Source: Natronococcus sp. A-GB1 (GTDB lineage: Archaea; Halobacteriota; Halobacteria; Halobacteriales; Natrialbaceae). From it: a stretch of 64,000 nt of DNA. The notes beneath the pieces were generated by a model that did not search any database, was not told the origin of the DNA, and was given only the letters and a program-made list of their open reading frames with translations. The stretch lies in assembly GCF_029688845.1 (NCBI RefSeq), contig NZ_JARUKW010000009.1, forward strand, positions 124,001 through 188,000, given 5' to 3'. The position numbers and the translations under genes are program-made. Each line of letters starts with the position of its first letter. Position 1 is the first letter of the stretch. Of the stretch, positions 1 to 64,000 are shown piece by piece.

Positions 1-2
1 CG

Positions 3-1025
3 ACTCTCGCCGCGACGGGCGTCGCGACGATCGCCGGGTGTTCCGGCACCGGCGACCTCGACGGTGACGACGGCTAGTTCCCCTCCCGCGACGTTCCCGG
101 CTACGCCGGGTGGGTCCCCGAGGCGAGCCGAGGAACGGAGACGGGAACGTTTTTCGCCCACCTCGACTGGACGGCCCTCGAGGACGTCGAGCGGGAGGCC
201 GACGTTCCGAGAACTGACGACGAAACCGAGGCGTTCCTCGAGGAGGCTCCGATCCTCGGCCTTCCGGTGTACGGCGGTCTGGTCGCTCCGTTCGCGGTGT
301 CCGGGATCGCGTTCTACCCCTTCTCCAACGATCTCCTCCCCGAGGACGGCCAGGAGGTCGACGGGATCGCGACCGACTCGGTGACCTGGACCGAGAACGT
401 GCTCGTGTTCCATGGAACGTACGACCCCGAACTCTTCGTCGCGCAGTACTCCGAGGAGTTCGAACAGGCGGACGAACGGAACGGGTACACCGTCTACGTC
501 GCCCCCGAGGAGCTGGCCTACGCCGTCTCGGAGGACGCGGTAGTCGTCGCGATCCAGCCCGGCGACGACGACGGGTACCGACCCGAAGCCGTCGTCGAGG
601 ACGCGCTCGAGCGTCGCCTCGACGAGGTCGACCGAACCGTCGACACCGACGACGGTCGCTGGCTCTTCGAGACGACGGGCGACGCCGCGATGGCGTTCGG
701 CGTCTGGAACGTCGAGAGCTTCGACGACGCGCTCGAGCCGGCAGAGGAGCTCGGCGCCGGCGACGAGCCGCGAGTCGACCTGGATGTGGGCGGCAATCCC
801 GTCCTCAGCGACGTCGATGAGTTCGTCACTACTCTCGTGGTCGATACCGAGGACGGCGACCTCCTCGAGACGGAAGCCCGATTCTCGGGGCGCTATCCCG
901 AGGATTCGGTCCCCGCCGAGAGCATGGTTCGGGACCACCTCGTCGACGAGGACGTGCCCCACGAGATCAGCCTCGAGGGGAATCGCGTCCACGCGTCGGC
1001 GACGTTCGAGGAACTGCCGTCGTAG
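3..1025 (+). pseudogene. Secreted lipoprotein gene, 5'-partial, interrupted by in-frame TAG
   Basis: The frame is open from the window edge. It first encodes the end of a signal peptide with a lipobox (AGC followed by SG at about positions 33-47), then meets TAG at 75-77, and continues in the same frame without a stop to 1025. The downstream part (FPSRDVPGYAGWVP onward) is an acidic globular protein of about 315 residues that I do not recognise. Because signal peptide and mature domain share one frame, the simplest reading is one exported lipoprotein split by a nonsense codon, either a real mutation or a sequencing error. A GTG at 267 could restart translation, but the product would lack its export signal. 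The start codon lies outside the window. Confidence 0.65.
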
Positions 1026-1135
1026 GCTGTTCGGGAGTTGGGGTCGGGTGGCTTGGGATTGCTTCCGCTAAAAGGTATCTACGCACTACTGCTCTCGGTT
1101 GAGCGGGTTTGTTTCACGAGAAAATATCTGAAATA

Positions 1136-1208
1136 TAGTCCCGGGCGGATTCGAACCGCCGTCATGGGCTCCAAAGGCCCATATGATTGGCCACTACACC
1201 ACGGGACT
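1136..1208 (-). tRNA. tRNA-Gln (anticodon TTG)
   Basis: On the minus strand the acceptor 5' strand AGTCCCG pairs with CGGGACT at the other end, followed by discriminator A. The anticodon stem TGGGC/GCCCA encloses the loop CTTTGGA, giving anticodon TTG, which reads CAA as Gln. The T-arm contains GGTTCGAATCC. No CCA is encoded and no intron is visible. A second copy of the acceptor 5' end lies about 64 nt upstream. Confidence 0.95.
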
Positions 1209-1272
1209 TCTCACTCCGGTCGAAGCCCCGTAAGGATCGCAGTTCCAAGGGAACTGCTCACCACCACGGGAC
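1209..1272 (-). repeat. Degenerate tRNA-Gln-like relic upstream of tRNA-Gln
   Basis: Read on the minus strand, the sequence opens with AGTCCCGTGGTG, identical to the first 12 nt of the tRNA-Gln gene. It then has a perfect 8-bp hairpin (GCAGTTCC, loop CTT, GGAACTGC, plus positions 1239-1257) where an anticodon arm would lie, and a GGGGCTTCGACCGG stretch resembling a T-arm. The 3' acceptor strand is missing. A decayed tandem tRNA copy is inferred. A recombination scar or a downstream hairpin of the HNH gene are alternatives. Confidence 0.4.
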
Positions 1273-1313
1273 TCCTCGTGTTACGCGCAGATGCGGCTTA
1301 TCCGCGTAACGGT

Positions 1314-2045
1314 TTATGAGTTGCTGTTTCCCGTCGAGATGTCGATCGCCCCGATTTCGGCTAGCCGGTGGCAGCTTCGGCACAGACAGACGAGGTTATC
1401 TATCGAGTGGGCGATCTGTGGATCACTGAACTCGCGAACGGGAACGATATGATGTACATCCGGTTCCTGTCCGAGTTCTTCCTCGGTAGCTCCACAGTTT
1501 TTACAGCGGTGGTCGTCTCGATCCAACGCTCGTCGTCTTACTTCTCGCCAGTTCCCGTTGTAGACGTTCTGGTCCGAAGCATCCCGCATCATGAGCGAGA
1601 GGGATAGACAGTTGTGACTGCAGAACCTCACAGGATATCTATCGGCTCGAGACTGAAGGACGTCTATTATTCTACCGCAAAACTCACAGACTTTCTTGGT
1701 CCGCTCGATCTCGTGCACTTCGTAGTACGGTTCTCCGAGAAACTCGGACGATGCTTCCACACATTCCGGACAGTACACTCCTTTCTTGTCCGACGGATAG
1801 AACTCGAACGTCTCGTCACACCGTTTGCAAGTCGTTTCTTCCCGCTTTCCTGTCCAGTTTCCGTTGTGTTCCCCCGCGTTCGGATTACAGTTGTCGCAGA
1901 ACTTCCGGCGAGCCTTCGGGTCGTAGAACTCCGTTTCACAGCCCTTACAGGTTCGGTTTAGTAGCGGCTCCCCGTGTACTTTCGTGTGGTGCTGTCGCAT
2001 TCCTCGCTCCGACTGGAGGGACTTGTCACACGTTGGACAGTCCAT
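1314..2045 (-). CDS. Multi-zinc-finger HNH endonuclease
   Basis: The 243-aa protein carries an N-terminal C2H2 finger (C3, C6, H19/20, H24), then three four-cysteine knuckles (C33/36/50/53, C73/76/92/95, C120/123/142/146). It ends in an HNH nuclease core (C181/184, HH at 198-199, N217, C222/C225-H226). This architecture is typical of free-standing homing or mobile HNH nucleases that cut double-stranded DNA. The motif NGNW occurs twice (residues 61-64 and 163-166). The coding sequence is clearly less GC-rich than its neighbours and sits beside a tRNA gene, which suggests recent transfer. The target is unknown. A housekeeping repair role is less likely. Confidence 0.85.
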   Translation of the reverse strand: MDCPTCDKSLQSERGMRQHHTKVHGEPLLNRTCKGCETEFYDPKARRKFCDNCNPNAGEHNGNWTGKREETTCKRCDETFEFYPSDKKGVYCPECVEASSEFLGEPYYEVHEIERTKKVCEFCGRIIDVLQSRADRYPVRFCSHNCLSLSLMMRDASDQNVYNGNWREVRRRALDRDDHRCKNCGATEEELGQEPDVHHIVPVREFSDPQIAHSIDNLVCLCRSCHRLAEIGAIDISTGNSNS

Positions 2046-2132
2046 ACCGTCGTTGACCTCGCTATCGTACGTAAAGCTAGGTCAACGGACAAAATCGACT
2101 GGGACCCGCGAAAATCGGGATCGGTGACGGCG

Positions 2133-3281
2133 TTACAGGTAGCCTTCGTCGGCCAGCCGCTCGATACCTTCCTGCAGGCGCTCCTCGCTCGCGGCGTAGG
2201 AGATCCGGGCGTACCCCGGCGTACCGAACGCGCTGCCGGGGACCGTGGCGACGTGGGCGTCCTCGAGTGCGCCCTCGCACCACGCCTGGTCGTCCTCCGA
2301 GACGGGCAGCATCATGTAGAACGCCCCCTTCGGAACGGCGACGTCGACGCCGTGGCCCTCGAGCAGGTCCACCACCAGGTCCCGTCGCTCGGCGAAGGCG
2401 GCGACCATGTCGTCGACGGCCTCGTCGGTGTTCTCGAGTGCTTCGACGCCGGCGTGCTGGACGAAGTTTACCGCCGAGGAGACGGAGTGGCTGTGCAGTT
2501 TGCCGGCCTGGTCGATCAGTTCCTCGGGGCCGGCGAAGTACCCGAGCCGCCAGCCGGTCATCGAGTAGGCCTTCGAGAAGCCGTTGACCGTGACGGTGCG
2601 CTCTTCCATCCCCTCGAGCGTTCCCAGGCTCGTGGGCTCGACGCCGTAGGTGATCTCCTTGTAGATCTCGTCCGAGATCACCGTCACGTCGTGCTCGACG
2701 GCGAGGTCGCGGACGCCCTCGAGCGCCTCGTCGGAGTAGACGGCGCCCGTGGGGTTCGACGGCGAGTTGACGATCAGCAGTTCGGTGTCGTCCGACACCG
2801 CGGCCTCGAGGTCCTCGAGGCCGGGCTCGAGCTGGAACTCGTGTTCGGAGAGGTCGACCCGCGAGAGCGAGCCGCCGGCCATCTTGACCATCGCCTCGTA
2901 GGAGACCCAGGCGGGATCGAGCAGCACGACCTCGTCGCCCTCGGCGATCAGCGCCTGGACGATCTCGTAGAGGGCCTGCTTCGCCCCGGGCGTGACGATG
3001 ATCTCGTCGGTGCCGTGCTCGAGGCCGTCCTCGGCGAGCTTCTCGGAGATCGCCTCGCGCAGCTCGAGAATCCCCGCCGAGGTCGTGTAGCCGGTGTGGC
3101 CGGCGTCCATCGCATCCTTGCCGGCCTCGACGACGTTCTCCGGCGTGGGGAAGTCGGGTTCGCCGACCGAGAGGTCGACGACGTCTTCGCCGTCGTTCTC
3201 GAGTTCGGTCGCGAGTGCGGAGATGGCGAGCGTTGCGGACGGTTCGACTCGGGTCAGGCGGTCGGTGAATTCCATGGTCAT
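2133..3281 (-). CDS. Class I/II pyridoxal-phosphate aminotransferase (aspartate aminotransferase-like)
   Basis: This 382-aa cytoplasmic enzyme has the fold-type I aminotransferase signature. The PLP-binding lysine is K237 in the motif SKAYSMTGWRLGY, with the substrate-binding NSPSNPTG at 172-179 and GYTTSAG near residue 64. Length and motifs fit the archaeal AspC family, which moves amino groups between aspartate or related amino acids and 2-oxoglutarate. The ATG at 3281 overlaps the ribH stop in an ATGA, so the two genes are translationally coupled; a second in-frame ATG lies two codons later. Exact amino-donor specificity cannot be read from the sequence. Confidence 0.92.
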   Translation of the reverse strand: MTMEFTDRLTRVEPSATLAISALATELENDGEDVVDLSVGEPDFPTPENVVEAGKDAMDAGHTGYTTSAGILELREAISEKLAEDGLEHGTDEIIVTPGAKQALYEIVQALIAEGDEVVLLDPAWVSYEAMVKMAGGSLSRVDLSEHEFQLEPGLEDLEAAVSDDTELLIVNSPSNPTGAVYSDEALEGVRDLAVEHDVTVISDEIYKEITYGVEPTSLGTLEGMEERTVTVNGFSKAYSMTGWRLGYFAGPEELIDQAGKLHSHSVSSAVNFVQHAGVEALENTDEAVDDMVAAFAERRDLVVDLLEGHGVDVAVPKGAFYMMLPVSEDDQAWCEGALEDAHVATVPGSAFGTPGYARISYAASEERLQEGIERLADEGYL

Positions 3282-3697
3282 CGTTGATCTGGGTCGGGTA
3301 GCTCGGCGACGAGGTCGAGCGCGCCGTCGACGGCCTTCGCCGCGTTGTCGACGCGTTCCCGGGCTTCCGCGGCTGACATGCCGGGGCCGGTGACGCCGAG
3401 CGTCACGGGTGTGTCACGCTCGAGACTGACGTCGGAGAGTCGCTGTGCGGCCGCGTCGGTGATCACCTGGTCGTGGTCCGTGTCGCCGGTGATGACCGTG
3501 CCGATCACGGCGACGGCGTCGACGTCCTCGAGGCGAGCGAGTCGGTCGGCCGCGAGCGGGGCGTCGTAGACCCCCGGGACACGAACCGTCTCGTACACCT
3601 CGGCGCCGGCGTCGGCGGCGGCCTCGCTGGCGACGGTCTCCATCTGCTCGGTGATCTCTCGGTTGAACTCCGCGACCACCAGTCCGAGCGTGGTCAT
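3278..3697 (-). CDS. ribH: 6,7-dimethyl-8-ribityllumazine synthase
   Basis: The 139-aa product matches the lumazine synthase family in length and motifs: FNREIT near residue 11 and GTVITGDTDHD, which holds the catalytic histidine region (family pattern GxxIxGxTxH). It condenses 5-amino-6-ribitylamino-uracil with 3,4-dihydroxy-2-butanone 4-phosphate, the penultimate step of riboflavin synthesis, and normally assembles as a 60-mer or pentamer. The frame is open further upstream to 3871, but residue conservation starts at the ATG at 3697 (MTTLGLVV), so I use that start. It leads a two-gene operon with the aminotransferase and is divergent from purK. Confidence 0.93.
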   Translation of the reverse strand: MTTLGLVVAEFNREITEQMETVASEAAADAGAEVYETVRVPGVYDAPLAADRLARLEDVDAVAVIGTVITGDTDHDQVITDAAAQRLSDVSLERDTPVTLGVTGPGMSAAEARERVDNAAKAVDGALDLVAELPDPDQR

Positions 3698-3876
3698 ACT
3701 CGAGCGGTCGGGTGGGGAGTTCAAAGAGGTACCGTTCTCGGCGGACGGCGCGGCTCTTTGGCCGAGGACGAGCCATCGCCGCGAACTGAAGCGGACAGTC
3801 GGTCGTCGTTCGCCGAAGTACTCACGAACGTGCCGACCGCGGCCGTTCTCAGCCGAAGAAATCGGCAGCATTGAGA

Positions 3877-3885
3877 ATACTTAAG
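3877..3885 (+). promoter_or_regulatory. TATA-like box for purK
   Basis: The AT-rich element ATACTTAAG is centred about 30 nt before the purK ATG at 3911, in the 213-bp region between divergent ribH and purK. That spacing predicts a leaderless or nearly leaderless purK transcript, common in haloarchaea. Confidence 0.5.
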
Positions 3886-3910
3886 CGACGGCCCGTCCAA
3901 CTCACAGCCG

Positions 3911-5104
3911 ATGACGACGCTACGGACGCCGGGGCCGACCCTCGGCGTGGTCGGTGGCGGACAGCTCGGACGAATGCTCGCCGAGGCGGCCGCACCGCTC
4001 GGCGTCGAGGTCGTCGTGCTCGATCCGACGCCGGACTGTCCGGCCGCACCCGTCGCGCGCGATCAGATCGTCGCCGAGTTCGACGACGAGGCAGGTATTC
4101 GGGAGCTCGCCGCCCGGGCCGACGTCCTCACCTTCGAGATCGAACTGGCCGACCAGGATGTCCTCGAGCGGGTCAGCGAGGAGTCGGGAACCCCCGTCCA
4201 CCCCGATCCCGCGACCCTCGAGACGATCCACGACAAGCTCGTCCAGAAACGGGCCCTTGAGGACGCGGGCGTCCCCGTCCCGCCGTTCCGGGCGGTCGAG
4301 GGTCCCGACGACGTCCGCGAGGCGATCGACGACTACGGCGCGCCCGTCATGCTGAAGGCCCGGACTGGCGGGTACGACGGTCGCGGGAACGTCCCCGTCG
4401 AGTCGAAAGCCGACGCGGAAGACGCACTCGAGTCGGTCGCCGGCCCCGCGATGGTCGAGTCGTTCGTCGATTTCGAACGCGAGATCTCGGTGATCGCGGT
4501 CAAAGGCGACGGCGAGACCGCAGCCTTCCCGATCGGCGAGAACGTCCACGAGGACGAGATCCTGCGGGAGACGATCGTTCCCGCCGGCTCGAGCGAGGCC
4601 GTCGAACAACGAGCCCTCGAGGTCGCCGAGGACGTCCTCGGGGTGATGGACGGGCGTGGCGTGTACGGGATCGAACTCTTTGAAGTGAGCGAGGCGCGTA
4701 GCGCTTCGGAGGACTCGAGCGACGGCACCGTCCTGCTCAACGAGATTGCCCCTCGCCCGCACAACTCGGGACACTGGACCATCGAGGGCGCACAGAGCTC
4801 GCAGTTCGAACAGCACGCCCGAGCCGTGCTGGGCTGGCCGCTGGCGGCGACCGACCTGCGCTCGCCGACCGTCTCGGTGAACCTGCTCGGCGACGTCAAG
4901 GAGTCGCGAGACGCCGAACTCAGAGACGTCGAGCGGATCCTCGAGACGCCCGCGGCGAACCTCCACTGGTACGGCAAGCGACAGGCTCGGCCGCTGCGAA
5001 AGATGGGCCACGTCACGATCACTGATCGTGAGGGCGAGACGGCCGAGGATTTACTCGAGACCGCCCGTGAACTCGAGCGTTCCGTTACGTTCACTGCGGA
5101 GTGA
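3911..5104 (+). CDS. purK: N5-carboxyaminoimidazole ribonucleotide synthase
   Basis: The 397-aa ATP-grasp enzyme opens with the PurK signature GVVGGGQLGRMLAEAA. It continues with the ATP-grasp core (DKLVQKRALEDAGVPVPP) and the metal/ATP region NEIAPRPHNSGHWTIEGA. It carboxylates AIR with bicarbonate and ATP to N5-CAIR in purine synthesis; PurE, encoded next, converts that to CAIR. The C-terminal third holds an odd insert, SEARSASEDSSDG (4685-4732), encoded partly by an imperfect palindrome absent from most PurK proteins. The 152-bp gap to purE leaves open whether the two genes share one transcript. Confidence 0.95.
   Translation: MTTLRTPGPTLGVVGGGQLGRMLAEAAAPLGVEVVVLDPTPDCPAAPVARDQIVAEFDDEAGIRELAARADVLTFEIELADQDVLERVSEESGTPVHPDPATLETIHDKLVQKRALEDAGVPVPPFRAVEGPDDVREAIDDYGAPVMLKARTGGYDGRGNVPVESKADAEDALESVAGPAMVESFVDFEREISVIAVKGDGETAAFPIGENVHEDEILRETIVPAGSSEAVEQRALEVAEDVLGVMDGRGVYGIELFEVSEARSASEDSSDGTVLLNEIAPRPHNSGHWTIEGAQSSQFEQHARAVLGWPLAATDLRSPTVSVNLLGDVKESRDAELRDVERILETPAANLHWYGKRQARPLRKMGHVTITDREGETAEDLLETARELERSVTFTAE
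4685..4711 (+). repeat. Palindromic insert within purK coding sequence
   Basis: The arms CGAGGCGC and GCGCTTCG flank GTA and differ from a perfect inverted repeat by one G-T pair. The segment encodes SEARSASE between conserved PurK blocks. Similar short GC-rich hairpins occur in intergenic DNA near tRNA-Gly in this window. It reads as a small repetitive element tolerated in frame. Confidence 0.45.
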
Positions 5105-5256
5105 CGAGCGAGCGGGAAGTGACGGACGGGCCAGCACAATATATCGAAGTTTCGACACGACGAGCGCGTTCCATCTTGGGTCCACGGCGAATGCTTCTCT
5201 GACCCGACGCCGACGAACCGTACCGTTTCTTTGTCGACGGATCGTAGTCTCGACTC

Positions 5257-5892
5257 ATGCCCGCCAACTCGGTTTCGGAACTGATCGACCGTCTGCACCG
5301 CGAAGCCGAACTGGACCTGCCCGACGCCGAGACCCCCGACGTGGGTATCGTGATGGGCAGCGACTCCGACCTCGAGGTGATGTCAACCGGAGGCACCCGT
5401 CGCGGCGCCTACGACGCCCTCGTCGACGAGCTCGGCTTCGAGGAGCAGACCGACTACGAGAACCCGCCCGAGGCCCGGTTTACCTTCGAGACGTACGTCA
5501 CCTCCGCCCACCGCACGCCGGAGCTGATGACCGCCTACGCCGAGACGGCCGAGGACCGCGGGCTCGAGGTGCTCATCGCCGGCGCGGGCGGGAAGTCCGC
5601 GGACCTGCCGAACATGACCGCCTCGATCGCCTACCCGCTTCCGGTGATCGGCGTCCCCGTCCAGGAGAAGTCCGTCGACAGCGTGATCGGGATGCCGACG
5701 GGCGCGCCGCTGGTCGCTGTCGATGCCGGGAAGTCGTTCAACGCTGCGCTGTCGGCAGCCCAGATCCTCGCCCGTCAGCACGAGCCGGTTCGAGAGCGAC
5801 TCCTCGAGTATCACGAAGGACTGCGAGCGGAGGTCGGTGAGGTCTCCCGGCGGCTGCACGACGACGGCACCGCGCGCTTCTCGAGCGAGTAG
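5257..5892 (+). CDS. purE: N5-carboxyaminoimidazole ribonucleotide mutase
   Basis: The 211-aa class I PurE catalyses N5-CAIR to CAIR. Diagnostic motifs are GSDSD (residues 34-38), the catalytic-histidine motif SAHRTPE, and AGAGGKSADLPNM, with QEKSVDS near the end of the core. It is longer than bacterial PurE (about 165 aa) because of an N-terminal helix of about 28 residues and an extra segment between GSDSD and SAHRT, both usual in haloarchaea. The ATG at 5257 is chosen because the N-terminal helix NSVSELIDRLHREAELD is haloarchaea-like. It lies downstream of purK and on the same strand. Confidence 0.95.
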   Translation: MPANSVSELIDRLHREAELDLPDAETPDVGIVMGSDSDLEVMSTGGTRRGAYDALVDELGFEEQTDYENPPEARFTFETYVTSAHRTPELMTAYAETAEDRGLEVLIAGAGGKSADLPNMTASIAYPLPVIGVPVQEKSVDSVIGMPTGAPLVAVDAGKSFNAALSAAQILARQHEPVRERLLEYHEGLRAEVGEVSRRLHDDGTARFSSE

Positions 5893-6092
5893 CCGACTGA
5901 CGGCGCCCCCGGTCGGCTTGTCGGTTCAGTCTCCAGTGGGGCTATCGATTCGGGACCGTCCCACGTGAGAGATTGGGGCTTCTTTCGGCGATGAACGGGT
6001 CAGGAGTTGTGCTGCCGATCATTCGGCCGATACCCCGAACGACGAAAACGGATGCTGATGCTCCTACCGGCCGAAACAGCAAGAATCAACCC

Positions 6093-6098
6093 TTATAT
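6093..6098 (+). promoter_or_regulatory. TATA box of the nuo operon
   Basis: TTATAT lies about 35 nt before the nuoA ATG at 6131, predicting a transcript start near 6120 and a very short leader. The rest of the 5893-6130 gap shows no gene or other structure that I can support. Confidence 0.5.
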
Positions 6099-6130
6099 GC
6101 GTGGGGTCAGAAGATTCGGACGTTACCGAG

Positions 6131-6541
6131 ATGAATGACTGGATCGCTATCGGCGCGCTCGCGCTCGTCGGACTGCTGATACCGTTCGGGATGATGGCGG
6201 TATCGTACCTCCTGCGGCCGAGCGTCCCCGAAACGAGCAAACGTGCCACCTACGAGAGTGGCGAGGTGCCGACCGGCGGGACGCGCATCCGATTCAACAT
6301 CCAGTACTACATGGTTGCGCTTCTGTTTCTCGTCTTCGACATCGAAACCGTCCTGTTGTTTCCGTGGGCGGTTGTCTATCAAGATGCGCTCGCGGCCGAG
6401 GAGTACGGCCTCGTCCACGCTCTCGGTCCGATGCTGGCGTTCGTCGCCATCCTGCTGATCGGGTTCGCCTGGGCGTGGCGCACCGGCGCCGTTCAGTGGG
6501 CGCGAACGCCAGAGCAGGTGGAGGCCGGAGCTGATCGATAA
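6131..6541 (+). CDS. nuoA: NADH dehydrogenase-like complex I, subunit A
   Basis: The 136-aa membrane protein has three predicted transmembrane helices. It contains the NuoA landmarks YESGEVPTGGTRIRFNIQYYMVALLFLVFDIE, in which the conserved F-D-x-E is visible. The frame extends to a GTG at 6101, but MNDWIAIGALALVGLL at 6131 is the natural membrane-protein start and fits the TATA spacing. NuoA is part of the proton-translocating membrane arm. It opens an uninterrupted 11-gene operon, and its stop codon overlaps the nuoB start by one base (TAATG). Confidence 0.95.
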   Translation: MNDWIAIGALALVGLLIPFGMMAVSYLLRPSVPETSKRATYESGEVPTGGTRIRFNIQYYMVALLFLVFDIETVLLFPWAVVYQDALAAEEYGLVHALGPMLAFVAILLIGFAWAWRTGAVQWARTPEQVEAGADR

Positions 6542-7248
6542 TGAGTAGTGACAACCCACGCCAAGAGATCTACGACAGTACCGCCCCGTCGACCGACACT
6601 CGAGAGGCGCGGATGGGTGCCGGCCCCGACGATCGATTCAACTCGAAGCTTCGGGAGGCGTTCGGTGCGTCGCCGTTCATCCTCACGAAGTTCGACCAGT
6701 TCATGAACTGGGTTCGGGGGAACTCGATGTTCATGCTGCAGTTCGGGATCGCCTGCTGTAGTATCGAGATGATTCACACGTACGCGATCAAACACGACCT
6801 CGACCGCTTCGGTGCGGGCGTCCCTCGAGCCTCGCCGCGACAGGCCGACGTGATGATCGTTCCCGGAACGATCGTCTCGAAGTTCGGCCCGCGGATGAAG
6901 CGGGTCTACGACCAGATGCCCGAACCCAAGTTCGTCGTCGGGATGGGATCGTGTACGATCTCCGGAGGTCCGTTCCAGGAGGGGTACAACGTCGTCAAGG
7001 GTGCCGAGGAGATCATCCCCGTCGACATCCACGTTCCCGGCTGCCCGCCCCGACCGGAGGCGTTGATCTACGGCGTCGCCAAGCTTCAGGAACGAATTCG
7101 CAACGGCGAGACCTCGCCCGTCGTGGTCAAGCCGTACGAACTCGAGCAGTTCGGCGACCTTCCGAAGGACGAACTCATACAGAAACTCGCGGACGATATC
7201 GACGAGGAGGACCTCGTCATGCGGTACAACTGGGCTGATTCGCCATGA
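6541..7248 (+). CDS. nuoB: Complex I subunit B (4Fe-4S N2 cluster protein)
   Basis: The 235-aa peripheral-arm subunit carries the cysteine set for cluster N2: [18 protein letters not shown] and [11 protein letters not shown]. It passes electrons to the quinone next to NuoD. The N-terminal 50 residues are an acidic extension typical of haloarchaeal NuoB. The C-terminus extends past the usual end with an acidic tail ([16 protein letters not shown]). The gene overlaps nuoCD by the four bases ATGA. Confidence 0.96.
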
Positions 7249-8897
7249 GCACGGAACTCGAACCACAGACACCGGAGGTCACCGAGAACGACCTCGAGGC
7301 GCTGATCGGCGACCGCGCGCTCAGACGTGACGACCACCTCAACGCGCCGGGCTTTGTCATCCGGCCGGACGACGTTCAGGACGTCCTGTTCGATCTCCGG
7401 GACGAGGCGGGGTTCGACCACCTCTCCTGTCTGACCGCCCAGCAGTACGAGGACCGCTACGAGTCGATCTACCACATGAAGAAGTATGCCGACCCGACCC
7501 AGGAGGTGTCGGTCGTCGTTCCGACGTCGGTCGATAACCCGGTCAGCCAGTCGGCCGAACCCGTCTTCCGCACCGCCGACTGGCACGAGCGGGAGGCGTT
7601 CGACCTGGTGGGGATCGACTACGAGGGCCACCCCGACCCGCGCCGGATCCTCCTGCCCGAAACCTGGCAGGGTCATCCCCTCTCGAAGGACTACGACCAG
7701 GAGCAGCCACAGGTCGTCACTCTCGCCGAGCACGCCAACCCGATCCAGCCCGATCACCACGACGAGGAGTCGGACACGATGTTCCTCAACATCGGTCCCC
7801 ACCATCCGGCGACCCACGGCGTACTCCACGTCAAGACGGTGCTCGACGGCGAGACTGTCGTCGACATCGACCCCGACATCGGCTACCTCCACCGCTGTGA
7901 GGAACAGATGTGCCAGCAGGGAACCTACCGCCACCAGATCATGCCCTACCCGGACCGATGGGACTACGTCTCGGCTGGCCTACTCAACGAGTGGGCTTAC
8001 GCTCGCGCCGCGGAGGATCTGGCCGACATCGAGGTCCCCGAGTACGCCCAGGTCATCCGGACGATGGGCGCGGAACTCTGCCGGATCGCCTCGCACTTCC
8101 TGGCGCTCGGCACGTTCTGTCTGGACGTCTACGGCGACTTCAACGCCGTCTTCCAGTACTCGTTCCGCGACCGGGAGGTCGTCCAGGACATCTTGGAGGA
8201 CCTGACCGGTCAGCGGCTGATGTTCAACTACTTCCGACTCGGCGGGGTCGCCTGGGACCTGCCCGAACCCCGCGACGAGTTCATCGAGAAGGCCCGGGAC
8301 TTCCTCGACGAACTCCCGGCGAAGATCTCCGAGTACAACGACCTCGTAACGGGCAACGAGATTTTCCAGGTGCGCTGCAACGATACGGGTGTCCTCGAGC
8401 CCGACCTCGCCAAGTCCTACGGCTGTACGGGGCCCGTCGCCCGCGCGTCGGGGATCGACTACGACCTCCGGCGAGACGACCCCTACGGCTACTACGAGAA
8501 CCTCGACTGGGACGTCATTACCCGCCAGGGCTGTGACAACTACGCTCGTGTCCTCTGTCGGATGGAGGAAGTCGAGGAGTCCGCGAAGATCATCGAGCAG
8601 TGTCTCGACCTGCTCGAGGACTGGCCCGAGGACGACCGCGAGATCCAGGCGAACGTCCCCCGGACGCTCAAACCGGACCCCGACACTGAAATCTACCGGG
8701 CCGTCGAGGGTGCGAAGGGTGAACTCGGTATCTACATTCGGTCGGACGGGACCGACAAACCCGCCCGATTCAAGATCCGCAGTCCGTGTTTCCACAATCT
8801 CTCGTCGCTCGAAGAGATCAGCGAGGGTGACTTCATCCCCGATCTGATCGCCTCGCTGGGCAGCCTCGATATCGTGCTCGGAGAGGTGGATCGATGA
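7245..8897 (+). CDS. nuoCD: Complex I fused subunits C and D
   Basis: The 550-aa protein joins NuoC (about residues 15-165, ending in [18 protein letters not shown]) to NuoD (from residue 179, [13 protein letters not shown], through CDPYGYY-type and RGSP-like regions). NuoD forms the quinone cavity with NuoB and NuoH and derives from hydrogenase large subunits. The C-D fusion also occurs in E. coli and is usual in haloarchaea. Starts and stops overlap both neighbours by four bases, indicating coupled translation. Confidence 0.95.
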
Positions 8898-9979
8898 TCG
8901 AGGGGACGCTCATCCAGGCCGGTGATACGGTCTTGCTTCCCGAGCGGATCGGCGACCTGACCGGGCTCGACCAGTTCGGCCTCGCCGGAGAGCTGCTCGC
9001 GGCATTTCTCGCCGCGTTCATCGTCGGCAACCTGATGCTGGCGATGACCGGCGTCGCCGGCCCGTGGGCGAAACGGAAGATCACCGCCGCGTTCACGGAC
9101 CGGATCGCCGTCAACCGACTGGGACCCGCCGGGCTATTGATCATCGTGGCCGACTCCGTTCGGCTGCTCTCGAAGGAGAACATCATCCCCGAGAACGCCG
9201 ACCGACCGGCCTACGACCTCGCACCGATCGTCGTCGCGTCCTCGGCGCTGCTCGGCTTCGCGGTTATTCCGATGGGCAGCGGAATTCATCTCGCCGACCC
9301 TGAGGTCGGCCTGGTGTTCGTCTTTGCGGTCGCCGGCATCGCGAGTCTCGGCCTGGTGATGGCCGGCTACTCGTCGGCGAACAAGTACTCGATGCTCGGC
9401 GGTCTCCGTGCCGTGGCACAGAACGTCGCCTACGAGATCCCGCTCGTCGTCACCGGGATGTCGGTCGTTATCTTCACCGGCAGCCTGCAGATGAGCGAGA
9501 TCGTCGCGGTCCAGAACCAGCCGCTGGTCGATTTCGGCCTGTTCGCGATTCCGGCATGGTTCGCGATCGTCAACCCGTTCGCGTTCGTTCTCTTCCTGCT
9601 CGCGAACTTCGCGGAGGTCGGCCGCAACCCGTTCGACACGCCGGAGGCACCGACGGAGATCGTCGCCGGCTACCAGACCGAGTACTCCTCGGTGTATTTC
9701 GTCCTGATCTACCTCGGCGAGTTCCTCCATATCTTCCTCGGCGGGGCGATCATCGCGACGATCTTCCTCGGCGGCCCCGCCGGACCCGGTCCCGAGGCGC
9801 TCGGGATCGTCTGGTTTATCATCAAAATCTGGGGCGTCTTCCTGCTGACCCAGTGGATGCGGTCGGCGGTGCCGCGAGTTCGAGTCGACCAGCTGATCGA
9901 AATCGGCTGGAAGGGACTGCTCGTCCTTTCGTTTGCGAATCTCATCTTGACCGCGATAATCGTGGGGATCATCCAATGA
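8894..9979 (+). CDS. nuoH: Complex I subunit H
   Basis: The 361-aa integral membrane subunit has about eight hydrophobic helices and links the quinone site to the proton channels. Conserved loops are visible: GPxxAGxxG-like [14 protein letters not shown] (about residues 56-69), [17 protein letters not shown], and [22 protein letters not shown], the acidic loop beside the quinone tunnel. The start overlaps nuoCD by ATGA and the stop overlaps nuoI by ATGA. Confidence 0.95.
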
Positions 9980-10437
9980 TTGGGATACTCAAATCGATGG
10001 CAACGACGATGAAACACGCACTGGATGGCTCGACGTTCACCGTCGAGTATCCGGAGACCGCACCGGACGTCTCCCCGCGCTTTCGGGGCGTCCACAAGTT
10101 CAGCCAGGAACGCTGTATCTGGTGTCGCCAGTGCGAGAACGTCTGTCCGAACGACACCATCCAGATCGTGATGGACGACCAGCGAAACGGCGAACAGTAC
10201 AACCTCCACATCGGCCAGTGTATCTACTGCCGGCTCTGCGAGGAAGTCTGTCCAGTCGACGCGATTCTGCTCACCCAGAACTTCGAGTTCACGGGCGACA
10301 CCAAACACGATCTGGTGTACAACAAAGAACAGCTGAAGGCCGTCCCGTGGTACAAGGACATCGACCCGCTCGAGTCACGCGAACCCGACCGGGGCGCGTG
10401 GATCGGTGAGGGTGACGGGGAGGTCGATTATCAGTAA
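9976..10437 (+). CDS. nuoI: Complex I subunit I (2x 4Fe-4S ferredoxin)
   Basis: The 153-aa protein has two CxxCxxCxxxCP motifs, CIWCRQCENVCP and CIYCRLCEEVCP, which hold clusters N6a and N6b in the peripheral arm. The frame is open upstream inside nuoH, but the ATG at 9976 overlapping the nuoH stop gives the family start ([18 protein letters not shown]). As haloarchaea lack NuoEFG, electrons must enter this ferredoxin-like subunit from another donor (inference). Confidence 0.96.
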   Translation: MIGILKSMATTMKHALDGSTFTVEYPETAPDVSPRFRGVHKFSQERCIWCRQCENVCPNDTIQIVMDDQRNGEQYNLHIGQCIYCRLCEEVCPVDAILLTQNFEFTGDTKHDLVYNKEQLKAVPWYKDIDPLESREPDRGAWIGEGDGEVDYQ

Positions 10438-10477
10438 TCGGGCCGCCCGTCCCGAGAACGGGCAGACACTCACAATA

Positions 10478-10762
10478 ATGACATATGAGCTGATCGCGTT
10501 CGCGCTGTTCGCGTTCGTCACGCTCGCCAGCGCGCTCGGCGTCGTGTTGCTTGCTGACCCGTGGCACTCAGCACTGATGCTCGGCGTGACGCTGGTCAGC
10601 GTCGCGGTGTACTACGTGATGCTGGCGGCGGAGTTCGTCGCCATGATGCAGATCCTCGTCTACGTGGGCGGGGTGCTCATCCTTATCACGTTCGCCGTGA
10701 TGCTTACCCAGCGCGAGGACGCGGACGCGGAGACGGAGACCGACGAGGTGGTACAGACATGA
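10478..10762 (+). CDS. nuoJ1: Complex I subunit J, N-terminal half
   Basis: The 94-aa membrane protein has three helices and the NuoJ motif YYVMLAAEFVAMMQILVYVGG, including the conserved glutamate. It ends in a short acidic tail. NuoJ is normally a single protein of about 170-200 residues; here it is encoded by two overlapping genes. I start at ATG 10478 (MTYELIAFALFAF) rather than at the upstream in-frame codon, since the added residues are charged and not family-like. Confidence 0.88.
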   Translation: MTYELIAFALFAFVTLASALGVVLLADPWHSALMLGVTLVSVAVYYVMLAAEFVAMMQILVYVGGVLILITFAVMLTQREDADAETETDEVVQT

Positions 10763-11187
10763 CGAACGGGCCGCAACTCCGGCTCGGCGAATCGCTGTTG
10801 CCCGGTATCCTCGCCGTTGCGCTGTTCGGCGTGATGGCGATGATCGTGCTCAACACCGGTTTCGCCGACGAGATGGTCGGCTTCCCCGAGGGGATCTCGG
10901 TCACCTCCGAGATCGGCTACGCGCTGTTCGACTTCACGGCGCTGCAGTCGACGGAGGGGTCGATCGGCAACACCGAGCCGTTCCTCATTTCGTTCCTGCT
11001 AATCGCGGTCGTCCTCGACGCCGCGCTGGACGCCGCGCTCGTGCTCGCGAAACGCGAGACCGAGGGTGAACCCATCGCGGCGCTCTCGAGCGTCTCGACC
11101 GGCGACTCGGCAGGTGCCCAGCCCGCGGCAACCGATGGCGGCGCCGAGAACGGCACCTCCCGCTCGAGCGGAGGTGAGCAGCGGTGA
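10759..11187 (+). CDS. nuoJ2: Complex I subunit J, C-terminal half
   Basis: The 142-aa protein corresponds to the last two helices of NuoJ (ILAVALFGVMAMIVL and PFLISFLLIAVVLDAALDAALVLAK), separated by an extracytoplasmic loop. A low-complexity acidic/serine tail of about 45 residues follows. The start ATG overlaps nuoJ1 by ATGA, and the stop overlaps nuoK. A two-gene nuoJ is a regular haloarchaeal arrangement, so I do not read it as a frameshift. Confidence 0.82.
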   Translation: MTNGPQLRLGESLLPGILAVALFGVMAMIVLNTGFADEMVGFPEGISVTSEIGYALFDFTALQSTEGSIGNTEPFLISFLLIAVVLDAALDAALVLAKRETEGEPIAALSSVSTGDSAGAQPAATDGGAENGTSRSSGGEQR

Positions 11188-11489
11188 ACGTTCCCATCGA
11201 GTACTTCGTGTTGCTGTCGATGGCGCTGTTCTCGATCGGTCTCTTCGGGATTCTGACGCGCCGAAACGCACTGATGTTCCTGATGTCCGTCGAGATCATG
11301 GTCAACGCGGCCAATATCAACCTGATCGCGTTCGCGCTGTATCACGGCAACCTCACGGGACAGGTGTTCGCGCTGTTCGTGATGGCGCTCGCTGCCGCAG
11401 AGGTCGCGATCGGACTCGGGATCATCCTAGTGTTGTACCGCAACTTCCGTGACGTCGACGTCACGGTTCCGACGACGATGAGGTGGTAA
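11184..11489 (+). CDS. nuoK: Complex I subunit K
   Basis: The 101-aa protein has three transmembrane helices and the NuoK landmarks FGILTRRNALMFLMSVEIMVNAANINLIAF and LAAAEVAIGLGIIL. The two conserved membrane glutamates (in SVEIM and AAEVA) are present and belong to the proton pathway. It begins with GTG inside the nuoJ2 stop. Confidence 0.94.
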   Translation: MNVPIEYFVLLSMALFSIGLFGILTRRNALMFLMSVEIMVNAANINLIAFALYHGNLTGQVFALFVMALAAAEVAIGLGIILVLYRNFRDVDVTVPTTMRW

Positions 11490-11490
11490 G

Positions 11491-13527
11491 ATGGAAGGGT
11501 TATTCGACTACGCACCGGCGATCGCGCTGTTCCCGCTTGCGGCGTTCGTCATCGCTCTGGCCTTCGGGCCGAAGCTCCCGAAGAAGGGGGCGATTCCGGG
11601 CATCGTTGCGACGGCTGGCTCGCTGGCCCTCTCGCTCGCGATGGTCGCGGCTGTCGTGGGCGGCGAGGAGGGGTACTATCACACGACACTGTTCACGTGG
11701 GCGGCCGGCGACGCCGCCGGCGAGGTCGGCGAGGGGATCGAGTTCACGTTCGGTATCCTGATCGACCCACTCGCCGCGCTGATGCTCGTGATCGTCTCGC
11801 TGATCGCCTTCCTCGTTCACGTCTTCAGTCTCGAGTACATGAACGCCGAGGGCGAGACCGGACTCCCACGGTACTACGCCGGGCTCGGTCTGTTTACGTT
11901 CAGCATGCTCGCCTTCGTCTATGCAGACAACCTGCTGATGGCGTTCATGTTCTTCGAGCTGGTTGGACTGTGCTCGTTCCTGTTGATCGGTTTCTGGTTC
12001 CGCACCCGATCGGCACCTTCGGCTGCGAAGAAGGCGTTCCTTGTCACCCGATTCGGTGACTACTTCTTCCTGATCGGGGTCGTCGCCATCGCCGCGACGT
12101 TCGGCACGCTCCAGTTCGCCGGCGACGACTCGTTCGTCGCCGCGGCCGAGGCGGCTATCGACGACGGCGGCCAGCTGTTCGGCTTCGACGCCGAGACCTG
12201 GGTGACGATCACCGGGCTGCTCGTCCTCGGCGGCGTCATCGGTAAGTCCGCCCAGTTCCCGCTACACACCTGGCTACCCGATGCGATGGAGGGTCCCACC
12301 ACCGTCTCCGCGCTGATTCACGCGGCGACGATGGTCGCGGCCGGGGTCTACCTGATCGCCCGGATGTTCGGCTACTACGCCCTCTCGCCGACGGCGCTGG
12401 CGATCATCGCCTTCGTCGGCGGCTTCACTGCGCTGTTCGCGGCAACGATGGGCGTCGTCAAAGACGACATCAAACAGGTGCTGGCGTACTCGACGATCAG
12501 CCAGTACGGATACATGATGCTCGGGCTGGGAGTCGGCGGCTACGTCGCCGGAGTCTTCCACCTGATGAACCACGCCTTCTTCAAGGCGCTGCTGTTCCTC
12601 GGGGCCGGCGCCGTCATCATCCTCATGCACCACGAACAGGACATGTGGAAGATGGGCGGTCTGAAGAACAAGGCTCCCGTCACCTACTACACGTTCCTCG
12701 CGGGCGCGCTCGCGCTCGCCGGGATCATCCCGTTCTCGGGCTTCTGGTCGAAAGACGAGATCCTCTACGACGCCCTGATCGTCGGCACCGAGGAGCCCCT
12801 GATCATGGCGGCGTACGCGATGGGACTGCTCGCCGTCTTCTTCACCGGCTTCTACACGTTCCGGATGGTGTTCCTGACGTTCCACGGCAAGCCGCGTTCG
12901 GACGTCGCCGAGGATCCCCACCCGGTCGGCTGGGCAGTGAAGTTCCCGCTGATCGCACTCGGCGTCCTCGCGGTCATCGCGGGCGTCGCGAATCTCGCCC
13001 CGGTCGCGAAGCTGACCGGACTCGAGATCGAGTTCTTAAACGAGTGGCTCAGCGGCGGTGCCGAGGGGGCGAACTACGCCGCCTACACCGACGCACTCGC
13101 GGCCGTCTACGACACCGGCTTTATCGGAACTGAGTCGACGACCGTGCTGATCGCAGCGGGGCTGTCCCTGCTGCTTGCCTTCTCGGGCGCCGGTCTGGCC
13201 TGGAAGCTGTACAACGTTCCGGAGCCGGTCGCACACAAGGAGCGTCTCGGGAGCGTTCGCGAGACGATCGAATCCAACTACTACCAGGACGAGTATCAGG
13301 TCTGGCTTGCGGAGGGGCTGACCCTGCCGCTGGCTCGAGCCGCGGACCGGTTCGACCAGACCGTCATCGACGGCACCGTCAACGGCGTCTCGTCGGTGAG
13401 CCTGTTCGGCAGCGATCGGATCAAACGGATCCAGACGGGGATCGTAACTAACTACGCGGCGCTGATCGTAACCGGCTTTATCGCCCTGGTTATCGTGCTC
13501 GGCGTTCTTGGAGGGTGGTTCCTATGA
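11491..13527 (+). CDS. nuoL: Complex I subunit L (antiporter-like)
   Basis: The 678-aa protein has about 16 helices. It contains the Mrp/antiporter core with FFELVGLCSFLLIGFW, TWLPDAMEGPTTVSALIHAATMVAAGVYL and the lysine/histidine sites of the proton channel (VKDDIKQVLAYSTISQYGYM). A C-terminal lateral helix region follows. Start and stop are one base after nuoK and overlapping nuoM. Confidence 0.95.
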   Translation: MEGLFDYAPAIALFPLAAFVIALAFGPKLPKKGAIPGIVATAGSLALSLAMVAAVVGGEEGYYHTTLFTWAAGDAAGEVGEGIEFTFGILIDPLAALMLVIVSLIAFLVHVFSLEYMNAEGETGLPRYYAGLGLFTFSMLAFVYADNLLMAFMFFELVGLCSFLLIGFWFRTRSAPSAAKKAFLVTRFGDYFFLIGVVAIAATFGTLQFAGDDSFVAAAEAAIDDGGQLFGFDAETWVTITGLLVLGGVIGKSAQFPLHTWLPDAMEGPTTVSALIHAATMVAAGVYLIARMFGYYALSPTALAIIAFVGGFTALFAATMGVVKDDIKQVLAYSTISQYGYMMLGLGVGGYVAGVFHLMNHAFFKALLFLGAGAVIILMHHEQDMWKMGGLKNKAPVTYYTFLAGALALAGIIPFSGFWSKDEILYDALIVGTEEPLIMAAYAMGLLAVFFTGFYTFRMVFLTFHGKPRSDVAEDPHPVGWAVKFPLIALGVLAVIAGVANLAPVAKLTGLEIEFLNEWLSGGAEGANYAAYTDALAAVYDTGFIGTESTTVLIAAGLSLLLAFSGAGLAWKLYNVPEPVAHKERLGSVRETIESNYYQDEYQVWLAEGLTLPLARAADRFDQTVIDGTVNGVSSVSLFGSDRIKRIQTGIVTNYAALIVTGFIALVIVLGVLGGWFL

Positions 13528-15050
13528 TGATCGAAGCGCTACTCGCGGTGACACTGGTCGGTGCGCTGGTAACGTTCGTCGCGCCGAATCGCATCGCCGG
13601 CAAGCTGGCCTTCGGGATCAGCCTGATCCCTGCGGCGCTCAGCCTGTGGATGTTTACGGCGTTCGACGGCAGCGGAAACGCCTTGCTCGACGGCGAACTC
13701 GCCTTCGAGTCCCAGTTCGAGTGGATCCAGCTGGGCGACTACACCATCTCGTGGCTCGTCGGCCTCGACGGGATCAGCCTGCCGCTGGTCGTGTTGACGA
13801 CGGTCCTGACGTCGCTCGCGATCATGAGCTCGTGGACGCCGATCGACGAGCGCGAGTCGCAGTTCTACGGGCTCGTGCTCTTTATTGAGGCGAACCTGAT
13901 CGGCGTCTTCACGGCGCTTGACTTCTTCGTCTGGTTCATCTTCTGGGAGGCCGTGTTGATCCCGATGTACCTGCTGATCGGCGTCTGGGGTGGTCCGCGC
14001 CGGAAGTACGCGGCGATCAAGTTCTTCGTCTACACGAACGTCGCCTCGCTGCTGATGTTCGGTGCGTTCATCACGCTCGTGTTCGGCCTCGGCGACGTCA
14101 CCAGCTTCGCGCTGCCCGAGGTCGCCACGGCGATGCTCGAGGGCGGGCCTGACGGCTTCGCCGGCCTCGGCGGCTCGGCGCTTGCCTCGGTCGTGTTCGT
14201 CGCGATGTTCCTCGGGTTCGCGGTCAAGGTTCCCGTGGTGCCGTTCCACACCTGGCTGCCCGACGCTCACGTCGAAGCGCCGACCCCCGCGTCGGTGCTG
14301 CTGGCGGGCGTCCTGCTGAAGATGGGGACGTACGCCCTGCTGCGGTTCAACTTCACGATGTTCCCGGAGCAGGTCGAGGCCTACGCCATCCCGATCGCCG
14401 CGATCGCGGTCATCAGCGTCATCTACGGCGCGATGCTCGCGCTGGCCCAGACCGACCTCAAGCGGATCGTCGCCTACTCCTCGGTGTCGTCGATGGGCTA
14501 CGTTATCCTCGGTCTGGTCGCCTACACCCAGTTCGGCGTCGGCGGTGCGACGTTCCAGATGGTCAGTCACGGTCTGATCTCCGGACTGATGTTCATGGCC
14601 GTCGGCGTCATCTACAACGCGACCCACACTCGGATGGTCACCGACATGTCCGGGATGGCCGATCGAATGCCCGTCGCCGTCGGCATCCTCGTCGCCGGCG
14701 CCTTCGGCTACATGGGACTGCCGCTGATGAGCGGCTTCTTCGGCGAGTTCGCCATCTTCTTCGGCGCCTTCGGCTCCGGACTGCTGGCGTACTCGCAGCT
14801 CTTCACCTCGCTGGCGATGTTCGGTATCGTCATCGTGGCTGGCTACCTGCTGTTTGCCCTCCAGCGGACCGTCTTCGGACCGTATCACCTGGAAACCGAC
14901 TACGACGTGGGCCGCGCGCCACTACACGACGTCGCGCCGATGTTCGTGTTGCTCGGCATCATCATCGCCCTCGGCGTCGCGCCCGAACTGATCTTCGACA
15001 TGATTACAGACGCGGTCGATCCGATCCTGGAGAACGGAGGTGACGCCTGA
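13524..15050 (+). CDS. nuoM: Complex I subunit M (antiporter-like)
   Basis: The 508-aa protein has about 14 helices. Its proton-channel motifs include FFVWFIFWEAVLIPMYLLIGVWGG, VPFHTWLPDAHVEAPTPASVLLAG and LAQTDLKRIVAYSSVSSMGYV. Two adjacent ATG codons lie at 13524 and 13527; I use the first, which overlaps the nuoL stop. It forms the middle antiporter module of the membrane arm. Confidence 0.95.
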   Translation: MMIEALLAVTLVGALVTFVAPNRIAGKLAFGISLIPAALSLWMFTAFDGSGNALLDGELAFESQFEWIQLGDYTISWLVGLDGISLPLVVLTTVLTSLAIMSSWTPIDERESQFYGLVLFIEANLIGVFTALDFFVWFIFWEAVLIPMYLLIGVWGGPRRKYAAIKFFVYTNVASLLMFGAFITLVFGLGDVTSFALPEVATAMLEGGPDGFAGLGGSALASVVFVAMFLGFAVKVPVVPFHTWLPDAHVEAPTPASVLLAGVLLKMGTYALLRFNFTMFPEQVEAYAIPIAAIAVISVIYGAMLALAQTDLKRIVAYSSVSSMGYVILGLVAYTQFGVGGATFQMVSHGLISGLMFMAVGVIYNATHTRMVTDMSGMADRMPVAVGILVAGAFGYMGLPLMSGFFGEFAIFFGAFGSGLLAYSQLFTSLAMFGIVIVAGYLLFALQRTVFGPYHLETDYDVGRAPLHDVAPMFVLLGIIIALGVAPELIFDMITDAVDPILENGGDA

Positions 15051-16579
15051 TGGCGGTGTTCGAGCTCCCCGACTGGGCCGCACTCGCCCCGGCGTTGATC
15101 CTCGTGGCGACGGCACTCGCGCTGTTCGTCATCGACAGCATCAACCCGCACACGAAGAACCGATCGCTGCTCGCGGGCACGACCGCAGTCGGCGCGCTCG
15201 CAGCGCTGGGCGTCGCCGTCTGGTTCATGGTCGCCGGCGTCGGCACGCCCACCGCCGCTGGCGGTCGCGGCGTCGTCGAGCTGTTCGGCGGCCAGCTCGT
15301 GGTCGACCAGATGGCGCTGTTCTTCATGACCGTCGTCTCGGTCGTCACCGCACTCGTTGCCGTGGCGAGCTACGACTACATGGGCGACCACGCCTACCAG
15401 GCGGAGTACTACTCCCTGATGATGCTCGCGGCGACCGGGATGGCCACGATGGCCGCCGCGAACAGCCTGGTCACGATCTTCATCGCCCTCGAGCTGGCGA
15501 GTCTCCCATCCTACGCGCTGGTCTCGATCCTCAAGGACAACCGCGGCAGCGTCGAGGGGGGGCTGAAGTACTTCCTGATCGGCGCGCTCTCGTCGGCGAT
15601 CTTCGTCTACGGGATCTCGCTCGTATACGGCGCGACCGGTCACCTCCAGCTCGAGGCGATCGCGGATAACCTCCAGGGTGCCGGCGAGTACGGCGGCCTG
15701 CTCGGGCTCGGCATTCTGATGTTGATCGGCGGCTTTGCGTTCAAGACCGCCAGCGTGCCGTTCCACTTCTGGGCGCCAGACGCCTACGAGGGCACGCCCG
15801 CACCGGTCGCGGCGTTTCTCTCCTCGGCGTCGAAGGCGGCGGGCTTCGTGATCGCCTTTCGCGTGTTCACGACGGCGTTCCCGCTCGAGCCGACGACCGC
15901 GGTGATCGGCGTCGACTGGACGCTCGCGTTCATCATCCTCGCGATCGTCACGATGACGCTGGGTAACTTCGCCGCGGCGACCCAGGACAACGTCAAGCGG
16001 ATGCTCGCGTACTCCTCGATCGGCCACGCCGGCTACGCCCTCATCGGACTCGCCGGGCTCTCGGCCGACGGCGGCGAGATCGTAATGGGCGCGGCGATGA
16101 TGCACCTGCTGGTCTACGGCTTCATGAACACGGGTGCGTTCCTGTTCGTCGCACTCGCGGAGTACTGGGGTGTCGGCCGCACGTTCGAGGACTACAACGG
16201 ACTCTCGAACCAGGCGCCGGTCGCCTGTTTCGCGCTCGGGATCTTCATGTTCAGCCTCGCGGGGATTCCGCCGCTGGGCGGCTTCTGGAGCAAGTACTTC
16301 CTCTTTACCGGCGCGATCGAGGCGGCAACGGCAAACAGCGCGATGTTGATCGTCGCCGCGGCGCTCGTAGTTAACAGCGCGATCTCGCTGTACTACTACG
16401 CGCGGCTGGTGAAGGCCGTCTGGATCGAGGACCCGGTCTCCGGGCGCGACACGCTCTCCCAGCCGACGGGCCTGTACGCGGCGATCATCTTCGCCGCCGT
16501 CCTGACCGTCGTCGCGTTGCCGGTGTTCGGCCCGATCGCCGACGCCGCGCTCGAGGCGGCGACCGTCGCGATCAGCTAA
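15050..16579 (+). CDS. nuoN: Complex I subunit N (antiporter-like)
   Basis: The 509-aa protein has about 14 helices and the NuoN motifs FIALELASLPSYALVSILK, VPFHFWAPDAYEGTPAPVAAFLSSASKAAGF and QDNVKRMLAYSSIGHAGYALIGL. It is the last gene of the operon. An 84-bp gap then precedes a gene with its own TATA-like element (near 16632), marking the operon end. Confidence 0.95.
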   Translation: MAVFELPDWAALAPALILVATALALFVIDSINPHTKNRSLLAGTTAVGALAALGVAVWFMVAGVGTPTAAGGRGVVELFGGQLVVDQMALFFMTVVSVVTALVAVASYDYMGDHAYQAEYYSLMMLAATGMATMAAANSLVTIFIALELASLPSYALVSILKDNRGSVEGGLKYFLIGALSSAIFVYGISLVYGATGHLQLEAIADNLQGAGEYGGLLGLGILMLIGGFAFKTASVPFHFWAPDAYEGTPAPVAAFLSSASKAAGFVIAFRVFTTAFPLEPTTAVIGVDWTLAFIILAIVTMTLGNFAAATQDNVKRMLAYSSIGHAGYALIGLAGLSADGGEIVMGAAMMHLLVYGFMNTGAFLFVALAEYWGVGRTFEDYNGLSNQAPVACFALGIFMFSLAGIPPLGGFWSKYFLFTGAIEAATANSAMLIVAAALVVNSAISLYYYARLVKAVWIEDPVSGRDTLSQPTGLYAAIIFAAVLTVVALPVFGPIADAALEAATVAIS

Positions 16580-16663
16580 CCTCGGCCGCGTCGGCGTTCT
16601 CGACTCCGTTCGATCTCACCCGAGCCGGTAGCTTTTACCCGACAGGGTTGCAAGCACCGCTGT

Positions 16664-18145
16664 ATGGTTTTTCGGCTCGTACTCGGGTGTGGAACCATCG
16701 GTCGCCAGACGATCGGACGGCTGCCCGAGTGCGACGGCCGGCTACTCGTCGTCACCGACGACGAACAGACCGTCGAGACGCTACGCGACGAGAGCGTCCC
16801 GGCTCGAGACGCCGACCCAGCCGATCCCGTCCTCCTTGAGAGCCTCGAAACGCCCGACATCGTCTTCGTCGCCGGGGATCGCACCGATCGCAACCGGCTC
16901 GCACTCGAGCGTGCCCGAGACCGGTTCCCGGCCGCGTCGATCGTCGCCTACCTCGGCGGGAAACCGACCGAGGAGGATCGGACGGCGTTCGACGAACTCG
17001 CGGACCGGGTCGTCGACCCCGAACTGGCCATCGGCGACGCCGTCCTCAGGGAGACGACGAGTTCGCCCGCCGACGCCGGGATTCGGCTCCGGCGGCATCT
17101 CCAGGGACTCGAGGGACCGCTCGCGGTCGTAATGCACGACAACCCCGACCCCGACGCGATCGCCAGCGCGGTTGCGCTGGCCGAAATCGCCGAGTCGGTC
17201 GGCCTGTCGGCAGACCCCTGTTACTTCGGACGGATCTCCCACCAGGAGAATCGGGCGATGGTCAACGTCCTCGAACTGGACCTGCGAAACTTCGAGCCCA
17301 ACGCCTCTCTCGAGGAGTACGGCTCCTTCGCGCTGGTCGATCACTCCAGGCCGGGCGTCAACGACCAGCTTCCGGAGGATCTCCACGTCGACATCGTCAT
17401 CGATCATCACCCGCCGCGTGGCCCGGTGCCGAGCGACTACGTCGACCTCCGGGAACACGCCGGCGCGACGAGTACGGTGTTGACCGAGTACTTAGAGCGG
17501 TTCGAGCCGGCCCTCGAACGGGCGGTCGCGACGGCGCTTCTGTACGGGATCCGCGTCGATACAGACGAGTTCACCCGAGAGGTCTCGGCGGCCGACTTCG
17601 AGGCGGCGGCGACGCTGTGGCCACACGTCGACACCGACGTGCTCCGACAGATCGAACAGCCGTCCCTCGAGGGCGAGACGCTGGAGACGATCGCCCGCGC
17701 GATCAAAAACCGGGAGCAGCGGGGTTCGGTCGCGGCCGCGAGCGTGGGCCGAATCGGCGACCGCGACGCGCTCCCACAGGCGGCCGATCGGCTGCTCACG
17801 ATGGAGGGCGTCGACACGTCGCTCGTCTTCGGCTTCATAGCGGAGATGGTGTTCGTCTCCGCGCGGTCGCGGGCGACCGACGTCGATCTCGGCGAGACCC
17901 TGCGGGACGCGTTCGACCGAATCGGCAGCGCCGGCGGCCACGCCGACATGGCGGGCGCCCAGCTCGAGATCGGCATCCTCGGCACCGCCGACGACGAGCA
18001 GGTCGACTCGATCGTCAGCGTCGTCGAGGAGGTCATCACGGATCGGTTCTTCGAGGCGATCGAGAGCCAGCCCGGCACGCCGGTCGGCTCTTACACCCAG
18101 ACCAGCGAGGTGCTGTTCTCGCTCGAGGAGCCCGAGGCCGAGTAG
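16664..18145 (+). CDS. TrkA-N / DHH family phosphoesterase fusion
   Basis: The 493-aa cytosolic protein begins with a Rossmann nucleotide-binding domain (GCGTIGRQTIGRL, residues 8-20) like the TrkA-N regulators of potassium channels. A DHH phosphoesterase follows: HDNPDPDAIASA (158-169), D226 in VDHSRPG, DHH at 247-249, and a DHHA1-like SAGGHADMAGAQ near 425. The metal ligands are intact, so hydrolysis of a nucleotide or oligonucleotide is likely. By analogy with other DHH/DHHA1 enzymes the substrate could be a cyclic dinucleotide or nanoRNA, but this is inference. It precedes a CBS-domain protein gene by 43 bp on the same strand. Confidence 0.85.
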   Translation: MVFRLVLGCGTIGRQTIGRLPECDGRLLVVTDDEQTVETLRDESVPARDADPADPVLLESLETPDIVFVAGDRTDRNRLALERARDRFPAASIVAYLGGKPTEEDRTAFDELADRVVDPELAIGDAVLRETTSSPADAGIRLRRHLQGLEGPLAVVMHDNPDPDAIASAVALAEIAESVGLSADPCYFGRISHQENRAMVNVLELDLRNFEPNASLEEYGSFALVDHSRPGVNDQLPEDLHVDIVIDHHPPRGPVPSDYVDLREHAGATSTVLTEYLERFEPALERAVATALLYGIRVDTDEFTREVSAADFEAAATLWPHVDTDVLRQIEQPSLEGETLETIARAIKNREQRGSVAAASVGRIGDRDALPQAADRLLTMEGVDTSLVFGFIAEMVFVSARSRATDVDLGETLRDAFDRIGSAGGHADMAGAQLEIGILGTADDEQVDSIVSVVEEVITDRFFEAIESQPGTPVGSYTQTSEVLFSLEEPEAE

Positions 18146-18188
18146 CGGCGACGACAGCGCTTTTGCACCGGGGTTGCGTTGGTACGGT

Positions 18189-18995
18189 ATGGACGTAACG
18201 TCGGATCGGACCAAACCTCAGGTCAAAGATTACATGACCCGCGACGTGGCGACGGTCTCGCCCGACACCACCGTCGGCGCGGTCGCGAACCGAATCGCCG
18301 AGACCGACAACCACAGCGGCTTTCCCGTCTGCGAGCGCCGGCGCGTGGAGGGATTTATCAGCGCCCGCGATCTGTTGCTGGCCGACGATGGTGACCCGAT
18401 CTTCAAGGTGATGACGACGGACCTGCTGGTCGCCCACCCCGAGATGAAGGTCACCGACGCCGCCCGGGTGATCCTGCGCTCGGGGATCCAGAAGCTGCCC
18501 GTCGTCGACGACGCGGGCAACCTCGTCGGCATCATCTCGAACGCCGACGTGATCCGCAGCCAGATCGAGCGGGCGACCCCCCAGAAGGTCGGCAAACTGG
18601 TCAACACGTTAGAACAGATCCACAACGTCGAACTGCGCCAGGAGCGCCGAACGGTCCCCCTCGAGGAGCTCACGCCGACCCAGGGCCGGGTGTACGCCGA
18701 CGAACTCGAGGGTCGGCGGTACGAACTCGAGAACGGGCTGGCCGAGCCCCTCGTCGTCATCGACAACGCCGGCACCCTGCTGCTGGCCGACGGCCACCAC
18801 CGTGTGCTCGCGGCCGACCGCCTCTCGATCGACGAGATGGACGCCTACATCATCGTCATCGACGATCCGATCGACCTCGGGATGGCCCGCACGGCGAAGA
18901 AGGAGGGTCTCGAGCGAATTAGCGATATCGAGGTCGTCGACTACGCGCGCCATCCGCTGGTTCAGACGACCGAACGGCTCCAGGGCGAGGAATAG
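18189..18995 (+). CDS. CBS-pair protein with ParB-like domain
   Basis: The 268-aa protein has two CBS repeats (about residues 8-65 and 72-125), with the landmarks VKDYMTRDVATVSPDTTVGAV and KLPVVDDAGNLVGIISNADV. A ParB/sulfiredoxin-like domain follows, containing LADGHHRVLAADRL (about 200-213). CBS pairs bind adenosyl ligands. ParB-like domains of this type often bind nucleotides or act as nucleases. The start ATG at 18189 is preferred to the upstream in-frame codon because conservation starts there. Close spacing suggests co-transcription with the DHH protein gene. Confidence 0.85.
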   Translation: MDVTSDRTKPQVKDYMTRDVATVSPDTTVGAVANRIAETDNHSGFPVCERRRVEGFISARDLLLADDGDPIFKVMTTDLLVAHPEMKVTDAARVILRSGIQKLPVVDDAGNLVGIISNADVIRSQIERATPQKVGKLVNTLEQIHNVELRQERRTVPLEELTPTQGRVYADELEGRRYELENGLAEPLVVIDNAGTLLLADGHHRVLAADRLSIDEMDAYIIVIDDPIDLGMARTAKKEGLERISDIEVVDYARHPLVQTTERLQGEE

Positions 18996-19059
18996 TCCGA
19001 ACGTTTCGCTCCGTTGATCACTGGTCAGGGTTTTCCCGCTCGGGCGAGTACGCGGTTCG

Positions 19060-19797
19060 ATGACCGATGACAGTTCAGCGAGCGTACTCATCGCGGGGGC
19101 GAGCGGCGACACCGGGACGGAACTGCTCGCCGTCCTCCGGCCGACGGATCTCACGGTTCGCGCGACGACCCGGTCGTACACGAACGTCGATCACCTCGAG
19201 CGCCTCGGCGCCGACGAGGTGATCGTCGCGGACTTCTTCGAACCCGGCGACGCGGTCGCGGCCGTCGAGGGCTGTGACGTCGTCTGCTGTGCGCTCGGGA
19301 CACCGCCCAGTTATCGCCACACCGTCGGCGGCAAACTGGTCGATCGGACCGGCGTCAGCAACCTCCTGACGGCCGCCGTGAGCGAAGAAGTTTCTCACTT
19401 TGTCCACCAGAGCGCGATCGGCGTCGGGAGTTCGAAGGCGGGACTCCCACTGCTGGCAAGAATCCTCATTAGGGGTTCGCTGAAGGCCAAGGCCGACGCC
19501 GAGACCGCGATCCGGCGGTCGGGGATCGACTACACGATCGTCCGGCCCGGACGACTCACGAACGAGCCGCCCAGCGGCGACATCGTCGTCGGCGAGGGAG
19601 GCGACTCCGTCGCGGGATCGATCTCACGGGCCGACGTCGCCCGCGTCATGGCCGCCGCGCCGTTCACTCCGGATGCGCGAAACCGCACCCTCGAGGTCGC
19701 CAGCCGGAACGGGCTCTCGGGCCCGCCGAAACGCGTCGTCGAGGTCGACTGGGCGTTCGATCGCGTCGAGGCGGATCGGGACCGGATGCGCCTGTAG
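19060..19797 (+). CDS. Atypical SDR, NAD(P)-binding epimerase/reductase-like protein
   Basis: The 245-aa protein has the NmrA/SDR-like dinucleotide motif GASGDTG (residues 12-18), a conserved acidic patch at DFFEPGDA, and the C-terminal family motif YTIVRPGRLTNEP. It lacks a clear catalytic YxxxK, as usual for atypical SDR5-type proteins that bind NAD(P)H without a firmly assigned reaction. It stands alone between the CBS gene and methylmalonyl-CoA mutase. The substrate is unknown. Confidence 0.82.
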   Translation: MTDDSSASVLIAGASGDTGTELLAVLRPTDLTVRATTRSYTNVDHLERLGADEVIVADFFEPGDAVAAVEGCDVVCCALGTPPSYRHTVGGKLVDRTGVSNLLTAAVSEEVSHFVHQSAIGVGSSKAGLPLLARILIRGSLKAKADAETAIRRSGIDYTIVRPGRLTNEPPSGDIVVGEGGDSVAGSISRADVARVMAAAPFTPDARNRTLEVASRNGLSGPPKRVVEVDWAFDRVEADRDRMRL

Positions 19798-19843
19798 AAG
19801 CCACCCGGAATCCTTAATGGACCGTCCGGCAAAAATTACGATC

Positions 19844-21544
19844 ATGTACGACGATGAGGATCTAGAGTCCATTCGGCAAGCCGGCGAGGAGTGGGAAGCG
19901 GAGAGCCTCGAGCCGACGCTCGAGGCCCACGGCGAGCGAAAAGACCGGTTCGCGACCATCTCGAACCTCGAGGTCGATCGGCTCTACACGCCCGAGGACG
20001 TAAGCGATCTGGACTACCTCGAGGATCTGGGCTTCCCGGGCGAGGAGCCCTACACCCGTGGTCCGTATCCGACGATGTACCGCGGGCGCACCTGGACGAT
20101 GCGCCAGTTCGCCGGCTTCGGCACCGCCGAGGAGACCAACGAACGCTTTCACTACCTGATCGACGAGGGCCAGACCGGGCTGTCGGTCGCGTTCGACATG
20201 CCGACGCTGATGGGGCTTGACTCGGACGACCCGATGAGCGAGGGCGAGATCGGCAAGGAGGGCGTTGCGGTCGACACCTTGCGGGACATGGAGATCCTCT
20301 TCGACGGGATCGACTTAGAGGAGATCTCGACGTCGTTTACGATCAACCCCTCCGCGCCGGTGATCTACGCGATGTACGTCGCGCTGGCCGACGATCAGGG
20401 CGTCCCCCGCGAGAAGATCCGCGGCACCCTCCAGAACGACATGTTCAAGGAGTTCATCGCCCAGAAGGAGTGGGTGATCCCGCCCGAGCCGTCGCTGGAC
20501 CTCGTGACGGACACGATCGAGTTCTCGACCGAACAGACGCCGAAGTTCCACCCCGTCTCGATCTCGGGCTATCACATCCGCGAGGCCGGCTCGACCGCGG
20601 TCCAGGAGCTGGCCTTTACGCTGGCCGACGGCTTCGGCTACGTCGAGGACGCGATCGATCGGGGGCTCGAGGTCGACGAGTTTGCTCCTCGCCTCTCCTT
20701 TTTCTTCAACTGCCACAACTCCTTCTTCGAGGAGATCGCGAAGTACCGGGCGGCCCGCCGGATCTACGCCCGCGTGATGGACGACTGGTACGACGCCGAG
20801 CGTGCGGAGTCCAAGCGTCTCAAGTTCCACACGCAGACCGCAGGCCAGTCCCTGACGGCTCAGCAGCCGCTGAACAACGTCGCTCGCGTGACGATCCAGG
20901 CGCTGGCAGGCGTTCTCGGGGGCACCCAGTCGCTACACACCAACAGCTTCGACGAGGCGCTGGCCCTGCCCGGCGAGAAGGCGGTGCGGGTGGCGCTTCG
21001 CACCCAGCAGATCATCGCCGAGGAGTCGGGCGCCGCGGATATCGTCGACCCGCTGGGCGGAAGCTTCGCCGTCGAGGCGCTGACCGACGAGACCGAACGG
21101 CGCGCGATGGAGTACATCGAGGAGATCCGCGAGATGGGTGAGGGTTCGGTTCGGGACGGCATCCTCGAGGGGATCGACCAGGGGTACTTCCTGCGGGAGA
21201 TCCAGGAGGCCTCCTACGAGTACCAGGAACGGGTCGAGCGCGGCGAGGAGGTCGTCGTCGGCGTCAACCAGTACACGATCGAGGAGGACACCAGCCCCGA
21301 TATCCTCCAGGTCGACGAGGACACCGCCGACCGCCAGCTAGGCCGACTCGAGGACGTCAAGAGCAAGCGCGACGACGGCGAGGTCGAGGCGACGCTCGAG
21401 GCCCTCGAGGGAGCCATCGACCGCGGCGAGAACACGATGCCGTACATCGTCGACGCGGTGAAGGCCTACGCCACGATGGGCGAGATCATGGACGTCTTCG
21501 AGGCCGAACACGGCGCCTACAGCGAGCAGATCGGACTGGCCTGA
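19844..21544 (+). CDS. mcmA1: Methylmalonyl-CoA mutase, large (catalytic) subunit
   Basis: The 566-aa subunit carries the MCM substrate barrel: YPTMYRGRTWTMRQFAGFG, the active-site region LSVAFDMPTLMGLDSDDP, and FFFNCHNSFFEEIAKYRAARRIYA. It ends at the barrel and has no C-terminal B12-binding domain, which archaea encode as a separate small subunit not found in this window. It interconverts methylmalonyl-CoA and succinyl-CoA in propionate metabolism and the haloarchaeal carbon pathways. The start ATG 19844 follows a TATA-like CTTAAT near 19812; the longer upstream frame runs over the previous gene. Confidence 0.93.
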   Translation: MYDDEDLESIRQAGEEWEAESLEPTLEAHGERKDRFATISNLEVDRLYTPEDVSDLDYLEDLGFPGEEPYTRGPYPTMYRGRTWTMRQFAGFGTAEETNERFHYLIDEGQTGLSVAFDMPTLMGLDSDDPMSEGEIGKEGVAVDTLRDMEILFDGIDLEEISTSFTINPSAPVIYAMYVALADDQGVPREKIRGTLQNDMFKEFIAQKEWVIPPEPSLDLVTDTIEFSTEQTPKFHPVSISGYHIREAGSTAVQELAFTLADGFGYVEDAIDRGLEVDEFAPRLSFFFNCHNSFFEEIAKYRAARRIYARVMDDWYDAERAESKRLKFHTQTAGQSLTAQQPLNNVARVTIQALAGVLGGTQSLHTNSFDEALALPGEKAVRVALRTQQIIAEESGAADIVDPLGGSFAVEALTDETERRAMEYIEEIREMGEGSVRDGILEGIDQGYFLREIQEASYEYQERVERGEEVVVGVNQYTIEEDTSPDILQVDEDTADRQLGRLEDVKSKRDDGEVEATLEALEGAIDRGENTMPYIVDAVKAYATMGEIMDVFEAEHGAYSEQIGLA

Positions 21545-21607
21545 GCGGCGCTCGGCAGTCTGGCGATTCCCTGCGTTCTTGATGGTGCGCCGAGAGATGG
21601 CTACCGG

Positions 21608-22521
21608 ATGGTCTCGACCCGTCTCGTCGTCCTCGTCTCGCTGGTCGCGAGCCTCGCGATCGCGATCGCGAAGTTCGTCGCCTACCTGCTCACCGGCAAC
21701 GTGAGCATGCTGAGCCAGACGTACTACTCGCTCGCCGACGTCGCCAACCAGGGACTGTTGCTACTTGGGTTTCGACTCAGCGAGGAGGGCGCGAGCCGCA
21801 AACACCCCTTCGGGCGCGGGAAGGAGCAGTACTTCTTCGCGTTCGTCGTCACCGTGCTCCTGTTCGGGATCGCCGGCTTCGCCTCGGTCCGGGAGGGATA
21901 CGCTGCCCTCGAAGCCGGCGGATCCGCCGACGACGTCGACGTGACCAACTACGTCGTCCTCGGAGTCGCGCTTCTCTTCGAGTCCTACGCGCTGTACACC
22001 TCCTACGGTGGCATGCAATCCGAGCGCGAGGCGAAGGGGTTCGGCTCCATGTTCGAGACGTTCCGTCGCTCGAAGGACCCCTCGCTGCTGACCGCGGCCA
22101 CGGAGAACTTCGTCGCAGTCGTCGGTGTGTGCGTCGCGATCGGCGGGATCTACCTCACCGATCGCACCGGTGTGCGGTCGTCTACGACGCGGCGGCGAGT
22201 ATCGTCATCGGGCTCCTGCTGATGGGCCTGGCGCTGGCGCTGGCCTGGGAAAGCCGCAGCCGCATCGTCGGCGAGGGCATGACCCGCCGCGAGCGGATCG
22301 CGATCGTCGACGCGATCCGCGCGGTCGACGGCATCGAGGAACTGCTCGACCTACGGACGATGCATCTGGGTCCGGAGTCGGTGCTCGTGGCGTGTGATGT
22401 CCGCTTCCGGTCGGATCTCGAGACGGTCGACCTCGAGCGAACGGTCGACGCCGTCGAGGTCGCGATCCGGGAGCAGGTCCCCGAGGCCGATCGGATCTAC
22501 GTCGAGGCCGAGTCGGCCTGA
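21608..22521 (+). pseudogene. Cation diffusion facilitator transporter, frameshifted
   Basis: Residues from 21608 encode the four N-terminal helices of a CDF efflux protein (LAIAIAKFVAYLLTGNVSMLSQTYYSLADVANQGLLLLGF, RKHPFGRGKEQYFF). This frame runs off at about 22173 after YLTDRTG. The next frame then supplies the rest: VVYDAAASIVIGLLLMGLALALAWESRS and the cytosolic ferredoxin-like domain. Restoring one base near 22173 joins the halves with family-like spacing. The gene is therefore broken by a single-base deletion in this sequence, either a real mutation or an error. CDF proteins export divalent metals such as Zn or Mn in exchange for protons. Confidence 0.82.
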
Positions 22522-22848
22522 TCAATCGTCCTCGAGGTGTGCGATCGACGTGAACACGAACGCCAGCGTCGCCAGAAAGACGCCGACCGTCACGCTGGCG
22601 TACAGCGCCCCCGTCGTCGGCGAGGCCACGAACGTGATGCCGAGGACGGTCACGTCCTCGACTCCGGTACGGACCGGGATCGCGTAGCCGATGAGCGCTC
22701 CGAGCGCGGCCGCAGCGGTGACGAGCGCGAGCCCGAGGGCGACGACGAGACGCCGTCTCTCGAGCGATCGGCCGCCGCGTCGGTCGGAGTCGGTAGCCAC
22801 GGCCGACGGTTCGAGAGCGGCCCTTAGACGATTGTCGGTTTCTCGCAC
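22522..22848 (-). CDS. Two- to three-helix membrane protein (cox-cluster-like)
   Basis: The 108-aa protein has a charged N-terminus of about 30 residues. Hydrophobic helices lie at about 33-55 (VVALGLALVTAAAALGALIGYA) and 80-102 (LYASVTVGVFLATLAFVFT), with a possible third between them. It resembles the small haloarchaeal membrane proteins found near cytochrome oxidase genes, but no oxidase subunit is in this window. Function unknown. It converges on the cation transporter gene. Confidence 0.65.
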   Translation of the reverse strand: MRETDNRLRAALEPSAVATDSDRRGGRSLERRRLVVALGLALVTAAAALGALIGYAIPVRTGVEDVTVLGITFVASPTTGALYASVTVGVFLATLAFVFTSIAHLEDD

Positions 22849-22878
22849 GGACCCGGTGACCGCGGTCGGCGTGGACGG

Positions 22879-23259
22879 CTATCCGCGACGGTATCGCAGC
22901 ACGACGGCGCCGAGGGCCGTTATGACACCCGCAGCCACGAGCGCGACGCCCCGGGCCGCGAGGCCGAACGGGTCGTCGCCGGCGGCGGCGACCTGCTCCG
23001 TGCCGACGGCGTACAGCCCCCCACCCAGCACGACGAAGAGGGCGCCGAAGCCGATCGCGAGCGGCCAGGGGCTCGAGACGTGGCCCGACTCCGTGATGAA
23101 GCCGGTGACGCTCGACGCGAGGAGCACGAGGCCGCCGATTGCGACCGGGAGGACGTCGACGAGGATGCCGATTTCCGAGAGGACGAGTCCGGCGGCGATC
23201 AGCACGGGCCAGGGGCTCGAAGTGGGCGGCTGTTCGGTTTCGGTCGAACCGTCGGTCAT
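22879..23259 (-). CDS. Four-helix membrane protein (cox-cluster-like)
   Basis: The 126-aa protein begins with a polar stretch ending in SSPWP. Four hydrophobic segments follow at roughly 18-36, 38-54, 62-82 and 95-118. The repeated SSPWP motif before helices 1 and 3 suggests an internal duplication of two-helix units. Similar proteins occur next to haloarchaeal terminal oxidase genes. It lies 30 bp upstream of the 22522-22848 gene on the same strand, so they probably form one transcript. Confidence 0.68.
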   Translation of the reverse strand: MTDGSTETEQPPTSSPWPVLIAAGLVLSEIGILVDVLPVAIGGLVLLASSVTGFITESGHVSSPWPLAIGFGALFVVLGGGLYAVGTEQVAAAGDDPFGLAARGVALVAAGVITALGAVVLRYRRG

Positions 23260-23406
23260 ATCGGTCGTAGGACCTCCCGCGTGTAGTACCTGCCCAAATC
23301 GAGCCGAACGGATCGATACCCCGGACGCATCGTCAGCGCTCGAGACGGGTCTTCCGTGCTACGTTCGGACGATAGCGTTCGCTTGCCGGCTCGCGTGCGG
23401 CCGATG

Positions 23407-24471
23407 CTAGACGTCGCGGTCGATGACGAACTCCGTGAACTCCCGAAGCTTGCGCTCGTTCTCGGGATCGAACTCGAGTCCGTCGATCGCCGCTCGAGCT
23501 TCGGTCGCCAGCTCGAGGGCGTGCTCGCGGGCGTACTCGATGCTGCCGGCCTCCTCGAGGACCGAGAGCGCCTCGCCGATCTCCTCGTCGGTGTTCTCGT
23601 CGGCCTCGAGGATCGCCTCGAGCCGACGAGCCGTTTCGGGGTCGCTTTCCTCGATGGCGTGGATCACGAGCAGCGTCTTCTTTCCCTCGCGGACGTCGTT
23701 GCCGAACTCCTTGCCGAACTCGCCGGCTCGGCCGAGCGAGTTCTCGACGTCTAAGATGTCGTCGCCGATCTGGAAGGCGACGGCGGTCAGCTCGGCGTAG
23801 CTGGCGACTGCCTCCTCGACGTCGGCGGGCTGGTCGGTGATGATCGCGGCCAGCCGGGCGACGATCCGACCCAGACAGCCGGTCTTGCAGGCACACATCT
23901 CGAGGTACTGCTCCGGTGTGACCCGTACTTCGCTCTCGTTGTGCCAGCAGATGTCCATTCCCTGACCGAGATGGGTCCGATTGAGTTCGTCCATCAGCAT
24001 CTCGTAGGCAGCCAGCCGACGCTCGGCCGGCAGCTCTGCCTGCTCTCGGGTCAGGATCTTCAGCGGAAGGAAGTACATCGCGTTGCCCGCGTTGAGCGCA
24101 ATGTCCTCGTCGAAGACGTGGTGGAGGGCCGGCTCCCCCCGACGCATCGCGGCCTCGTCCTCCACGTCGTCGACGATGATCGTTCCGTTGTGGAGGATCT
24201 CAGGGATACAGGCGTAACGCAGGTACTCCTCCGGATCCTCCCCGAACGCGTCGATGAACACCAGAAACAGTACCGCCCGCCAGCGTTTGCCGCCCCGATC
24301 GAGCAGCTCCCAGAGCGGGTCGGATAGCGCCCGCTGGATCCCCTCCGGGTCGTACTCGTAGGTCGGCTCGCCGAAGAAGTCCTCGAGGTACTCCCCTTCG
24401 ACCTCGCGCGGTACGAGATCGGCGATCGCCTCGTCGATAGCCGGCTGCCACTCGGCAAGCGTCTCCCGCAT
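23407..24471 (-). CDS. idsA: Polyprenyl (geranylgeranyl/farnesyl) diphosphate synthase
   Basis: The 354-aa enzyme has GGKRWR (60-65), the first aspartate-rich motif DDVED (101-105) and the second motif GDDILD (236-241), which bind the Mg-diphosphate of the allylic substrate. It builds the C15-C20 or longer prenyl chains for archaeal lipids or quinones. Chain length cannot be fixed from motifs alone. It serves the same pathway as the phosphomevalonate decarboxylase and UbiA genes elsewhere in the window. Confidence 0.92.
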   Translation of the reverse strand: MRETLAEWQPAIDEAIADLVPREVEGEYLEDFFGEPTYEYDPEGIQRALSDPLWELLDRGGKRWRAVLFLVFIDAFGEDPEEYLRYACIPEILHNGTIIVDDVEDEAAMRRGEPALHHVFDEDIALNAGNAMYFLPLKILTREQAELPAERRLAAYEMLMDELNRTHLGQGMDICWHNESEVRVTPEQYLEMCACKTGCLGRIVARLAAIITDQPADVEEAVASYAELTAVAFQIGDDILDVENSLGRAGEFGKEFGNDVREGKKTLLVIHAIEESDPETARRLEAILEADENTDEEIGEALSVLEEAGSIEYAREHALELATEARAAIDGLEFDPENERKLREFTEFVIDRDV

Positions 24472-24639
24472 ACCACCTTCGAGTGGGAGCGAGGTAAAAA
24501 AGATTCAGTTCCTCGTGTCTCCCCGCGCTCGCGGACGGTCGCGGTCGCGGGAGTGCCACGCCGTGACGAACTGTCAGGGAGCGTACTCGCTGTCGCCGAA
24601 GCCGATACCGTTACACGGCGGCAGGGAGACGATGCGAGC

Positions 24640-25950
24640 ATGAGTACGTGGATCGGCGAGCTGTTTCGAAGCGACGTCGGCTGGAATCACCTCGAGGAGT
24701 TGGTCGACATCGGAGATCGGATGGCCGGCAGCGCGGGCGAGCGCGAGGCCGCCGAACTGACCCGTGACGCCCTCGCAGACGTCGGCGCTGAAAACGCCCG
24801 GCTCGAGTCCTTCGAGATTCAGGGCTGGAGCCGCGGCGAGAGTTCGATCACCGCCGGCGAGACGACCCAGGACTCCATCGCGCTGCCGCGCAGTCCCGCC
24901 GACCGCGTCAAGGCGCCGCTGGTCGATCTGGGGTACGGCCTGCCCGAAGCGTTCGAGGACGCCGACCTCGAGGGCAAGGTCGTCATGGTCCGAAGCGACA
25001 TCCCGAGCTACGCGGACCGGTACGTCCACCGCCGGGAGAAGTACTACCACGCCGTCGAGGCCGGCGCCGTCGGCTTCGTCTACCGGAACCACGTCGAGGG
25101 CTGTCTCCCGCCGACGGGTAGCGTTGGAACGGCCGAGGACCCGATCGGCGAGATCCCGGCCGTCGGCGTCTCGAGCGAGGTCGGGGCCCGCCTGGCGCGG
25201 CGGTTCGACGGCGAGCCGATCGAGGTCTCGGTCGACGCCGAGATCGGTACTGCAGAAAGTCAGAACGTCCACGCCGAACTCGGCCCCGACACCGACGAGC
25301 GCGTGCTCGTGACGAGCCACGTCGACGCCCACGACATCGCGGAGGGGGCGCTGGACAACGGCGCGGGCACCGCGATGGTCGTCGAACTCGCGAACGCGCT
25401 CGCGGCCCGCGAGGACGACCTCGAGACTCGCGTCGAGTTCGTCGCCTACGGCGCCGAGGAGGTCGGACTGGTCGGCTCGAACTCCCACGCCGAGACCGCC
25501 GACCACGACGCGATCAAGGCGATCGTCAACAACGACGGCGTCGTCCGAGATCGCACCCTCGAGTTCACGACCCACGGCTTCGATGGGCTCGAGTACGCAG
25601 CCGAAGCGGTCGCCGACCGCTACGATCACCCGGTCGATATCGTCCCGCGACTCGGCCCTCACAGCGACCACTGGCCGTTCGTCCAGTGGGGCGTTCCGGG
25701 CTACCACGTGATGTCGACCTCCGACGACGTGGGCCGGGGCTGGGGCCACACCTTCGCCGACACGCTCGACAAACTCGAGGTGCGCGACCTGCGCGAGCAG
25801 GCGATCCTGCTGACCGATCTGGTCGTCGACCTGGCGGGCGAGGACCGGTCCGTCGAGCCCCGTTCGCCCGAGGAGATAATCGATGACCTCGAGGACCAGG
25901 ACCTCGCCGAGGGGATGCGGGTGACCGGCGACTGGCCGTACGACGAGTAG
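24640..25950 (+). CDS. M28 family zinc metallopeptidase with PA domain
   Basis: The 436-aa protein has the M28 ligands in SHVDAHDIAEGALDNGAG, the catalytic pair in YGAEEVGLVGS, and the last histidine in RLGPHSDHWPF. Between residues 90 and 200 lies a PA-like insert (VMVRSDIPSYADRYV, GFVYRNHVEG). No signal peptide is visible, so a cytoplasmic aminopeptidase is likely. The ATG at 24640 is chosen over the upstream extension, which is low in family-like residues. Confidence 0.88.
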   Translation: MSTWIGELFRSDVGWNHLEELVDIGDRMAGSAGEREAAELTRDALADVGAENARLESFEIQGWSRGESSITAGETTQDSIALPRSPADRVKAPLVDLGYGLPEAFEDADLEGKVVMVRSDIPSYADRYVHRREKYYHAVEAGAVGFVYRNHVEGCLPPTGSVGTAEDPIGEIPAVGVSSEVGARLARRFDGEPIEVSVDAEIGTAESQNVHAELGPDTDERVLVTSHVDAHDIAEGALDNGAGTAMVVELANALAAREDDLETRVEFVAYGAEEVGLVGSNSHAETADHDAIKAIVNNDGVVRDRTLEFTTHGFDGLEYAAEAVADRYDHPVDIVPRLGPHSDHWPFVQWGVPGYHVMSTSDDVGRGWGHTFADTLDKLEVRDLREQAILLTDLVVDLAGEDRSVEPRSPEEIIDDLEDQDLAEGMRVTGDWPYDE

Positions 25951-25993
25951 CGGGAACCGTATCCTTTTGGATCGGCCGCGCGAACGCCGAGCC

Positions 25994-26764
25994 ATGGACG
26001 CCGCGTGGGAACCGCCCGAGGACGGTGCCGTCGTCGGGATCGTCGTCGAGGAAGCCGACCGTCAAAGCGCCGTTGCCGACTCGTTGGCGGCCTCCCTCGA
26101 GGACCGCGGCCGGACGACCGTCGAGGTCTCGGCCGCGGAGCCGTCCGAGGCCGACGCCTCGGTACTGGTCGCACTCGGCGAGTGCGCGCTGTCGGCACTC
26201 GCCCGCGAGACCCCCGACGTTCCGGTGCTCCCGGTCGGGGATAGCGCGGGCCTCGAGTCGGCCGCAGCCGAGTCAGTTGCCGACGCGCTCGAGGCGCTCC
26301 TCTCGAATACCGCCAGCGTTCGCTCGCGTCCGATCCTCGAGGTCGTCCTCGAGGGCGAGCGCTACCGCTGCCTGTTCGACGTCACGCTGGTGACCGCCGA
26401 ACCCGCCAAGATCTCGGAGTACAGCGTTCACTCGGATGACGAACTCGTCGGCTCGTTTCGCTCGGACGGCGTCGTCGCGGCGACGCCCATTGGTACCCAC
26501 GGCTACGCGAGTGCCGTCGACGCACCGGAACTCTCGCCCTCGCTCGAGGCCGTCGCCGTCGCCCCGATCGCGCCCTTCGCGACGCACGCCCGCCAGTGGG
26601 TGCTCCCGCCCGGGTTCGAACTGCAGGTCGAACGCGACGAGGGCCCCGTCACGCTGGTCGTCGACGATCGCTCGGTCCGGTCCGTTCCCGTGGGCTCGCC
26701 GGTCGAGCTAACGTTCGAGGACGAACTCCGAACGCTGGTCCCACCGGCGGGCTGCCGGCGATAA
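25994..26764 (+). CDS. NAD kinase-like paralogue lacking the GGDG motif
   Basis: The 256-aa protein keeps the C-terminal NAD-kinase barrel: SDGVVAATPIGTHGYASAVDAPELS matches the family block SDGLxVxTPTGSTAY, followed by APIAPFATHARQWVLPPG. In the N-terminal lobe, however, the ATP/metal GGDGT loop is replaced by LVALGECALSA. Catalysis is therefore doubtful, and the protein may bind NAD without phosphorylating it. Normal haloarchaeal NAD kinases keep GGDG. It starts 43 bp after the peptidase gene on the same strand. Confidence 0.75.
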   Translation: MDAAWEPPEDGAVVGIVVEEADRQSAVADSLAASLEDRGRTTVEVSAAEPSEADASVLVALGECALSALARETPDVPVLPVGDSAGLESAAAESVADALEALLSNTASVRSRPILEVVLEGERYRCLFDVTLVTAEPAKISEYSVHSDDELVGSFRSDGVVAATPIGTHGYASAVDAPELSPSLEAVAVAPIAPFATHARQWVLPPGFELQVERDEGPVTLVVDDRSVRSVPVGSPVELTFEDELRTLVPPAGCRR

Positions 26765-26779
26765 CTCGGTTCAACCGCC

Positions 26780-26899
26780 TCAAGCGTCGGCCTCGAGGTC
26801 CGCCCGCTCGAGGTCGTCGCCGCGGACGAGCAGGTAGATGATGAGGACTAGCAGACCGAGAACGACGGCGAGCACTGCGAGCACCTTGAGGTACGTCAC
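26780..26899 (-). CDS. 39-residue single-helix membrane protein
   Basis: A GTG-started frame encodes MTYLKVLAVLAVVLGLLVLI and then IYLLVRGDDLERADLEADA: one strongly hydrophobic helix (residues 4-25) followed by an acidic tail. The position facing the kinase-like gene, the positive-inside ending and an upstream AT-rich stretch (near 26955) support a real small gene. It is short, and the start codon is GTG without a clear Shine-Dalgarno. Function unknown. Confidence 0.5.
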   Translation of the reverse strand: MTYLKVLAVLAVVLGLLVLIIYLLVRGDDLERADLEADA

Positions 26900-26931
26900 G
26901 ATCGGATTCGCCGTCGGTGTCGAAAGCGTTC

Positions 26932-26943
26932 GTGTAGCTACAC
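26932..26943. promoter_or_regulatory. Perfect 12-bp palindrome GTGTAGCTACAC
   Basis: The palindrome lies between the AT-rich promoter-like stretch and the start of the 39-aa gene. Eleven of its twelve bases recur at 51731-51742, upstream of a solute-binding protein gene on the same strand. It could be an operator for a shared regulator. Confidence 0.35.
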
Positions 26944-27033
26944 ACACCAGTCGGTATTAGTTAAATCCTTCACACAGTCCAGTTCGGATGGCGGAACGAA
27001 AACGGGGCAGCGTGCGAGACGGCGGAACGAACG

Positions 27034-27279
27034 TTAGCTCTCGAAGGGCTCCTCGTCGCGGTGGTTGTTCGGGTTCTGGTGCTCGAGGGCGTCGTCCTCG
27101 CGGTCGTCGGACTTGTGCTCGATGTCCTGGCGGCGCTGCTCCTCGTCCTGTCGTTCGCGGGCCTCCTTTTCTTCCTCGGTCAGTCCCTCCTCGTCCTCGT
27201 CCTCGGCGTCCGCGTCCTCGTGGGTCAGCTCGACGTCCCGTCCGTGCTCGTCCTTGCCGGTCTCGTTGTTATCGGACAT
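27034..27279 (-). CDS. Highly acidic, disordered conserved haloarchaeal protein
   Basis: The 81-aa product (MSDNNETGKDEHGRDVELTH at its start) is almost wholly charged, with a helical E/K/R-rich centre (EEGLTEEEKEARERQDEEQR) and no hydrophobic core. The longer in-frame extension upstream is arginine/serine-rich shadow sequence, so the ATG at 27279 is used. Function unknown. It lies 88 bp downstream of the nth gene on the same strand. Confidence 0.65.
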   Translation of the reverse strand: MSDNNETGKDEHGRDVELTHEDADAEDEDEEGLTEEEKEARERQDEEQRRQDIEHKSDDREDDALEHQNPNNHRDEEPFES

Positions 27280-27367
27280 AGTGATCTCGGGAGTGGATTC
27301 ACACGGGCGGCGAAAAGACGTTCGGCTTGCAACGGACGGCTGCAACCGACGAACCAGTTCGGCGCGA

Positions 27368-28051
27368 CTACCAGGGCTCGCCCGATGCGAGGTCGACCTC
27401 GCTGTCGCCCTTCTCCGAGGGACAGACGTCGGCGAGCACGCAGTCGTCACAGTCCGGACTGCGGGCGGTACAGGTCGCCCGTCCGTGGTCGATACAGAGA
27501 TGGGTAAACTGCTGCCAGTACCTCTCCGGAACGAGCGCCATTAGCTCCTGCTCGATCGCCTCCGGACGCTCCTCCTCCGTGAGTCCGAGCCGACGGGAGA
27601 GCCGTTGGACGTGCGTGTCGACGACGATCCCCTCGACGACGTCGTGGCCGTGCTGGAGCACGACGTTCGCGGTCTTCCGTCCGACCCCCGACAGCTCGGT
27701 CAGTTCGTCCATCGTGTCGGGCACCTCGCCGTCGTGTTCCTCGAGGATCGTCTCGCAAGAGCTCTTGATGTAGCCGGCCTTGCTGTTGTAGTAGGTGATC
27801 GAGTTCAAGTCCTCGGCGAGTTCGTCCTCGGAGACGGCGACGTAGTCCTCGGCGCCGTCGTACTTTTCGAAGAGGTGGTCGGTCTCTGCGTTGACCCGTT
27901 CGTCGGTACACTGCGCCGAGAGGATCACGGCGATCAGCAGTTCGAGTCGGTTCGAGTACCGCAGCGAGATCGTCGAGTCGGGGTACTCGGCCTCGAGCCG
28001 ATCGACGACCTCGACGGCCTGCTCCTCGGGGGTCTCGAGCGGGGTTCCCAT
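27368..28051 (-). CDS. nth: Endonuclease III (DNA glycosylase/AP lyase)
   Basis: The 227-aa protein has the helix-hairpin-helix LSGVGRKTANVVLQ with its catalytic lysine, the catalytic aspartate in VDTHVQRLSRR, and the C-terminal 4Fe-4S loop spaced C-x6-C-x2-C-x5-C. It removes oxidised pyrimidines in base-excision repair. Starts at 28051 (MGTPLETPEEQ) or 28075 are both possible; the first matches where conservation begins. It is divergent from mvaD. Confidence 0.93.
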   Translation of the reverse strand: MGTPLETPEEQAVEVVDRLEAEYPDSTISLRYSNRLELLIAVILSAQCTDERVNAETDHLFEKYDGAEDYVAVSEDELAEDLNSITYYNSKAGYIKSSCETILEEHDGEVPDTMDELTELSGVGRKTANVVLQHGHDVVEGIVVDTHVQRLSRRLGLTEEERPEAIEQELMALVPERYWQQFTHLCIDHGRATCTARSPDCDDCVLADVCPSEKGDSEVDLASGEPW

Positions 28052-28137
28052 GGCCGTTCTTTCGATGGCGTCCATTTCAGGGGTTCGGTTCGGCGGTCCG
28101 CACGGAGTGCAGACGGCACACACCCGGATGTCGTGGG

Positions 28138-28144
28138 TTTTAAG
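28138..28144 (+). promoter_or_regulatory. TATA box for mvaD
   Basis: TTTTAAG is centred 27 nt before the mvaD ATG, the spacing expected for a leaderless haloarchaeal transcript. This also supports the chosen start. Confidence 0.55.
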
Positions 28145-28167
28145 CGCACTTCAGCCGGCTATCCGGT

Positions 28168-29145
28168 ATGAAAGCGACCGCGATCGCCCACCCCATCCAG
28201 GGCCTCGTCAAGTACCACGGGATGCGCGACGACGAGAAGCGCCTGCCGTACCACGACAGTATCAGCCTCTGTACGGCGCCGAGCCACACGAAGACGACCG
28301 TCGAGTTCTCGAGCGAACTCGATGCCGACACGTTCGTCGTCGACGGCGAGACCCTCGAGGGTCGAGCGGCGGAGCGAGTCGACAGCGTCGTCGCGAAAGT
28401 CCGGGAACGAGCCGACGCTGACCACGCCGACGAGCCGGTACACCTCGAAAGCGAGAACAGCTTCCCCACGAACGTCGGGCTGGGTTCTTCGTCGTCGGGC
28501 TTCGCCGCAGCGGCGATGGCGCTCTCCGAGGCCGCGGGCCTCGAGGCCGATCTGGAGACGGTGTCGACGATCGCCCGCGTCGGGTCGGCCTCGGCCGCCC
28601 GCGCGGTGACCGGCTCGTTCTCCCAGCTTCACACCGGATTGAACGACGAGGACTGTCGCTCTCGAGCGATTCCGAGCGACCTCGACGAGGACGCCAAGAT
28701 CGTCGTCGGACTCGTCCCCTACCACAAGGAGACCGAGGACGCCCACGACGAGGCCGCCGACAGCCACATGTTCCAGGCCCGCAACGCCCACATCCACGGC
28801 CAGATCGCGGAGATGCGCGACGCGCTCCGGAGCGACGACTTCGACCGGGTCTTCGAACTCGCCGAGCACGACTCGCTGTCGCTGGCGGCGACGACCATGA
28901 CCGGCCCGAAGGGATGGGTCTACTGGCAGCCGGCGACCCTCGAGATCTTCAACCGGGTGCGCCAGCTCCGCGAGGAGGAGGACGTCCCGGTCTACTTCTC
29001 GACGGACACCGGCGCGAGCGTCTACGTCAACACTACCGAGGACCACGTCGACCGCGTCGAGGACGAAGTGAGCGACTGCGGAGTCGAGACGATGGTCTGG
29101 GACGTCGGCGGCCCGGCACGAACCGTCGATGACCACCTGTTCTGA
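28168..29145 (+). CDS. mvaD: Phosphomevalonate decarboxylase
   Basis: The 325-aa GHMP-superfamily enzyme has the P-loop-like PTNVGLGSSSSGFAAAA and the N-terminal block HPIQGLVKYHGMRD of the diphosphomevalonate-decarboxylase family. In Haloferax the orthologue uses mevalonate 5-phosphate and yields isopentenyl phosphate, which isopentenyl phosphate kinase then phosphorylates. I assign that archaeal activity by family membership; the sequence alone cannot separate the two substrates. The gene feeds the isoprenoid lipid pathway. Confidence 0.9.
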   Translation: MKATAIAHPIQGLVKYHGMRDDEKRLPYHDSISLCTAPSHTKTTVEFSSELDADTFVVDGETLEGRAAERVDSVVAKVRERADADHADEPVHLESENSFPTNVGLGSSSSGFAAAAMALSEAAGLEADLETVSTIARVGSASAARAVTGSFSQLHTGLNDEDCRSRAIPSDLDEDAKIVVGLVPYHKETEDAHDEAADSHMFQARNAHIHGQIAEMRDALRSDDFDRVFELAEHDSLSLAATTMTGPKGWVYWQPATLEIFNRVRQLREEEDVPVYFSTDTGASVYVNTTEDHVDRVEDEVSDCGVETMVWDVGGPARTVDDHLF

Positions 29146-29262
29146 GCGACCGCTCGGATCGAAACTCGGCTGCCCGACACGGTCGGAGACGCCGCTTCTC
29201 GAGATCGTTCGCGGAAAGAATGGGTGAGCAACGACTACGTCGATCGGATCAGACTCGGCGCG

Positions 29263-29568
29263 CTACCGAGGCCGCGCGAAACTCATCGCTCGCAGCGCCG
29301 CGATGACGAGGATCAACGCGAGCACCGCCACCGCGAGCCACTGTCCGGTGTGTGTGGCGAGCGCGTCGCCGACCATGCCGAGGAGGTCGGCGCCGACCGC
29401 TTGCCCCACGGCGAACAGGACGACTGCGAGACCGACGAGGATGACGACCGTCTGGACGGCGGTCGAGGCCATCCACGCCCCGGGAGCGAACCGGGAACCG
29501 CGCGGTTGTTCCTCCGGCGGACGACTCTCGTTCGACTGGGAGCCACCGCGTTCGGTCTGTTCGGACAT
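29263..29568 (-). CDS. Small two-helix membrane protein
   Basis: The 101-aa protein has a polar, proline-rich N-terminus of about 35 residues and two helices (about 37-60, STAVQTVVILVGLAVVLFAV; and 75-93, WLAVAVLALILVIAALRAM). An AT-rich TATA-like element lies near 29604-29611. It is of a conserved haloarchaeal type, with function unknown. The 246 bp between this gene and fen (29569-29814) hold only that promoter. Confidence 0.62.
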   Translation of the reverse strand: MSEQTERGGSQSNESRPPEEQPRGSRFAPGAWMASTAVQTVVILVGLAVVLFAVGQAVGADLLGMVGDALATHTGQWLAVAVLALILVIAALRAMSFARPR

Positions 29569-29814
29569 AGGCGTTCACCCGACCAGGGCTACCGCCACGC
29601 CACGGATTATTATGTCTCAGGTAAGGCGGTCGCCCCGGGCCGTCTCGAGTACCCTATCCGAATGCTAACGGCGATCCGATCGACGAAACTATGCGATGAT
29701 TCTTCGTGAAGTTATCGAGGATACCGGGCAGGTTCGGCCCTCGAGGCCGACCGTTTGGCTGTCGAAACGGTCTTCGAAGGGGCGGTCGGACCCGACCCGC
29801 TCCGGTACGCCGGC

Positions 29815-30792
29815 TCAGGTCCAGCGATCCAGCCCCGTCTGGGTCGCCTGCTCCTCGATGCGCTCGAAACTGCGCTCGACCTCGTCGGCCGCGACGCCCC
29901 ACTCGCCGGTGACGTACGCGCGTGCAGCCTCGAGGTCTGGCTCGATCGTCGTCTCGAGGCTGTAGTCGTCGGTAACGTTCGGATCGCGGAACAGCTGGCG
30001 AACGCGATCGCCGTACTTGATGGTGTCTCCGCGGGCCTCGAGCACGCTCCAGAGGTCGCCGTGCTCGGTGATCTCGCTGATCGCCGTCTTGGGTCCAATC
30101 CCCGAGATGCCCTCGTTGAAATCGGTACCGATCAGGATGGCGGCGTCGATCAGCTGCTCCAGCGTGAGGGCGTGGCGTTCGAGGGTCGCTTCGAGATCCA
30201 TCAGCTCGGGGTCGCCCTTGCTCGTCAGCTGGCGCAGCGTCAGCGGCGCGCCGAAGAGCAGGGCGTCGTAGTCCTCGGAGCCGACGTAGTCGGCGTCGCC
30301 GCGTTTGGCCATGTGGGCCGCCTGGGCCTCCCCCTCAGCGGGCGCCTCGACGACGGGAACGTCGAGCAGCTCGAGCAGCTCGCGGCTCGTCTCCTGGATC
30401 GTCGGAGTCAGGCGCTGGGTTCGGGATTCGAGTTGGGCGATGGCCACCTCGTCGCCCTCCTCGCGGGCGGTCTCGAGCTGTTCCTCGTACGTTCGGCGCT
30501 GCTCCCGGCGGGATTCGATCTCGTCTTCCTTGAGCTGTGAGGGGCCGCCGTCGAACACCATGACGGGGGTGACGTCGTGTTCGAAGAACCGAGAGATGCC
30601 CTGGACGATACCGATGAGGTTCGCGACCTCGGTGCCGTCGGCGGTAGTGTACTTTTCGCTCGAGGTCCACTTGACCGTCGTCGTCAGATACCGATAGAGC
30701 CAGTTGTGGGCGTCGACGGCGATGACGCCCTCGACCTCGTCGAACGGCACGTCCTCGATGACCGCGATGTCCCGCAGTGCAGCGTTACCCAT
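29815..30792 (-). CDS. fen: Flap endonuclease FEN-1
   Basis: The 325-aa structure-specific nuclease removes 5' flaps in Okazaki-fragment maturation and repair. Metal-binding carboxylates are visible in [35 protein letters not shown] and [14 protein letters not shown], and an H3TH/HhH region in [10 protein letters not shown]. The last residues QTGLDRWT form a PIP-box-like PCNA-binding tail. A long in-frame upstream extension to 31188 is arginine-rich shadow; the family start [10 protein letters not shown] is at 30792. Confidence 0.94.
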
Positions 30793-31105
30793 TACCGGTC
30801 GTTGGACGCGTCGGGGTTTGAATCGTTGGCTTCCGGATCGTGGCCGTCGACGGTCGAAGCTATCGAGTGAGTCCCTCGAGTGATACCCTCTTGAGCGTAG
30901 GGAAGGCGGATTGTGGGCACAGACGCTACTCACACGCGTGAGAACGGGAGAACGCCTCGTCCTCCCCAGCCGACTCGCTCGCGTGGACCGCTCGCTCGCC
31001 CCTCGCGGTTCGCGGCGCGTCTCACTGCGCTCGCAGCGCCGCCGCGCGCCAGCGAACGGGTGGTCCGTCGCCAGTAGGATGCTCGCGGTCGTTTCGCGGG
31101 ATCGG
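30793..31105. other. Intergenic region without a gene
   Basis: I see no supported gene in these 313 bp between the fen start and the 3' end of the acetyltransferase gene. The right half contains repeated CTCGCTCGC-type motifs common in haloarchaeal spacers. Promoter elements for fen should lie at its left edge, but no convincing TATA box stands out. Confidence 0.5.
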
Positions 31106-31708
31106 TCACTCGCGGGGCGCGCTCGAGTCGGGTGGGCCACGATCCCGCCGCGCCTCGAGGAACGCCTCCTCCTCCGTCGAGAGATCACGCTCGCGGAACT
31201 CCTCGAGCCCCGCCTGGTAGCGCTCGCGGCTCGTCCCTTCGTCGGTCGCGTCCTCGTCGCTCGAGCCGTCGACGGGAGCGGGGTACTCGAGGATCAGCTC
31301 CGCGATCCCGGTCGTCTCGCCGGTGTAGCCGAAATCCGCTCTGTACAGCGCCTCGTAGGCGAAGGGATTGTTGACCGCGATCCGCAGGCGATCGTACCCG
31401 CGCTCCGTCGCGCGGTCTCGGACGAGACGGACGAGTTCGGGGCCGATTCTCTCGCCGCGGCGGTCGCGGGCGACCGTCACGTACCGCAGCCAGAGGGTCG
31501 CCTCGTCCGTGCGGTCCTCGTTGAACGCGATCGCCGCGACGAGGTCGCCGTCCTCGCGCGCGACGGCCTTTCCGATGTTCGTCATAACGAACTTCCCGGC
31601 GTAGCTGAACCGCTCGTGGTCGAGGCAAAGTTTCGGTCCGTCCGGCGGCCAGCCCAGTAGTTCGTACTCCACGGGTGACCGTTCGTCGACGCAGGGCCTA
31701 AGAGTCAC
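31106..31708 (-). CDS. GNAT family N-acetyltransferase
   Basis: The 200-aa protein has a GNAT acetyl-CoA loop in [20 protein letters not shown] (the R/Q-x-x-G-x-G/A-like segment, residues about 77-96) and the following strand-helix [20 protein letters not shown]. The C-terminal 50 residues are a charged tail. The substrate is unknown. It stands alone on the minus strand and is divergent from the amphi-Trp gene. Confidence 0.82.
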
Positions 31709-31793
31709 GCCCCATTTTCGTTCATCCTGCCGATTCCCGCAGTGGCGAATTCAACGGGCGGATTTTTCCGCTTACGGCCCCTCTGTGTGAGTG

Positions 31794-32072
31794 ATGACGG
31801 ACGAAGAAGATCACGAGGAGGAACTTCTCGAGGCGGAGCTCGAACAGTCGCCCGATCAGGCCGCCGACTGGCTACGCAACCTCGCCGACGAACTCGAGGA
31901 CGGCGACGAACTGACGGTTTCAACCGACGACGACTCCGTGACAGTCGCGCTGCCCGAGGACAACCTCGAGTTCGAGGTCGAACTCGAGCGCGAACCCGAG
32001 GACGACGACCACGACGAGATCGAACTGGAGATCGAACTCGAGTGGCTCGTCCCGAGTTCGGACGACGAGTAA
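31794..32072 (+). CDS. Amphi-Trp domain protein
   Basis: The 92-aa acidic protein contains the amphi-Trp pattern: an amphipathic helix with tryptophan (DQAADWLRNLADELEDGDEL), then two beta-strands of alternating hydrophobic residues ending in ELEWLVPSSDDE. A GTG directly before the ATG at 31794 could add one residue. The molecular role of the family is not established. The 263 bp downstream (32073-32335) show no gene. Confidence 0.72.
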   Translation: MTDEEDHEEELLEAELEQSPDQAADWLRNLADELEDGDELTVSTDDDSVTVALPEDNLEFEVELEREPEDDDHDEIELEIELEWLVPSSDDE

Positions 32073-32335
32073 CGGATCGGCCTGCGCCCGGATCGCTGGG
32101 GCACCGCCCACAGCGATACCCGTTTTCGCGGTGTCTCTCGAGGACGACAGCCGCGCGTCCGTCGGTCGCTCTTCCGGATCCACACCGAACGCGATAGCCC
32201 CGGCTGTCGAACGCTAGAAGGTGGTTATGAAGAGTGGGAGCTCGCTACTCCACACTCGGTACGAGGGGTCGTTCCCGGATATCCCTGGCCCCAAAACAGA
32301 TTGGGTCGATTTGGCCCGTCCGTGAGAGCGAACGC

Positions 32336-32806
32336 TCAGAACCGGTTTCGCCAGCGCTCACTCCGGATCACTTCGTCTTTCATCGCCGAGCAGTGTTCCT
32401 TCGCGCGCTCCTCCTCGAACTCGTCGGCCATGTCGTCGACGCAGGACTCCCAGGAGCCGCCGATCGACGACCAGTACTCGAGGACGCTGTCACGATCCCA
32501 CCCTTCCGGGAGGCCGTCGAGCCCGTTGACGTCCTCGTCGACGATCTCGGTCAGCACCTCCTCGGCGGTCTCCCGGGTCGCGTTCTCGTCGTCGAGGTCG
32601 CTCGCCTCGAGGGCCGACGCCCGGTAGACCGCCGAGCCGACGGCCTCGAGTCCAACGACGTACGCGGGCTGGTCGTCGCTCGCAGAGATCTCGGCGAGTT
32701 CGTCCCCGTTCTGTGGGAACTCGAACGATTCGGTCAGCACGGCCGCGACGACGCCGCGTCCGTCTGGCGTGGCGACGACGTCCCCTTCTTCGTATCTGGT
32801 GCCCAT
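32336..32806 (-). CDS. Conserved haloarchaeal protein, unknown function
   Basis: The 156-aa protein begins with an SH3-like beta segment (YEEGDVVATPDGRGVVAAVL) and ends in a compact helical C-terminus (DDMADEFEEERAKEHCSAMKDEVIRSERWRNRF) that looks conserved. I recall similar sequences in haloarchaeal genomes and near virus-like regions, but assign no function. It lies about 120 bp from the tRNA-tail repeats, so a link to a former integrated element is possible. Confidence 0.65.
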   Translation of the reverse strand: MGTRYEEGDVVATPDGRGVVAAVLTESFEFPQNGDELAEISASDDQPAYVVGLEAVGSAVYRASALEASDLDDENATRETAEEVLTEIVDEDVNGLDGLPEGWDRDSVLEYWSSIGGSWESCVDDMADEFEEERAKEHCSAMKDEVIRSERWRNRF

Positions 32807-32928
32807 ACCCGGTTCTCCGACTCCAGTTTCAGTAGTGGCGGTGCCGGGAGCTGCAAGGGGTGGATTCGGGGGTAGTGCTCGAGTCGAAGGTTGTGGTTCG
32901 GTCGCTCGAGGTGCGGTCTTCGAAAGAA

Positions 32929-33004
32929 GCGCGGACCGGGATTTGAACTACGCGAAACGCTCGCTGTCGCTCGCGTGAGAACATTCGCGGACCGGGATTT
33001 GAAC
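32929..33004 (-). repeat. Two extra copies of the tRNA-Gly 3' end
   Basis: The 20-nt sequence starting GCGCGGACCGGGATTTGAAC, which is the acceptor-T-arm end of tRNA-Gly, occurs at 32929-32948 and again (minus its first base) at 32986-33004. Both are followed by ACTACGCGAA-type sequence, and the intact gene begins at 33107. Such tails are what integration or excision at a tRNA attachment site leaves. No integrase gene is present next to them. Confidence 0.75.
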
Positions 33005-33106
33005 TACGCGAAGACGGTCGCGCTCGCTTCGCTCGCGTGCTGCGTCTTCTCTACTTCAAATCCCTAATGCGATTTCTGCTGCTCGCGGTATTGCTCGCAG
33101 CAGAAA

Positions 33107-33177
33107 TGCGCGGACCGGGATTTGAACCCGGGCCATGAGCTTGGAAGGCTCAGGTCCTACCACTAGACCATCCGCGC
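33107..33177 (-). tRNA. tRNA-Gly (anticodon TCC)
   Basis: On the minus strand, acceptor GCGCGGA pairs with TCCGCGC and is followed by discriminator A. The anticodon arm is TGAGC, loop CTTCCAA, GCTCA, giving TCC, which reads GGA/GGG. The T-arm GGGTTCAAATCCC is intact. No CCA is encoded. Repeats of its 3' part lie at 32929-33004. Confidence 0.95.
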
Positions 33178-33208
33178 GCACTCTTTCGTTTTCGTTCCTC
33201 GTTTAAGG

Positions 33209-33880
33209 CTATTCCGTTTCGGCTCGAGGGACGCGTTCCCCGCCCACGACGGTCGCATAGCAGTTCCCGCTCGAGAGCTCCCACTCCGCGATCTCGAGGG
33301 CGCTCGCCTCGAGGTCGCGCTCGAACTCCGCGGGGTCGTAGATATGGTAGAACCGATCGACGGTCTCGCCGCCGGGGAGGGTCCACTCGACGGTCGTGTC
33401 GAACCCCTCGGTCTCGTCGAATCGGTCGTGGGCGGTCGACCAGGCGCTGATGAGCGCGCGGCCGTCGGGGGCGAGGACGCGCGCGAGTTCGTCCAGGCTC
33501 GCCAGCCGCATCGCTCGCGTCGGCAGGTGGTGTAACGTCGCGACGTAGACCGCGACGTCGACGCTGTTATCGGCCAGGGGCAGGCTCGAGGCGTCGCCCT
33601 GGACCAGCGAGACGTCGAACTCGCGTTCGCGGGCCCGTTCGCGCCCGGTCTCGAGCAGGCCGCGGCTCACGTCCAGCCCGACTACCCGGTCGATCCCGTC
33701 GGCGTCGGCCAGCAGCTGGGCGTGCCGACAGTTGCCACAGCCCAGATCGAGCCCGACGCCTCCCTTCGGAGAGCGTTCCTCGAGAAAGGCTTCGACCTCG
33801 GGCCAGGCGTACTCGCGGGTCGAGGCGAAGTGGGTCGCGATCCGATCGTACGTGTCGCGGACGGCCCGCCGGTGGTCCAT
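33209..33880 (-). CDS. Class I SAM-dependent methyltransferase, Trm9-like
   Basis: The 223-aa enzyme has the SAM-binding motif GLDLGCGNCRHAQLL, followed by VVGLDVSRGLLE and the post-motif VAVYVATLHHLPT. The opening VRDTYDRIATHFASTREYAWPEVEAFL is characteristic of the Trm9/ABH8 tRNA wobble-uridine methyltransferase group. The frame extends to 34018, but the family start is the ATG at 33880. Trm9 enzymes need the zinc partner Trm112, and a Trm112-like gene lies at 40207. tRNA modification is therefore a reasonable inference. Confidence 0.83.
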   Translation of the reverse strand: MDHRRAVRDTYDRIATHFASTREYAWPEVEAFLEERSPKGGVGLDLGCGNCRHAQLLADADGIDRVVGLDVSRGLLETGRERAREREFDVSLVQGDASSLPLADNSVDVAVYVATLHHLPTRAMRLASLDELARVLAPDGRALISAWSTAHDRFDETEGFDTTVEWTLPGGETVDRFYHIYDPAEFERDLEASALEIAEWELSSGNCYATVVGGERVPRAETE

Positions 33881-34047
33881 CTCGGTCGCACGGAGAGCGC
33901 GAGCGCGCAAAAAGCGTTCGATGACTCGAGCGATCGTCGTCACGACCACGTTTGCCCACGCGAACCGGCTCCATCGACGGATCCGTCGAAGACCGGAGTA
34001 GTCTTGCGTTACGTTCATACGGTGGGAGTACCAAGCGAGGGTACGGA

Positions 34048-34515
34048 ATGAGGCGCGAGCACTTCACACTGGATGTCAGCAACGTCGACTGGGTCGAGAC
34101 CGACGGCGAGCCGGCGAAACCGTCGGTATCGATCGACTTCACCGGTCCAGCGACGGCACTCCGTGAGCGCCTTACCGCTCCCGACGGGGACGTTCTCGAG
34201 GCGAGCGAGACCGACGCCGCCCTTCGTCTCCAAGGTCCGCTCGGGGAGGAAACCGACGGCGTCGTGAGCGTCGCCAACCGAACCACAGGCGAGTTCCTGC
34301 TGGAACTCAACGAGGACGCCGACAACGTCCTGCGGTTCATTCGGGCCGCGCGCGGCTACGGCGAGAACGGGAGCGGCGACGGTCGGTACGAGATCGAGCT
34401 CCTGTTCGACGGCGAGGAGTTCGTCAGCTACGACAAGGGAACGTTCCTGGTCTACGACGAAGACGGCAACCTCCTCCGCCAGCACAGTCTCATCCCCAGC
34501 GGCGTCGAACTCTAA
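34048..34515 (+). CDS. Conserved haloarchaeal protein (DUF5793-like)
   Basis: The 155-aa protein starts RREHFTLDVSNVDWVETDGE and has an alternating beta/alpha pattern with GRYEIELLFDGEEFVSYDKGTFLVYDEDG near its end. I recall it as a widespread haloarchaeal family of unknown function (DUF5793-like). The ATG at 34048 is used; the longer frame from 33952 overlaps the divergent methyltransferase promoter. No partner is evident. Confidence 0.72.
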   Translation: MRREHFTLDVSNVDWVETDGEPAKPSVSIDFTGPATALRERLTAPDGDVLEASETDAALRLQGPLGEETDGVVSVANRTTGEFLLELNEDADNVLRFIRAARGYGENGSGDGRYEIELLFDGEEFVSYDKGTFLVYDEDGNLLRQHSLIPSGVEL

Positions 34516-34542
34516 ACCCAGGCCGCGGGAACCGACCGGCAA

Positions 34543-34568
34543 TTATAAGTATTTTAGGCACGCCTAAA
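34543..34568 (+). promoter_or_regulatory. TATA box with DtxR/IdeR-type palindromic operator
   Basis: TTATAAG (34543-34549) is followed by TTTAGGC-AC-GCCTAAA (34553-34568), a perfect 7+2+7 palindrome. It resembles binding sites of DtxR-family metal-dependent repressors (SirR/Idr in haloarchaea). It sits between the TATA box and the expected transcript start near 34573, where a bound repressor would block initiation. It controls the ABC ATPase gene starting at 34602. Confidence 0.7.
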
Positions 34569-34601
34569 CCGAATGAACGCCGGCAGACGCCGGAAATCGA
34601 T

Positions 34602-35774
34602 ATGGCGAACGGACAACTACTCACGTCGGCAACCGACGCAAGGCAGTCGAGAACCCCGTCTCCGGAATCCGATGAGGACATCGTCCTCGAGCTCGACGGC
34701 GTCGCGAAACGGTACGGTACCGAGGACGTGATCTCGGATCTCTCGCTGTCCGTTCGCGACGGCGAAATTCTCACCCTCCTCGGCCCCTCCGGCTGCGGGA
34801 AGACGACGACGCTCCGACTGATCGCGGGGCTAGAGCGACCGAACGCGGGCACCGTCCGACTCCAGGAGACCCCGGTCGCAGGCGAGGGCCGGTTCGTCCC
34901 GCCGGAGGAACGCGGAACGGGGGTCGTCTTTCAGGAGTTCGCACTGTTTCCACACCTCACGTCCCGCGAAAACGTCGCGTTCGGACTACAGGAGTGGGAC
35001 AAACCCGACCGTGAGGCGCGAGTCGATGAACTGCTCGAGCTGGTCGGCCTCGAGGATCACGGCGAGGACTACCCGGACGAACTCTCGGGCGGACAACAAC
35101 AGCGAATCGCGCTCGCCCGCTCGCTGGCACCCGAACCCGAGATGCTGTTGCTCGACGAGCCGTTCTCGAACCTGGACGTCGACCTGCGCGTCGAGATGCG
35201 CGAGGAGGTTCGCCGAATCATCAAGGCCGCCGGCGTCACCGCCGTCTCCGTGACCCACGACCAGGAGGAGGCGCTGTCGATCTCCGACCGGGTCGCCGTG
35301 ATGAACGACGGCGACATCGAACAGATCGACACGCCCGAACAGGTCTTTCAGCAGCCCGAGTCACGCTTCGTCGCGGGCTTTCTCGGCCACGCGAGCTTCC
35401 TCGCCGGGGACGTACGGGGCGACCACGTCGACACCGCGCTCGGCCGAGTGTTACGCGACAACGTCAACGGCCTCGCCCAGCAGTACGACGGAACCACCGT
35501 CGACCTGCTCGTCCGACCCGACGACGTGACGGCCTACCCGGCTGCGGACACCGACGCCGCGGCCGACGGCACCGTCGTCTACCGTCGGTATCTCGGGCCG
35601 ACCGTGCTTTACCGGGTCGAACTCGACACCGGCGAGACGATCGAGTGCATGCACAACCACTCCGATCGGATCAACCTGGACGAACGCGTCGCCGTACGGG
35701 TCACCGCCGACCACGAACTGGCCTGGTTCCCCGCCAGCCAGCGCGAGCGAGCGCCCTCGGCCGCGGCCGACTGA
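34602..35774 (+). CDS. ABC transporter ATP-binding protein, iron(III)-type
   Basis: The 390-aa protein has Walker A GPSGCGKTT, the Q-loop VVFQEFALFPHL, signature LSGGQQQRIALARSL, Walker B LLLDEPFSNLD and the H-loop THDQEEAL. A C-terminal TOBE-like domain (about residues 275-380) marks the FbpC/PotA/UgpC group. The neighbouring palindrome suggests iron- or manganese-responsive control and so a metal importer. The matching permease and binding protein are not adjacent, so this is an orphan ATPase here. A 38-residue polar extension precedes the ATPase core. Confidence 0.9.
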   Translation: MANGQLLTSATDARQSRTPSPESDEDIVLELDGVAKRYGTEDVISDLSLSVRDGEILTLLGPSGCGKTTTLRLIAGLERPNAGTVRLQETPVAGEGRFVPPEERGTGVVFQEFALFPHLTSRENVAFGLQEWDKPDREARVDELLELVGLEDHGEDYPDELSGGQQQRIALARSLAPEPEMLLLDEPFSNLDVDLRVEMREEVRRIIKAAGVTAVSVTHDQEEALSISDRVAVMNDGDIEQIDTPEQVFQQPESRFVAGFLGHASFLAGDVRGDHVDTALGRVLRDNVNGLAQQYDGTTVDLLVRPDDVTAYPAADTDAAADGTVVYRRYLGPTVLYRVELDTGETIECMHNHSDRINLDERVAVRVTADHELAWFPASQRERAPSAAAD

Positions 35775-35821
35775 GCCGCTCTTCGCCCGGCGCGACAGTT
35801 TTGCGACGCGTCGCCACACAA

Positions 35822-35830
35822 TGCTTAAAC
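35822..35830 (+). promoter_or_regulatory. TATA-like box for the UPF0058 gene
   Basis: TGCTTAAAC is centred about 28 nt before ATG 35854. Leaderless transcription would therefore start at that codon, which argues against the upstream in-frame ATG at 35821. Confidence 0.45.
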
Positions 35831-35853
35831 CAAAACCCTCCTTACACGTGGAT

Positions 35854-36132
35854 ATGCACAAGGACGAACTCCTCGAACTCCACGAAGAACTCGTCGTCAT
35901 TATGGAGTACTTCTCGGAGCGCGAGGAGGTCGACGAGGAGTTGTTCGATCCGTACCGCCAGCTCGACGTCGATCCCTCGCACGTCCACAAATCGAAGAGC
36001 GAACACAAACACGCCGTCTTCGTGCTGGGCAACGCGCTGGCCAAGGCGATGAGCGAGGACGAGTTCTCGAGCGCTGGGCGGATCGGCAAACGCATGAAGG
36101 AACTCGCCGAGGACGCCGAGTCAAAGATATAG
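35854..36132 (+). CDS. UPF0058 family protein
   Basis: The 92-aa helical protein opens with the family signature MHKDELLELHEELVVIMEYF and contains HVHKSKSEHKHAVFVLGNALA. The family is restricted to archaea, small and all-alpha, and its function is unknown. The gene is 37 bp upstream of the coiled-coil protein gene on the same strand. Confidence 0.85.
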   Translation: MHKDELLELHEELVVIMEYFSEREEVDEELFDPYRQLDVDPSHVHKSKSEHKHAVFVLGNALAKAMSEDEFSSAGRIGKRMKELAEDAESKI

Positions 36133-36169
36133 ACGAAACGTATTTGTCCCGGATCCTGGTTGTTGTCGC

Positions 36170-38008
36170 ATGGACTCGCGCACGCAAGAGCGCGTCGAGC
36201 GCTGGGATTCTCGCCCGTTCGACGGGGATCTCCACGCGCTCGCTGGCGCCGACTTCTCCGGTGCCGTCGTCGTCGGCGACACCTGGGTGTTCTTGCTCGG
36301 AGGGCGTGTCGTCGGTGTGATCGACGGCAACCTCGAGGCAGTCGCGGACGGATCCGGAACCGCCTACGAGGCTCCCCACCGGGCGCTCCCGTTGCTCTGC
36401 TCGATGGAGGCCCAGCGCGGCGCGCCGCGGGGCCAGTACTACACGAACGAGACGCCTCTCGAGGAGGTCGACGACACCCTTCAGGAGGGGGCGTTCACCG
36501 GCTACGTCGAACTGAGCGAGAACGTTCTCAGCGGAGACTACTACCTGGTTTATTACGGCGGCCGACGGATGGCGGTCGCGTACATCGGCAACGCCGAACG
36601 ACTGCTCGTCGGCGAGGAAGCGTTCGAGCGAGCGATCGACGAGGTCGGCATCTACGACGTGATCGACGTCGAGGTCGAGGTTACGGACGTCGCCGACGCG
36701 GTCGACGCGCCGTCGGCGACCGACACCCGAGAGGCTGGCACCCCGGAGACCCACACGCAGGCCGGCGAGCCGAATCCGGAGCCCGACCGTCCGCAACGGG
36801 CGACCGTTGGACCGGAGCCGGCTGGATCGAACGCGACAGCCTCCGCGAGGTCCCGGAGTGCGACCGACGACGACCCGGCCGAGACGGACGACCTCGAGGA
36901 GGACGAGACGCGATGGCAGGAGTCGCGGACCGTTCCCTCGGTCGATGCGGAATCGGACGGTGACGTCGCGAACGCTCCGAGTGACGAGGGTGTCGCCGCC
37001 GAGGAGCCGTCGGCGTCGTCGAACGCGCCGGAACCGGACGCCGATGCCCCGCCCGACTCCGAAAAGCCGACCGAAGCCGACGGCGCAGCCGAGACGACGA
37101 CGCCCACCAAGGGATCTGATCCCGGTGACGAACGCGATACCGAGGACCCCGTTGGACGCCTCGAGGCCGAACGGGAGCGGCTTCGTGCGCGCAACCAGGA
37201 ACTGTCGTCGACCGTCGCCGAGCTTCGAGCGCGGATCGAATCCCTTGAGGCGGAACTCGAGGAGGCCCGTGGCAACCATCGCCCCTCGTCCGGACCTGAT
37301 CTCGGGATCGACGAGGCGCTCTCGCAGACGAACCTCTTCGTCCGGTACGACTCGCGGAGCCAGCCCACGCTCGGGACGGCCCACGAGGACCGCGTCGACC
37401 GCAGCGAGGTCGATGCGAACCTGCGACTCGAGTACCACACACAGTTCGACGACGTCGGCACCACCGTCGACGGCGTCCCCTTCGCCGAGGCACTGACCGA
37501 CTCGATGGAGTTTCGCTTCCTCGAGTGGCTCACGACGGAGCTGTTCTTCGAGATCCGAGACACCGGTCGTGCGGACGGGCTCGCCGATCTCTACGAGGGA
37601 ATCACGCGGATCGACCGGGTCGAGCTTCGAAGCGAGGTTCCGATCGGAACCGGCGTCGAGGACGGCGCCGAGACGGTCGCGTTCGACGTCGTCGCCTACG
37701 ACAAGATGGGCCACCCGTTGCTCGTGGCAGCACTGAACGACTCCCGGGAACCGGTCTCGCGCGACCGACTCGAGTCGGTCGCAACCGACGCAGCGGCGGT
37801 CGCCGATCGCCACCCGGAGCTGGCGGCTGCGCTCGTCGTCACCCGGAGCTACTTCGAACCCGGCGCCCTCGAGGTCGTCGAGGAGGCGACCAAGAGCGGC
37901 TTTCTCAGCCGCGGCTCGCGGCTGAGTTACGTCAATAACGCGGGGTATCACCTCTGTCTCTCCGAGTCGCGGTCGGAGGGGTTCCACCTGACCGTCCCCG
38001 AACTGTAG
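36170..38008 (+). CDS. Large haloarchaeal protein: N-terminal domain, disordered linker, coiled coil, C-terminal domain
   Basis: The 612-aa protein has an N-terminal globular domain (about 1-175; VVVGDTWVFLLGGRVVGVIDG, YYLVYYGGRRMAVAYIG) and a long acidic D/E/P/T/A linker (about 180-320). A coiled coil at about 325-365 (LEAERERLRARNQELSSTVA) and a C-terminal alpha/beta domain (about 375-612; FDVVAYDKMGHPLLVAALND) complete it. The last domain has features of a restriction-endonuclease-like core but no clear catalytic D-ExK, so I assign no activity. No signal peptide is seen. Confidence 0.78.
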   Translation: MDSRTQERVERWDSRPFDGDLHALAGADFSGAVVVGDTWVFLLGGRVVGVIDGNLEAVADGSGTAYEAPHRALPLLCSMEAQRGAPRGQYYTNETPLEEVDDTLQEGAFTGYVELSENVLSGDYYLVYYGGRRMAVAYIGNAERLLVGEEAFERAIDEVGIYDVIDVEVEVTDVADAVDAPSATDTREAGTPETHTQAGEPNPEPDRPQRATVGPEPAGSNATASARSRSATDDDPAETDDLEEDETRWQESRTVPSVDAESDGDVANAPSDEGVAAEEPSASSNAPEPDADAPPDSEKPTEADGAAETTTPTKGSDPGDERDTEDPVGRLEAERERLRARNQELSSTVAELRARIESLEAELEEARGNHRPSSGPDLGIDEALSQTNLFVRYDSRSQPTLGTAHEDRVDRSEVDANLRLEYHTQFDDVGTTVDGVPFAEALTDSMEFRFLEWLTTELFFEIRDTGRADGLADLYEGITRIDRVELRSEVPIGTGVEDGAETVAFDVVAYDKMGHPLLVAALNDSREPVSRDRLESVATDAAAVADRHPELAAALVVTRSYFEPGALEVVEEATKSGFLSRGSRLSYVNNAGYHLCLSESRSEGFHLTVPEL

Positions 38009-38089
38009 CCTCGAGCGAGCGGTCGTCGCTCGCCGGCACCCGTTCGCACCGCTACCGACGCTGCGGGCAAAACGACGACAAAAGAGAGA

Positions 38090-38395
38090 CTATCCTTCGA
38101 TCTCGGCGACGTCTTCGATCTTCATCCCGTCGAGCTTGTCGACGATGTCGTCGATCTTGCCGTCGAGGTCGTCGACGAACTCGGCGGTGCGCTCGGTCTT
38201 GATCGCACCCTGGCTCGAGGGCTCGATGAGGTTCTCCTCCTCGAGGACCCGCAGCGAGTACCGCACCTTGTGGTGGGGGTAGCCCGTCTCGTTCGACATC
38301 TTGACGATCCCGATCGGCTCGTTCTCGATAACCATCTTCAGGACCTGCAGATGTCGTTCCAACATATCGACTTCCTTCTCAAGTCGGTCTATCAT
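38090..38395 (-). CDS. Winged-helix DNA-binding regulator
   Basis: The 101-aa protein starts with a short coiled region (IDRLEKEVDMLERHLQVLKMV). A winged helix-turn-helix follows (IGIVKMSNETGYPHHKVRYSLRVLEEENLIEPSSQGAI), then a charged helix that could dimerise. Size and layout match small haloarchaeal transcription regulators. Its target is unknown. The TATA-like box just upstream predicts a nearly leaderless transcript. Confidence 0.82.
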   Translation of the reverse strand: MIDRLEKEVDMLERHLQVLKMVIENEPIGIVKMSNETGYPHHKVRYSLRVLEEENLIEPSSQGAIKTERTAEFVDDLDGKIDDIVDKLDGMKIEDVAEIEG

Positions 38396-38421
38396 GGCAT
38401 TTGTTAACTTGTCTTTGGGGC

Positions 38422-38431
38422 CTTTAAAAGT
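38422..38431 (-). promoter_or_regulatory. TATA-like box of the winged-helix regulator gene
   Basis: CTTTTAAAGG on the minus strand lies about 32 nt before the ATG at 38395. Confidence 0.45.
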
Positions 38432-38533
38432 TACTCTCTGCGAATGAAACGACCACTCTCAACAGTGTGTCAAATCCTGTCAGTAGTTAACGCTTCCGGT
38501 CGCACGTGCCTGAAGTCGATCGCTGTCACGAAT

Positions 38534-38553
38534 CGGTTCGGCTCGCCGAACCG
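38534..38553. promoter_or_regulatory. Perfect 9+2+9 inverted repeat upstream of purA
   Basis: CGGTTCGGC, spacer TC, GCCGAACCG. It lies in the 328-bp spacer between divergent regulator and purA genes. It is far from both starts, so an operator, hairpin or decayed element are all possible. The rest of the spacer (38396-38723) holds only promoter elements. Confidence 0.45.
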
Positions 38554-38692
38554 GTTCGGCGGGGAAGCGGCGACGGGCGCGCAGCTGTTACACGGAGATG
38601 AGAGGACGATCGGCGCGCAGGCCGCTCGGTCGCGGTATCCATTCGCGTTCGTGGATATTGCCCCGCCGCTCGCCCGCACAGACCGTAATCTG

Positions 38693-38697
38693 TTTAT
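38693..38697 (+). promoter_or_regulatory. TATA-like box for purA
   Basis: TTTAT is centred 29 nt before the purA ATG, consistent with a leaderless transcript. Confidence 0.4.
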
Positions 38698-38723
38698 CGG
38701 CCGGGCAAGAATCCGCCGCTGTT

Positions 38724-40103
38724 ATGACCGTCACAATCGTCGGGTCTCAGCTCGGCGACGAAGGCAAGGGTGGGGTCGTCGACCTCTACGGCGACGCCGC
38801 CGACGTCGTCGCCCGCTACCAGGGAGGCGACAACGCAGGCCACACCGTCGTTCACGGCGGCGAGAAGTACAAGCTGTCGCTCGTTCCCTCCGGTGCCGTT
38901 CGGGGGAAAGTCGGCGTGCTGGGCAACGGCTGCGTCGTCAACCCACGGACGCTGTTCGACGAAATCGAAACGCTCCGGGAGAAAGGCCTCGATCCCGACG
39001 TTCGGGTCGCAGAACGCGCCCACGTCATCCTGCCGTTCCACCGCGTCCTCGACGGTATCGAGGAGGACGTCAAAAGCGAGGACGACCAGGAAGTCGGCAC
39101 GACCGGTCGCGGCATCGGCCCGACCTACGAGGACAAAGCCGGTCGTCGCGGCGTCCGCATCGGCGACCTGCTCGACCCCGACGTGCTCCGGGCCCGACTC
39201 GAGTACGTCGTGCCACAGAAGCGCGCGCTCGTCGAGGACGTCTACGGCGCCGACGTCTCGGACCTCGAGAACCCGGATGCGTTCGACGTCGACGCACTCT
39301 TCGAGGAGTTCCGCGAGATCGGCCAGCGCCTCGACGAGCAGGACATGACCGTCAACGCGAGCGCGTTCCTCACGGACGCGATGGCCGACGGCGAGACCGT
39401 CATGTTCGAGGGCGCACAGGGGACCGTCATCGACATCGACCACGGGAACTACCCCTACGTCACGTCCTCGAATCCGACCGCGGGCGGCGCGGCAGTCGGC
39501 ACGGGCCTCAGCCCCAACGTCATCGCGGACGGCGAGATCATCGGTATCGTCAAGGCCTACCTCACGCGCGTTGGGAGCGGCCCGCTGCCGACCGAACTCG
39601 GCGGCGTCGAGGGTGATACACCTGGGTACGACGAACAGGGCGACGGCGAGAACGAGGAGCTTGCAACGTACATCCGCGAGGAGGGCGGCGAGTACGGGAC
39701 CGTTACCGGTCGCCCGCGCCGCGTCGGCTGGCTCGATATGCCGATGTTGCGCCACTCCGCGCGCGTCAACGGCTTCACCGGCCTCGCGATCAACCACATC
39801 GACGTGCTCGCCGGCCTCGAGGAGGTGAAGGTCGGCCACAGCTACGAACTCGACGGCGAGGAGCTACTCGCGATGCCGCCGACGACCGAGGAGTGGGGTG
39901 ACTGTGAGGCGAACCTGAAGTCCTTCGAGGGCTGGGACGACGTCGACTGGAGCGCGGTCGCCGACGAGGGGTACGAGGCGATCCCCGAGAACGCCCGCAG
40001 CTACCTCGAGTACGTCGCCGACGAGCTCGAGGCCGCTATCTACGCGGTCGGCGTCGGTCCCGGTCGCGAGGAGACCGTCGTCGTCGAGAACCCCTACGAG
40101 TAG
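38724..40103 (+). CDS. purA: Adenylosuccinate synthase
   Basis: The 459-aa enzyme condenses IMP with aspartate using GTP, the first committed step to AMP. Visible motifs are the GTP loop [14 protein letters not shown], the IMP/active-site histidine segment [13 protein letters not shown], and the strong block [25 protein letters not shown], ending with [21 protein letters not shown]. An acidic insert ([21 protein letters not shown]) sits between conserved blocks, which lengthens it beyond the bacterial 430 aa. The start MTVTIVGSQ at 38724 fits the promoter spacing; the upstream frame extension is not family-like. Confidence 0.95.
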
Positions 40104-40206
40104 GGCAGTTTGGCGTCTCGGTTCGACGGGCGTCGCGCTCGAGGGAATCCGGTCGTCATCGCGGCGTTCCCGAAGCCTTTTGCTGTATGCGTTCGCCTGT
40201 CGTAGT

Positions 40207-40401
40207 ATGAAGGAGTCGCTGCTGGAGATCCTCTGCTGCCCGCTCGACAAGCACGAACTGGAGCTCGAAGACGCCGAATACGAAGGCGACGAGGTCATCG
40301 ACGGAACCCTCGTCTGTACCGAGTGTGGCGAGCGATACCCCGTCGAGGACGGGATCCCGAACCTGCTGCCGCCGGACATGCGCGACAAATCCCCCGCCTG
40401 A
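40207..40401 (+). CDS. Trm112-like zinc protein (methyltransferase activator)
   Basis: The 64-aa protein has the Trm112 zinc site from two cysteine pairs (CC near residue 10 and CTECG near 38), the motif [15 protein letters not shown] and the end [16 protein letters not shown]. In Haloferax, Trm112 binds and stabilises several methyltransferases, including Trm9-like enzymes. Two methyltransferase genes in this window (33209 and 43650) could be clients, by inference. The gene is 15 bp before the next one, probably co-transcribed. Confidence 0.86.
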
Positions 40402-40416
40402 GCGCCTCTCTGAACC

Positions 40417-41034
40417 GTGTTCACCCCAGCGGTCACCGTCCACGTCAACCGCGACTCGTCCGAGCGACTCGAGGCAGCGACCGCCACGTTCGAGACCGCC
40501 GAGTCGTTCACCCTGCTCCTCGAAGGCCACGACTCCCCGACCCACGTCCACTGCCGGCTCGACGACGAGCTGGCCCGCGTCGCCTCGCTCCCCCAGTCGA
40601 ACTACTACGTCGAGGCCGACGCTCGAACCCCGGTCCCGATCGAGGTGGAAGCAGGCGGGCTCGAGGACCCAGTTCAGGGATACCTCGAGGTCTCGACGGG
40701 GTACGGCGCCGAATCGGCCGCCATCGCCGTCACCGTCGAACCCGGACCCGATCGGGTCGAGGTCGACGAATCGCTCTCGAAACCACAGCGGTCCCCAACC
40801 GTCCAGTCGTCCGAGCCGGCAGAACCGCTTTTTGGGGACCTCGGCCTGCCCGGCGACGTCGGGCCGGCAGCGCTGGCCGCACTCGCGCTCGGCGCCGTCG
40901 TCGTCGCGCTCGCCGTTGGGCTCGCCGTCGCCACGATAGCCGGCGGGACGGCCGCCGTCGCCATTTTCGCCGTCGTTGCGGTGGCCGTCGTCGCCGCCGT
41001 CGGGTTGCGATTCCGTCCCTCTGGTAGCCGTTGA
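40417..41034 (+). CDS. Membrane-anchored beta-domain protein, unknown function
   Basis: The 205-aa protein begins with GTG. It has a soluble, acidic, beta-rich region (about 1-130; VTVHVNRDSSERL) and then two adjacent hydrophobic helices at about 148-172 and 174-198 (ALAALALGAVVVALAVGLAV). There is no N-terminal signal peptide, so the soluble part is probably cytoplasmic with a C-terminal hairpin anchor. I do not recognise a function. A role linked to the neighbouring Trm112-like gene is suggested only by proximity. Confidence 0.7.
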   Translation: MFTPAVTVHVNRDSSERLEAATATFETAESFTLLLEGHDSPTHVHCRLDDELARVASLPQSNYYVEADARTPVPIEVEAGGLEDPVQGYLEVSTGYGAESAAIAVTVEPGPDRVEVDESLSKPQRSPTVQSSEPAEPLFGDLGLPGDVGPAALAALALGAVVVALAVGLAVATIAGGTAAVAIFAVVAVAVVAAVGLRFRPSGSR

Positions 41035-41070
41035 ACGGGAGTGCACTGACCTTCAACGGCTACTACCGTT

Positions 41071-42183
41071 TTACTCCCGCTTCGTCGCCTCGAGCCCGCC
41101 GTCCCCGTCGAAGCGCTTCGCCCGGAGGTACCGCGCCCGGTAGCGGTTCGCGCCGTCGTTGACGTCGGCTTCGCGGATCTCGTCAGTCCGGCCGTCCGCG
41201 ACCGCGTCGATCAGCTCGGCGAGCTGGTTGAGTTCGCTCGTCGTGAACTCGAGTTCGTACGTGCGCTCCGCTTCGGACTCGAGGATCGCCCACTTTCGCG
41301 CGGCCGCGACGACGAGCGAACAGGGTTCTCGACAGGGGAACGGACCGTCGCCGCCCTCGGGTTCGAGCTCGTCGCCCTCCTCATACTCCCACTCCCGACG
41401 GCGGAGACACTGCGAGTCGACGCAGCAGGCTTCCGCCATCCAGTCGACGGCCTCCCGGGGTAGCTCGTCGATCACGTCGTAGATTCCCGTCTGGCGCTCG
41501 GCGGTCTCGAGCCAGTGGTCGACGTCGAGCTCGCCGCGTCGCTCGCGGTGCCAGTTGGCGATCGTCGCTGGATAGAAGAACTCGACCGCGTCGACGAGCT
41601 CCCGGCCCGAGAGCTCGGGGAAGACCCACCCCGACCGCAGCGTCGGCGCGGTCTTCAGCGGTCGGTAGCGTCCGTCCCCGTCGTACGTCGAGAGCTCGCG
41701 GGCGTCGCGGGGGTTCTCTTGGCGCTCGAGCTCCTCGCGGGCGCGGTCGGCGTCGTCGACGTGACGGAGTTCGTACCGTCGTTCGCCCTCGCCCCCGTCG
41801 ACCAGCTCGCCAGTGATCCGAAGCTGTCCCCACTCTCGAACGATTCCGTCCTCGAGGGCGTCGTATCGCTCGGGGACCTCGAGGGGCTCGTCCTCGAGCG
41901 TTCGGTCCTCGGTCGGGGGCGCCCGCTCGCACCACCGGAGGAAGGCTCGTCGGGCCGTCCCCTCGCCGCCGATCGCGTCCCAGTAGCGCCAGTTCGAGAC
42001 GAGCGACGGGATCGACTCGAGGGCGCGCTCTATTTCCTCGCCCTCGAGGCCGGCTTCGCGACTCTCGGGCGTCTCGAGGACGTACGTCCCGTCGTCAGTT
42101 CGCTCGACGAGGAGGCCGTCGAGGGCGACTCCCTCGTCGGCGGCGGCGAGCAGGGACTCGAGGTCGGTTGTTGGGTCTGCCAC
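41071..42183 (-). CDS. DR2241-like protein, putative 4Fe-4S binding
   Basis: The 370-aa protein starts with GTG two bases after the cbiX stop. The C-terminal third has a cysteine cluster, ACCVDSQCLRRR and PFPCREPCSLVVAA, which could hold an iron-sulfur cluster. The DR2241 family is commonly encoded beside or fused to CbiX and is thought to assist metal insertion or stabilise the chelatase; the mechanism is not established. The frame continues upstream across cbiX, but that part is shadow. Confidence 0.78.
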   Translation of the reverse strand: MADPTTDLESLLAAADEGVALDGLLVERTDDGTYVLETPESREAGLEGEEIERALESIPSLVSNWRYWDAIGGEGTARRAFLRWCERAPPTEDRTLEDEPLEVPERYDALEDGIVREWGQLRITGELVDGGEGERRYELRHVDDADRAREELERQENPRDARELSTYDGDGRYRPLKTAPTLRSGWVFPELSGRELVDAVEFFYPATIANWHRERRGELDVDHWLETAERQTGIYDVIDELPREAVDWMAEACCVDSQCLRRREWEYEEGDELEPEGGDGPFPCREPCSLVVAAARKWAILESEAERTYELEFTTSELNQLAELIDAVADGRTDEIREADVNDGANRYRARYLRAKRFDGDGGLEATKRE

Positions 42184-42185
42184 GC

Positions 42186-43088
42186 TCAGTTCCCCGCCTT
42201 CGGCTCCGGCTCGTCGGTCGCCGCGTCGTCGCTCCCGGCCGTCATCGCGCGAACGCGCTCGACGGCATTGCCCAGCTCTGCGCCGGCGTCGGCTGCCCGC
42301 TCGAGGAGGACGTCGGCCATCAGTCCCTCGGTGCCGACGGCACCGGCATACCAGATCCGGTGGCCGTCGACCTCCGTCGGGACGTCCCAGCCGAGTCGGT
42401 AGTCCTCGGTCAGGCCCATGTCCTCGGGGATGTCCTCCTGGGTGTGGTAGCCGTCGGCGACGAACAGCGGAACCACCACGACGTCGCTGCTTTCGAAAAA
42501 GTCCGTGACGTCGTCGACCTCCGGCTCCTCGTCCATGAACAGGGCATTCACCTCGTCGAAGCGGTCCCGCTCCCGGATTCGATCGGCGTGGTACTCGATG
42601 GCCTTCGCCGAGTTCTCGTTTCGCTCGGTGCCGTGGCCGACGACTGCCAGGCCGACCCCCTCGCCGACATCGGAGTCGTTGGTGACGCTCTCGGCGCGCT
42701 GGACGATCACGTCGGTCATCGCGTCGTGGGTACCGACGGGACCGCAGTAGTGGACCGTCTTGTCGGCGTCTCCAGCCTCGAGCGTGACCTGCGAGGCGTC
42801 GGTGCCCTCGGAGTCCCACTTCTCGGGGTCCCAGTCCTCGAGTCGGAGTTCGCGGGGGATGACCTGCTCGGTGAAGTACCCCTCGCTGATAAAGAGAGGA
42901 ACGACGAACACCTCGTCGGACTCGAGAGTGCGGATCACCTCCCGGAAGTGCGGTTCCTCCTTCCAGAACGCCTCGCGGACCTCGTCGAACGCCCCCGTCT
43001 CCCGGACGGTGTCGGCGTGGGCGTAGGTCGGATCCGAGGCGTCCGGATTCAGGTGCGACCCGTGTGCCGCGACGACCAGCGCTTGCAT
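42186..43088 (-). CDS. cbiX: CbiX/SirB sirohydrochlorin chelatase, duplicated domain
   Basis: The 300-aa protein has two tandem chelatase units. The first starts LVVAAHGSHLNPDASDPTYAH and the second LAVVGHGTERNENSAKAIEYH. Each is followed by a FVVPLFISEGYFT / VVVPLFVADGYHT block whose histidine (second unit) fits the metal site. It inserts cobalt or iron into sirohydrochlorin for cobalamin or siroheme synthesis. The C-terminus is an acidic tail of about 25 residues. It is translationally linked to the DR2241-like gene. Confidence 0.9.
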   Translation of the reverse strand: MQALVVAAHGSHLNPDASDPTYAHADTVRETGAFDEVREAFWKEEPHFREVIRTLESDEVFVVPLFISEGYFTEQVIPRELRLEDWDPEKWDSEGTDASQVTLEAGDADKTVHYCGPVGTHDAMTDVIVQRAESVTNDSDVGEGVGLAVVGHGTERNENSAKAIEYHADRIRERDRFDEVNALFMDEEPEVDDVTDFFESSDVVVVPLFVADGYHTQEDIPEDMGLTEDYRLGWDVPTEVDGHRIWYAGAVGTEGLMADVLLERAADAGAELGNAVERVRAMTAGSDDAATDEPEPKAGN

Positions 43089-43198
43089 ACGCGGCCGTTA
43101 GGAGGGGTGGCGTTTAGGGACTTCGCTGGGAGCAGGGGTCGCCGCCGTTCCTGACGACTCGAGCGACACTCCATCGACCGCGAGCCGCCAGCGGTCGG

Positions 43199-43546
43199 CT
43201 ACGGAACCGAGAACTCGGTGCGACCCTCGCACGTTGCCTCCTGGGCGCGAAGCTCCGCGACGGCGGTATACTCGCCGGACCGGGCCCTCTCCCACTCGGC
43301 CTCGTAGGTCGCGGTCTCGCCGGGAGCGATCCGCTCGGAGCTGATCATCTGGGCGAACATGCGGCCGTCGGTGTAGCGCCACACCTCCCGACCCTCGTCC
43401 TCGACGACGAATTCGGCCTTGCAGGCGTCCGAGAACCGAAGCTCGACGGGGTCGGTACCCGCGTTCGTTACGGTGAACTCGAACCGAACCGCATCGGCTT
43501 CCCCGTTCGACGCTACCTCCGCCTCGAGCCGTCCCTCGAGTGCCAT
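43199..43546 (-). CDS. BsuPI-like (intracellular proteinase inhibitor) domain protein
   Basis: The 115-aa protein is a single beta-sandwich with the BsuPI family pattern: FEFTVTNAGTDPVELRFSDACKAEFVVEDEGREVWRY and the later ERIAPGETATYEAEW. No signal peptide is seen. Despite the family name, archaeal members are of uncertain function. It is divergent from the methyltransferase gene at 43650. Confidence 0.78.
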   Translation of the reverse strand: MALEGRLEAEVASNGEADAVRFEFTVTNAGTDPVELRFSDACKAEFVVEDEGREVWRYTDGRMFAQMISSERIAPGETATYEAEWERARSGEYTAVAELRAQEATCEGRTEFSVP

Positions 43547-43649
43547 ACGCGGACCTGTGCCGGCCCGCCGTATAGTTCTTCAGCCGGTACGGACTGACAC
43601 GTTAGCGCGCGAACGGAACGCATACGAACTGTTGGAGAGGAACTTCCGT

Positions 43650-44249
43650 ATGGATCCGTTTCGAAACACGGGCCAGCCCGACTGGGACTGGTGGGGCAAG
43701 CTCTGGCCGACACCGGGGGCGACGCTTCGCCGACTCGGAATCGACCGCGGGACGACCCTCGCCGAGGTCGGTTCGGGCGACGGCTACTTCGCGCTGCCGG
43801 CCGCCCGGATCGTCGAGCCCGCGCCGGTGTACGCCGTCGACCTCGAGCCCGACCTGCTCGCGGCCCTCGACGAGGTCGCTTCCGCGCAGGGCATCGAGAA
43901 CGTACACACGATCCGCGGCGACGCCCGCGACTTGGACGAGATTCTCCCCGAACCGGTCGAAGCGGTGATCTTGGCGAACGCTTTCCACGGTGTCGACGAC
44001 TACGACCGGCTACTCGAGGCCGTCGCGAACTCGCTTCGGCCGGGCGGCTCGTTCGTCGTCGTCAACTGGGCCGATCGTCCGCGCGAGGAGACGACCGTCG
44101 TGGGCGAGGCCCGCGGACCGCCAACCGAGCTTCGAGTCGGTCCCGACGAGACTCGCAAGGTAGTCCTCGAACACGGCGGATTCGCCGTCGACCGCGCGCT
44201 CGAGCTGCCGCCGTACCACTACGGGCTGGTCTTCGAACGCGAACGGTAG
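43650..44249 (+). CDS. Class I SAM-dependent methyltransferase
   Basis: The 199-aa enzyme has motif I in LAEVGSGDGYFALPAARI, an acidic post-I residue in VYAVDLEPDLL, and motif IV-like VILANAFHGVDDY. The start MDPFRNTGQPDWDWWGKLWPTPG is well formed and typical of archaeal members. A Shine-Dalgarno-like GAGAGGAA precedes it by about 10 nt. The substrate is unknown. The next gene begins 50 bp downstream. Confidence 0.86.
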   Translation: MDPFRNTGQPDWDWWGKLWPTPGATLRRLGIDRGTTLAEVGSGDGYFALPAARIVEPAPVYAVDLEPDLLAALDEVASAQGIENVHTIRGDARDLDEILPEPVEAVILANAFHGVDDYDRLLEAVANSLRPGGSFVVVNWADRPREETTVVGEARGPPTELRVGPDETRKVVLEHGGFAVDRALELPPYHYGLVFERER

Positions 44250-44299
44250 CCCCAGGTCGGAGCAGCACGCCTATCCGCGCTCGCCACCAACGCCACCGC

Positions 44300-45052
44300 G
44301 TGCAACTCGTGGGCTACGAACCGAGCGGGCGCGGGTCGGCGCTGCTGGTGAGCGACGGCGGAAGCGTCGAGTCCGTTCCGCTCGAGCCCGGCGCGGAGCT
44401 CTCGTACGCCCTCGGATCGCGGCGCTGTGCCGGGACGATCGCCAACGGCGAACACGTTCCCTGCGACCGCTCGAGGGCGCCCTACTGCGAGTACCACACA
44501 AGCACGTGGGTCTGTGCCCGCTGTACGGGGAGCTGTCTCAAGCCGGAGATGGACTGCTACCAGGAACACGCCGTCTACGTCGCCGCGTTCGCCGCGGACA
44601 CGTTCAAGATCGGCGTCACCAAGTCTCGGCGCCTCGAGACCCGCCTCCGCGAGCAGGGCGCCGATCGGGCGGCCCACATCCACACGGTCTCGAACGGCCG
44701 GATCGCCCGCGAGCTCGAGGCCGAGATCGCCGACTGGCTGGTCGATCGCGTCCGAACGCGCTCGAAAGTTGCCTCGCTGGCCAATGCCGTCGACGAAGCG
44801 GCCTGGGAGGTCGTCCTCGCGGAGTTCGACGTACTCGACCGGTTCGACCTCGAGTACGGGCTCGCACTCGAGAGCCGTCCTGTCCGGGAGACGATCGCTT
44901 CGGGGACGGTCCGCGGAGTGAAGGGGCGACTGCTGGTCCTCGAGACGGGCGGGACGACCTACGCCGTCGACATGCGCGACCTCGTGGGCTACGAGATCAC
45001 GGAGGGAGCGACCAGCCGTAACCTTCAGTCGTCGCTGGGATCGTTCGGTTGA
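44300..45052 (+). CDS. DUF2797 zinc-binding protein
   Basis: The 250-aa protein starts with GTG (MQLVGYEPSGRGSAL). It contains a cysteine/histidine cluster (HVPCDRSRAPYCEYHTSTWVCARCTGSC) and the DUF2797 motif YVAAFAADTFKIGVTKSRRLETRLREQGA. That segment resembles a GIY-YIG-like fold (VYVAAF...KIGVT...R), so nucleic-acid binding is possible but unproven. A longer upstream reading of the same frame overlaps the methyltransferase and is rejected. Confidence 0.8.
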   Translation: MQLVGYEPSGRGSALLVSDGGSVESVPLEPGAELSYALGSRRCAGTIANGEHVPCDRSRAPYCEYHTSTWVCARCTGSCLKPEMDCYQEHAVYVAAFAADTFKIGVTKSRRLETRLREQGADRAAHIHTVSNGRIARELEAEIADWLVDRVRTRSKVASLANAVDEAAWEVVLAEFDVLDRFDLEYGLALESRPVRETIASGTVRGVKGRLLVLETGGTTYAVDMRDLVGYEITEGATSRNLQSSLGSFG

Positions 45053-45104
45053 TCGGGTTCCGAAAACGCGGCTCGCCGACGAATCGATTCGCCCTCGAGA
45101 GCGG

Positions 45105-45740
45105 TCAGTACTCCAGTTTCGAGTCGCCCGTCTCGCCCCAGCGCTCGAGGCGGGCGTCCTCGACCCCGTAGTCGATGTCGTAGGGCGTTCGCTCGGTCCA
45201 TCCCTCGCCGGTCAGGTGGGCGACGACGTCCGCGGCCGCCTCGCCGTAGTGGTCTCCTCGGTGAAAGTGCGAGGCGGTGAGATCGAGCACGTCGAGGTGG
45301 GCGTGGATTGCAGCCCGGTCGTCGTCGACGTGCCAGACGTGAACGTGGTCCCACTCGTCGCCCAGCCGCGGCCGCCGGTAGGAGGCGTCCGGCGGAACGA
45401 GTTCCGCCGCCTCGGGGTCCCACGCCTTCGCGGTCGCGTCGGGGAGGGCGGGGGTCCACTCGAGGTTGCCCAGTCCAGTGAAGCCGTCCTCGACGGCCTC
45501 GAACGCGGACTTTGGCCCGTCGGCGCGGGCGCGGACGTTGATCGGCAGGGCGGGGTGCCACTCGCCGTCGTCGTTCGCTTTGTACAGACACAGCGGGTAG
45601 TCGTCCTCAGCGTCGCGGTCGGCGTCGACGACCGCGTCGGTCGGCCCCGCGCTCGCGCTTGCGCTCGTACTCGCTGCACCGACGGCGACCGCGCTCCCGA
45701 TCCCCGCGATCGTCTGCCGTCTAGTGGGGGTTCGGTCCAC
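45105..45740 (-). CDS. Tat-exported conserved haloarchaeal protein
   Basis: The 211-aa protein opens with a twin-arginine signal (TRRQTIAGIGSAVAVGAAS), with likely cleavage after ASA near residue 31. The mature part is acidic, with histidine-rich segments (EWDHVHVWHVDDDRAAIHAH, HFHRGDHYGE) that could bind metal. It lacks a lipobox cysteine, so it is probably released or retained by other means. Function unknown. The gene is convergent with the DUF2797 gene and divergent from the 45964 gene. Confidence 0.75.
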   Translation of the reverse strand: MDRTPTRRQTIAGIGSAVAVGAASTSASASAGPTDAVVDADRDAEDDYPLCLYKANDDGEWHPALPINVRARADGPKSAFEAVEDGFTGLGNLEWTPALPDATAKAWDPEAAELVPPDASYRRPRLGDEWDHVHVWHVDDDRAAIHAHLDVLDLTASHFHRGDHYGEAAADVVAHLTGEGWTERTPYDIDYGVEDARLERWGETGDSKLEY

Positions 45741-45963
45741 GGGCGGTCACCGACCCCTCGAGGGAATCGTCCCGACGTTCGGTTGCACGCTCGCCCGTTC
45801 GGCGAGGTTCCAAAGAAGCGTTCGGCTTGAGTGTTCGTGGACGGATCGACGAGGCGTCGTCTCGCGTCGTCGTGCCGGCTGCCCGGGCTCGAGGAGCCCG
45901 ATAAACGCGTCGGCGGTCGGGAACATGGCAATCCTTTTCCGCTGCGCTACGGAATCCGAAGGT

Positions 45964-46326
45964 ATGGCTGACGAAAACGAACCCGACGACGCCGGCGACG
46001 AGGGCGAGGAGAAGTCGTTCCGAGAGCGAGTCGAGGAGATCCGCGAGAAGCGCGCCGAGGAGGGCGAAGGCGAGGGCGAACCGCCCGAGAGCCCGTTCGG
46101 TGGCGGCGGTGGCGGCCCCGGCGGCATGGGCGGCGGTGGCGGCAACCCGTTTGCCCAGATGATGGGCGGGATGATGGGCGGCGGCCCCGGCGGCGGTCCG
46201 GGCGGTCCCGGCGGCCAGGACGAGGGTAACGAGGAACTCGTCCGTGAGGTCCGACAGCTCCGCGACGAGATGCGCGACCAGACCCGTGCACTCAAGCGCA
46301 TCGCCGACGCCCTCGAAGACCAGTAA
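45964..46326 (+). CDS. Glycine/methionine-rich haloarchaeal protein with flanking helices
   Basis: The 120-aa protein has an acidic N-terminal helix (SFRERVEEIREKRAEEGEGE), a central Gly/Pro/Met low-complexity stretch (about 45-85; GGGGGGPGGMGGGGG, MMGGMMGGG) and a C-terminal coiled coil (EELVREVRQLRDEMRDQTRA). The layout suggests an oligomeric scaffold, but no function is known to me. The upstream in-frame extension to 45724 overlaps the divergent Tat protein gene and is rejected. Confidence 0.72.
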   Translation: MADENEPDDAGDEGEEKSFRERVEEIREKRAEEGEGEGEPPESPFGGGGGGPGGMGGGGGNPFAQMMGGMMGGGPGGGPGGPGGQDEGNEELVREVRQLRDEMRDQTRALKRIADALEDQ

Positions 46327-46407
46327 CGACCCGTCTTTTCGGTTTTTCCGTTCCCGTAGCGCCGCGGCCGGCTCCCGTCTCGAGCGAACCCGAATTCGCT
46401 CGAGCCC

Positions 46408-47244
46408 TCACCGCAGCCGGGAGAGCGGGTTTCCGATGTCGAACCGCTCCGTGACCGACCACCGACCGACGAGGATGCCCGCGAGTTCGACGCAGACGTA
46501 CGCGAGGACGATTCCCGCGACGACGTCGATCGCCCAGTGGATCCCCAGGTACATCGTCGAGATCGCGACGCTGATCGCGAGCGGGACCGCGACGATGGCC
46601 CAGCGCGGGTAGACCGCCCGGGTCTGGTAAGCCAGGATACCGACGGTGGCGGCGAGTGAGGTGTGCAGCGAGGGGAAGACGTTGGTGTTACGGTTGACCT
46701 GCCGAGTGAGGTGCTGGTAGCGCGGATAGGTGTCGTACATCAGCGCCTCGACGAGCTCGGGCATCATGTTGCGCGGTCCGTAGGCGATAACAAGTGTGTA
46801 GAGTGCCAGCCCGAGCACGTAGTTGAGCGTGTAGGCAGTCAGCAGCTCCCCCAGCGGTCGCGTGTTCGACAGCGCGAAGTAGGCGATCACGGGGAAAATC
46901 AGCAGGAAGACGTAGCCGTAGATGTAGACGAACGAGAAGAACGCCGTCAGCGCCGGCGTCTCGAAGGACTGCAGCCAGAGGATGAACTGGCCCTCGATGT
47001 CGTAGATCGCCCACGTGAGGTTCCAGCCGAACATCCAGGAGAGATCGGGAACGACCTGCCTGGCGACGCCGTTGCCGAGCAACACGACGACGAGGACGAC
47101 CGTGATCGGCGTGGCCGCGCGAAGTCGGGACGCCCACTCGCGGCGCGTATCCCGGAGTCGGTAGCGACCGACGATAACCGCGATCCCCGCGAGCGTCAGC
47201 AGGGTGACGACGACGGCCAGCTGGAGCAACACCTGGACCAACAT
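46408..47244 (-). CDS. PAP2-type membrane phosphatase/phosphotransferase (module 1)
   Basis: The 278-aa protein has about six transmembrane helices and the PAP2 core NTNVFPSLHTSLAATVG (the PSxH site) and STMYLGIHWAIDVVAG (SxxxxxxHxxxD). The K-x6-RP motif is weak; YGPRNMMPE takes its place. This matches the inositol-phosphotransferase-like PAP2 group, whose active site faces outside. Its ATG overlaps the stop of the solute-binding protein gene by one base, so the two are translationally coupled. A second copy lies at 49047. The substrate is unknown; lipid phosphates are likely. Confidence 0.87.
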   Translation of the reverse strand: MLVQVLLQLAVVVTLLTLAGIAVIVGRYRLRDTRREWASRLRAATPITVVLVVVLLGNGVARQVVPDLSWMFGWNLTWAIYDIEGQFILWLQSFETPALTAFFSFVYIYGYVFLLIFPVIAYFALSNTRPLGELLTAYTLNYVLGLALYTLVIAYGPRNMMPELVEALMYDTYPRYQHLTRQVNRNTNVFPSLHTSLAATVGILAYQTRAVYPRWAIVAVPLAISVAISTMYLGIHWAIDVVAGIVLAYVCVELAGILVGRWSVTERFDIGNPLSRLR

Positions 47245-48992
47245 TAGCGTCTCACCCGGAGCGCGCCGTCGTCGTAGCTGAAGCCGGCGTCCTCGAAGGC
47301 CTCCCTGGCGGCGTTGACGTCGAGCTCGCCGTCGGAACCGAAAAACGGCGTCGCCGGATCCTCGCCGTTCCAGGCGAGCTCCTCGGGCGTCCACTCCTCG
47401 GTGACCGGCGTCGCGGTCGGCGCGGCATAACCGTGGAAGACGTCCTCGACGAGCCAGTCCTTGTCGAGCAGCCCCGCGACGGCGCGTCGAAATCGGGCGT
47501 TTGCGAACGGTGCCCGACGGGTGTTGAACCCGAGGTGGTAGAACGTCCACGACGGCGACTCGAGCGGTGCCGTCTCCGGGGCCGGCTCGAGGTCGTCGAG
47601 AACGTACGTCTCGAGGATCGCGCTCGTGATGTCGGCGCCGTCCGTGTTGACGAGCTCGATCGCCGACGTGCTCCGCGGATCGATCTGTATCCGAAGCTCC
47701 TCGACGCTTGCCTCGGGGAGGTCGACGCCCTCGCGGCGGGTGAAGTGGTCGTCGAACCGCTCGAGGGTTACGTGTTCTCGCTCGGTCCGGCTCCCGAAGC
47801 GGAACGGACCGCTCCCGACCGGGGGGACGTTGTCGACCGTGACCGCCTCGGTGGCTCCCTGGGCGACGCTGACGCCGCGAACGGTGGCGGGCGCGGCCCG
47901 ATCCGCCCAGACGTGTTCGGGGAGGATCGGAACGGTGAGGACCCGCTCGGCGACCGCCTCGCCCGCGTCGAGTTCGAACTCGAGGTCGAGCTCGCCGTCG
48001 ACGTCGATCCCTTCGACGGCTGCCGCCAGCCCTCTGTACCGCGGCGGGGGCGACGGTGACTCGCCGCCCTCGAGTTCGGTATCCTGCAGCAACCGGTAGC
48101 TGAACTCGACGTCGTCGGCGTCGAGCGGTTCGTCGTCGTGGAACCGGCAGTCCTCGCGGAGCCGGACCCAAAGGGTGCCGTCGTCGTACGTCCAGTCCTC
48201 GGCCAGCCAGGGCTCGATCTCGCCGTCGCGCTCGGTCGCCAGCGAGTCGTACACCAGCTCGAGAAACGGCTCGTGATCCCGGTACTCGGCCGTCAACGGA
48301 TTAAGGTTCTCGGAGATGCGTGCGTCGGTGTGAGCCGTCCGCAGCCGGTCGACGTCGTCGCCGGCCTCGAGTTCGAGGTAGCCAAGCCGGGTCGCCGGGT
48401 GGGCCTCGCCCCAGCCGTCGAAGCGGTCGGTCCGGACGAAGCGGTGTTCTTCGGGCACGCAGATCGGGACGAACGGCTGTTCGCGAGCCAGCTCTTCGAG
48501 CAGCTCCGCGACGACGGCCTCCCGCTCCTCGCCGTCGGCTCGACGCTGGGCCTCGAGGAGATCGTCCAGTTGCAGGTTCGCGTAGCCGAAGGGGTTCTGC
48601 CAGCCGGACTCCTCGGCGTAGACCGAGTGCAACGCCTCGTAGAGGAGGTCCGGATCGGTGCCGCCGGGGTGGCGACCGACGTAGAGGTCGAACTCGTGGT
48701 TTATGAGGATCGCCCGCAGGAACTCCTCGTTCGAACGCATATCGACGGAGACGTCGACGCCGACGGCCTCGAGGACGGCGGCGACCTCCCTGGCGAGGCG
48801 GATCCCCTCGCGGTCGCCGTCGGCCGGCAGGGTGACGATGGTCACGGAGAGCTGATCGACCGCGTCGCGGTTGACGACGGTTCGAACCTGGCGAACGCAG
48901 CCGCTGGTCGCGACGGTGAGCCCCGCAGTGCCGGCGAGAACCGCGCGTCGACTACGGGGACGCCCGGGGGATGCCGTCTTCTCGTCGGTCAT
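47244..48992 (-). CDS. Family-5-type solute-binding lipoprotein with permuted segment order (module 1)
   Basis: The 582-aa lipoprotein has a twin-arginine-like signal (RSRRAVLAGTAGLTVATSGC, lipid Cys32). Residues about 45-195 resemble the usual C-terminal segment of SBP_bac_5 proteins (DGDREGIRLAREVAAVLEAV, GRHPGGTDPDLLYEALHS, GYANLQLDDLLEAQRRADGE). Residues from about 205 resemble the usual N-terminal segment (LVYDSLATERDGEIEPWLAE, FHDDEPLDADDVEFSYRLL). The end (FANARFRRAVAGLLDKDWLV, AREAFEDAGFSYDDG) resembles the usual middle. The chain looks circularly permuted. No permease or ATPase gene adjoins it; a PAP2 gene follows. Confidence 0.85.
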   Translation of the reverse strand: MTDEKTASPGRPRSRRAVLAGTAGLTVATSGCVRQVRTVVNRDAVDQLSVTIVTLPADGDREGIRLAREVAAVLEAVGVDVSVDMRSNEEFLRAILINHEFDLYVGRHPGGTDPDLLYEALHSVYAEESGWQNPFGYANLQLDDLLEAQRRADGEEREAVVAELLEELAREQPFVPICVPEEHRFVRTDRFDGWGEAHPATRLGYLELEAGDDVDRLRTAHTDARISENLNPLTAEYRDHEPFLELVYDSLATERDGEIEPWLAEDWTYDDGTLWVRLREDCRFHDDEPLDADDVEFSYRLLQDTELEGGESPSPPPRYRGLAAAVEGIDVDGELDLEFELDAGEAVAERVLTVPILPEHVWADRAAPATVRGVSVAQGATEAVTVDNVPPVGSGPFRFGSRTEREHVTLERFDDHFTRREGVDLPEASVEELRIQIDPRSTSAIELVNTDGADITSAILETYVLDDLEPAPETAPLESPSWTFYHLGFNTRRAPFANARFRRAVAGLLDKDWLVEDVFHGYAAPTATPVTEEWTPEELAWNGEDPATPFFGSDGELDVNAAREAFEDAGFSYDDGALRVRR

Positions 48993-49046
48993 TCGGTGGA
49001 TACCTTCAGTTCAGCCAGTGTCGGTATAACAGTATTGCGTTCGGGC

Positions 49047-49910
49047 TTACTCGCGATCGTCCCGCGGGGTCGGTCGCCGATCGAGGTACCGACGGAACCG
49101 GGCGACTGGCTGTCGGCCGACGAGGACTCCCGAGAGCCGGACGCAGACGCCGGCCAGGACCAGCCCGGCGACGACGTCGATCGCCCAGTGGATCCCCAAG
49201 TACATCGTCGAGACCGCGACGCTGGCCGCGAGGACGGCCGCGACGGGGAACCAGTAGGGGTAGCTCGAGCGCGTGATGTAGGCAAAGACGCCGACGGTGG
49301 CGGCAAGCGAGGTGTGTAGCGAGGGGAAGACGTTGGTGTTTCGGTTGACCTCCCGGGTGAGGTGTTGGTATTCGGGGCTGTTGTCGTACAGCATCGTTAC
49401 CGTCAGCTCCTCGGGCATCACGTTCCGCGGGCCGTAGGCGATGACCAGCAGGTAAAACGCCAGTCCGAGCACGTAGTTCAGCGAGTACGCCGTCAGCAGC
49501 CGGCGGAAGGTCCGCGTATCCGACAGCGCGAAGTACGCGATTCCCGGGAAGATCAGGAGGAACGCGTAGCCGTAGACGTAGATGAACGAGAAGTAGGCGG
49601 TCAGCTCCTCGGTCGCGATCGACTGAAAGAGCAGGACGAACTCCCCCTCGAGGTCGTAGAACGTCTCGGTCATGTGGAAGCCGATCGCGCCCTCGATCTC
49701 GTCGCCCCGCCAGCGAACGACGCGGTTGAGTCCCAACACGGCGGCCAGAACCGCGACCGCAGGCGCCGTGGCTTGGAGCCTGGATCGCCACTCCCTCGCG
49801 GTCGTGACGAGGCGGCCGCGGCCGACGAACAGCGCGATCGAGGTCAGAAGCAAGATCCCGACGACGACGGCGACCTGCGTCAGAACCCGGGTGAGAACCT
49901 CGGCGTACAT
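49047..49910 (-). CDS. PAP2-type membrane phosphatase/phosphotransferase (module 2)
   Basis: The 287-aa paralogue of the 46408 gene shares NTNVFPSLHTSLAATVG and STMYLGIHWAIDVVAG exactly, with about six helices and the same YGPRNVMPEE segment. It begins four bases after the stop of its own solute-binding protein gene. The C-terminal tail is longer and charged (RYLDRRPTPRDDRE). It lies 54 bp upstream of module 1 on the same strand, so all four genes may be one transcript. Confidence 0.87.
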   Translation of the reverse strand: MYAEVLTRVLTQVAVVVGILLLTSIALFVGRGRLVTTAREWRSRLQATAPAVAVLAAVLGLNRVVRWRGDEIEGAIGFHMTETFYDLEGEFVLLFQSIATEELTAYFSFIYVYGYAFLLIFPGIAYFALSDTRTFRRLLTAYSLNYVLGLAFYLLVIAYGPRNVMPEELTVTMLYDNSPEYQHLTREVNRNTNVFPSLHTSLAATVGVFAYITRSSYPYWFPVAAVLAASVAVSTMYLGIHWAIDVVAGLVLAGVCVRLSGVLVGRQPVARFRRYLDRRPTPRDDRE

Positions 49911-49914
49911 TGTG

Positions 49915-51708
49915 TTAGAGGCGGAGCCGCCCGTGATCGTCGTAGCGGTAGCCGGTGTCCTCGAAGGCGTCCCTGGCCGCCTCGACGTCGAGGTCGCCGT
50001 CGGAACCGAAAAACGGTGTGATCGGATCGTCGCCGTCCCACGTCAATCGCTCGGGAACCCACTCCTCGGGAAGCGGCGTCGCAGTCGGTGTGGCGTGCCC
50101 GTCGAACACCTCCTCGACGAGCCACGCCTTGTCGAGCAGTCCGGCGACCAGCCGTCGAGCGTGAGGATTGCTGAACGGCTCGATTCGCGCGTTGAATCCG
50201 ACGTGGTAGAACGTTTGCGACGGTGACTCGAGGTAGTCGATCTCCGGCTCGTCCGGGATCGTATCGAGCGCGTGGGCCTCGAGCATCGATGCCGTGAGAT
50301 CCGCGCCGTCGTTCGCGACGCGTTCGATCGAGGAGGCGCTCCCGGGGTCGATCCCGAACTGCAACCGCTCGATTTCGACCGACGGGAGGTCGACGTCCTC
50401 GCGGCGGGTAAAGTGATCGTCGTAGCGCTCGAGGGTGAGGTGTTCGCGCTCGCTCCGGCTCTCGAAGCGAAACGGGCCGCTGCCGACCGCCGGAACGTTG
50501 TCCATCGTCACGAGACCCCACTGCCCCTGCATCGCGGTGAACGTCTCGGTGTTCTCGGCGCGGGCGTCTACCTGTTCGCGCCAGCGATGTTCGGGGAGGA
50601 CCGGGACGGTGAGGGCGCGTTCGGCGGCCTCGTAGCCGGCCGAGAACTCGAGGCGAAGCTCGCGGTCGCTCTCGACGGTAACGTCCTCGAGCGTCGAGAC
50701 GTGGCTCCGGTAGCGGGGAGCCGGCGAGGTGAACTCGGCCCGGCCGAGCGCCGTGTCCTCGAGGAACCGATACGTAAAGGCGACGTCGTCGGCGGTAACT
50801 GGTTCGTCGTCGTGGAACCGACAGTCCTCGCGGAGCGTTACCGTCGCGCGGGTGATCGCGTCGTCGTCTTCCGTCTCTTCGATCTCCGTCTCTTCGATCG
50901 TCGTCGTCTCCCAGTCCTCGGCGAGCCAGGGGACGAGTTCGCCGTCGTGCTCGGTCGCCAGCGAGTCGTACAACAGATCGATCGTCGAGCCCTGCTCGCG
51001 AAGCGTCGCCGACAGCGGGTTCAGGTTCCGCGAGATTCGGGCGTCGGTGACCAGCACGCGAAGCCGATCGACGTCCTCGCTCGGCTCGAGGCCGAGGTAG
51101 CCGTGGCGGCTCTCCGGATGGTCGGCGTTCCAGCCGTCGACGCGATCGGTTCGAACCACGCGGTGTTCCTCGGGAAAGCAGATCGGATCGAACGGCTTCT
51201 CCTCGGCCAGCCCCTCGAGCAACGTCGCGATCCGCTCCCGCCGGCGCTCCCCGTCGACCCGTCGCTGGGCCTCGAGGTGACCGTCGACGGGCATGCTCGA
51301 GAAGCCGAGGGGGTTTTGCCAGCCCGATTCGTTCGCGTACGCCGAGTGGAGGGTCTCGTAGAGGAAGTCGGGGTCGTAGTCGGCGGGGTGGCGTCCGACG
51401 TAGAGATCGAACTCGTGGTCGATCAGGACGGCCTCGAGAAAGTTCGAGCGCGAGCGCATGTCGAGTGAGGCGTCAATCCCGACGGCTTCGAGGTGTTCCT
51501 CGAGGTGGCGGGCGATCCGGACGGCCTCTCTGTCGCCGTCCGCGGGAACCGTGGTGATAGAGAGCGAAAGGCGGTCGGTCTCCTGTCCGACGGCGCTCTC
51601 GACGCGATCGATACAGCCGCTGGTCGCGGTGGCGAGTCCGGCGACACCCGCTGCTAGCACCGAGCGTCGATCGATGCCGTTCGACCGAGTAGTTGACTGA
51701 CGATGCAT
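49915..51708 (-). CDS. Family-5-type solute-binding lipoprotein with permuted segment order (module 2)
   Basis: The 597-aa paralogue of the 47244 gene has a Tat lipoprotein signal (DRRSVLAAGVAGLATATSGC). The same rearranged order is seen: LSLSITTVPADGDREAVRIA and GRHPADYDPDFLYETLHS near the N-terminus, LLYDSLATEHDGELVPWLAE and FHDDEPVTADDVAFTYRFL in the middle, and SNPHARRLVAGLLDKAWLVE then AARDAFEDTGYRYDDHG at the end. An acidic insert (ETTTIEETEIEETEDDD) is absent from the paralogue. It is the first gene of the four-gene minus-strand cluster. The ligand is unknown. Confidence 0.85.
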   Translation of the reverse strand: MHRQSTTRSNGIDRRSVLAAGVAGLATATSGCIDRVESAVGQETDRLSLSITTVPADGDREAVRIARHLEEHLEAVGIDASLDMRSRSNFLEAVLIDHEFDLYVGRHPADYDPDFLYETLHSAYANESGWQNPLGFSSMPVDGHLEAQRRVDGERRRERIATLLEGLAEEKPFDPICFPEEHRVVRTDRVDGWNADHPESRHGYLGLEPSEDVDRLRVLVTDARISRNLNPLSATLREQGSTIDLLYDSLATEHDGELVPWLAEDWETTTIEETEIEETEDDDAITRATVTLREDCRFHDDEPVTADDVAFTYRFLEDTALGRAEFTSPAPRYRSHVSTLEDVTVESDRELRLEFSAGYEAAERALTVPVLPEHRWREQVDARAENTETFTAMQGQWGLVTMDNVPAVGSGPFRFESRSEREHLTLERYDDHFTRREDVDLPSVEIERLQFGIDPGSASSIERVANDGADLTASMLEAHALDTIPDEPEIDYLESPSQTFYHVGFNARIEPFSNPHARRLVAGLLDKAWLVEEVFDGHATPTATPLPEEWVPERLTWDGDDPITPFFGSDGDLDVEAARDAFEDTGYRYDDHGRLRL

Positions 51709-51730
51709 TCCGTCTTGCTATCTCGATTTG

Positions 51731-51742
51731 GTGTAGCTACAT
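51731..51742. promoter_or_regulatory. Near-copy of the GTGTAGCTACAC palindrome upstream of module 2
   Basis: GTGTAGCTACAT lies 23-34 bp before the start codon of the solute-binding protein gene. It differs by one base from the palindrome at 26932-26943. The position overlaps the expected promoter of the four-gene cluster. Confidence 0.35.
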
Positions 51743-51867
51743 AACAACTTTGTGCTCTATGCGTGTCCTAAACGGGACTGTTGAGGACATATGCGGCTGA
51801 TAAACGCTGTTTCATCCGTCTCTGACGTTCCGTAACATCAATGTGAAGCTGTGCGAAACGTGCAGCC

Positions 51868-52146
51868 ATGACCGTCGCCGCCGAGCGAATCGACCGCCTT
51901 CACGGACTGGCTCGAGCGGCGGCCGCGGACGGCGACCAGGAACGAGCCCGATACTACGTTCGACTCGCACGCCGGGTCGCGGAGCGAAACCGGATCGCGC
52001 TCCCCCGCGAGTTCCGTCGATTTACCTGTGACGCCTGTGATGCGTACCTCAGACCGGGGAAAAACGCCCGTGTTCGGACTCGAGACGGCCACGTCGTCAT
52101 CACCTGTGACTGTGGCACCCAGGCGAGATACCCCTACCGGGAGTAG
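51868..52146 (+). CDS. rnp4: Ribonuclease P protein component 4
   Basis: The 92-aa protein has an N-terminal helical pair (ERIDRLHGLARAAAADGD, ARYYVRLARRVAERNRIALP) and a zinc ribbon with ligands CDACDAYL and CDCG. Helix pair plus ribbon is the Rpp21/Rpr2 layout. It joins RNase P RNA and other proteins in tRNA 5' processing. It starts a short operon with the YhbY-like and MscS genes. Confidence 0.88.
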   Translation: MTVAAERIDRLHGLARAAAADGDQERARYYVRLARRVAERNRIALPREFRRFTCDACDAYLRPGKNARVRTRDGHVVITCDCGTQARYPYRE

Positions 52147-52200
52147 GGCGTCCGTCCGATATTGCTAAGATTCAAACGGGTTGCGTTGCTATGCGGGGGT

Positions 52201-52449
52201 ATGGATATCGAAGAGCGAAAGCGAAAGGCCCACGACCTGGACGTCACCGTCTGGGTCGGCAAGAGCGGGCTCGAGGCGGTCGTCGACGAACTCGACGATC
52301 AGCTTTCCAACGAGGACCTCGTGAAGGTGAAGTTCCTGCGAGCCGCTCGAGCTGGGGACTCCACCGATGAGAAAGCGACTGATCTCGCCGAGCGAGTTAA
52401 CGCCGAACTCGTCGACGTCCGCGGTCACACGGCGGTTCTGTACCGATGA
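52201..52449 (+). CDS. YhbY/CRM-domain RNA-binding protein
   Basis: The 82-aa protein is a single CRM domain with VTVWVGKSGLEAVVDELDDQL, LVKVKFLRAAR and the closing GHTAVLYR. The GxxG-like loop (VGKSG) is intact. CRM/YhbY proteins associate with pre-ribosomal RNA. The ATG at 52201 is preferred over the earlier in-frame start. The stop overlaps the MscS gene by ATGA. Confidence 0.87.
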   Translation: MDIEERKRKAHDLDVTVWVGKSGLEAVVDELDDQLSNEDLVKVKFLRAARAGDSTDEKATDLAERVNAELVDVRGHTAVLYR

Positions 52450-53339
52450 ACGCCGCAGGAACGCTCGTCCAGGTCGAAGATATCAACGCGCTCGAGACGG
52501 CGACGCTCGTCGACATCGCGATCACGGGACTCCGGTTCCTCGCCGCGTTCGTCGTTGTGGTGATGATCGGACGGTTCGTCCTCGTGCCGCTGGTCAACCG
52601 CGCGTTCGATCGGCGCGAACTGGACGAACACGTCAGGAATCCGCTGTTGATGCTGACACGGTTCGGCATCCTCTTCGTCGCCATCGCGGCCGCGTTCGGC
52701 TTCGCCGGCTTCGAGAACTTCCTCGTGTCGCTGGCTGGCATCGCCGCAGCCGGGGCGCTCGCGATCGGGCTGGCGATGCAGAACGTCATCTCGAACTTCG
52801 TCGCGGGAATCTTCATCTACGCCGACAAGCCGTTCCGGATCGGCGACTGGATCGAGTGGGACGGCGGCGACTACGCCGGCGTCGTCGAGGATATCAGCCT
52901 TCGCGTGACCCGTGTCCGAACGTTCGACAACGAGTTGCTGACCGTTCCCAACTCCGCGCTCACCGGCGGGGTCGTCAAGAACCCCGTCGACGGGGACAAG
53001 CTCCGACTGAAGTTCGTTTTCGGCATCGGCTACGACGACGACATCCAGCAGGCGACCGACATCATCGTCGAGGAGGCAAAGCGCCACCCCGATATCATGG
53101 ACGACCCCGAGCCGGCCGTCCGCCTGACCGAACTCAACGACTCCGACGTCGGCCTCCAGTCGCGGATCTGGATCTCGGATCCCTCGAGAGCCGACTTCGT
53201 CCGCATCAAAGGCGAGTTCATCACCGCCGTCAAGGGGCGCTTCGACGAGGAGGGGATCGATATCCCCTACCCGGTTCGGACGCTCGAGGGCGGTCTCGAG
53301 CTCGAAGACCGACAGACGGTCGGGCAAGCGGCCGAATAG
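52446..53339 (+). CDS. MscS family mechanosensitive channel
   Basis: The 297-aa protein has three N-terminal helices and the pore helix FAGFENFLVSLAGIAAAGALAIGLAMQNVISNFVAGIFI. The cytoplasmic MscS beta domain follows (FRIGDWIEWDGGDYAGVVEDISLRVTRVRTFDNELLTVPN). It opens under membrane tension on osmotic downshock. The C-terminal vestibule is complete. It is the last gene of the rnp4 operon. Confidence 0.92.
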   Translation: MNAAGTLVQVEDINALETATLVDIAITGLRFLAAFVVVVMIGRFVLVPLVNRAFDRRELDEHVRNPLLMLTRFGILFVAIAAAFGFAGFENFLVSLAGIAAAGALAIGLAMQNVISNFVAGIFIYADKPFRIGDWIEWDGGDYAGVVEDISLRVTRVRTFDNELLTVPNSALTGGVVKNPVDGDKLRLKFVFGIGYDDDIQQATDIIVEEAKRHPDIMDDPEPAVRLTELNDSDVGLQSRIWISDPSRADFVRIKGEFITAVKGRFDEEGIDIPYPVRTLEGGLELEDRQTVGQAAE

Positions 53340-53366
53340 CCGGCATCTCGGTTTTCTCGCTGTCCG

Positions 53367-54350
53367 TTACGGCTCGTAGACGAACGTCCGATCGCTCCAG
53401 GCCGTCGCCGACAGCGCCCCCTGTCGCCACGCGCCGCCGACGACGTAGAGGGCGCCGTCGTGGGAGACGGCGGTCGGCCCGTGCAGCGAGAGCGGGAGCT
53501 CGGGTGCGGTCGTCCACTCCTCACCGTCGAAGACCTCGTGTGTGTCGGTCGTCCAGCCCGTGAGGACCGCCGGGTCCTCGCCCCCGCCGAGGTGGAACCG
53601 GCCGCCGACGACGGCACCGGCGGTACCGCTTCGTGGGATCGGGGCTGCGTCGATCACCTCCCACGCGTCGGCGTCGGGATCGTAGGCGTCGACGGTCGGC
53701 TCGTTGTCGCCGTCCCAGCGCCCGCTGACCGTAAGAACCCGGTCGTCGAGGACCCCCGCCGCGAGGTGGTCCCGGGGCGTCGGGATCGGCTCGCCGCGGT
53801 CCCACGTCTCGCCGTCGAAGATCAGGACGTCGTGGCTGTCGGTCGTGAGCCCGCCGACGAGGTACAACCGGTCGTCGGACGCGACGAGTTCGTGACCCCA
53901 GCGGCCCTCCGGCAGGGGGTCGCGTTCGGTCCACTCGTCGGCGTCGGGATCGTACTCGAAGACGTGGTCCTCGGGGGGATCGTCGAACTCGCGGTTACCG
54001 CCGACGACGTAGAGGACGTCCTCGAGCGTCGCCGCCGCGTGGTGGTTCAACGGCTCGGGCATCGACGCCGCGTTCTCCCACTCGTCGGCGACGGGGTCGT
54101 AGACGTCCATCCGGTCCGTCGTATCGCCCAACCCCGTCAGTCCGCCCGGGACGTGGATTCGGTCCTCGAGGACCGCGCCCTTCATCTCGCCGCGCTCGGT
54201 GGGCATGGTCGCGCGCTCGCTCCAGCCCTCGCTGTCGTCGACCGGCGCGGGCCGGAACGTCCACGCGGTCGCGCCGCCGACCGCGAGCAGGCCGCCGCCG
54301 GCGATCGCGCGCCGTCGCGTCAACAGGCTGCGGTCATCGTCCTCGCTCAC
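53367..54350 (-). CDS. Kelch-repeat protein with Tat/membrane-anchor signal
   Basis: The 327-aa protein has a signal TRRRAIAGGGLLAVGGATAW and then about six kelch repeats (motifs LYVVGGNREF, LYLVGGLTTDS, VLTVSGRWDGDN, FHLGGGEDPAV, LYVVGGAWRQG). These form a beta-propeller outside the cell or at its surface. GTG at 54350 (residue run SEDDDRSLLTRRR) is my choice; GTG 54389 is possible. The frame extends further upstream into the SRP RNA side, without coding character. The ligand is unknown. Confidence 0.83.
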   Translation of the reverse strand: MSEDDDRSLLTRRRAIAGGGLLAVGGATAWTFRPAPVDDSEGWSERATMPTERGEMKGAVLEDRIHVPGGLTGLGDTTDRMDVYDPVADEWENAASMPEPLNHHAAATLEDVLYVVGGNREFDDPPEDHVFEYDPDADEWTERDPLPEGRWGHELVASDDRLYLVGGLTTDSHDVLIFDGETWDRGEPIPTPRDHLAAGVLDDRVLTVSGRWDGDNEPTVDAYDPDADAWEVIDAAPIPRSGTAGAVVGGRFHLGGGEDPAVLTGWTTDTHEVFDGEEWTTAPELPLSLHGPTAVSHDGALYVVGGAWRQGALSATAWSDRTFVYEP

Positions 54351-54461
54351 GAGTAAACGGTCGACGAACGGAGTGAAAGTCGTTGTCACTATCGAGCTAC
54401 CGGGCGGTGAGCGCGACGGGTTGCGCCTCGGCTCACGGAACAGGTGAAATGAAGTATGAGT

Positions 54462-54767
54462 GTGGAGGGCCGCGGTTGCCCGGCGTTCCGGCCGGGGGAA
54501 TCCCGGTTGCCTTCTCCACCCCGCGACCCGTCGAGCGACAGGTGTCCGGCGGTCCACTGCTCGCTTCCGCGCCTGATGGGCTGTCGCCGACTAACCACGA
54601 TGGGGCGTCCCTGCGGACGGCCACCGTGGACCGCTGTCCCCGACGGACGAGGCTTCTCTGTTGGCTCCCGGGGCCCCGGCCGGTCTGACCGGACGCCCGC
54701 GGCGTTCGGTCCCCGCTGATGACCATAGCGCGGGTGACGAGCAGGGCCAAACTGCCCGACCTATCCA
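54462..54767 (-). ncRNA. ffs: SRP RNA (archaeal 7S RNA)
   Basis: On the minus strand the helix 8 signature of SRP RNA, TCAGGCGCGGAAGCGAGCAG, is present (plus positions 54557-54576), with the GGAA tetraloop and the A-rich AGCAG side. The surrounding 300 nt are GC-rich, heavily self-complementary and non-coding, and the length fits archaeal 7S RNA. A TATA-like CCTTAAGT (54788-54795) sets a start near 54767. The ends are estimates within about 10 nt. It forms the scaffold for SRP19 and SRP54 in membrane targeting. Confidence 0.85.
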
Positions 54768-54787
54768 TCCCTATGTAGGTGGCTGGA

Positions 54788-54795
54788 ACTTAAGG
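54788..54795 (-). promoter_or_regulatory. TATA-like box for the SRP RNA gene
   Basis: CCTTAAGT on the minus strand lies about 25 nt upstream of the estimated 7S RNA start. Confidence 0.4.
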
Positions 54796-54886
54796 ACCTT
54801 TCGTCTCGAGTACCATCCGAACCGCCCGACTGGACGGCGATCAGGAGCGCCCGTTCAGGGGGCCGAGACCGCGGCCGAGGTGCAGA

Positions 54887-55399
54887 TCAGTCGCTCTCGG
54901 GGCCTCGAACTCGGCCTGGGAGCCCCCACTCCTGGAGGATCGCGAGGACCGCCCAGCCGAGAACCGCGACCTCGAGGGCCAGTACGACCGGGTGGAGCGT
55001 GTGCGTAACGTCGGTTACGGGGAGGACGATCGTCACCGTCTCGAACGCCTCCCGCTCGTCCGAGGGCGGTCCGAGAAAGAACACGTAGTACGGCGTCGTG
55101 GAGAGCCCCTGGGTCGTCGCCACGTTCAGGAAGTCGGTCCCGATATGGAGTAGCCACCCCAGCGACAGCGCCGCGCCTCGTCGGCCGAACAGCCGCGTGA
55201 GCACGAGACTCGCGGGAACGGCGACCGCGATCGAGTGTGCGACGGTGTGGGTAAACGGCGTCAGGCCGAGCCAGTACAGCGGCCGATCGACGAGGTCGGG
55301 CAGCGCCGAGCCGACGACGAGGTACGCTACCGGAAACCGGCTGTAGACGCCGAGCAGATACCCCATCGCCAGGTGAGTCGGAAAGGTGAGGTGGAGCAT
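54887..55399 (-). CDS. YdjM/DUF457-like membrane-bound metal-dependent hydrolase
   Basis: The 170-aa protein has about four helices and histidines spread as in the family: FPTHLAMGY, PFTHTVAHSIAV, GWLLHIGTDF and THTLHPV. An aspartate in GSALPDLVDRP is also conserved. The His/Asp set could bind a metal in the membrane. No substrate is known for haloarchaeal members. It stands alone between the SRP RNA gene and cdc48. Confidence 0.8.
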   Translation of the reverse strand: MLHLTFPTHLAMGYLLGVYSRFPVAYLVVGSALPDLVDRPLYWLGLTPFTHTVAHSIAVAVPASLVLTRLFGRRGAALSLGWLLHIGTDFLNVATTQGLSTTPYYVFFLGPPSDEREAFETVTIVLPVTDVTHTLHPVVLALEVAVLGWAVLAILQEWGLPGRVRGPESD

Positions 55400-55515
55400 C
55401 GGGATGACGGCTACGGAACGGCAGGCGCTCGCGGAACTTCAACCGTCGGTGTGTGAACGAGTTACGAGAAATCGAATCGGTCAGGTCGCGTCGACAGACC
55501 GCGTGGTCGTATCGA

Positions 55516-57768
55516 TCAGGCCACGTCGTTCGCGTCGAACTCGTCGAACCCACCCGTCTCGAGCCCGGACTCGAGGTCGGCGACCGCGTCGGGCGAGATC
55601 TCCTCGAGCGCGCGCTCGAAGTGGTCGGCGGTGAGTTCGATCGCCTCGGCGTCGGAGTCCTTGCCGGCGGCCTCGCGTTCGACGTGTTCGCGGACGGCGA
55701 TCGTCGCGGCCTCCCGGCAGACGGCCTCCACGTCGGCGCCGGTGTAGCCCTCGGTCTCTTCGGCCAGCGTGTCGAGGTCGACGTCCGCCGCCAGCGGCCG
55801 GTTCTGGGTGTGGATCCGGAAGATCTCCCGGCGAGCGTCCCGGTCGGGTTCGGCGACTTCGACGTGACGGTCGAGCCGGCCGGGTCGCAGCAGGGCATCG
55901 TCGATCAGCTCGGGTCGGTTCGAGGCCGCGACGACGACGACGTCCTCGAGCTCCTCGAGCCCGTCGAGTTCGGTCAGCAGCTGTGAGACGACCCGCTCGC
56001 CGACGTTGGAGTCGCCGCTTCCGCTGCCGCGTTTGGATGCGATGGCGTCGATCTCGTCGAAGAAGATGATCGTCGGGGCGTTCGCGCGGGCCTTCTCGAA
56101 GACCTCGCGGACCCCCTTCTCCGACTCGCCGACGTACTTGTCGAACAGCTCCGGACCCTTGACCGAGATGAAGTTCGACTGCGACTCGCTTGCGACCGCC
56201 TTGGCGAGCAGCGTCTTCCCGGTGCCCGGCGGGCCGTGCAGCAGGACGCCCTTCGCGGGACTGAGATCGACCTGCTCGTAGGCGTCGGCGTGTTCCATCG
56301 GCCACTGGATCGCCTCGCGGAGCCGTCCCTTCGCCTCTTCGAGGCCGCCGACGTCCTCCCAGGTGACGTCCGGGACCTCGACGAACACCTCCCGCATCGC
56401 CGAGGGTTCGACGCCCCGGAGCGCGCTCCGGAAGTCTTCGCCGGTGACCTCGATCTTCTCGAGGACCTCGGCGTCGATCTCGTCGGCCTCGAGGTCGAGC
56501 TCGGGCCGGAGCCGGCGCATGGCGGTCATCGCCGCCTCCTTGGCGAGATTCTCGAGGTCGGCGCCGACGAACCCGTGCGTGTTCTCGGCGAAGCGCGCTA
56601 GGTCGACGTCCTCGCTGAGGGGCATGCCGCGGGTGTGGATCTGGAGGATCTCCTCGCGCCCGCCCGTATCGGGGGCGCCGATCTCGATCTCGCGGTCGAA
56701 TCGGCCGCCCCGACGAAGCGCGGGGTCGATCGCGTCCACGCGGTTTGTGGTTCCGATGACGGTGATCTCGCCGCGGTCCTCGAGCCCGTCCATTAGGCTG
56801 AGCAGCTGGGCGACGACGCGTCGCTCGACGTCACCCTGGACGTCCTCGCGCTTTGGCGCGATCGAGTCCAGTTCGTCGATGAAGACGATCGCGGGCTCGT
56901 TCTCGGCGGCCTCCTCGAACACCTCCCGGAGCTGTTCCTCGCTCTCGCCGTAGTACTTCGACATGATCTCCGGGCCGGAGATCGAGTGGAAGTGGGCGTC
57001 GACCTCGTTGGCGACCGCCCGTGCGATGAGTGTCTTCCCGGTGCCGGGCGGGCCGTGTAACAGGACGCCCTTGGGCGGGTCGATACCCAGCGTCCGGAAC
57101 AGCTCGGGGTGGCGCATCGGCAGCTCGATCATCTCGCGGACCTGCTCGAGTTCGTCGTCTAAGCCGCCGACGTCCTCGTAGGTAACCGTCGGCGTCTCGC
57201 CGTCCTCGCCGTCGGCGCCCTCGATCGGGCCTTGGGCTTCGATCTCGAGCTGGTCGGGGGTCCGATCGACGAGTTCGATGTCGGTTCGGTTGCCGACGAC
57301 GACCGTTCCCGCGGGCTCGGTGTCGACGACCGTGATCGGGAGCTGGCGGCCCGATCGGCTCGTCAGCAGGCCGAAGCCGAGCGACACCGTGAGGGTGTCG
57401 CCGGGGCTAACGGCCCGATCCGAGAGCTTCCCTCGCAGGTAGGAGCCGATGTCTCCCTGGATGCGAACGTTCTCGGGGAGGGCGACTCGAACGTGCTCGG
57501 CGGGCTCGACGTCGGCTGCCTCGACGGAGACGGCGTCGTCGATCCGGGCGCCCGCGGCCTGTCGAAGCTGGCCGTCGATACGGACGATACCCCTCCCCGT
57601 GTCCTGGGAGCGGCCGGGCCAGACCCGCGCGATGACGCGACCCTCGCCGCCCTCGATGGCGACGAACTCGCCGCTCGAGACGCCGAGTTCGTCCATTGCT
57701 TTTCTGTCGATCGATGCCAGACCGCTGCCCGCGTCTTTCCGTTTGAGTGGTTTTACTCGAAGTTGCAT
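55516..57768 (-). CDS. cdc48: Cdc48/VCP-type AAA+ ATPase
   Basis: The 750-aa protein has an N-domain (about 1-190) and two AAA modules. Walker A is [17 protein letters not shown] in D1 and [17 protein letters not shown] in D2. Walker B motifs are [15 protein letters not shown] and [15 protein letters not shown], and the second region of homology is intact in both ([25 protein letters not shown]). It unfolds ubiquitin-like-tagged or damaged proteins and often feeds the proteasome. The C-terminal tail is acidic and lacks the HbYX motif seen in PAN. The neighbouring Hsp20 gene fits a protein-quality-control context. Confidence 0.95.
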
Positions 57769-57914
57769 ACGTATCAGTGATAGCTGTCGCTGTCGGCCGA
57801 CGCGAACGCGATCCGCGCAGGCCGGAGTAGTCGGTTCGCCGGCGTGGAGCCGGGTGGCGGTACGGGTCGTTCGGGATGCCGAATCGGCTGCGAACGATTC
57901 GAGGCTGTTCGGGG

Positions 57915-58286
57915 TTACTCACCCTCGAGGGGAATCTCCTTGCCGCGGGTCGCGGGACCCGCAGCCGGGAGCGTCACCTCGAGGACGCCGTTCGTGTACG
58001 CGGCCGTGATCTCGTCGTCGGCGATGCTCTTGGGGAAGCGGAACCGACGATGGTAGGTCTTCTTCCGTCCACGACCGTCGTCGACGTGTTCGGCGGCGAC
58101 GTTCAGAACGCCGTCGTCCCACGTCAGATCGATCTCGTCGGTTTCGAACCCCGGCATGTCGATCGTGAGGACGAACTCGTCCTCCTCTTCGTACAGTTCG
58201 TAGTCGTTGCTTCCCTGCTGTCCGAACAGCCGAGACGGCATCTCAAGGTTCTGGGTCCAGGTGCTTGTGGTCGGTCGGAGCACCAT
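57915..58286 (-). CDS. Hsp20/alpha-crystallin small heat-shock protein
   Basis: The 123-aa chaperone has the alpha-crystallin core ([60 protein letters not shown]) and the C-terminal I-x-L-like motif in GKEIPLEGE. It prevents aggregation of unfolded proteins. A Shine-Dalgarno GAGGTGA (58293-58299) precedes the ATG, so unlike many genes here it has a leader. A TATA-like stretch lies at 58328-58337. It is divergent from the DUF5798-like gene. Confidence 0.92.
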
Positions 58287-58292
58287 GGGTGG

Positions 58293-58299
58293 TCACCTC
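58293..58299 (-). promoter_or_regulatory. Shine-Dalgarno site of the Hsp20 gene
   Basis: GAGGTGA lies 7 nt before the ATG at 58286 on the minus strand. It shows that this transcript has a leader, in contrast to the leaderless genes nearby. Confidence 0.6.
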
Positions 58300-58400
58300 G
58301 TGTGCATTAGTTGCTTGTTCGCGGTTCGTAATAAGCCTTTCGGACAATGTCGGACGAGCTAGTGAAAAGGACCAATTGGGAGCGTCCCCAAGGGCCGACT

Positions 58401-58721
58401 ATGGGACTTGGAAGCACTGCAAAGAAGCTCCAGGGGTTGTCCGAACGCGCAGAAGCAATGTACAAGCAGGTACAGGAGCTCCAGCAGCGAATCACGAACC
58501 TGGAGGAAGAAGTCGATGACACCCACGACACCGTCAACCGAATGGACCACCAGCTGACCGAGCAGCGCGAACTGCTGCTCGCGATGGCCGAGGAGCAGGG
58601 GATCGACGGCGAGGAGATCCTCGCGGACGCCGCGATCGATCAGGCCGAACTCGAAGCCGAGGACGGCACGACGGAGGAAGCCGACGGAAAGCGTCAGCGA
58701 GAGGAGACGACCGCAGAGTAG
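58401..58721 (+). CDS. DUF5798-like coiled-coil protein
   Basis: The 106-aa protein starts GLGSTAKKLQGLSERAEAMY. A long coiled coil follows (QVQELQQRITNLEEEVDDTHDTVNRMDHQL), then an acidic tail. The family (recalled as DUF5798) is haloarchaeal and of unknown function. The in-frame ATG at 58347 would add 18 residues that do not resemble the family, so 58401 is used. Confidence 0.78.
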   Translation: MGLGSTAKKLQGLSERAEAMYKQVQELQQRITNLEEEVDDTHDTVNRMDHQLTEQRELLLAMAEEQGIDGEEILADAAIDQAELEAEDGTTEEADGKRQREETTAE

Positions 58722-58821
58722 CGCCGAATCGTCTTCTGATGGACGAAATTCCCGATACAGCGACGCGATCCGGTCCTCGGGATAGTAAAACCTAACAACA
58801 GGGGTAACATTTGCCAGCACG

Positions 58822-59802
58822 ATGACGACCCACGAGCGACCGGTGGACTCGGTGCTCGAGACGATCGGTCGGACGCCGCTCGTCCGGCTTCAGGAGTCGC
58901 CGGACGACGTGCAGATCTACGCCAAACTCGAATCGTTCAACCCCGGCGCGAGCGTCAAGGACCGCATCGGCCGCTACATGCTCGAGCGAATGCTCGAGCG
59001 CGGCGACCTGCCGGCCGGCGGGACGGTGATCGAACCCACCGCCGGCAACACGGGGATCGGCCTGGCGATCGCGGCCCGACAGCTCGGCCTCGAGGCGATG
59101 TTCGTCGTGCCCGAGCGCTTCAGCGTCGAGAAACAGCAGCTGATGGCCGCTCTCGGCGCGGAGGTGATCAACACGCCGACCGACGACGGGATGGGCGGGG
59201 CGATCGACCGCGCCCACGAGCTCGCCGCCGAACTCGACGACGCCGTCGTCCCCCAGCAGTTCTCGAACCCGCTGAACACCGAGGCTCACTACGAGACGAC
59301 CGCCCCCGAGATCTACGAGGCCCTCGACGACGAGGTCGGTGCCGTCGTCGCGGGCTGTGGCACGGCCGGGACGCTGATGGGACTGGCCCGCTACGGCCTC
59401 GAGCGCGACGCGTCGACCCACGTCGCCGCCGTCGAACCCGAGGGGTCGGTGTACGGCGACCTGCTCGAGGAGGAACGCGAGGAAGGCGAGTACAAGATCG
59501 AGGGGATCGGCACCCACGACCCCTCGACCAACGAGCTGTTCGATCCGGAGCTGGTCGATATGGTTCACGCCGTCTCCGATCGGGATGCCCACGAGGAACT
59601 GGCCCGTCTCGCCCGTGAGGAGGGCCACCTGGTGGCCTCGAGCGCCGGGGCAGCCAGCATCGCGGCGAAACGGGTCGCCCGGGCGATCGCCGACGGCGAC
59701 CTCGAGACCCCCCACGACACCGTCGTCACGGTGTTTCCCGACTCGAGCGAGCGCTACCTCTCGAAGGGGATCTACCGCTCGTTCGAGGAGTGGACATCCT
59801 GA
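58822..59802 (+). CDS. cysK: Cysteine synthase family PLP enzyme
   Basis: The 326-aa fold-type II enzyme has the Schiff-base lysine in NPGASVKDRIG, the substrate loop EPTAGNTGIGLA, and the phosphate-binding loop GCGTAGTLMG. It makes cysteine from O-acetylserine and sulfide, or uses a related substrate such as O-phosphoserine; the motifs do not separate these. It lacks the C-terminal CBS domains of bacterial cystathionine beta-synthases. It stands alone, convergent with the small zinc-protein gene at 59836. Confidence 0.92.
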   Translation: MTTHERPVDSVLETIGRTPLVRLQESPDDVQIYAKLESFNPGASVKDRIGRYMLERMLERGDLPAGGTVIEPTAGNTGIGLAIAARQLGLEAMFVVPERFSVEKQQLMAALGAEVINTPTDDGMGGAIDRAHELAAELDDAVVPQQFSNPLNTEAHYETTAPEIYEALDDEVGAVVAGCGTAGTLMGLARYGLERDASTHVAAVEPEGSVYGDLLEEEREEGEYKIEGIGTHDPSTNELFDPELVDMVHAVSDRDAHEELARLAREEGHLVASSAGAASIAAKRVARAIADGDLETPHDTVVTVFPDSSERYLSKGIYRSFEEWTS

Positions 59803-59835
59803 TCGGATCGGCCGTCCATCCGCCGCGTAGCCGGC

Positions 59836-60015
59836 TTACTGATAGAGCTTTTTTGCGTCGACGACGTCCAGGGTCTCGTCCTGTTCGGCCTCCCACACCC
59901 GAACGACGAGGTGCGCCTTGCAGTGGTATTCCACCATCTCCATCCCCGTCCGCTCGTTTCTGAGTACGAGCTGGCAGGTCCCCTCGTTCGAACAGTCCCC
60001 TGACCGGTCACACAT
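59836..60015 (-). CDS. Small cysteine-rich protein
   Basis: The 59-aa protein has four cysteines (CDRSGDCSNEGTC at residues 2-14 and C35 in VEYHCKAH) plus histidines near C35, which suggests a zinc site. The ATG at 60015 gives a well-formed protein; the longer upstream extension in the same frame looks non-coding. Function unknown, though such small zinc proteins are common in haloarchaea. Confidence 0.65.
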   Translation of the reverse strand: MCDRSGDCSNEGTCQLVLRNERTGMEMVEYHCKAHLVVRVWEAEQDETLDVVDAKKLYQ

Positions 60016-60115
60016 TACCTTCCCGTATTCCTCTGGCCGGTAAGTCTTTGTCGGTGGTTGGGGCTTTCTACAGGCAGCAATACCGTCGCCCGCCGACCGA
60101 CACAATCGGTTGCGG

Positions 60116-60526
60116 TCAGGCGAGATGCCGCTGGTGTTGTACCTTCAGACACTGATCTTGGACGACGGCTCGCCCGCTCTCCTCGACGCGTTCGGCCGCC
60201 TCATCGTCGCGGATCCCCAGCTGGGTCCAGACCGTCTCGATGTCGTCGCGCTCGAGGACCTCGTCGACGATGCCGGCGACCTCCTCGCTGGGCCGGAAGA
60301 CACAGACGACGTCGATTTCCCGGTCGACGTCCGACAGCGCGTCGGCCGCCGGTCGATCGAAGATCTCCTCGGCGTTCGGGTTGACCGGGAGCACGTCGTA
60401 CCCCTGCTCGAGGAGGTATCGAGGAACGTCGTGGGCGGCCTTGCCGGGCGTGGTTGAACAGCCGACGACAGCGATCGTCTTGCTCTCGAGCGCATCGCGG
60501 ATTCGAGCGGATTCGGAGACTGGCAT
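60116..60526 (-). CDS. CoA-binding domain protein
   Basis: The 136-aa single-domain Rossmann protein has the CoA-binding signature TIAVVGCSTTPGKAAHDVPRYLLEQGYDVLPVNPNAEE, with the later block DVVCVFRPSEEVAGIVDEVL. It resembles YccU, a stand-alone CoA-binding protein whose role is not known. It lies 42 bp upstream of no co-directional partner; the RecA-like gene starts at 61180 on the same strand. Confidence 0.88.
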   Translation of the reverse strand: MPVSESARIRDALESKTIAVVGCSTTPGKAAHDVPRYLLEQGYDVLPVNPNAEEIFDRPAADALSDVDREIDVVCVFRPSEEVAGIVDEVLERDDIETVWTQLGIRDDEAAERVEESGRAVVQDQCLKVQHQRHLA

Positions 60527-60568
60527 ACCCGATGTAGCGTCGCCGGCCCTAAACGTTGCGTGGCGCGT

Positions 60569-61180
60569 TCAGGTTTCGAGTCCGGTCGTGCTGATCTTCG
60601 GCTCGCCGTCGTCCCCCTCCCGGACCCTGATGAGGCCGTCGAACAGCTGTTTGAGCGTGTTCATCGTCTGTTCGTCGTGGGCCGTCGAGTCGATAACGGT
60701 GATGCCCAGAGCGCCGGCACTCTGGATGCGGCCGGTGAAGACGTGGAGGAACCGGAACACGGTCTGGAGATCCGCGTACATCAGCAGCGTCGAAACCGAG
60801 GAGATGAGCACGCGGTTCCGCTCGAGCCCGCGCTCGTCGTAGAACTCCTGGAGGAACTCGGAGAGCTTGATCCCGATCCCGGTCATGTCCACCGGCGAGG
60901 AGGCGTACTTGATCCGTGGGTCGTCCTCGACGGTCCCGACGCCCCGCTGTTCGGTCACGCAGTCGACGACGCCGACGTCGGCCTCGTCCGGAAAGTTCGG
61001 GAGGATCGCCTCGGCGCCGTCCTTCGTGGTCACCGCAATCGACCCCTCGCCACGGGCTGCGCCGTTCTCGAGCAGCCCGAGCGCGAGCCCGCGCTTTCCG
61101 GTCAGCGGCGGTCCCGACACGAGCACGTTCGTTCCGGGGACGACTTCGAGATCCGGACCGACGGCAGCGAGATTGTACAT
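60569..61180 (-). CDS. RecA-superfamily (KaiC/RAD55-like) ATPase
   Basis: The 203-aa protein has a Walker A loop GPPLTGKR (residues about 23-30) and a Walker B-like strand NRVLISSVSTLLMY. The ending DGLIRVREGDDGEPK is typical of the archaeal RAD55/KaiC-like group. The usual catalytic glutamate after Walker A is not obvious, so ATPase activity is uncertain. In haloarchaea such proteins are linked to signalling or DNA repair. The 42-bp spacing suggests co-transcription with the CoA-binding protein gene downstream. Confidence 0.78.
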   Translation of the reverse strand: MYNLAAVGPDLEVVPGTNVLVSGPPLTGKRGLALGLLENGAARGEGSIAVTTKDGAEAILPNFPDEADVGVVDCVTEQRGVGTVEDDPRIKYASSPVDMTGIGIKLSEFLQEFYDERGLERNRVLISSVSTLLMYADLQTVFRFLHVFTGRIQSAGALGITVIDSTAHDEQTMNTLKQLFDGLIRVREGDDGEPKISTTGLET

Positions 61181-61300
61181 ACCTGACGTTTCCTCGTCGA
61201 AACGCTCCGTCCCGACGGCACTCCGGGACTGAAGCAGTTGATAAGATGGTATACTAAGGCGCGTATAGGTCTTTTGATTGATGTGTTCGGTTCGGTCGAC

Positions 61301-62152
61301 TCAGGCGATCGTGCCGCCCTCGAGTGCGCGACCGACGATGAAGGCGACGGCCGCGAGGAACATCCCGTACTTGAGACGGGACTGGCCGGCCGTCGGATCG
61401 TCGAAGCTCTCGTAGGCCGCGTACAGCATGATCGCGTTCGCCGGCAGGACGACCGCCAGGTAGGCGACTCCGAACTCGCCGAGGGCGTACGGCAGCGGGC
61501 TCGCGAGCACGGCCGCGACCAGCAGCGCCGTCGCGACCGTCAGCGCGGGCCGTTCGCCGATCGCGATCGGCAGCGTGTTCAGCCCCTCCTCACGGTCGCC
61601 CTCGAGGTCCTCGACGTCTTTGATGATCTCACGGGTCAGCGTGGCGACGCCCGCGAGAACGAACAACACGGCCGCGGGACCGACCTCGCCGACTGCTGCG
61701 GCCCCGAACAGGAACGTACTCCCGACGAGGTAGGCCACCAGGGCGTTGCCCAGCCCGGGCAATCCTTTGAACAGCTCCGTGTACGCGACCAGCGCGAGGA
61801 GGTTGATTACGGCGATCGCGATCGCCAACCACGGGAGCACCAGCGCCAGCCCGATCGCACCCGCGAACAGCACGACGCTGAACGCGAGCGCTCCGCGAGG
61901 ACTCACCGCGCCCCGCGGGATCGCCCGCTCGGGCTGGTTGATTCGGTCGATCTCCCGGTCGAAGTAGTCGTTGATCGCGTTCCCCGCACCGACCGCCAGC
62001 CCCGTCGCCGCGACGGCGGCCGTCACCTCGAGCGGGTGGCTCGTCACCCCGCCGGCGACGAACGCGCCGATGAACGTCAGCACGCTGGCGGCGATCACGT
62101 TTATCGGCCGTGTCAGCTCGAGCAACCCACGAACCGTCTCCCCCGCAGTCAT
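61301..62152 (-). CDS. ubiA: Digeranylgeranylglyceryl phosphate synthase (UbiA family)
   Basis: The 283-aa membrane prenyltransferase has about eight helices and the two aspartate motifs NAINDYFDREID and DVEDLEGDREEGLNTLP, with RAIPRGAVSPRGAL between. This pattern is the archaeal DGGGP synthase, which adds a second geranylgeranyl group to geranylgeranylglyceryl phosphate to give the diether lipid core. The prenyl synthase (23407) and mvaD (28168) supply the same pathway. Confidence 0.9.
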   Translation of the reverse strand: MTAGETVRGLLELTRPINVIAASVLTFIGAFVAGGVTSHPLEVTAAVAATGLAVGAGNAINDYFDREIDRINQPERAIPRGAVSPRGALAFSVVLFAGAIGLALVLPWLAIAIAVINLLALVAYTELFKGLPGLGNALVAYLVGSTFLFGAAAVGEVGPAAVLFVLAGVATLTREIIKDVEDLEGDREEGLNTLPIAIGERPALTVATALLVAAVLASPLPYALGEFGVAYLAVVLPANAIMLYAAYESFDDPTAGQSRLKYGMFLAAVAFIVGRALEGGTIA

Positions 62153-62193
62153 GCCCGAGTCTGCTCAGGCGGCGAGGATAAACGGTCCGATCT

Positions 62194-62385
62194 TTACCGC
62201 CACTCCTCGAGATCACAGAGATCTGCGTCGGCGACCGAGAGCCAGGCTCCGGCCCGTTCGGCCTCGTCGGTGCCGAGCGGGACCGCCATCCAGACGTCCG
62301 CCTCGCCGTCGCCGCACAGCTCGAGGGGACGCCCCTCGGACGATTCCTCGTCGGCACTGGATTCGGGCCGCTCGCGTACCGTCAT
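62194..62385 (-). CDS. Small acidic haloarchaeal protein
   Basis: The 63-aa protein is polar at its start and has a beta-like core ADVWMAVPLGTDEAERAGAW ending LCDLEEWR. The ending W-x-(D/E)-L-C-x-L-x-x-W looks conserved, which supports a real gene. No function is known to me. It lies 41 bp upstream of the ubiA start on the same strand, so co-transcription is likely. Confidence 0.6.
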   Translation of the reverse strand: MTVRERPESSADEESSEGRPLELCGDGEADVWMAVPLGTDEAERAGAWLSVADADLCDLEEWR

Positions 62386-62525
62386 ATGCGAGGGTTAGGT
62401 CTCGAGGCATAAAGAGGGCTCGAGGCGATTGCCACGCAGTGAGAACGACCGTGGGTGTGGCGGGTCGTCTCGAGGTTGGGTGAAATCGAGTGACTTATAC
62501 GGAGCCGACGGAAACCAAGAGGTGA

Positions 62526-62600
62526 GGGCGCTTAGCTCAGTCTGGACAGAGTACTTGGCTTCGGACCAAGCTGTCGCGGGTTCAAATCCTGCAGCGCCCA
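62526..62600 (+). tRNA. tRNA-Arg (anticodon TCG)
   Basis: Acceptor GGGCGCT pairs with AGCGCCC, followed by discriminator A. The anticodon arm is CTTGG, loop CTTCGGA, CCAAG, with anticodon TCG reading CGA/CGG. The T-arm GGGTTCAAATCC is intact. The integrase gene starts downstream, so this gene is the probable integration target. Confidence 0.95.
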
Positions 62601-62843
62601 TCACATTCTGTTACGGTCCACATCCGACAGACAGCGTCGGGTTCCTTTTAATGACCGCGGCCATGGTCCCCGTTGATTTCGTCACGGACTGTTATGCGGG
62701 TCTATCCCGTCCTGTGATTCCGTACATCTAACCTCCACCTCATCCCACATAGAAGCCCGTACTCGTCCACTCTCTGCTACCAGTCGAACTGAAAGAAAGG
62801 CATCCGCTTTTACGTGTTTTAAACAGAACCTGCCGGTCCGGTG
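62601..62843. other. Spacer between tRNA-Arg and the integrase gene
   Basis: The 243 bp show no gene. Base composition drops well below the rest of the window right after the tRNA, which marks the change into foreign DNA. A TTTTAAAC near 62816-62823 lies just past the integrase stop and may be a terminator-like or promoter element. Confidence 0.5.
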
Positions 62844-63965
62844 CTAAATGTAGCCGGTGTCGTCGCCGTGCGTTTCCCGGAGGTTCTCCAGCAGATCCCG
62901 GTGAAGCTTCCGGCGGTCCGCTTCTGATCGTTCATCGTAGTGCTTCTCGATGATCTCCTCTGAGACATCGCACCGGTCGCTGACGACGGATTTCGGTAGT
63001 CCCAGTCGCCGGAGGTGGGTGATATGGCCGTGGCGTGCCGCATAGCTGGACTGGCTTGATGGGCATTTACTGGCGTCGTGTTTCGACTGGGCGGCCGGAC
63101 ACGACTCGATCTGCTTGTCGTGCGGACACTCCCCGGTCACAGTACAGGGCCGGCTCCACGCATAGAACGACAGCCGCATGGCCGTTTTCGACAACCGGCC
63201 GTGTCTTGAGGCCAACAACGGCTTCCGATCATACTCATCCGTTACCGGTTCCCGTGCGTGTTCGATGTAGTCATCGAGGACGGTGGCCACCTCATCGGTG
63301 ATCGGGATATCGCGTTCGCTATTTCGCCCATTTTTCAGTCGGGTCCCTTGCTCCGGGCGATGCCGGAACGCCAGATACGGTGCCTCATCGCAGTGAACAT
63401 CCGTCACATCCAGAGAATGGATCGCCCCGGGTCGCCGGCCAGTCCGACAGTGCAGCAGCCAGATCACATGATCGCGGCTTGCATACCGGTACGTCTCCAG
63501 ATACGTGATGATCGTAGCCACCCGTTCCGGGGCCAGTTCCGTACTCCGGACTCCATCAGTCTCTCCTAACCGGGGGATGACAACCGTGTCTGCCAGTCCA
63601 GGCCGGACCGCCTCGATCCGTTCTAGGTACCGGAGGAACGCACGGAACAGGTACATCTCGTCTCGCATTGTTTTCGGGCTCAACGATGCAATTGTGTCCG
63701 TTGCCTCGTCCCGCCGCCATACCCGGTATGTGTCAACGAGCCGGCCATCCAACTCGTTCAAATCCGCAATCTCCCGTCGGTCACAGAACTCACGGAAATA
63801 CGCCAGCTTCCGGCGATACTCATTGATCGTCTTCGGGGTCACCGTGGACCCACGAGAATCCAGGTACCGGTCGATCCCTGCTGCCGGAGTAAGCGACTGC
63901 AACGTGGTAGACTGGCCGCTTAGCACCTGTTCCAGCTCCGTCAGCCGCCGATCACCACCGGTCAT
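62844..63965 (-). CDS. Tyrosine recombinase/integrase of a tRNA-Arg-linked element
   Basis: The 373-aa recombinase has a SAM-like N-terminal domain (PKTINEYRRKLAYFREFCD, about 44-62) and a catalytic domain with the first arginine in CRTGRRPGAIHSLD, HxxR in HGHITHLRRLG and the nucleophile tyrosine in EEIIEKHYDERSEA. A cysteine/histidine segment (CTVTGECPHDKQIESCP) lies between them and may bind zinc. The gene points toward tRNA-Arg, as integrases of elements inserted at a tRNA 3' end usually do. It and its spacer are less GC-rich than the rest. The element continues beyond the window. Confidence 0.92.
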   Translation of the reverse strand: MTGGDRRLTELEQVLSGQSTTLQSLTPAAGIDRYLDSRGSTVTPKTINEYRRKLAYFREFCDRREIADLNELDGRLVDTYRVWRRDEATDTIASLSPKTMRDEMYLFRAFLRYLERIEAVRPGLADTVVIPRLGETDGVRSTELAPERVATIITYLETYRYASRDHVIWLLHCRTGRRPGAIHSLDVTDVHCDEAPYLAFRHRPEQGTRLKNGRNSERDIPITDEVATVLDDYIEHAREPVTDEYDRKPLLASRHGRLSKTAMRLSFYAWSRPCTVTGECPHDKQIESCPAAQSKHDASKCPSSQSSYAARHGHITHLRRLGLPKSVVSDRCDVSEEIIEKHYDERSEADRRKLHRDLLENLRETHGDDTGYI

Positions 63966-64000
63966 ACGGTTACACCATCACCCTTTGTTCTGTGTCCCCC

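Follow-up and report, generated by a model that had tools for sequence, protein, structure and literature searches.

Permuted family-5 solute-binding proteins in Natronococcus and the probable recurrence of circular permutation in archaea

Few nutrient-binding families are as large or as well studied as the family-5 solute-binding proteins (SBPs), and circular permutation of a protein chain is commonly regarded as an accident that seldom happens or as a laboratory trick. The closest natural precedent for the proteins described here belongs to another SBP class. TpMglB-2 (Tp0684) of Treponema pallidum is a natural circular permutant, a membrane-tethered ABC binding protein of Type I (cluster B), and its permutation was shown by crystal structure, together with glucose binding and closure (PMC4990184). 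Its authors raised for their own protein a tether idea similar to the one considered below (PMC4990184). The two cases share the natural circular permutation of a tethered binding protein. They differ in that TpMglB-2 is a bacterial protein of the Type I sugar class with a different cut, whereas the present proteins are archaeal members of family 5, with two cut sites and recurrent permutation. The structure and sequence matches listed for the proteins studied here were all family-5 type SBPs, with none of the Type I sugar kind. A literature search limited to open-licence papers found no published report of circular permutation in a family-5 SBP, and SBPs are absent from the main text of a recent circular-permutation method paper.

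The window considered here is the whole analysed stretch of 64,000 nucleotides from the halophilic archaeon Natronococcus sp. A-GB1. Two of its surface proteins, P0001 and P0002, are like the SBP_bac_5 (cluster C) proteins OppA, DppA, NikA, NikZ and AppA in sequence and in the predicted fold of both of their blocks. Canonical members of this family run in the order N1-N2-C, whereas the window proteins run C-N1-N2. The same genome also encodes canonical family-5 SBPs (L173, L174, L175), which belong to the same Pfam family and carry the same kind of lipobox signal, but each of these gives a single collinear PF00496 match over nearly the whole profile in the order N1-N2-C. The explanation argued for below, very probably correct as a whole, is that the window proteins have a naturally permuted SBP_bac_5 fold, that such permutants are recurrent in archaea, and that the divergent ones serve ABC import. 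Here, circular permutation is conserved across an archaeal class, recurrent at the same loop and present at a second loop as well.

Block order and predicted fold of the window proteins

The genes follow one another on the minus strand in the order P0002, PAP2, P0001, PAP2 (window positions 46408-51708; Table 1). Both SBP reading frames are uninterrupted, each with an RR...TSGC signal and lipobox, and the motifs FPSLH and GIHWAID are readable in the PAP2 neighbour sequence. The SBP-PAP2 pair is present as a tandem duplicate whose SBPs are ~60% identical, and adjacent paired SBP copies likewise occur in other Natrialbaceae genomes. The nearest named relative of P0001, at 97%, is that of N. amylolyticus. 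Upstream of the pairs, on the plus strand, lies a gene for an MscS-type mechanosensitive channel (52446-53339, by Pfam).

Table 1. Features of the SBP-PAP2 region, with positions in the window
Feature	Position	Strand	Evidence
P0002: permuted family-5 solute-binding lipoprotein, 597 aa, order C-N1-N2	49915..51708	-	PF00496 E 2.6e-40, two stretches in swapped order; block-order call
P0002 Tat-type signal (DRRSVLAAG) and lipobox TSGC, residues 1-32	51613..51708	-	Read from sequence
P0002 N-terminal block (residues 40-193), equal to canonical C-terminal block	51130..51591	-	Block profile 212.8 bits; family block by hhalign to canonical columns 371-518
P0002 main block (residues 204-595), equal to canonical N-terminal two thirds, N1+N2	49924..51099	-	Pfam profile 1-282 on residues 257-591; block-order call
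PAP2-family membrane phosphatase, start 4 nt past P0002 stop	49047..49910	-	PF14378 E 2.1e-18 and PF01569 E 2.6e-11, both above cut-off
P0001: permuted family-5 solute-binding lipoprotein, 582 aa, order C-N1-N2	47244..48992	-	PF00496 E 2.3e-47, two stretches; AlphaFold mean pLDDT 89.5, pTM 0.88
P0001 twin-arginine signal (SRRAVLAG) and lipobox TSGC, residues 1-32	48897..48992	-	Read from sequence
P0001 N-terminal block (residues 41-194), equal to canonical C-terminal block	48411..48872	-	hhalign E 5.4e-19 to canonical columns 371-518; own model matches SBP chain residues ~335-520
P0001 main block (residues 205-578), equal to canonical N-terminal two thirds, N1+N2	47259..48380	-	Canonical columns 41-363 by hhalign (E 2e-52); 4oet_A residues 1-328 by VIA-align (Z 22.6)
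PAP2-family membrane phosphatase, ATG overlapping P0001 stop as TAATG	46408..47244	-	PF14378 E 9e-19 and PF01569 E 3.4e-11, both above cut-off

In both proteins, the last third of a canonical SBP_bac_5 chain is placed first, straight after the Tat/lipobox signal. PF00496, with its cut-off at 32.4 bits, gives the two proteins scores of 162.3 and 139.1 bits, and its match splits in two in each of them. The best part covers profile positions 1-283 on residues 258-576 of P0001 and 1-282 on residues 257-591 of P0002; profile positions 287-360 map to the N-terminal part of P0002. A phmmer comparison with the crystal structure 5u4o gave three stretches in swapped order, with query residues 244-306 on 72-136, 391-571 on 198-359, and 64-189 on 376-500. 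For hhalign, 51 family members, the N-terminal block by itself and 20 canonical relatives were used as input. The main block (~205-578) aligned with columns 41-363 of the canonical alignment at E 2e-52, and the N-terminal block with columns 371-518 at E 5.4e-19. With these columns of 580 covered, the whole fold is represented and the blocks abut; the hhalign maps limit the loss at the new ends to a few residues.

The initial annotation had described this order in both paralogues, with the last block directly behind the lipobox and the chain ending at the AREAFEDAG or ARDAFEDTG segment, and had interpreted it as a natural circular permutation. The chain ends are as described, and the two swapped blocks, recovered by Pfam, phmmer, hhalign and two structure models as collinear matches in reversed order, support the interpretation. 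Of the two outcomes that it had named as contrary, a single collinear match in the order N1-N2-C was absent from both window proteins by PF00496 and by the block-order call. The other, an unrelated N-terminal domain, was not found either, the best matches of that block being the C-terminal thirds of family-5 SBPs.

Predicted structures were aligned to canonical ones separately for the two blocks. AlphaFold modelled mature P0001 with a mean pLDDT of 89.5 and a pTM of 0.88. By VIA-align, residues ~178-551 of the mature model correspond to the first ~350 residues of canonical SBPs (Z 22.6 against 4oet_A); against 1dpp_A, model residues 184..551 fall on chain residues 1..347. Since the whole-model matches of Foldseek and VIA-align were mostly limited to the main block, the N-terminal block was modelled by itself. 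This second model is of moderate confidence (pLDDT 73). The VIA-align matches listed for it are family-5 SBPs, at residues ~335-520 in most rows, and their Z of 7-8 (up to 8.0) is middling by the VIA-align guide. The permuted chain would presumably close into the usual two-lobed binder.

The permuted chain has its new ends in a loop that connects the (E/A)KxLLxEAG-type helix to the following strand. In DppA, residue 347 is the last to align with the C-terminal block of the permuted chain and residue 357 the first to align with its N-terminal block. The initial annotation had put the new N-terminus near the hinge, a placement that finds no support, as the site of the new ends at DppA 347-357 is presumably inside the second lobe, away from the hinge. 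Judged from topology, the lipid anchor would hang from a loop of the second lobe, whereas in canonical SBP_bac_5 proteins it is the first lobe that bears both termini; the membrane anchor would accordingly sit on the other lobe.

Gene neighbourhood and possible function

Divergent permuted SBPs and the branch to which the window proteins belong are found in different gene surroundings. Both Opp/Dpp-type permeases are encoded at 18/18 divergent permuted loci (L076-L093), and Pfam identified BPD_transp_1, OppC_N and oligo_HPY ATPases at the example loci searched. The divergent permuted SBPs probably feed Opp/Dpp-type ABC importers, because the SBP slot of these operons, the same place that canonical cluster C proteins hold, is theirs. 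The window branch differs from canonical cluster C in having an Opp/Dpp permease within 4 kb at only one of the 73 named loci. PAP2 is directly downstream at 71 of these 73.

Two roles can be envisaged for the window-branch SBP, which would either be a tethered ligand-binding partner of PAP2 or bind for a transporter whose genes lie elsewhere. The first can be put forward tentatively from gene order: the window-branch SBPs may have left ABC transport and, tethered to the membrane, may capture a ligand for the co-encoded PAP2 membrane phosphatase. No less possible is that the window pair work as ordinary SBPs for an ABC importer encoded at another site, with PAP2 as an incidental neighbour. Permuted haloarchaeal relatives do sit in ABC operons, and canonical family-5 SBPs of the source genome have permease-like genes beside them in some loci. 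Set against an incidental neighbour are the constancy of the next downstream PAP2 gene across named loci from many haloarchaeal families, the stop-codon coupling seen in the window, and the near absence of Opp/Dpp permeases from the vicinity noted above. A partnership with PAP2 would belong to an archaeal group with repeated permutation of the family-5 fold, at two sites and with a presumed change in which lobe is fixed to the membrane, and the pairing suggests that this fold is used outside import. No SBP-PAP2 fusion occurs in the fetched loci. Long open frames in several genomes were considered as such fusions and rejected, being upstream read-through.

The source genome holds four permuted family-5 proteins (two on contig C57, one each on C54 and C45) beside four canonical ones. 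The protein on C54 (L075:7955-9700) forms a third pair of permuted SBP and PAP2 and is 33-35% identical. The one on C45 (L176:7946-9883), a permuted SBP too, is divergent and 645 aa long, with an insert of ~150 aa between the profile-matched parts.

Spread of the permuted order and a second cut site

The initial annotation had made its case from two paralogues, which proved too small a frame: permuted proteins are widespread in Halobacteria, the permutation recurs in other archaea, and there is a second cut site. Homologues at E 1e-30 or better are found in 264 of 391 haloarchaeal genomes and in 69 of 86 genera. The best haloarchaeal matches listed are nearly all full-length and in permuted order, and this order is kept in members with identity as low as 24-26%. 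Beyond Halobacteria, C-N1-N2 also occurs in other euryarchaea (L076, L077, L078, L194) and in Asgard archaea (L205/L210, L206/L211, L215). Among the open reading frames of the fetched loci, which form a similarity-built sample and no census, 158 were C-N, 22 canonical and 17 N2-C-N1, with 5 unresolved by the script. Among the matches listed for Cyanobacteria (117 genomes), which start at profile position 160 or beyond, canonical order alone was seen. On plasmids, 1386 records match one permuted query, but coverage in a single place reaches 80% or more in only 18 of them; the match at the top of the list is haloarchaeal. One permuted relative is annotated merely as "ABC transporter substrate-binding protein", a generic label by which the topology is hidden.

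The order N2-C-N1 was found in 16 Asgard proteins, Candidatus Hermodarchaeota among them. Like the window proteins, these (L168, L171, L172, L209, L213, L214) are natural permutants of the family-5 fold, but the cut differs and lies between N1 and N2, after PVGSGPF. In L168, residues 49-263 match PF00496 profile positions 141-344 unbroken, spanning the former N2-C border. The N2-C-N1 proteins of Asgard archaea form one tree group with 97-100% support. SBP-like proteins of this order are present at L168, L169, L171, L172, L209, L213, L214, L216, L217 and L218. At L209, five N2-C-N1 copies lie in one stretch, and an ABC ATPase signature was not found nearby.

Recurrence and origin of the permutation

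Trees were built from blocks rearranged to canonical order, using a short search with SH-aLRT support on 73-75 rows; long branches and composition bias were flagged as caveats. Tree groups were defined by block order ahead of tree building. The tree needs seven order changes, as against two that would be sufficient, and a single clade for all C-N1-N2 rows is rejected, at a cost of 485 log-likelihood units (p-AU 2e-18).

Close pairs of orthologues that differ in chain order are informative in this respect. In the Asgard pair L206 (permuted) and L207 (canonical), the blocks in their swapped places are 57% (main block) and 63% (C block) identical, and the C-terminal membrane anchors match at 64%. 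Their operons are likewise similar, with permB 72%, permC 54% and the ATPases 70-72% identical. Among haloarchaea, the permuted L087/L199 match the canonical L202 at 45% and 34-36%, and in the operons of L087 and L202 permB is 65% identical. L206/L207 and L087/L202 each stay paired in the C-block and N-block trees with support of 98-100. The rejection of a single clade, together with these close canonical and permuted orthologues in equivalent operons, indicates that the permutation recurred.

The permutation thus arose several times in archaea, probably by way of tandem duplication within the gene. Along this route, the binding domain would be duplicated in tandem inside the gene and its outer parts would then be lost, while signal and anchor stay put. 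The route is suggested because signal and anchor keep their place while the C block moves. A duplicated intermediate, with two C blocks in one reading frame, was not present among all frames of at least 400 aa in the fetched loci.

A history with one old permutation, in which canonical members of permuted groups would stem from reversion or horizontal transfer, is unlikely. It draws on the 27 haloarchaeal permuted rows, which form one group at 99% in the N1+N2 tree, so that a single event accounts for most of the spread among haloarchaea. The cost of joining all permuted rows and the position of L206/L207 and L087/L202 as close sisters in both block trees speak against extending that event to the remainder, and a reversion is no less rare than a fresh permutation. 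The well-supported Asgard group with the second cut means at least two events regardless.

Repeated permutation is also to be preferred to a chimaera, in which the N-terminal block would have been acquired from a different SBP gene by fusion or recombination. Tandem SBP genes such as those in the window, or the five at L209, would allow fusion across genes. The scenario is nevertheless very improbable: the C-block-only and N1+N2-only trees each keep both tested pairs together, which argues against a borrowed C block, and in L206/L207 the degree of similarity is about the same for both blocks, with the anchor retained at the C-terminus. Practically no credence is left for an unrelated N-terminal domain or an assembly or frame artefact, since the block, although weakly matched in single-sequence searches (20.7 bits by Pfam, 18.8 bits by phmmer), matches canonical C-terminal blocks as a profile at E 5.4e-19 and PDB chains in the expected place (1xoc 370-495 at E 2.6e-8; 1dpp 357-487), its own model matches family-5 SBPs, and the order is common to hundreds of genomes, named complete chromosomes included, as fits the initial annotation's view that no assembly error is involved.

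The permuted and canonical proteins together amount to a natural experiment that asks if such binding proteins are sensitive to chain order and to the membrane tether. The two orthologous operon pairs with both versions make possible a direct test of the effect of chain order, folding path and tether position on binding and docking. L207 (L219:5819-7372 and upstream) carries TAG in frame at a position held by Trp in L206, which may reflect gene decay, a draft error or readthrough; the order of the L207 blocks can nevertheless be read. An Asgard OppC-like permease (L221:5079-6653, L219:3162-4706) of ~520 aa matches OppC_N only from residue 240 and so has a long N-terminal extension.
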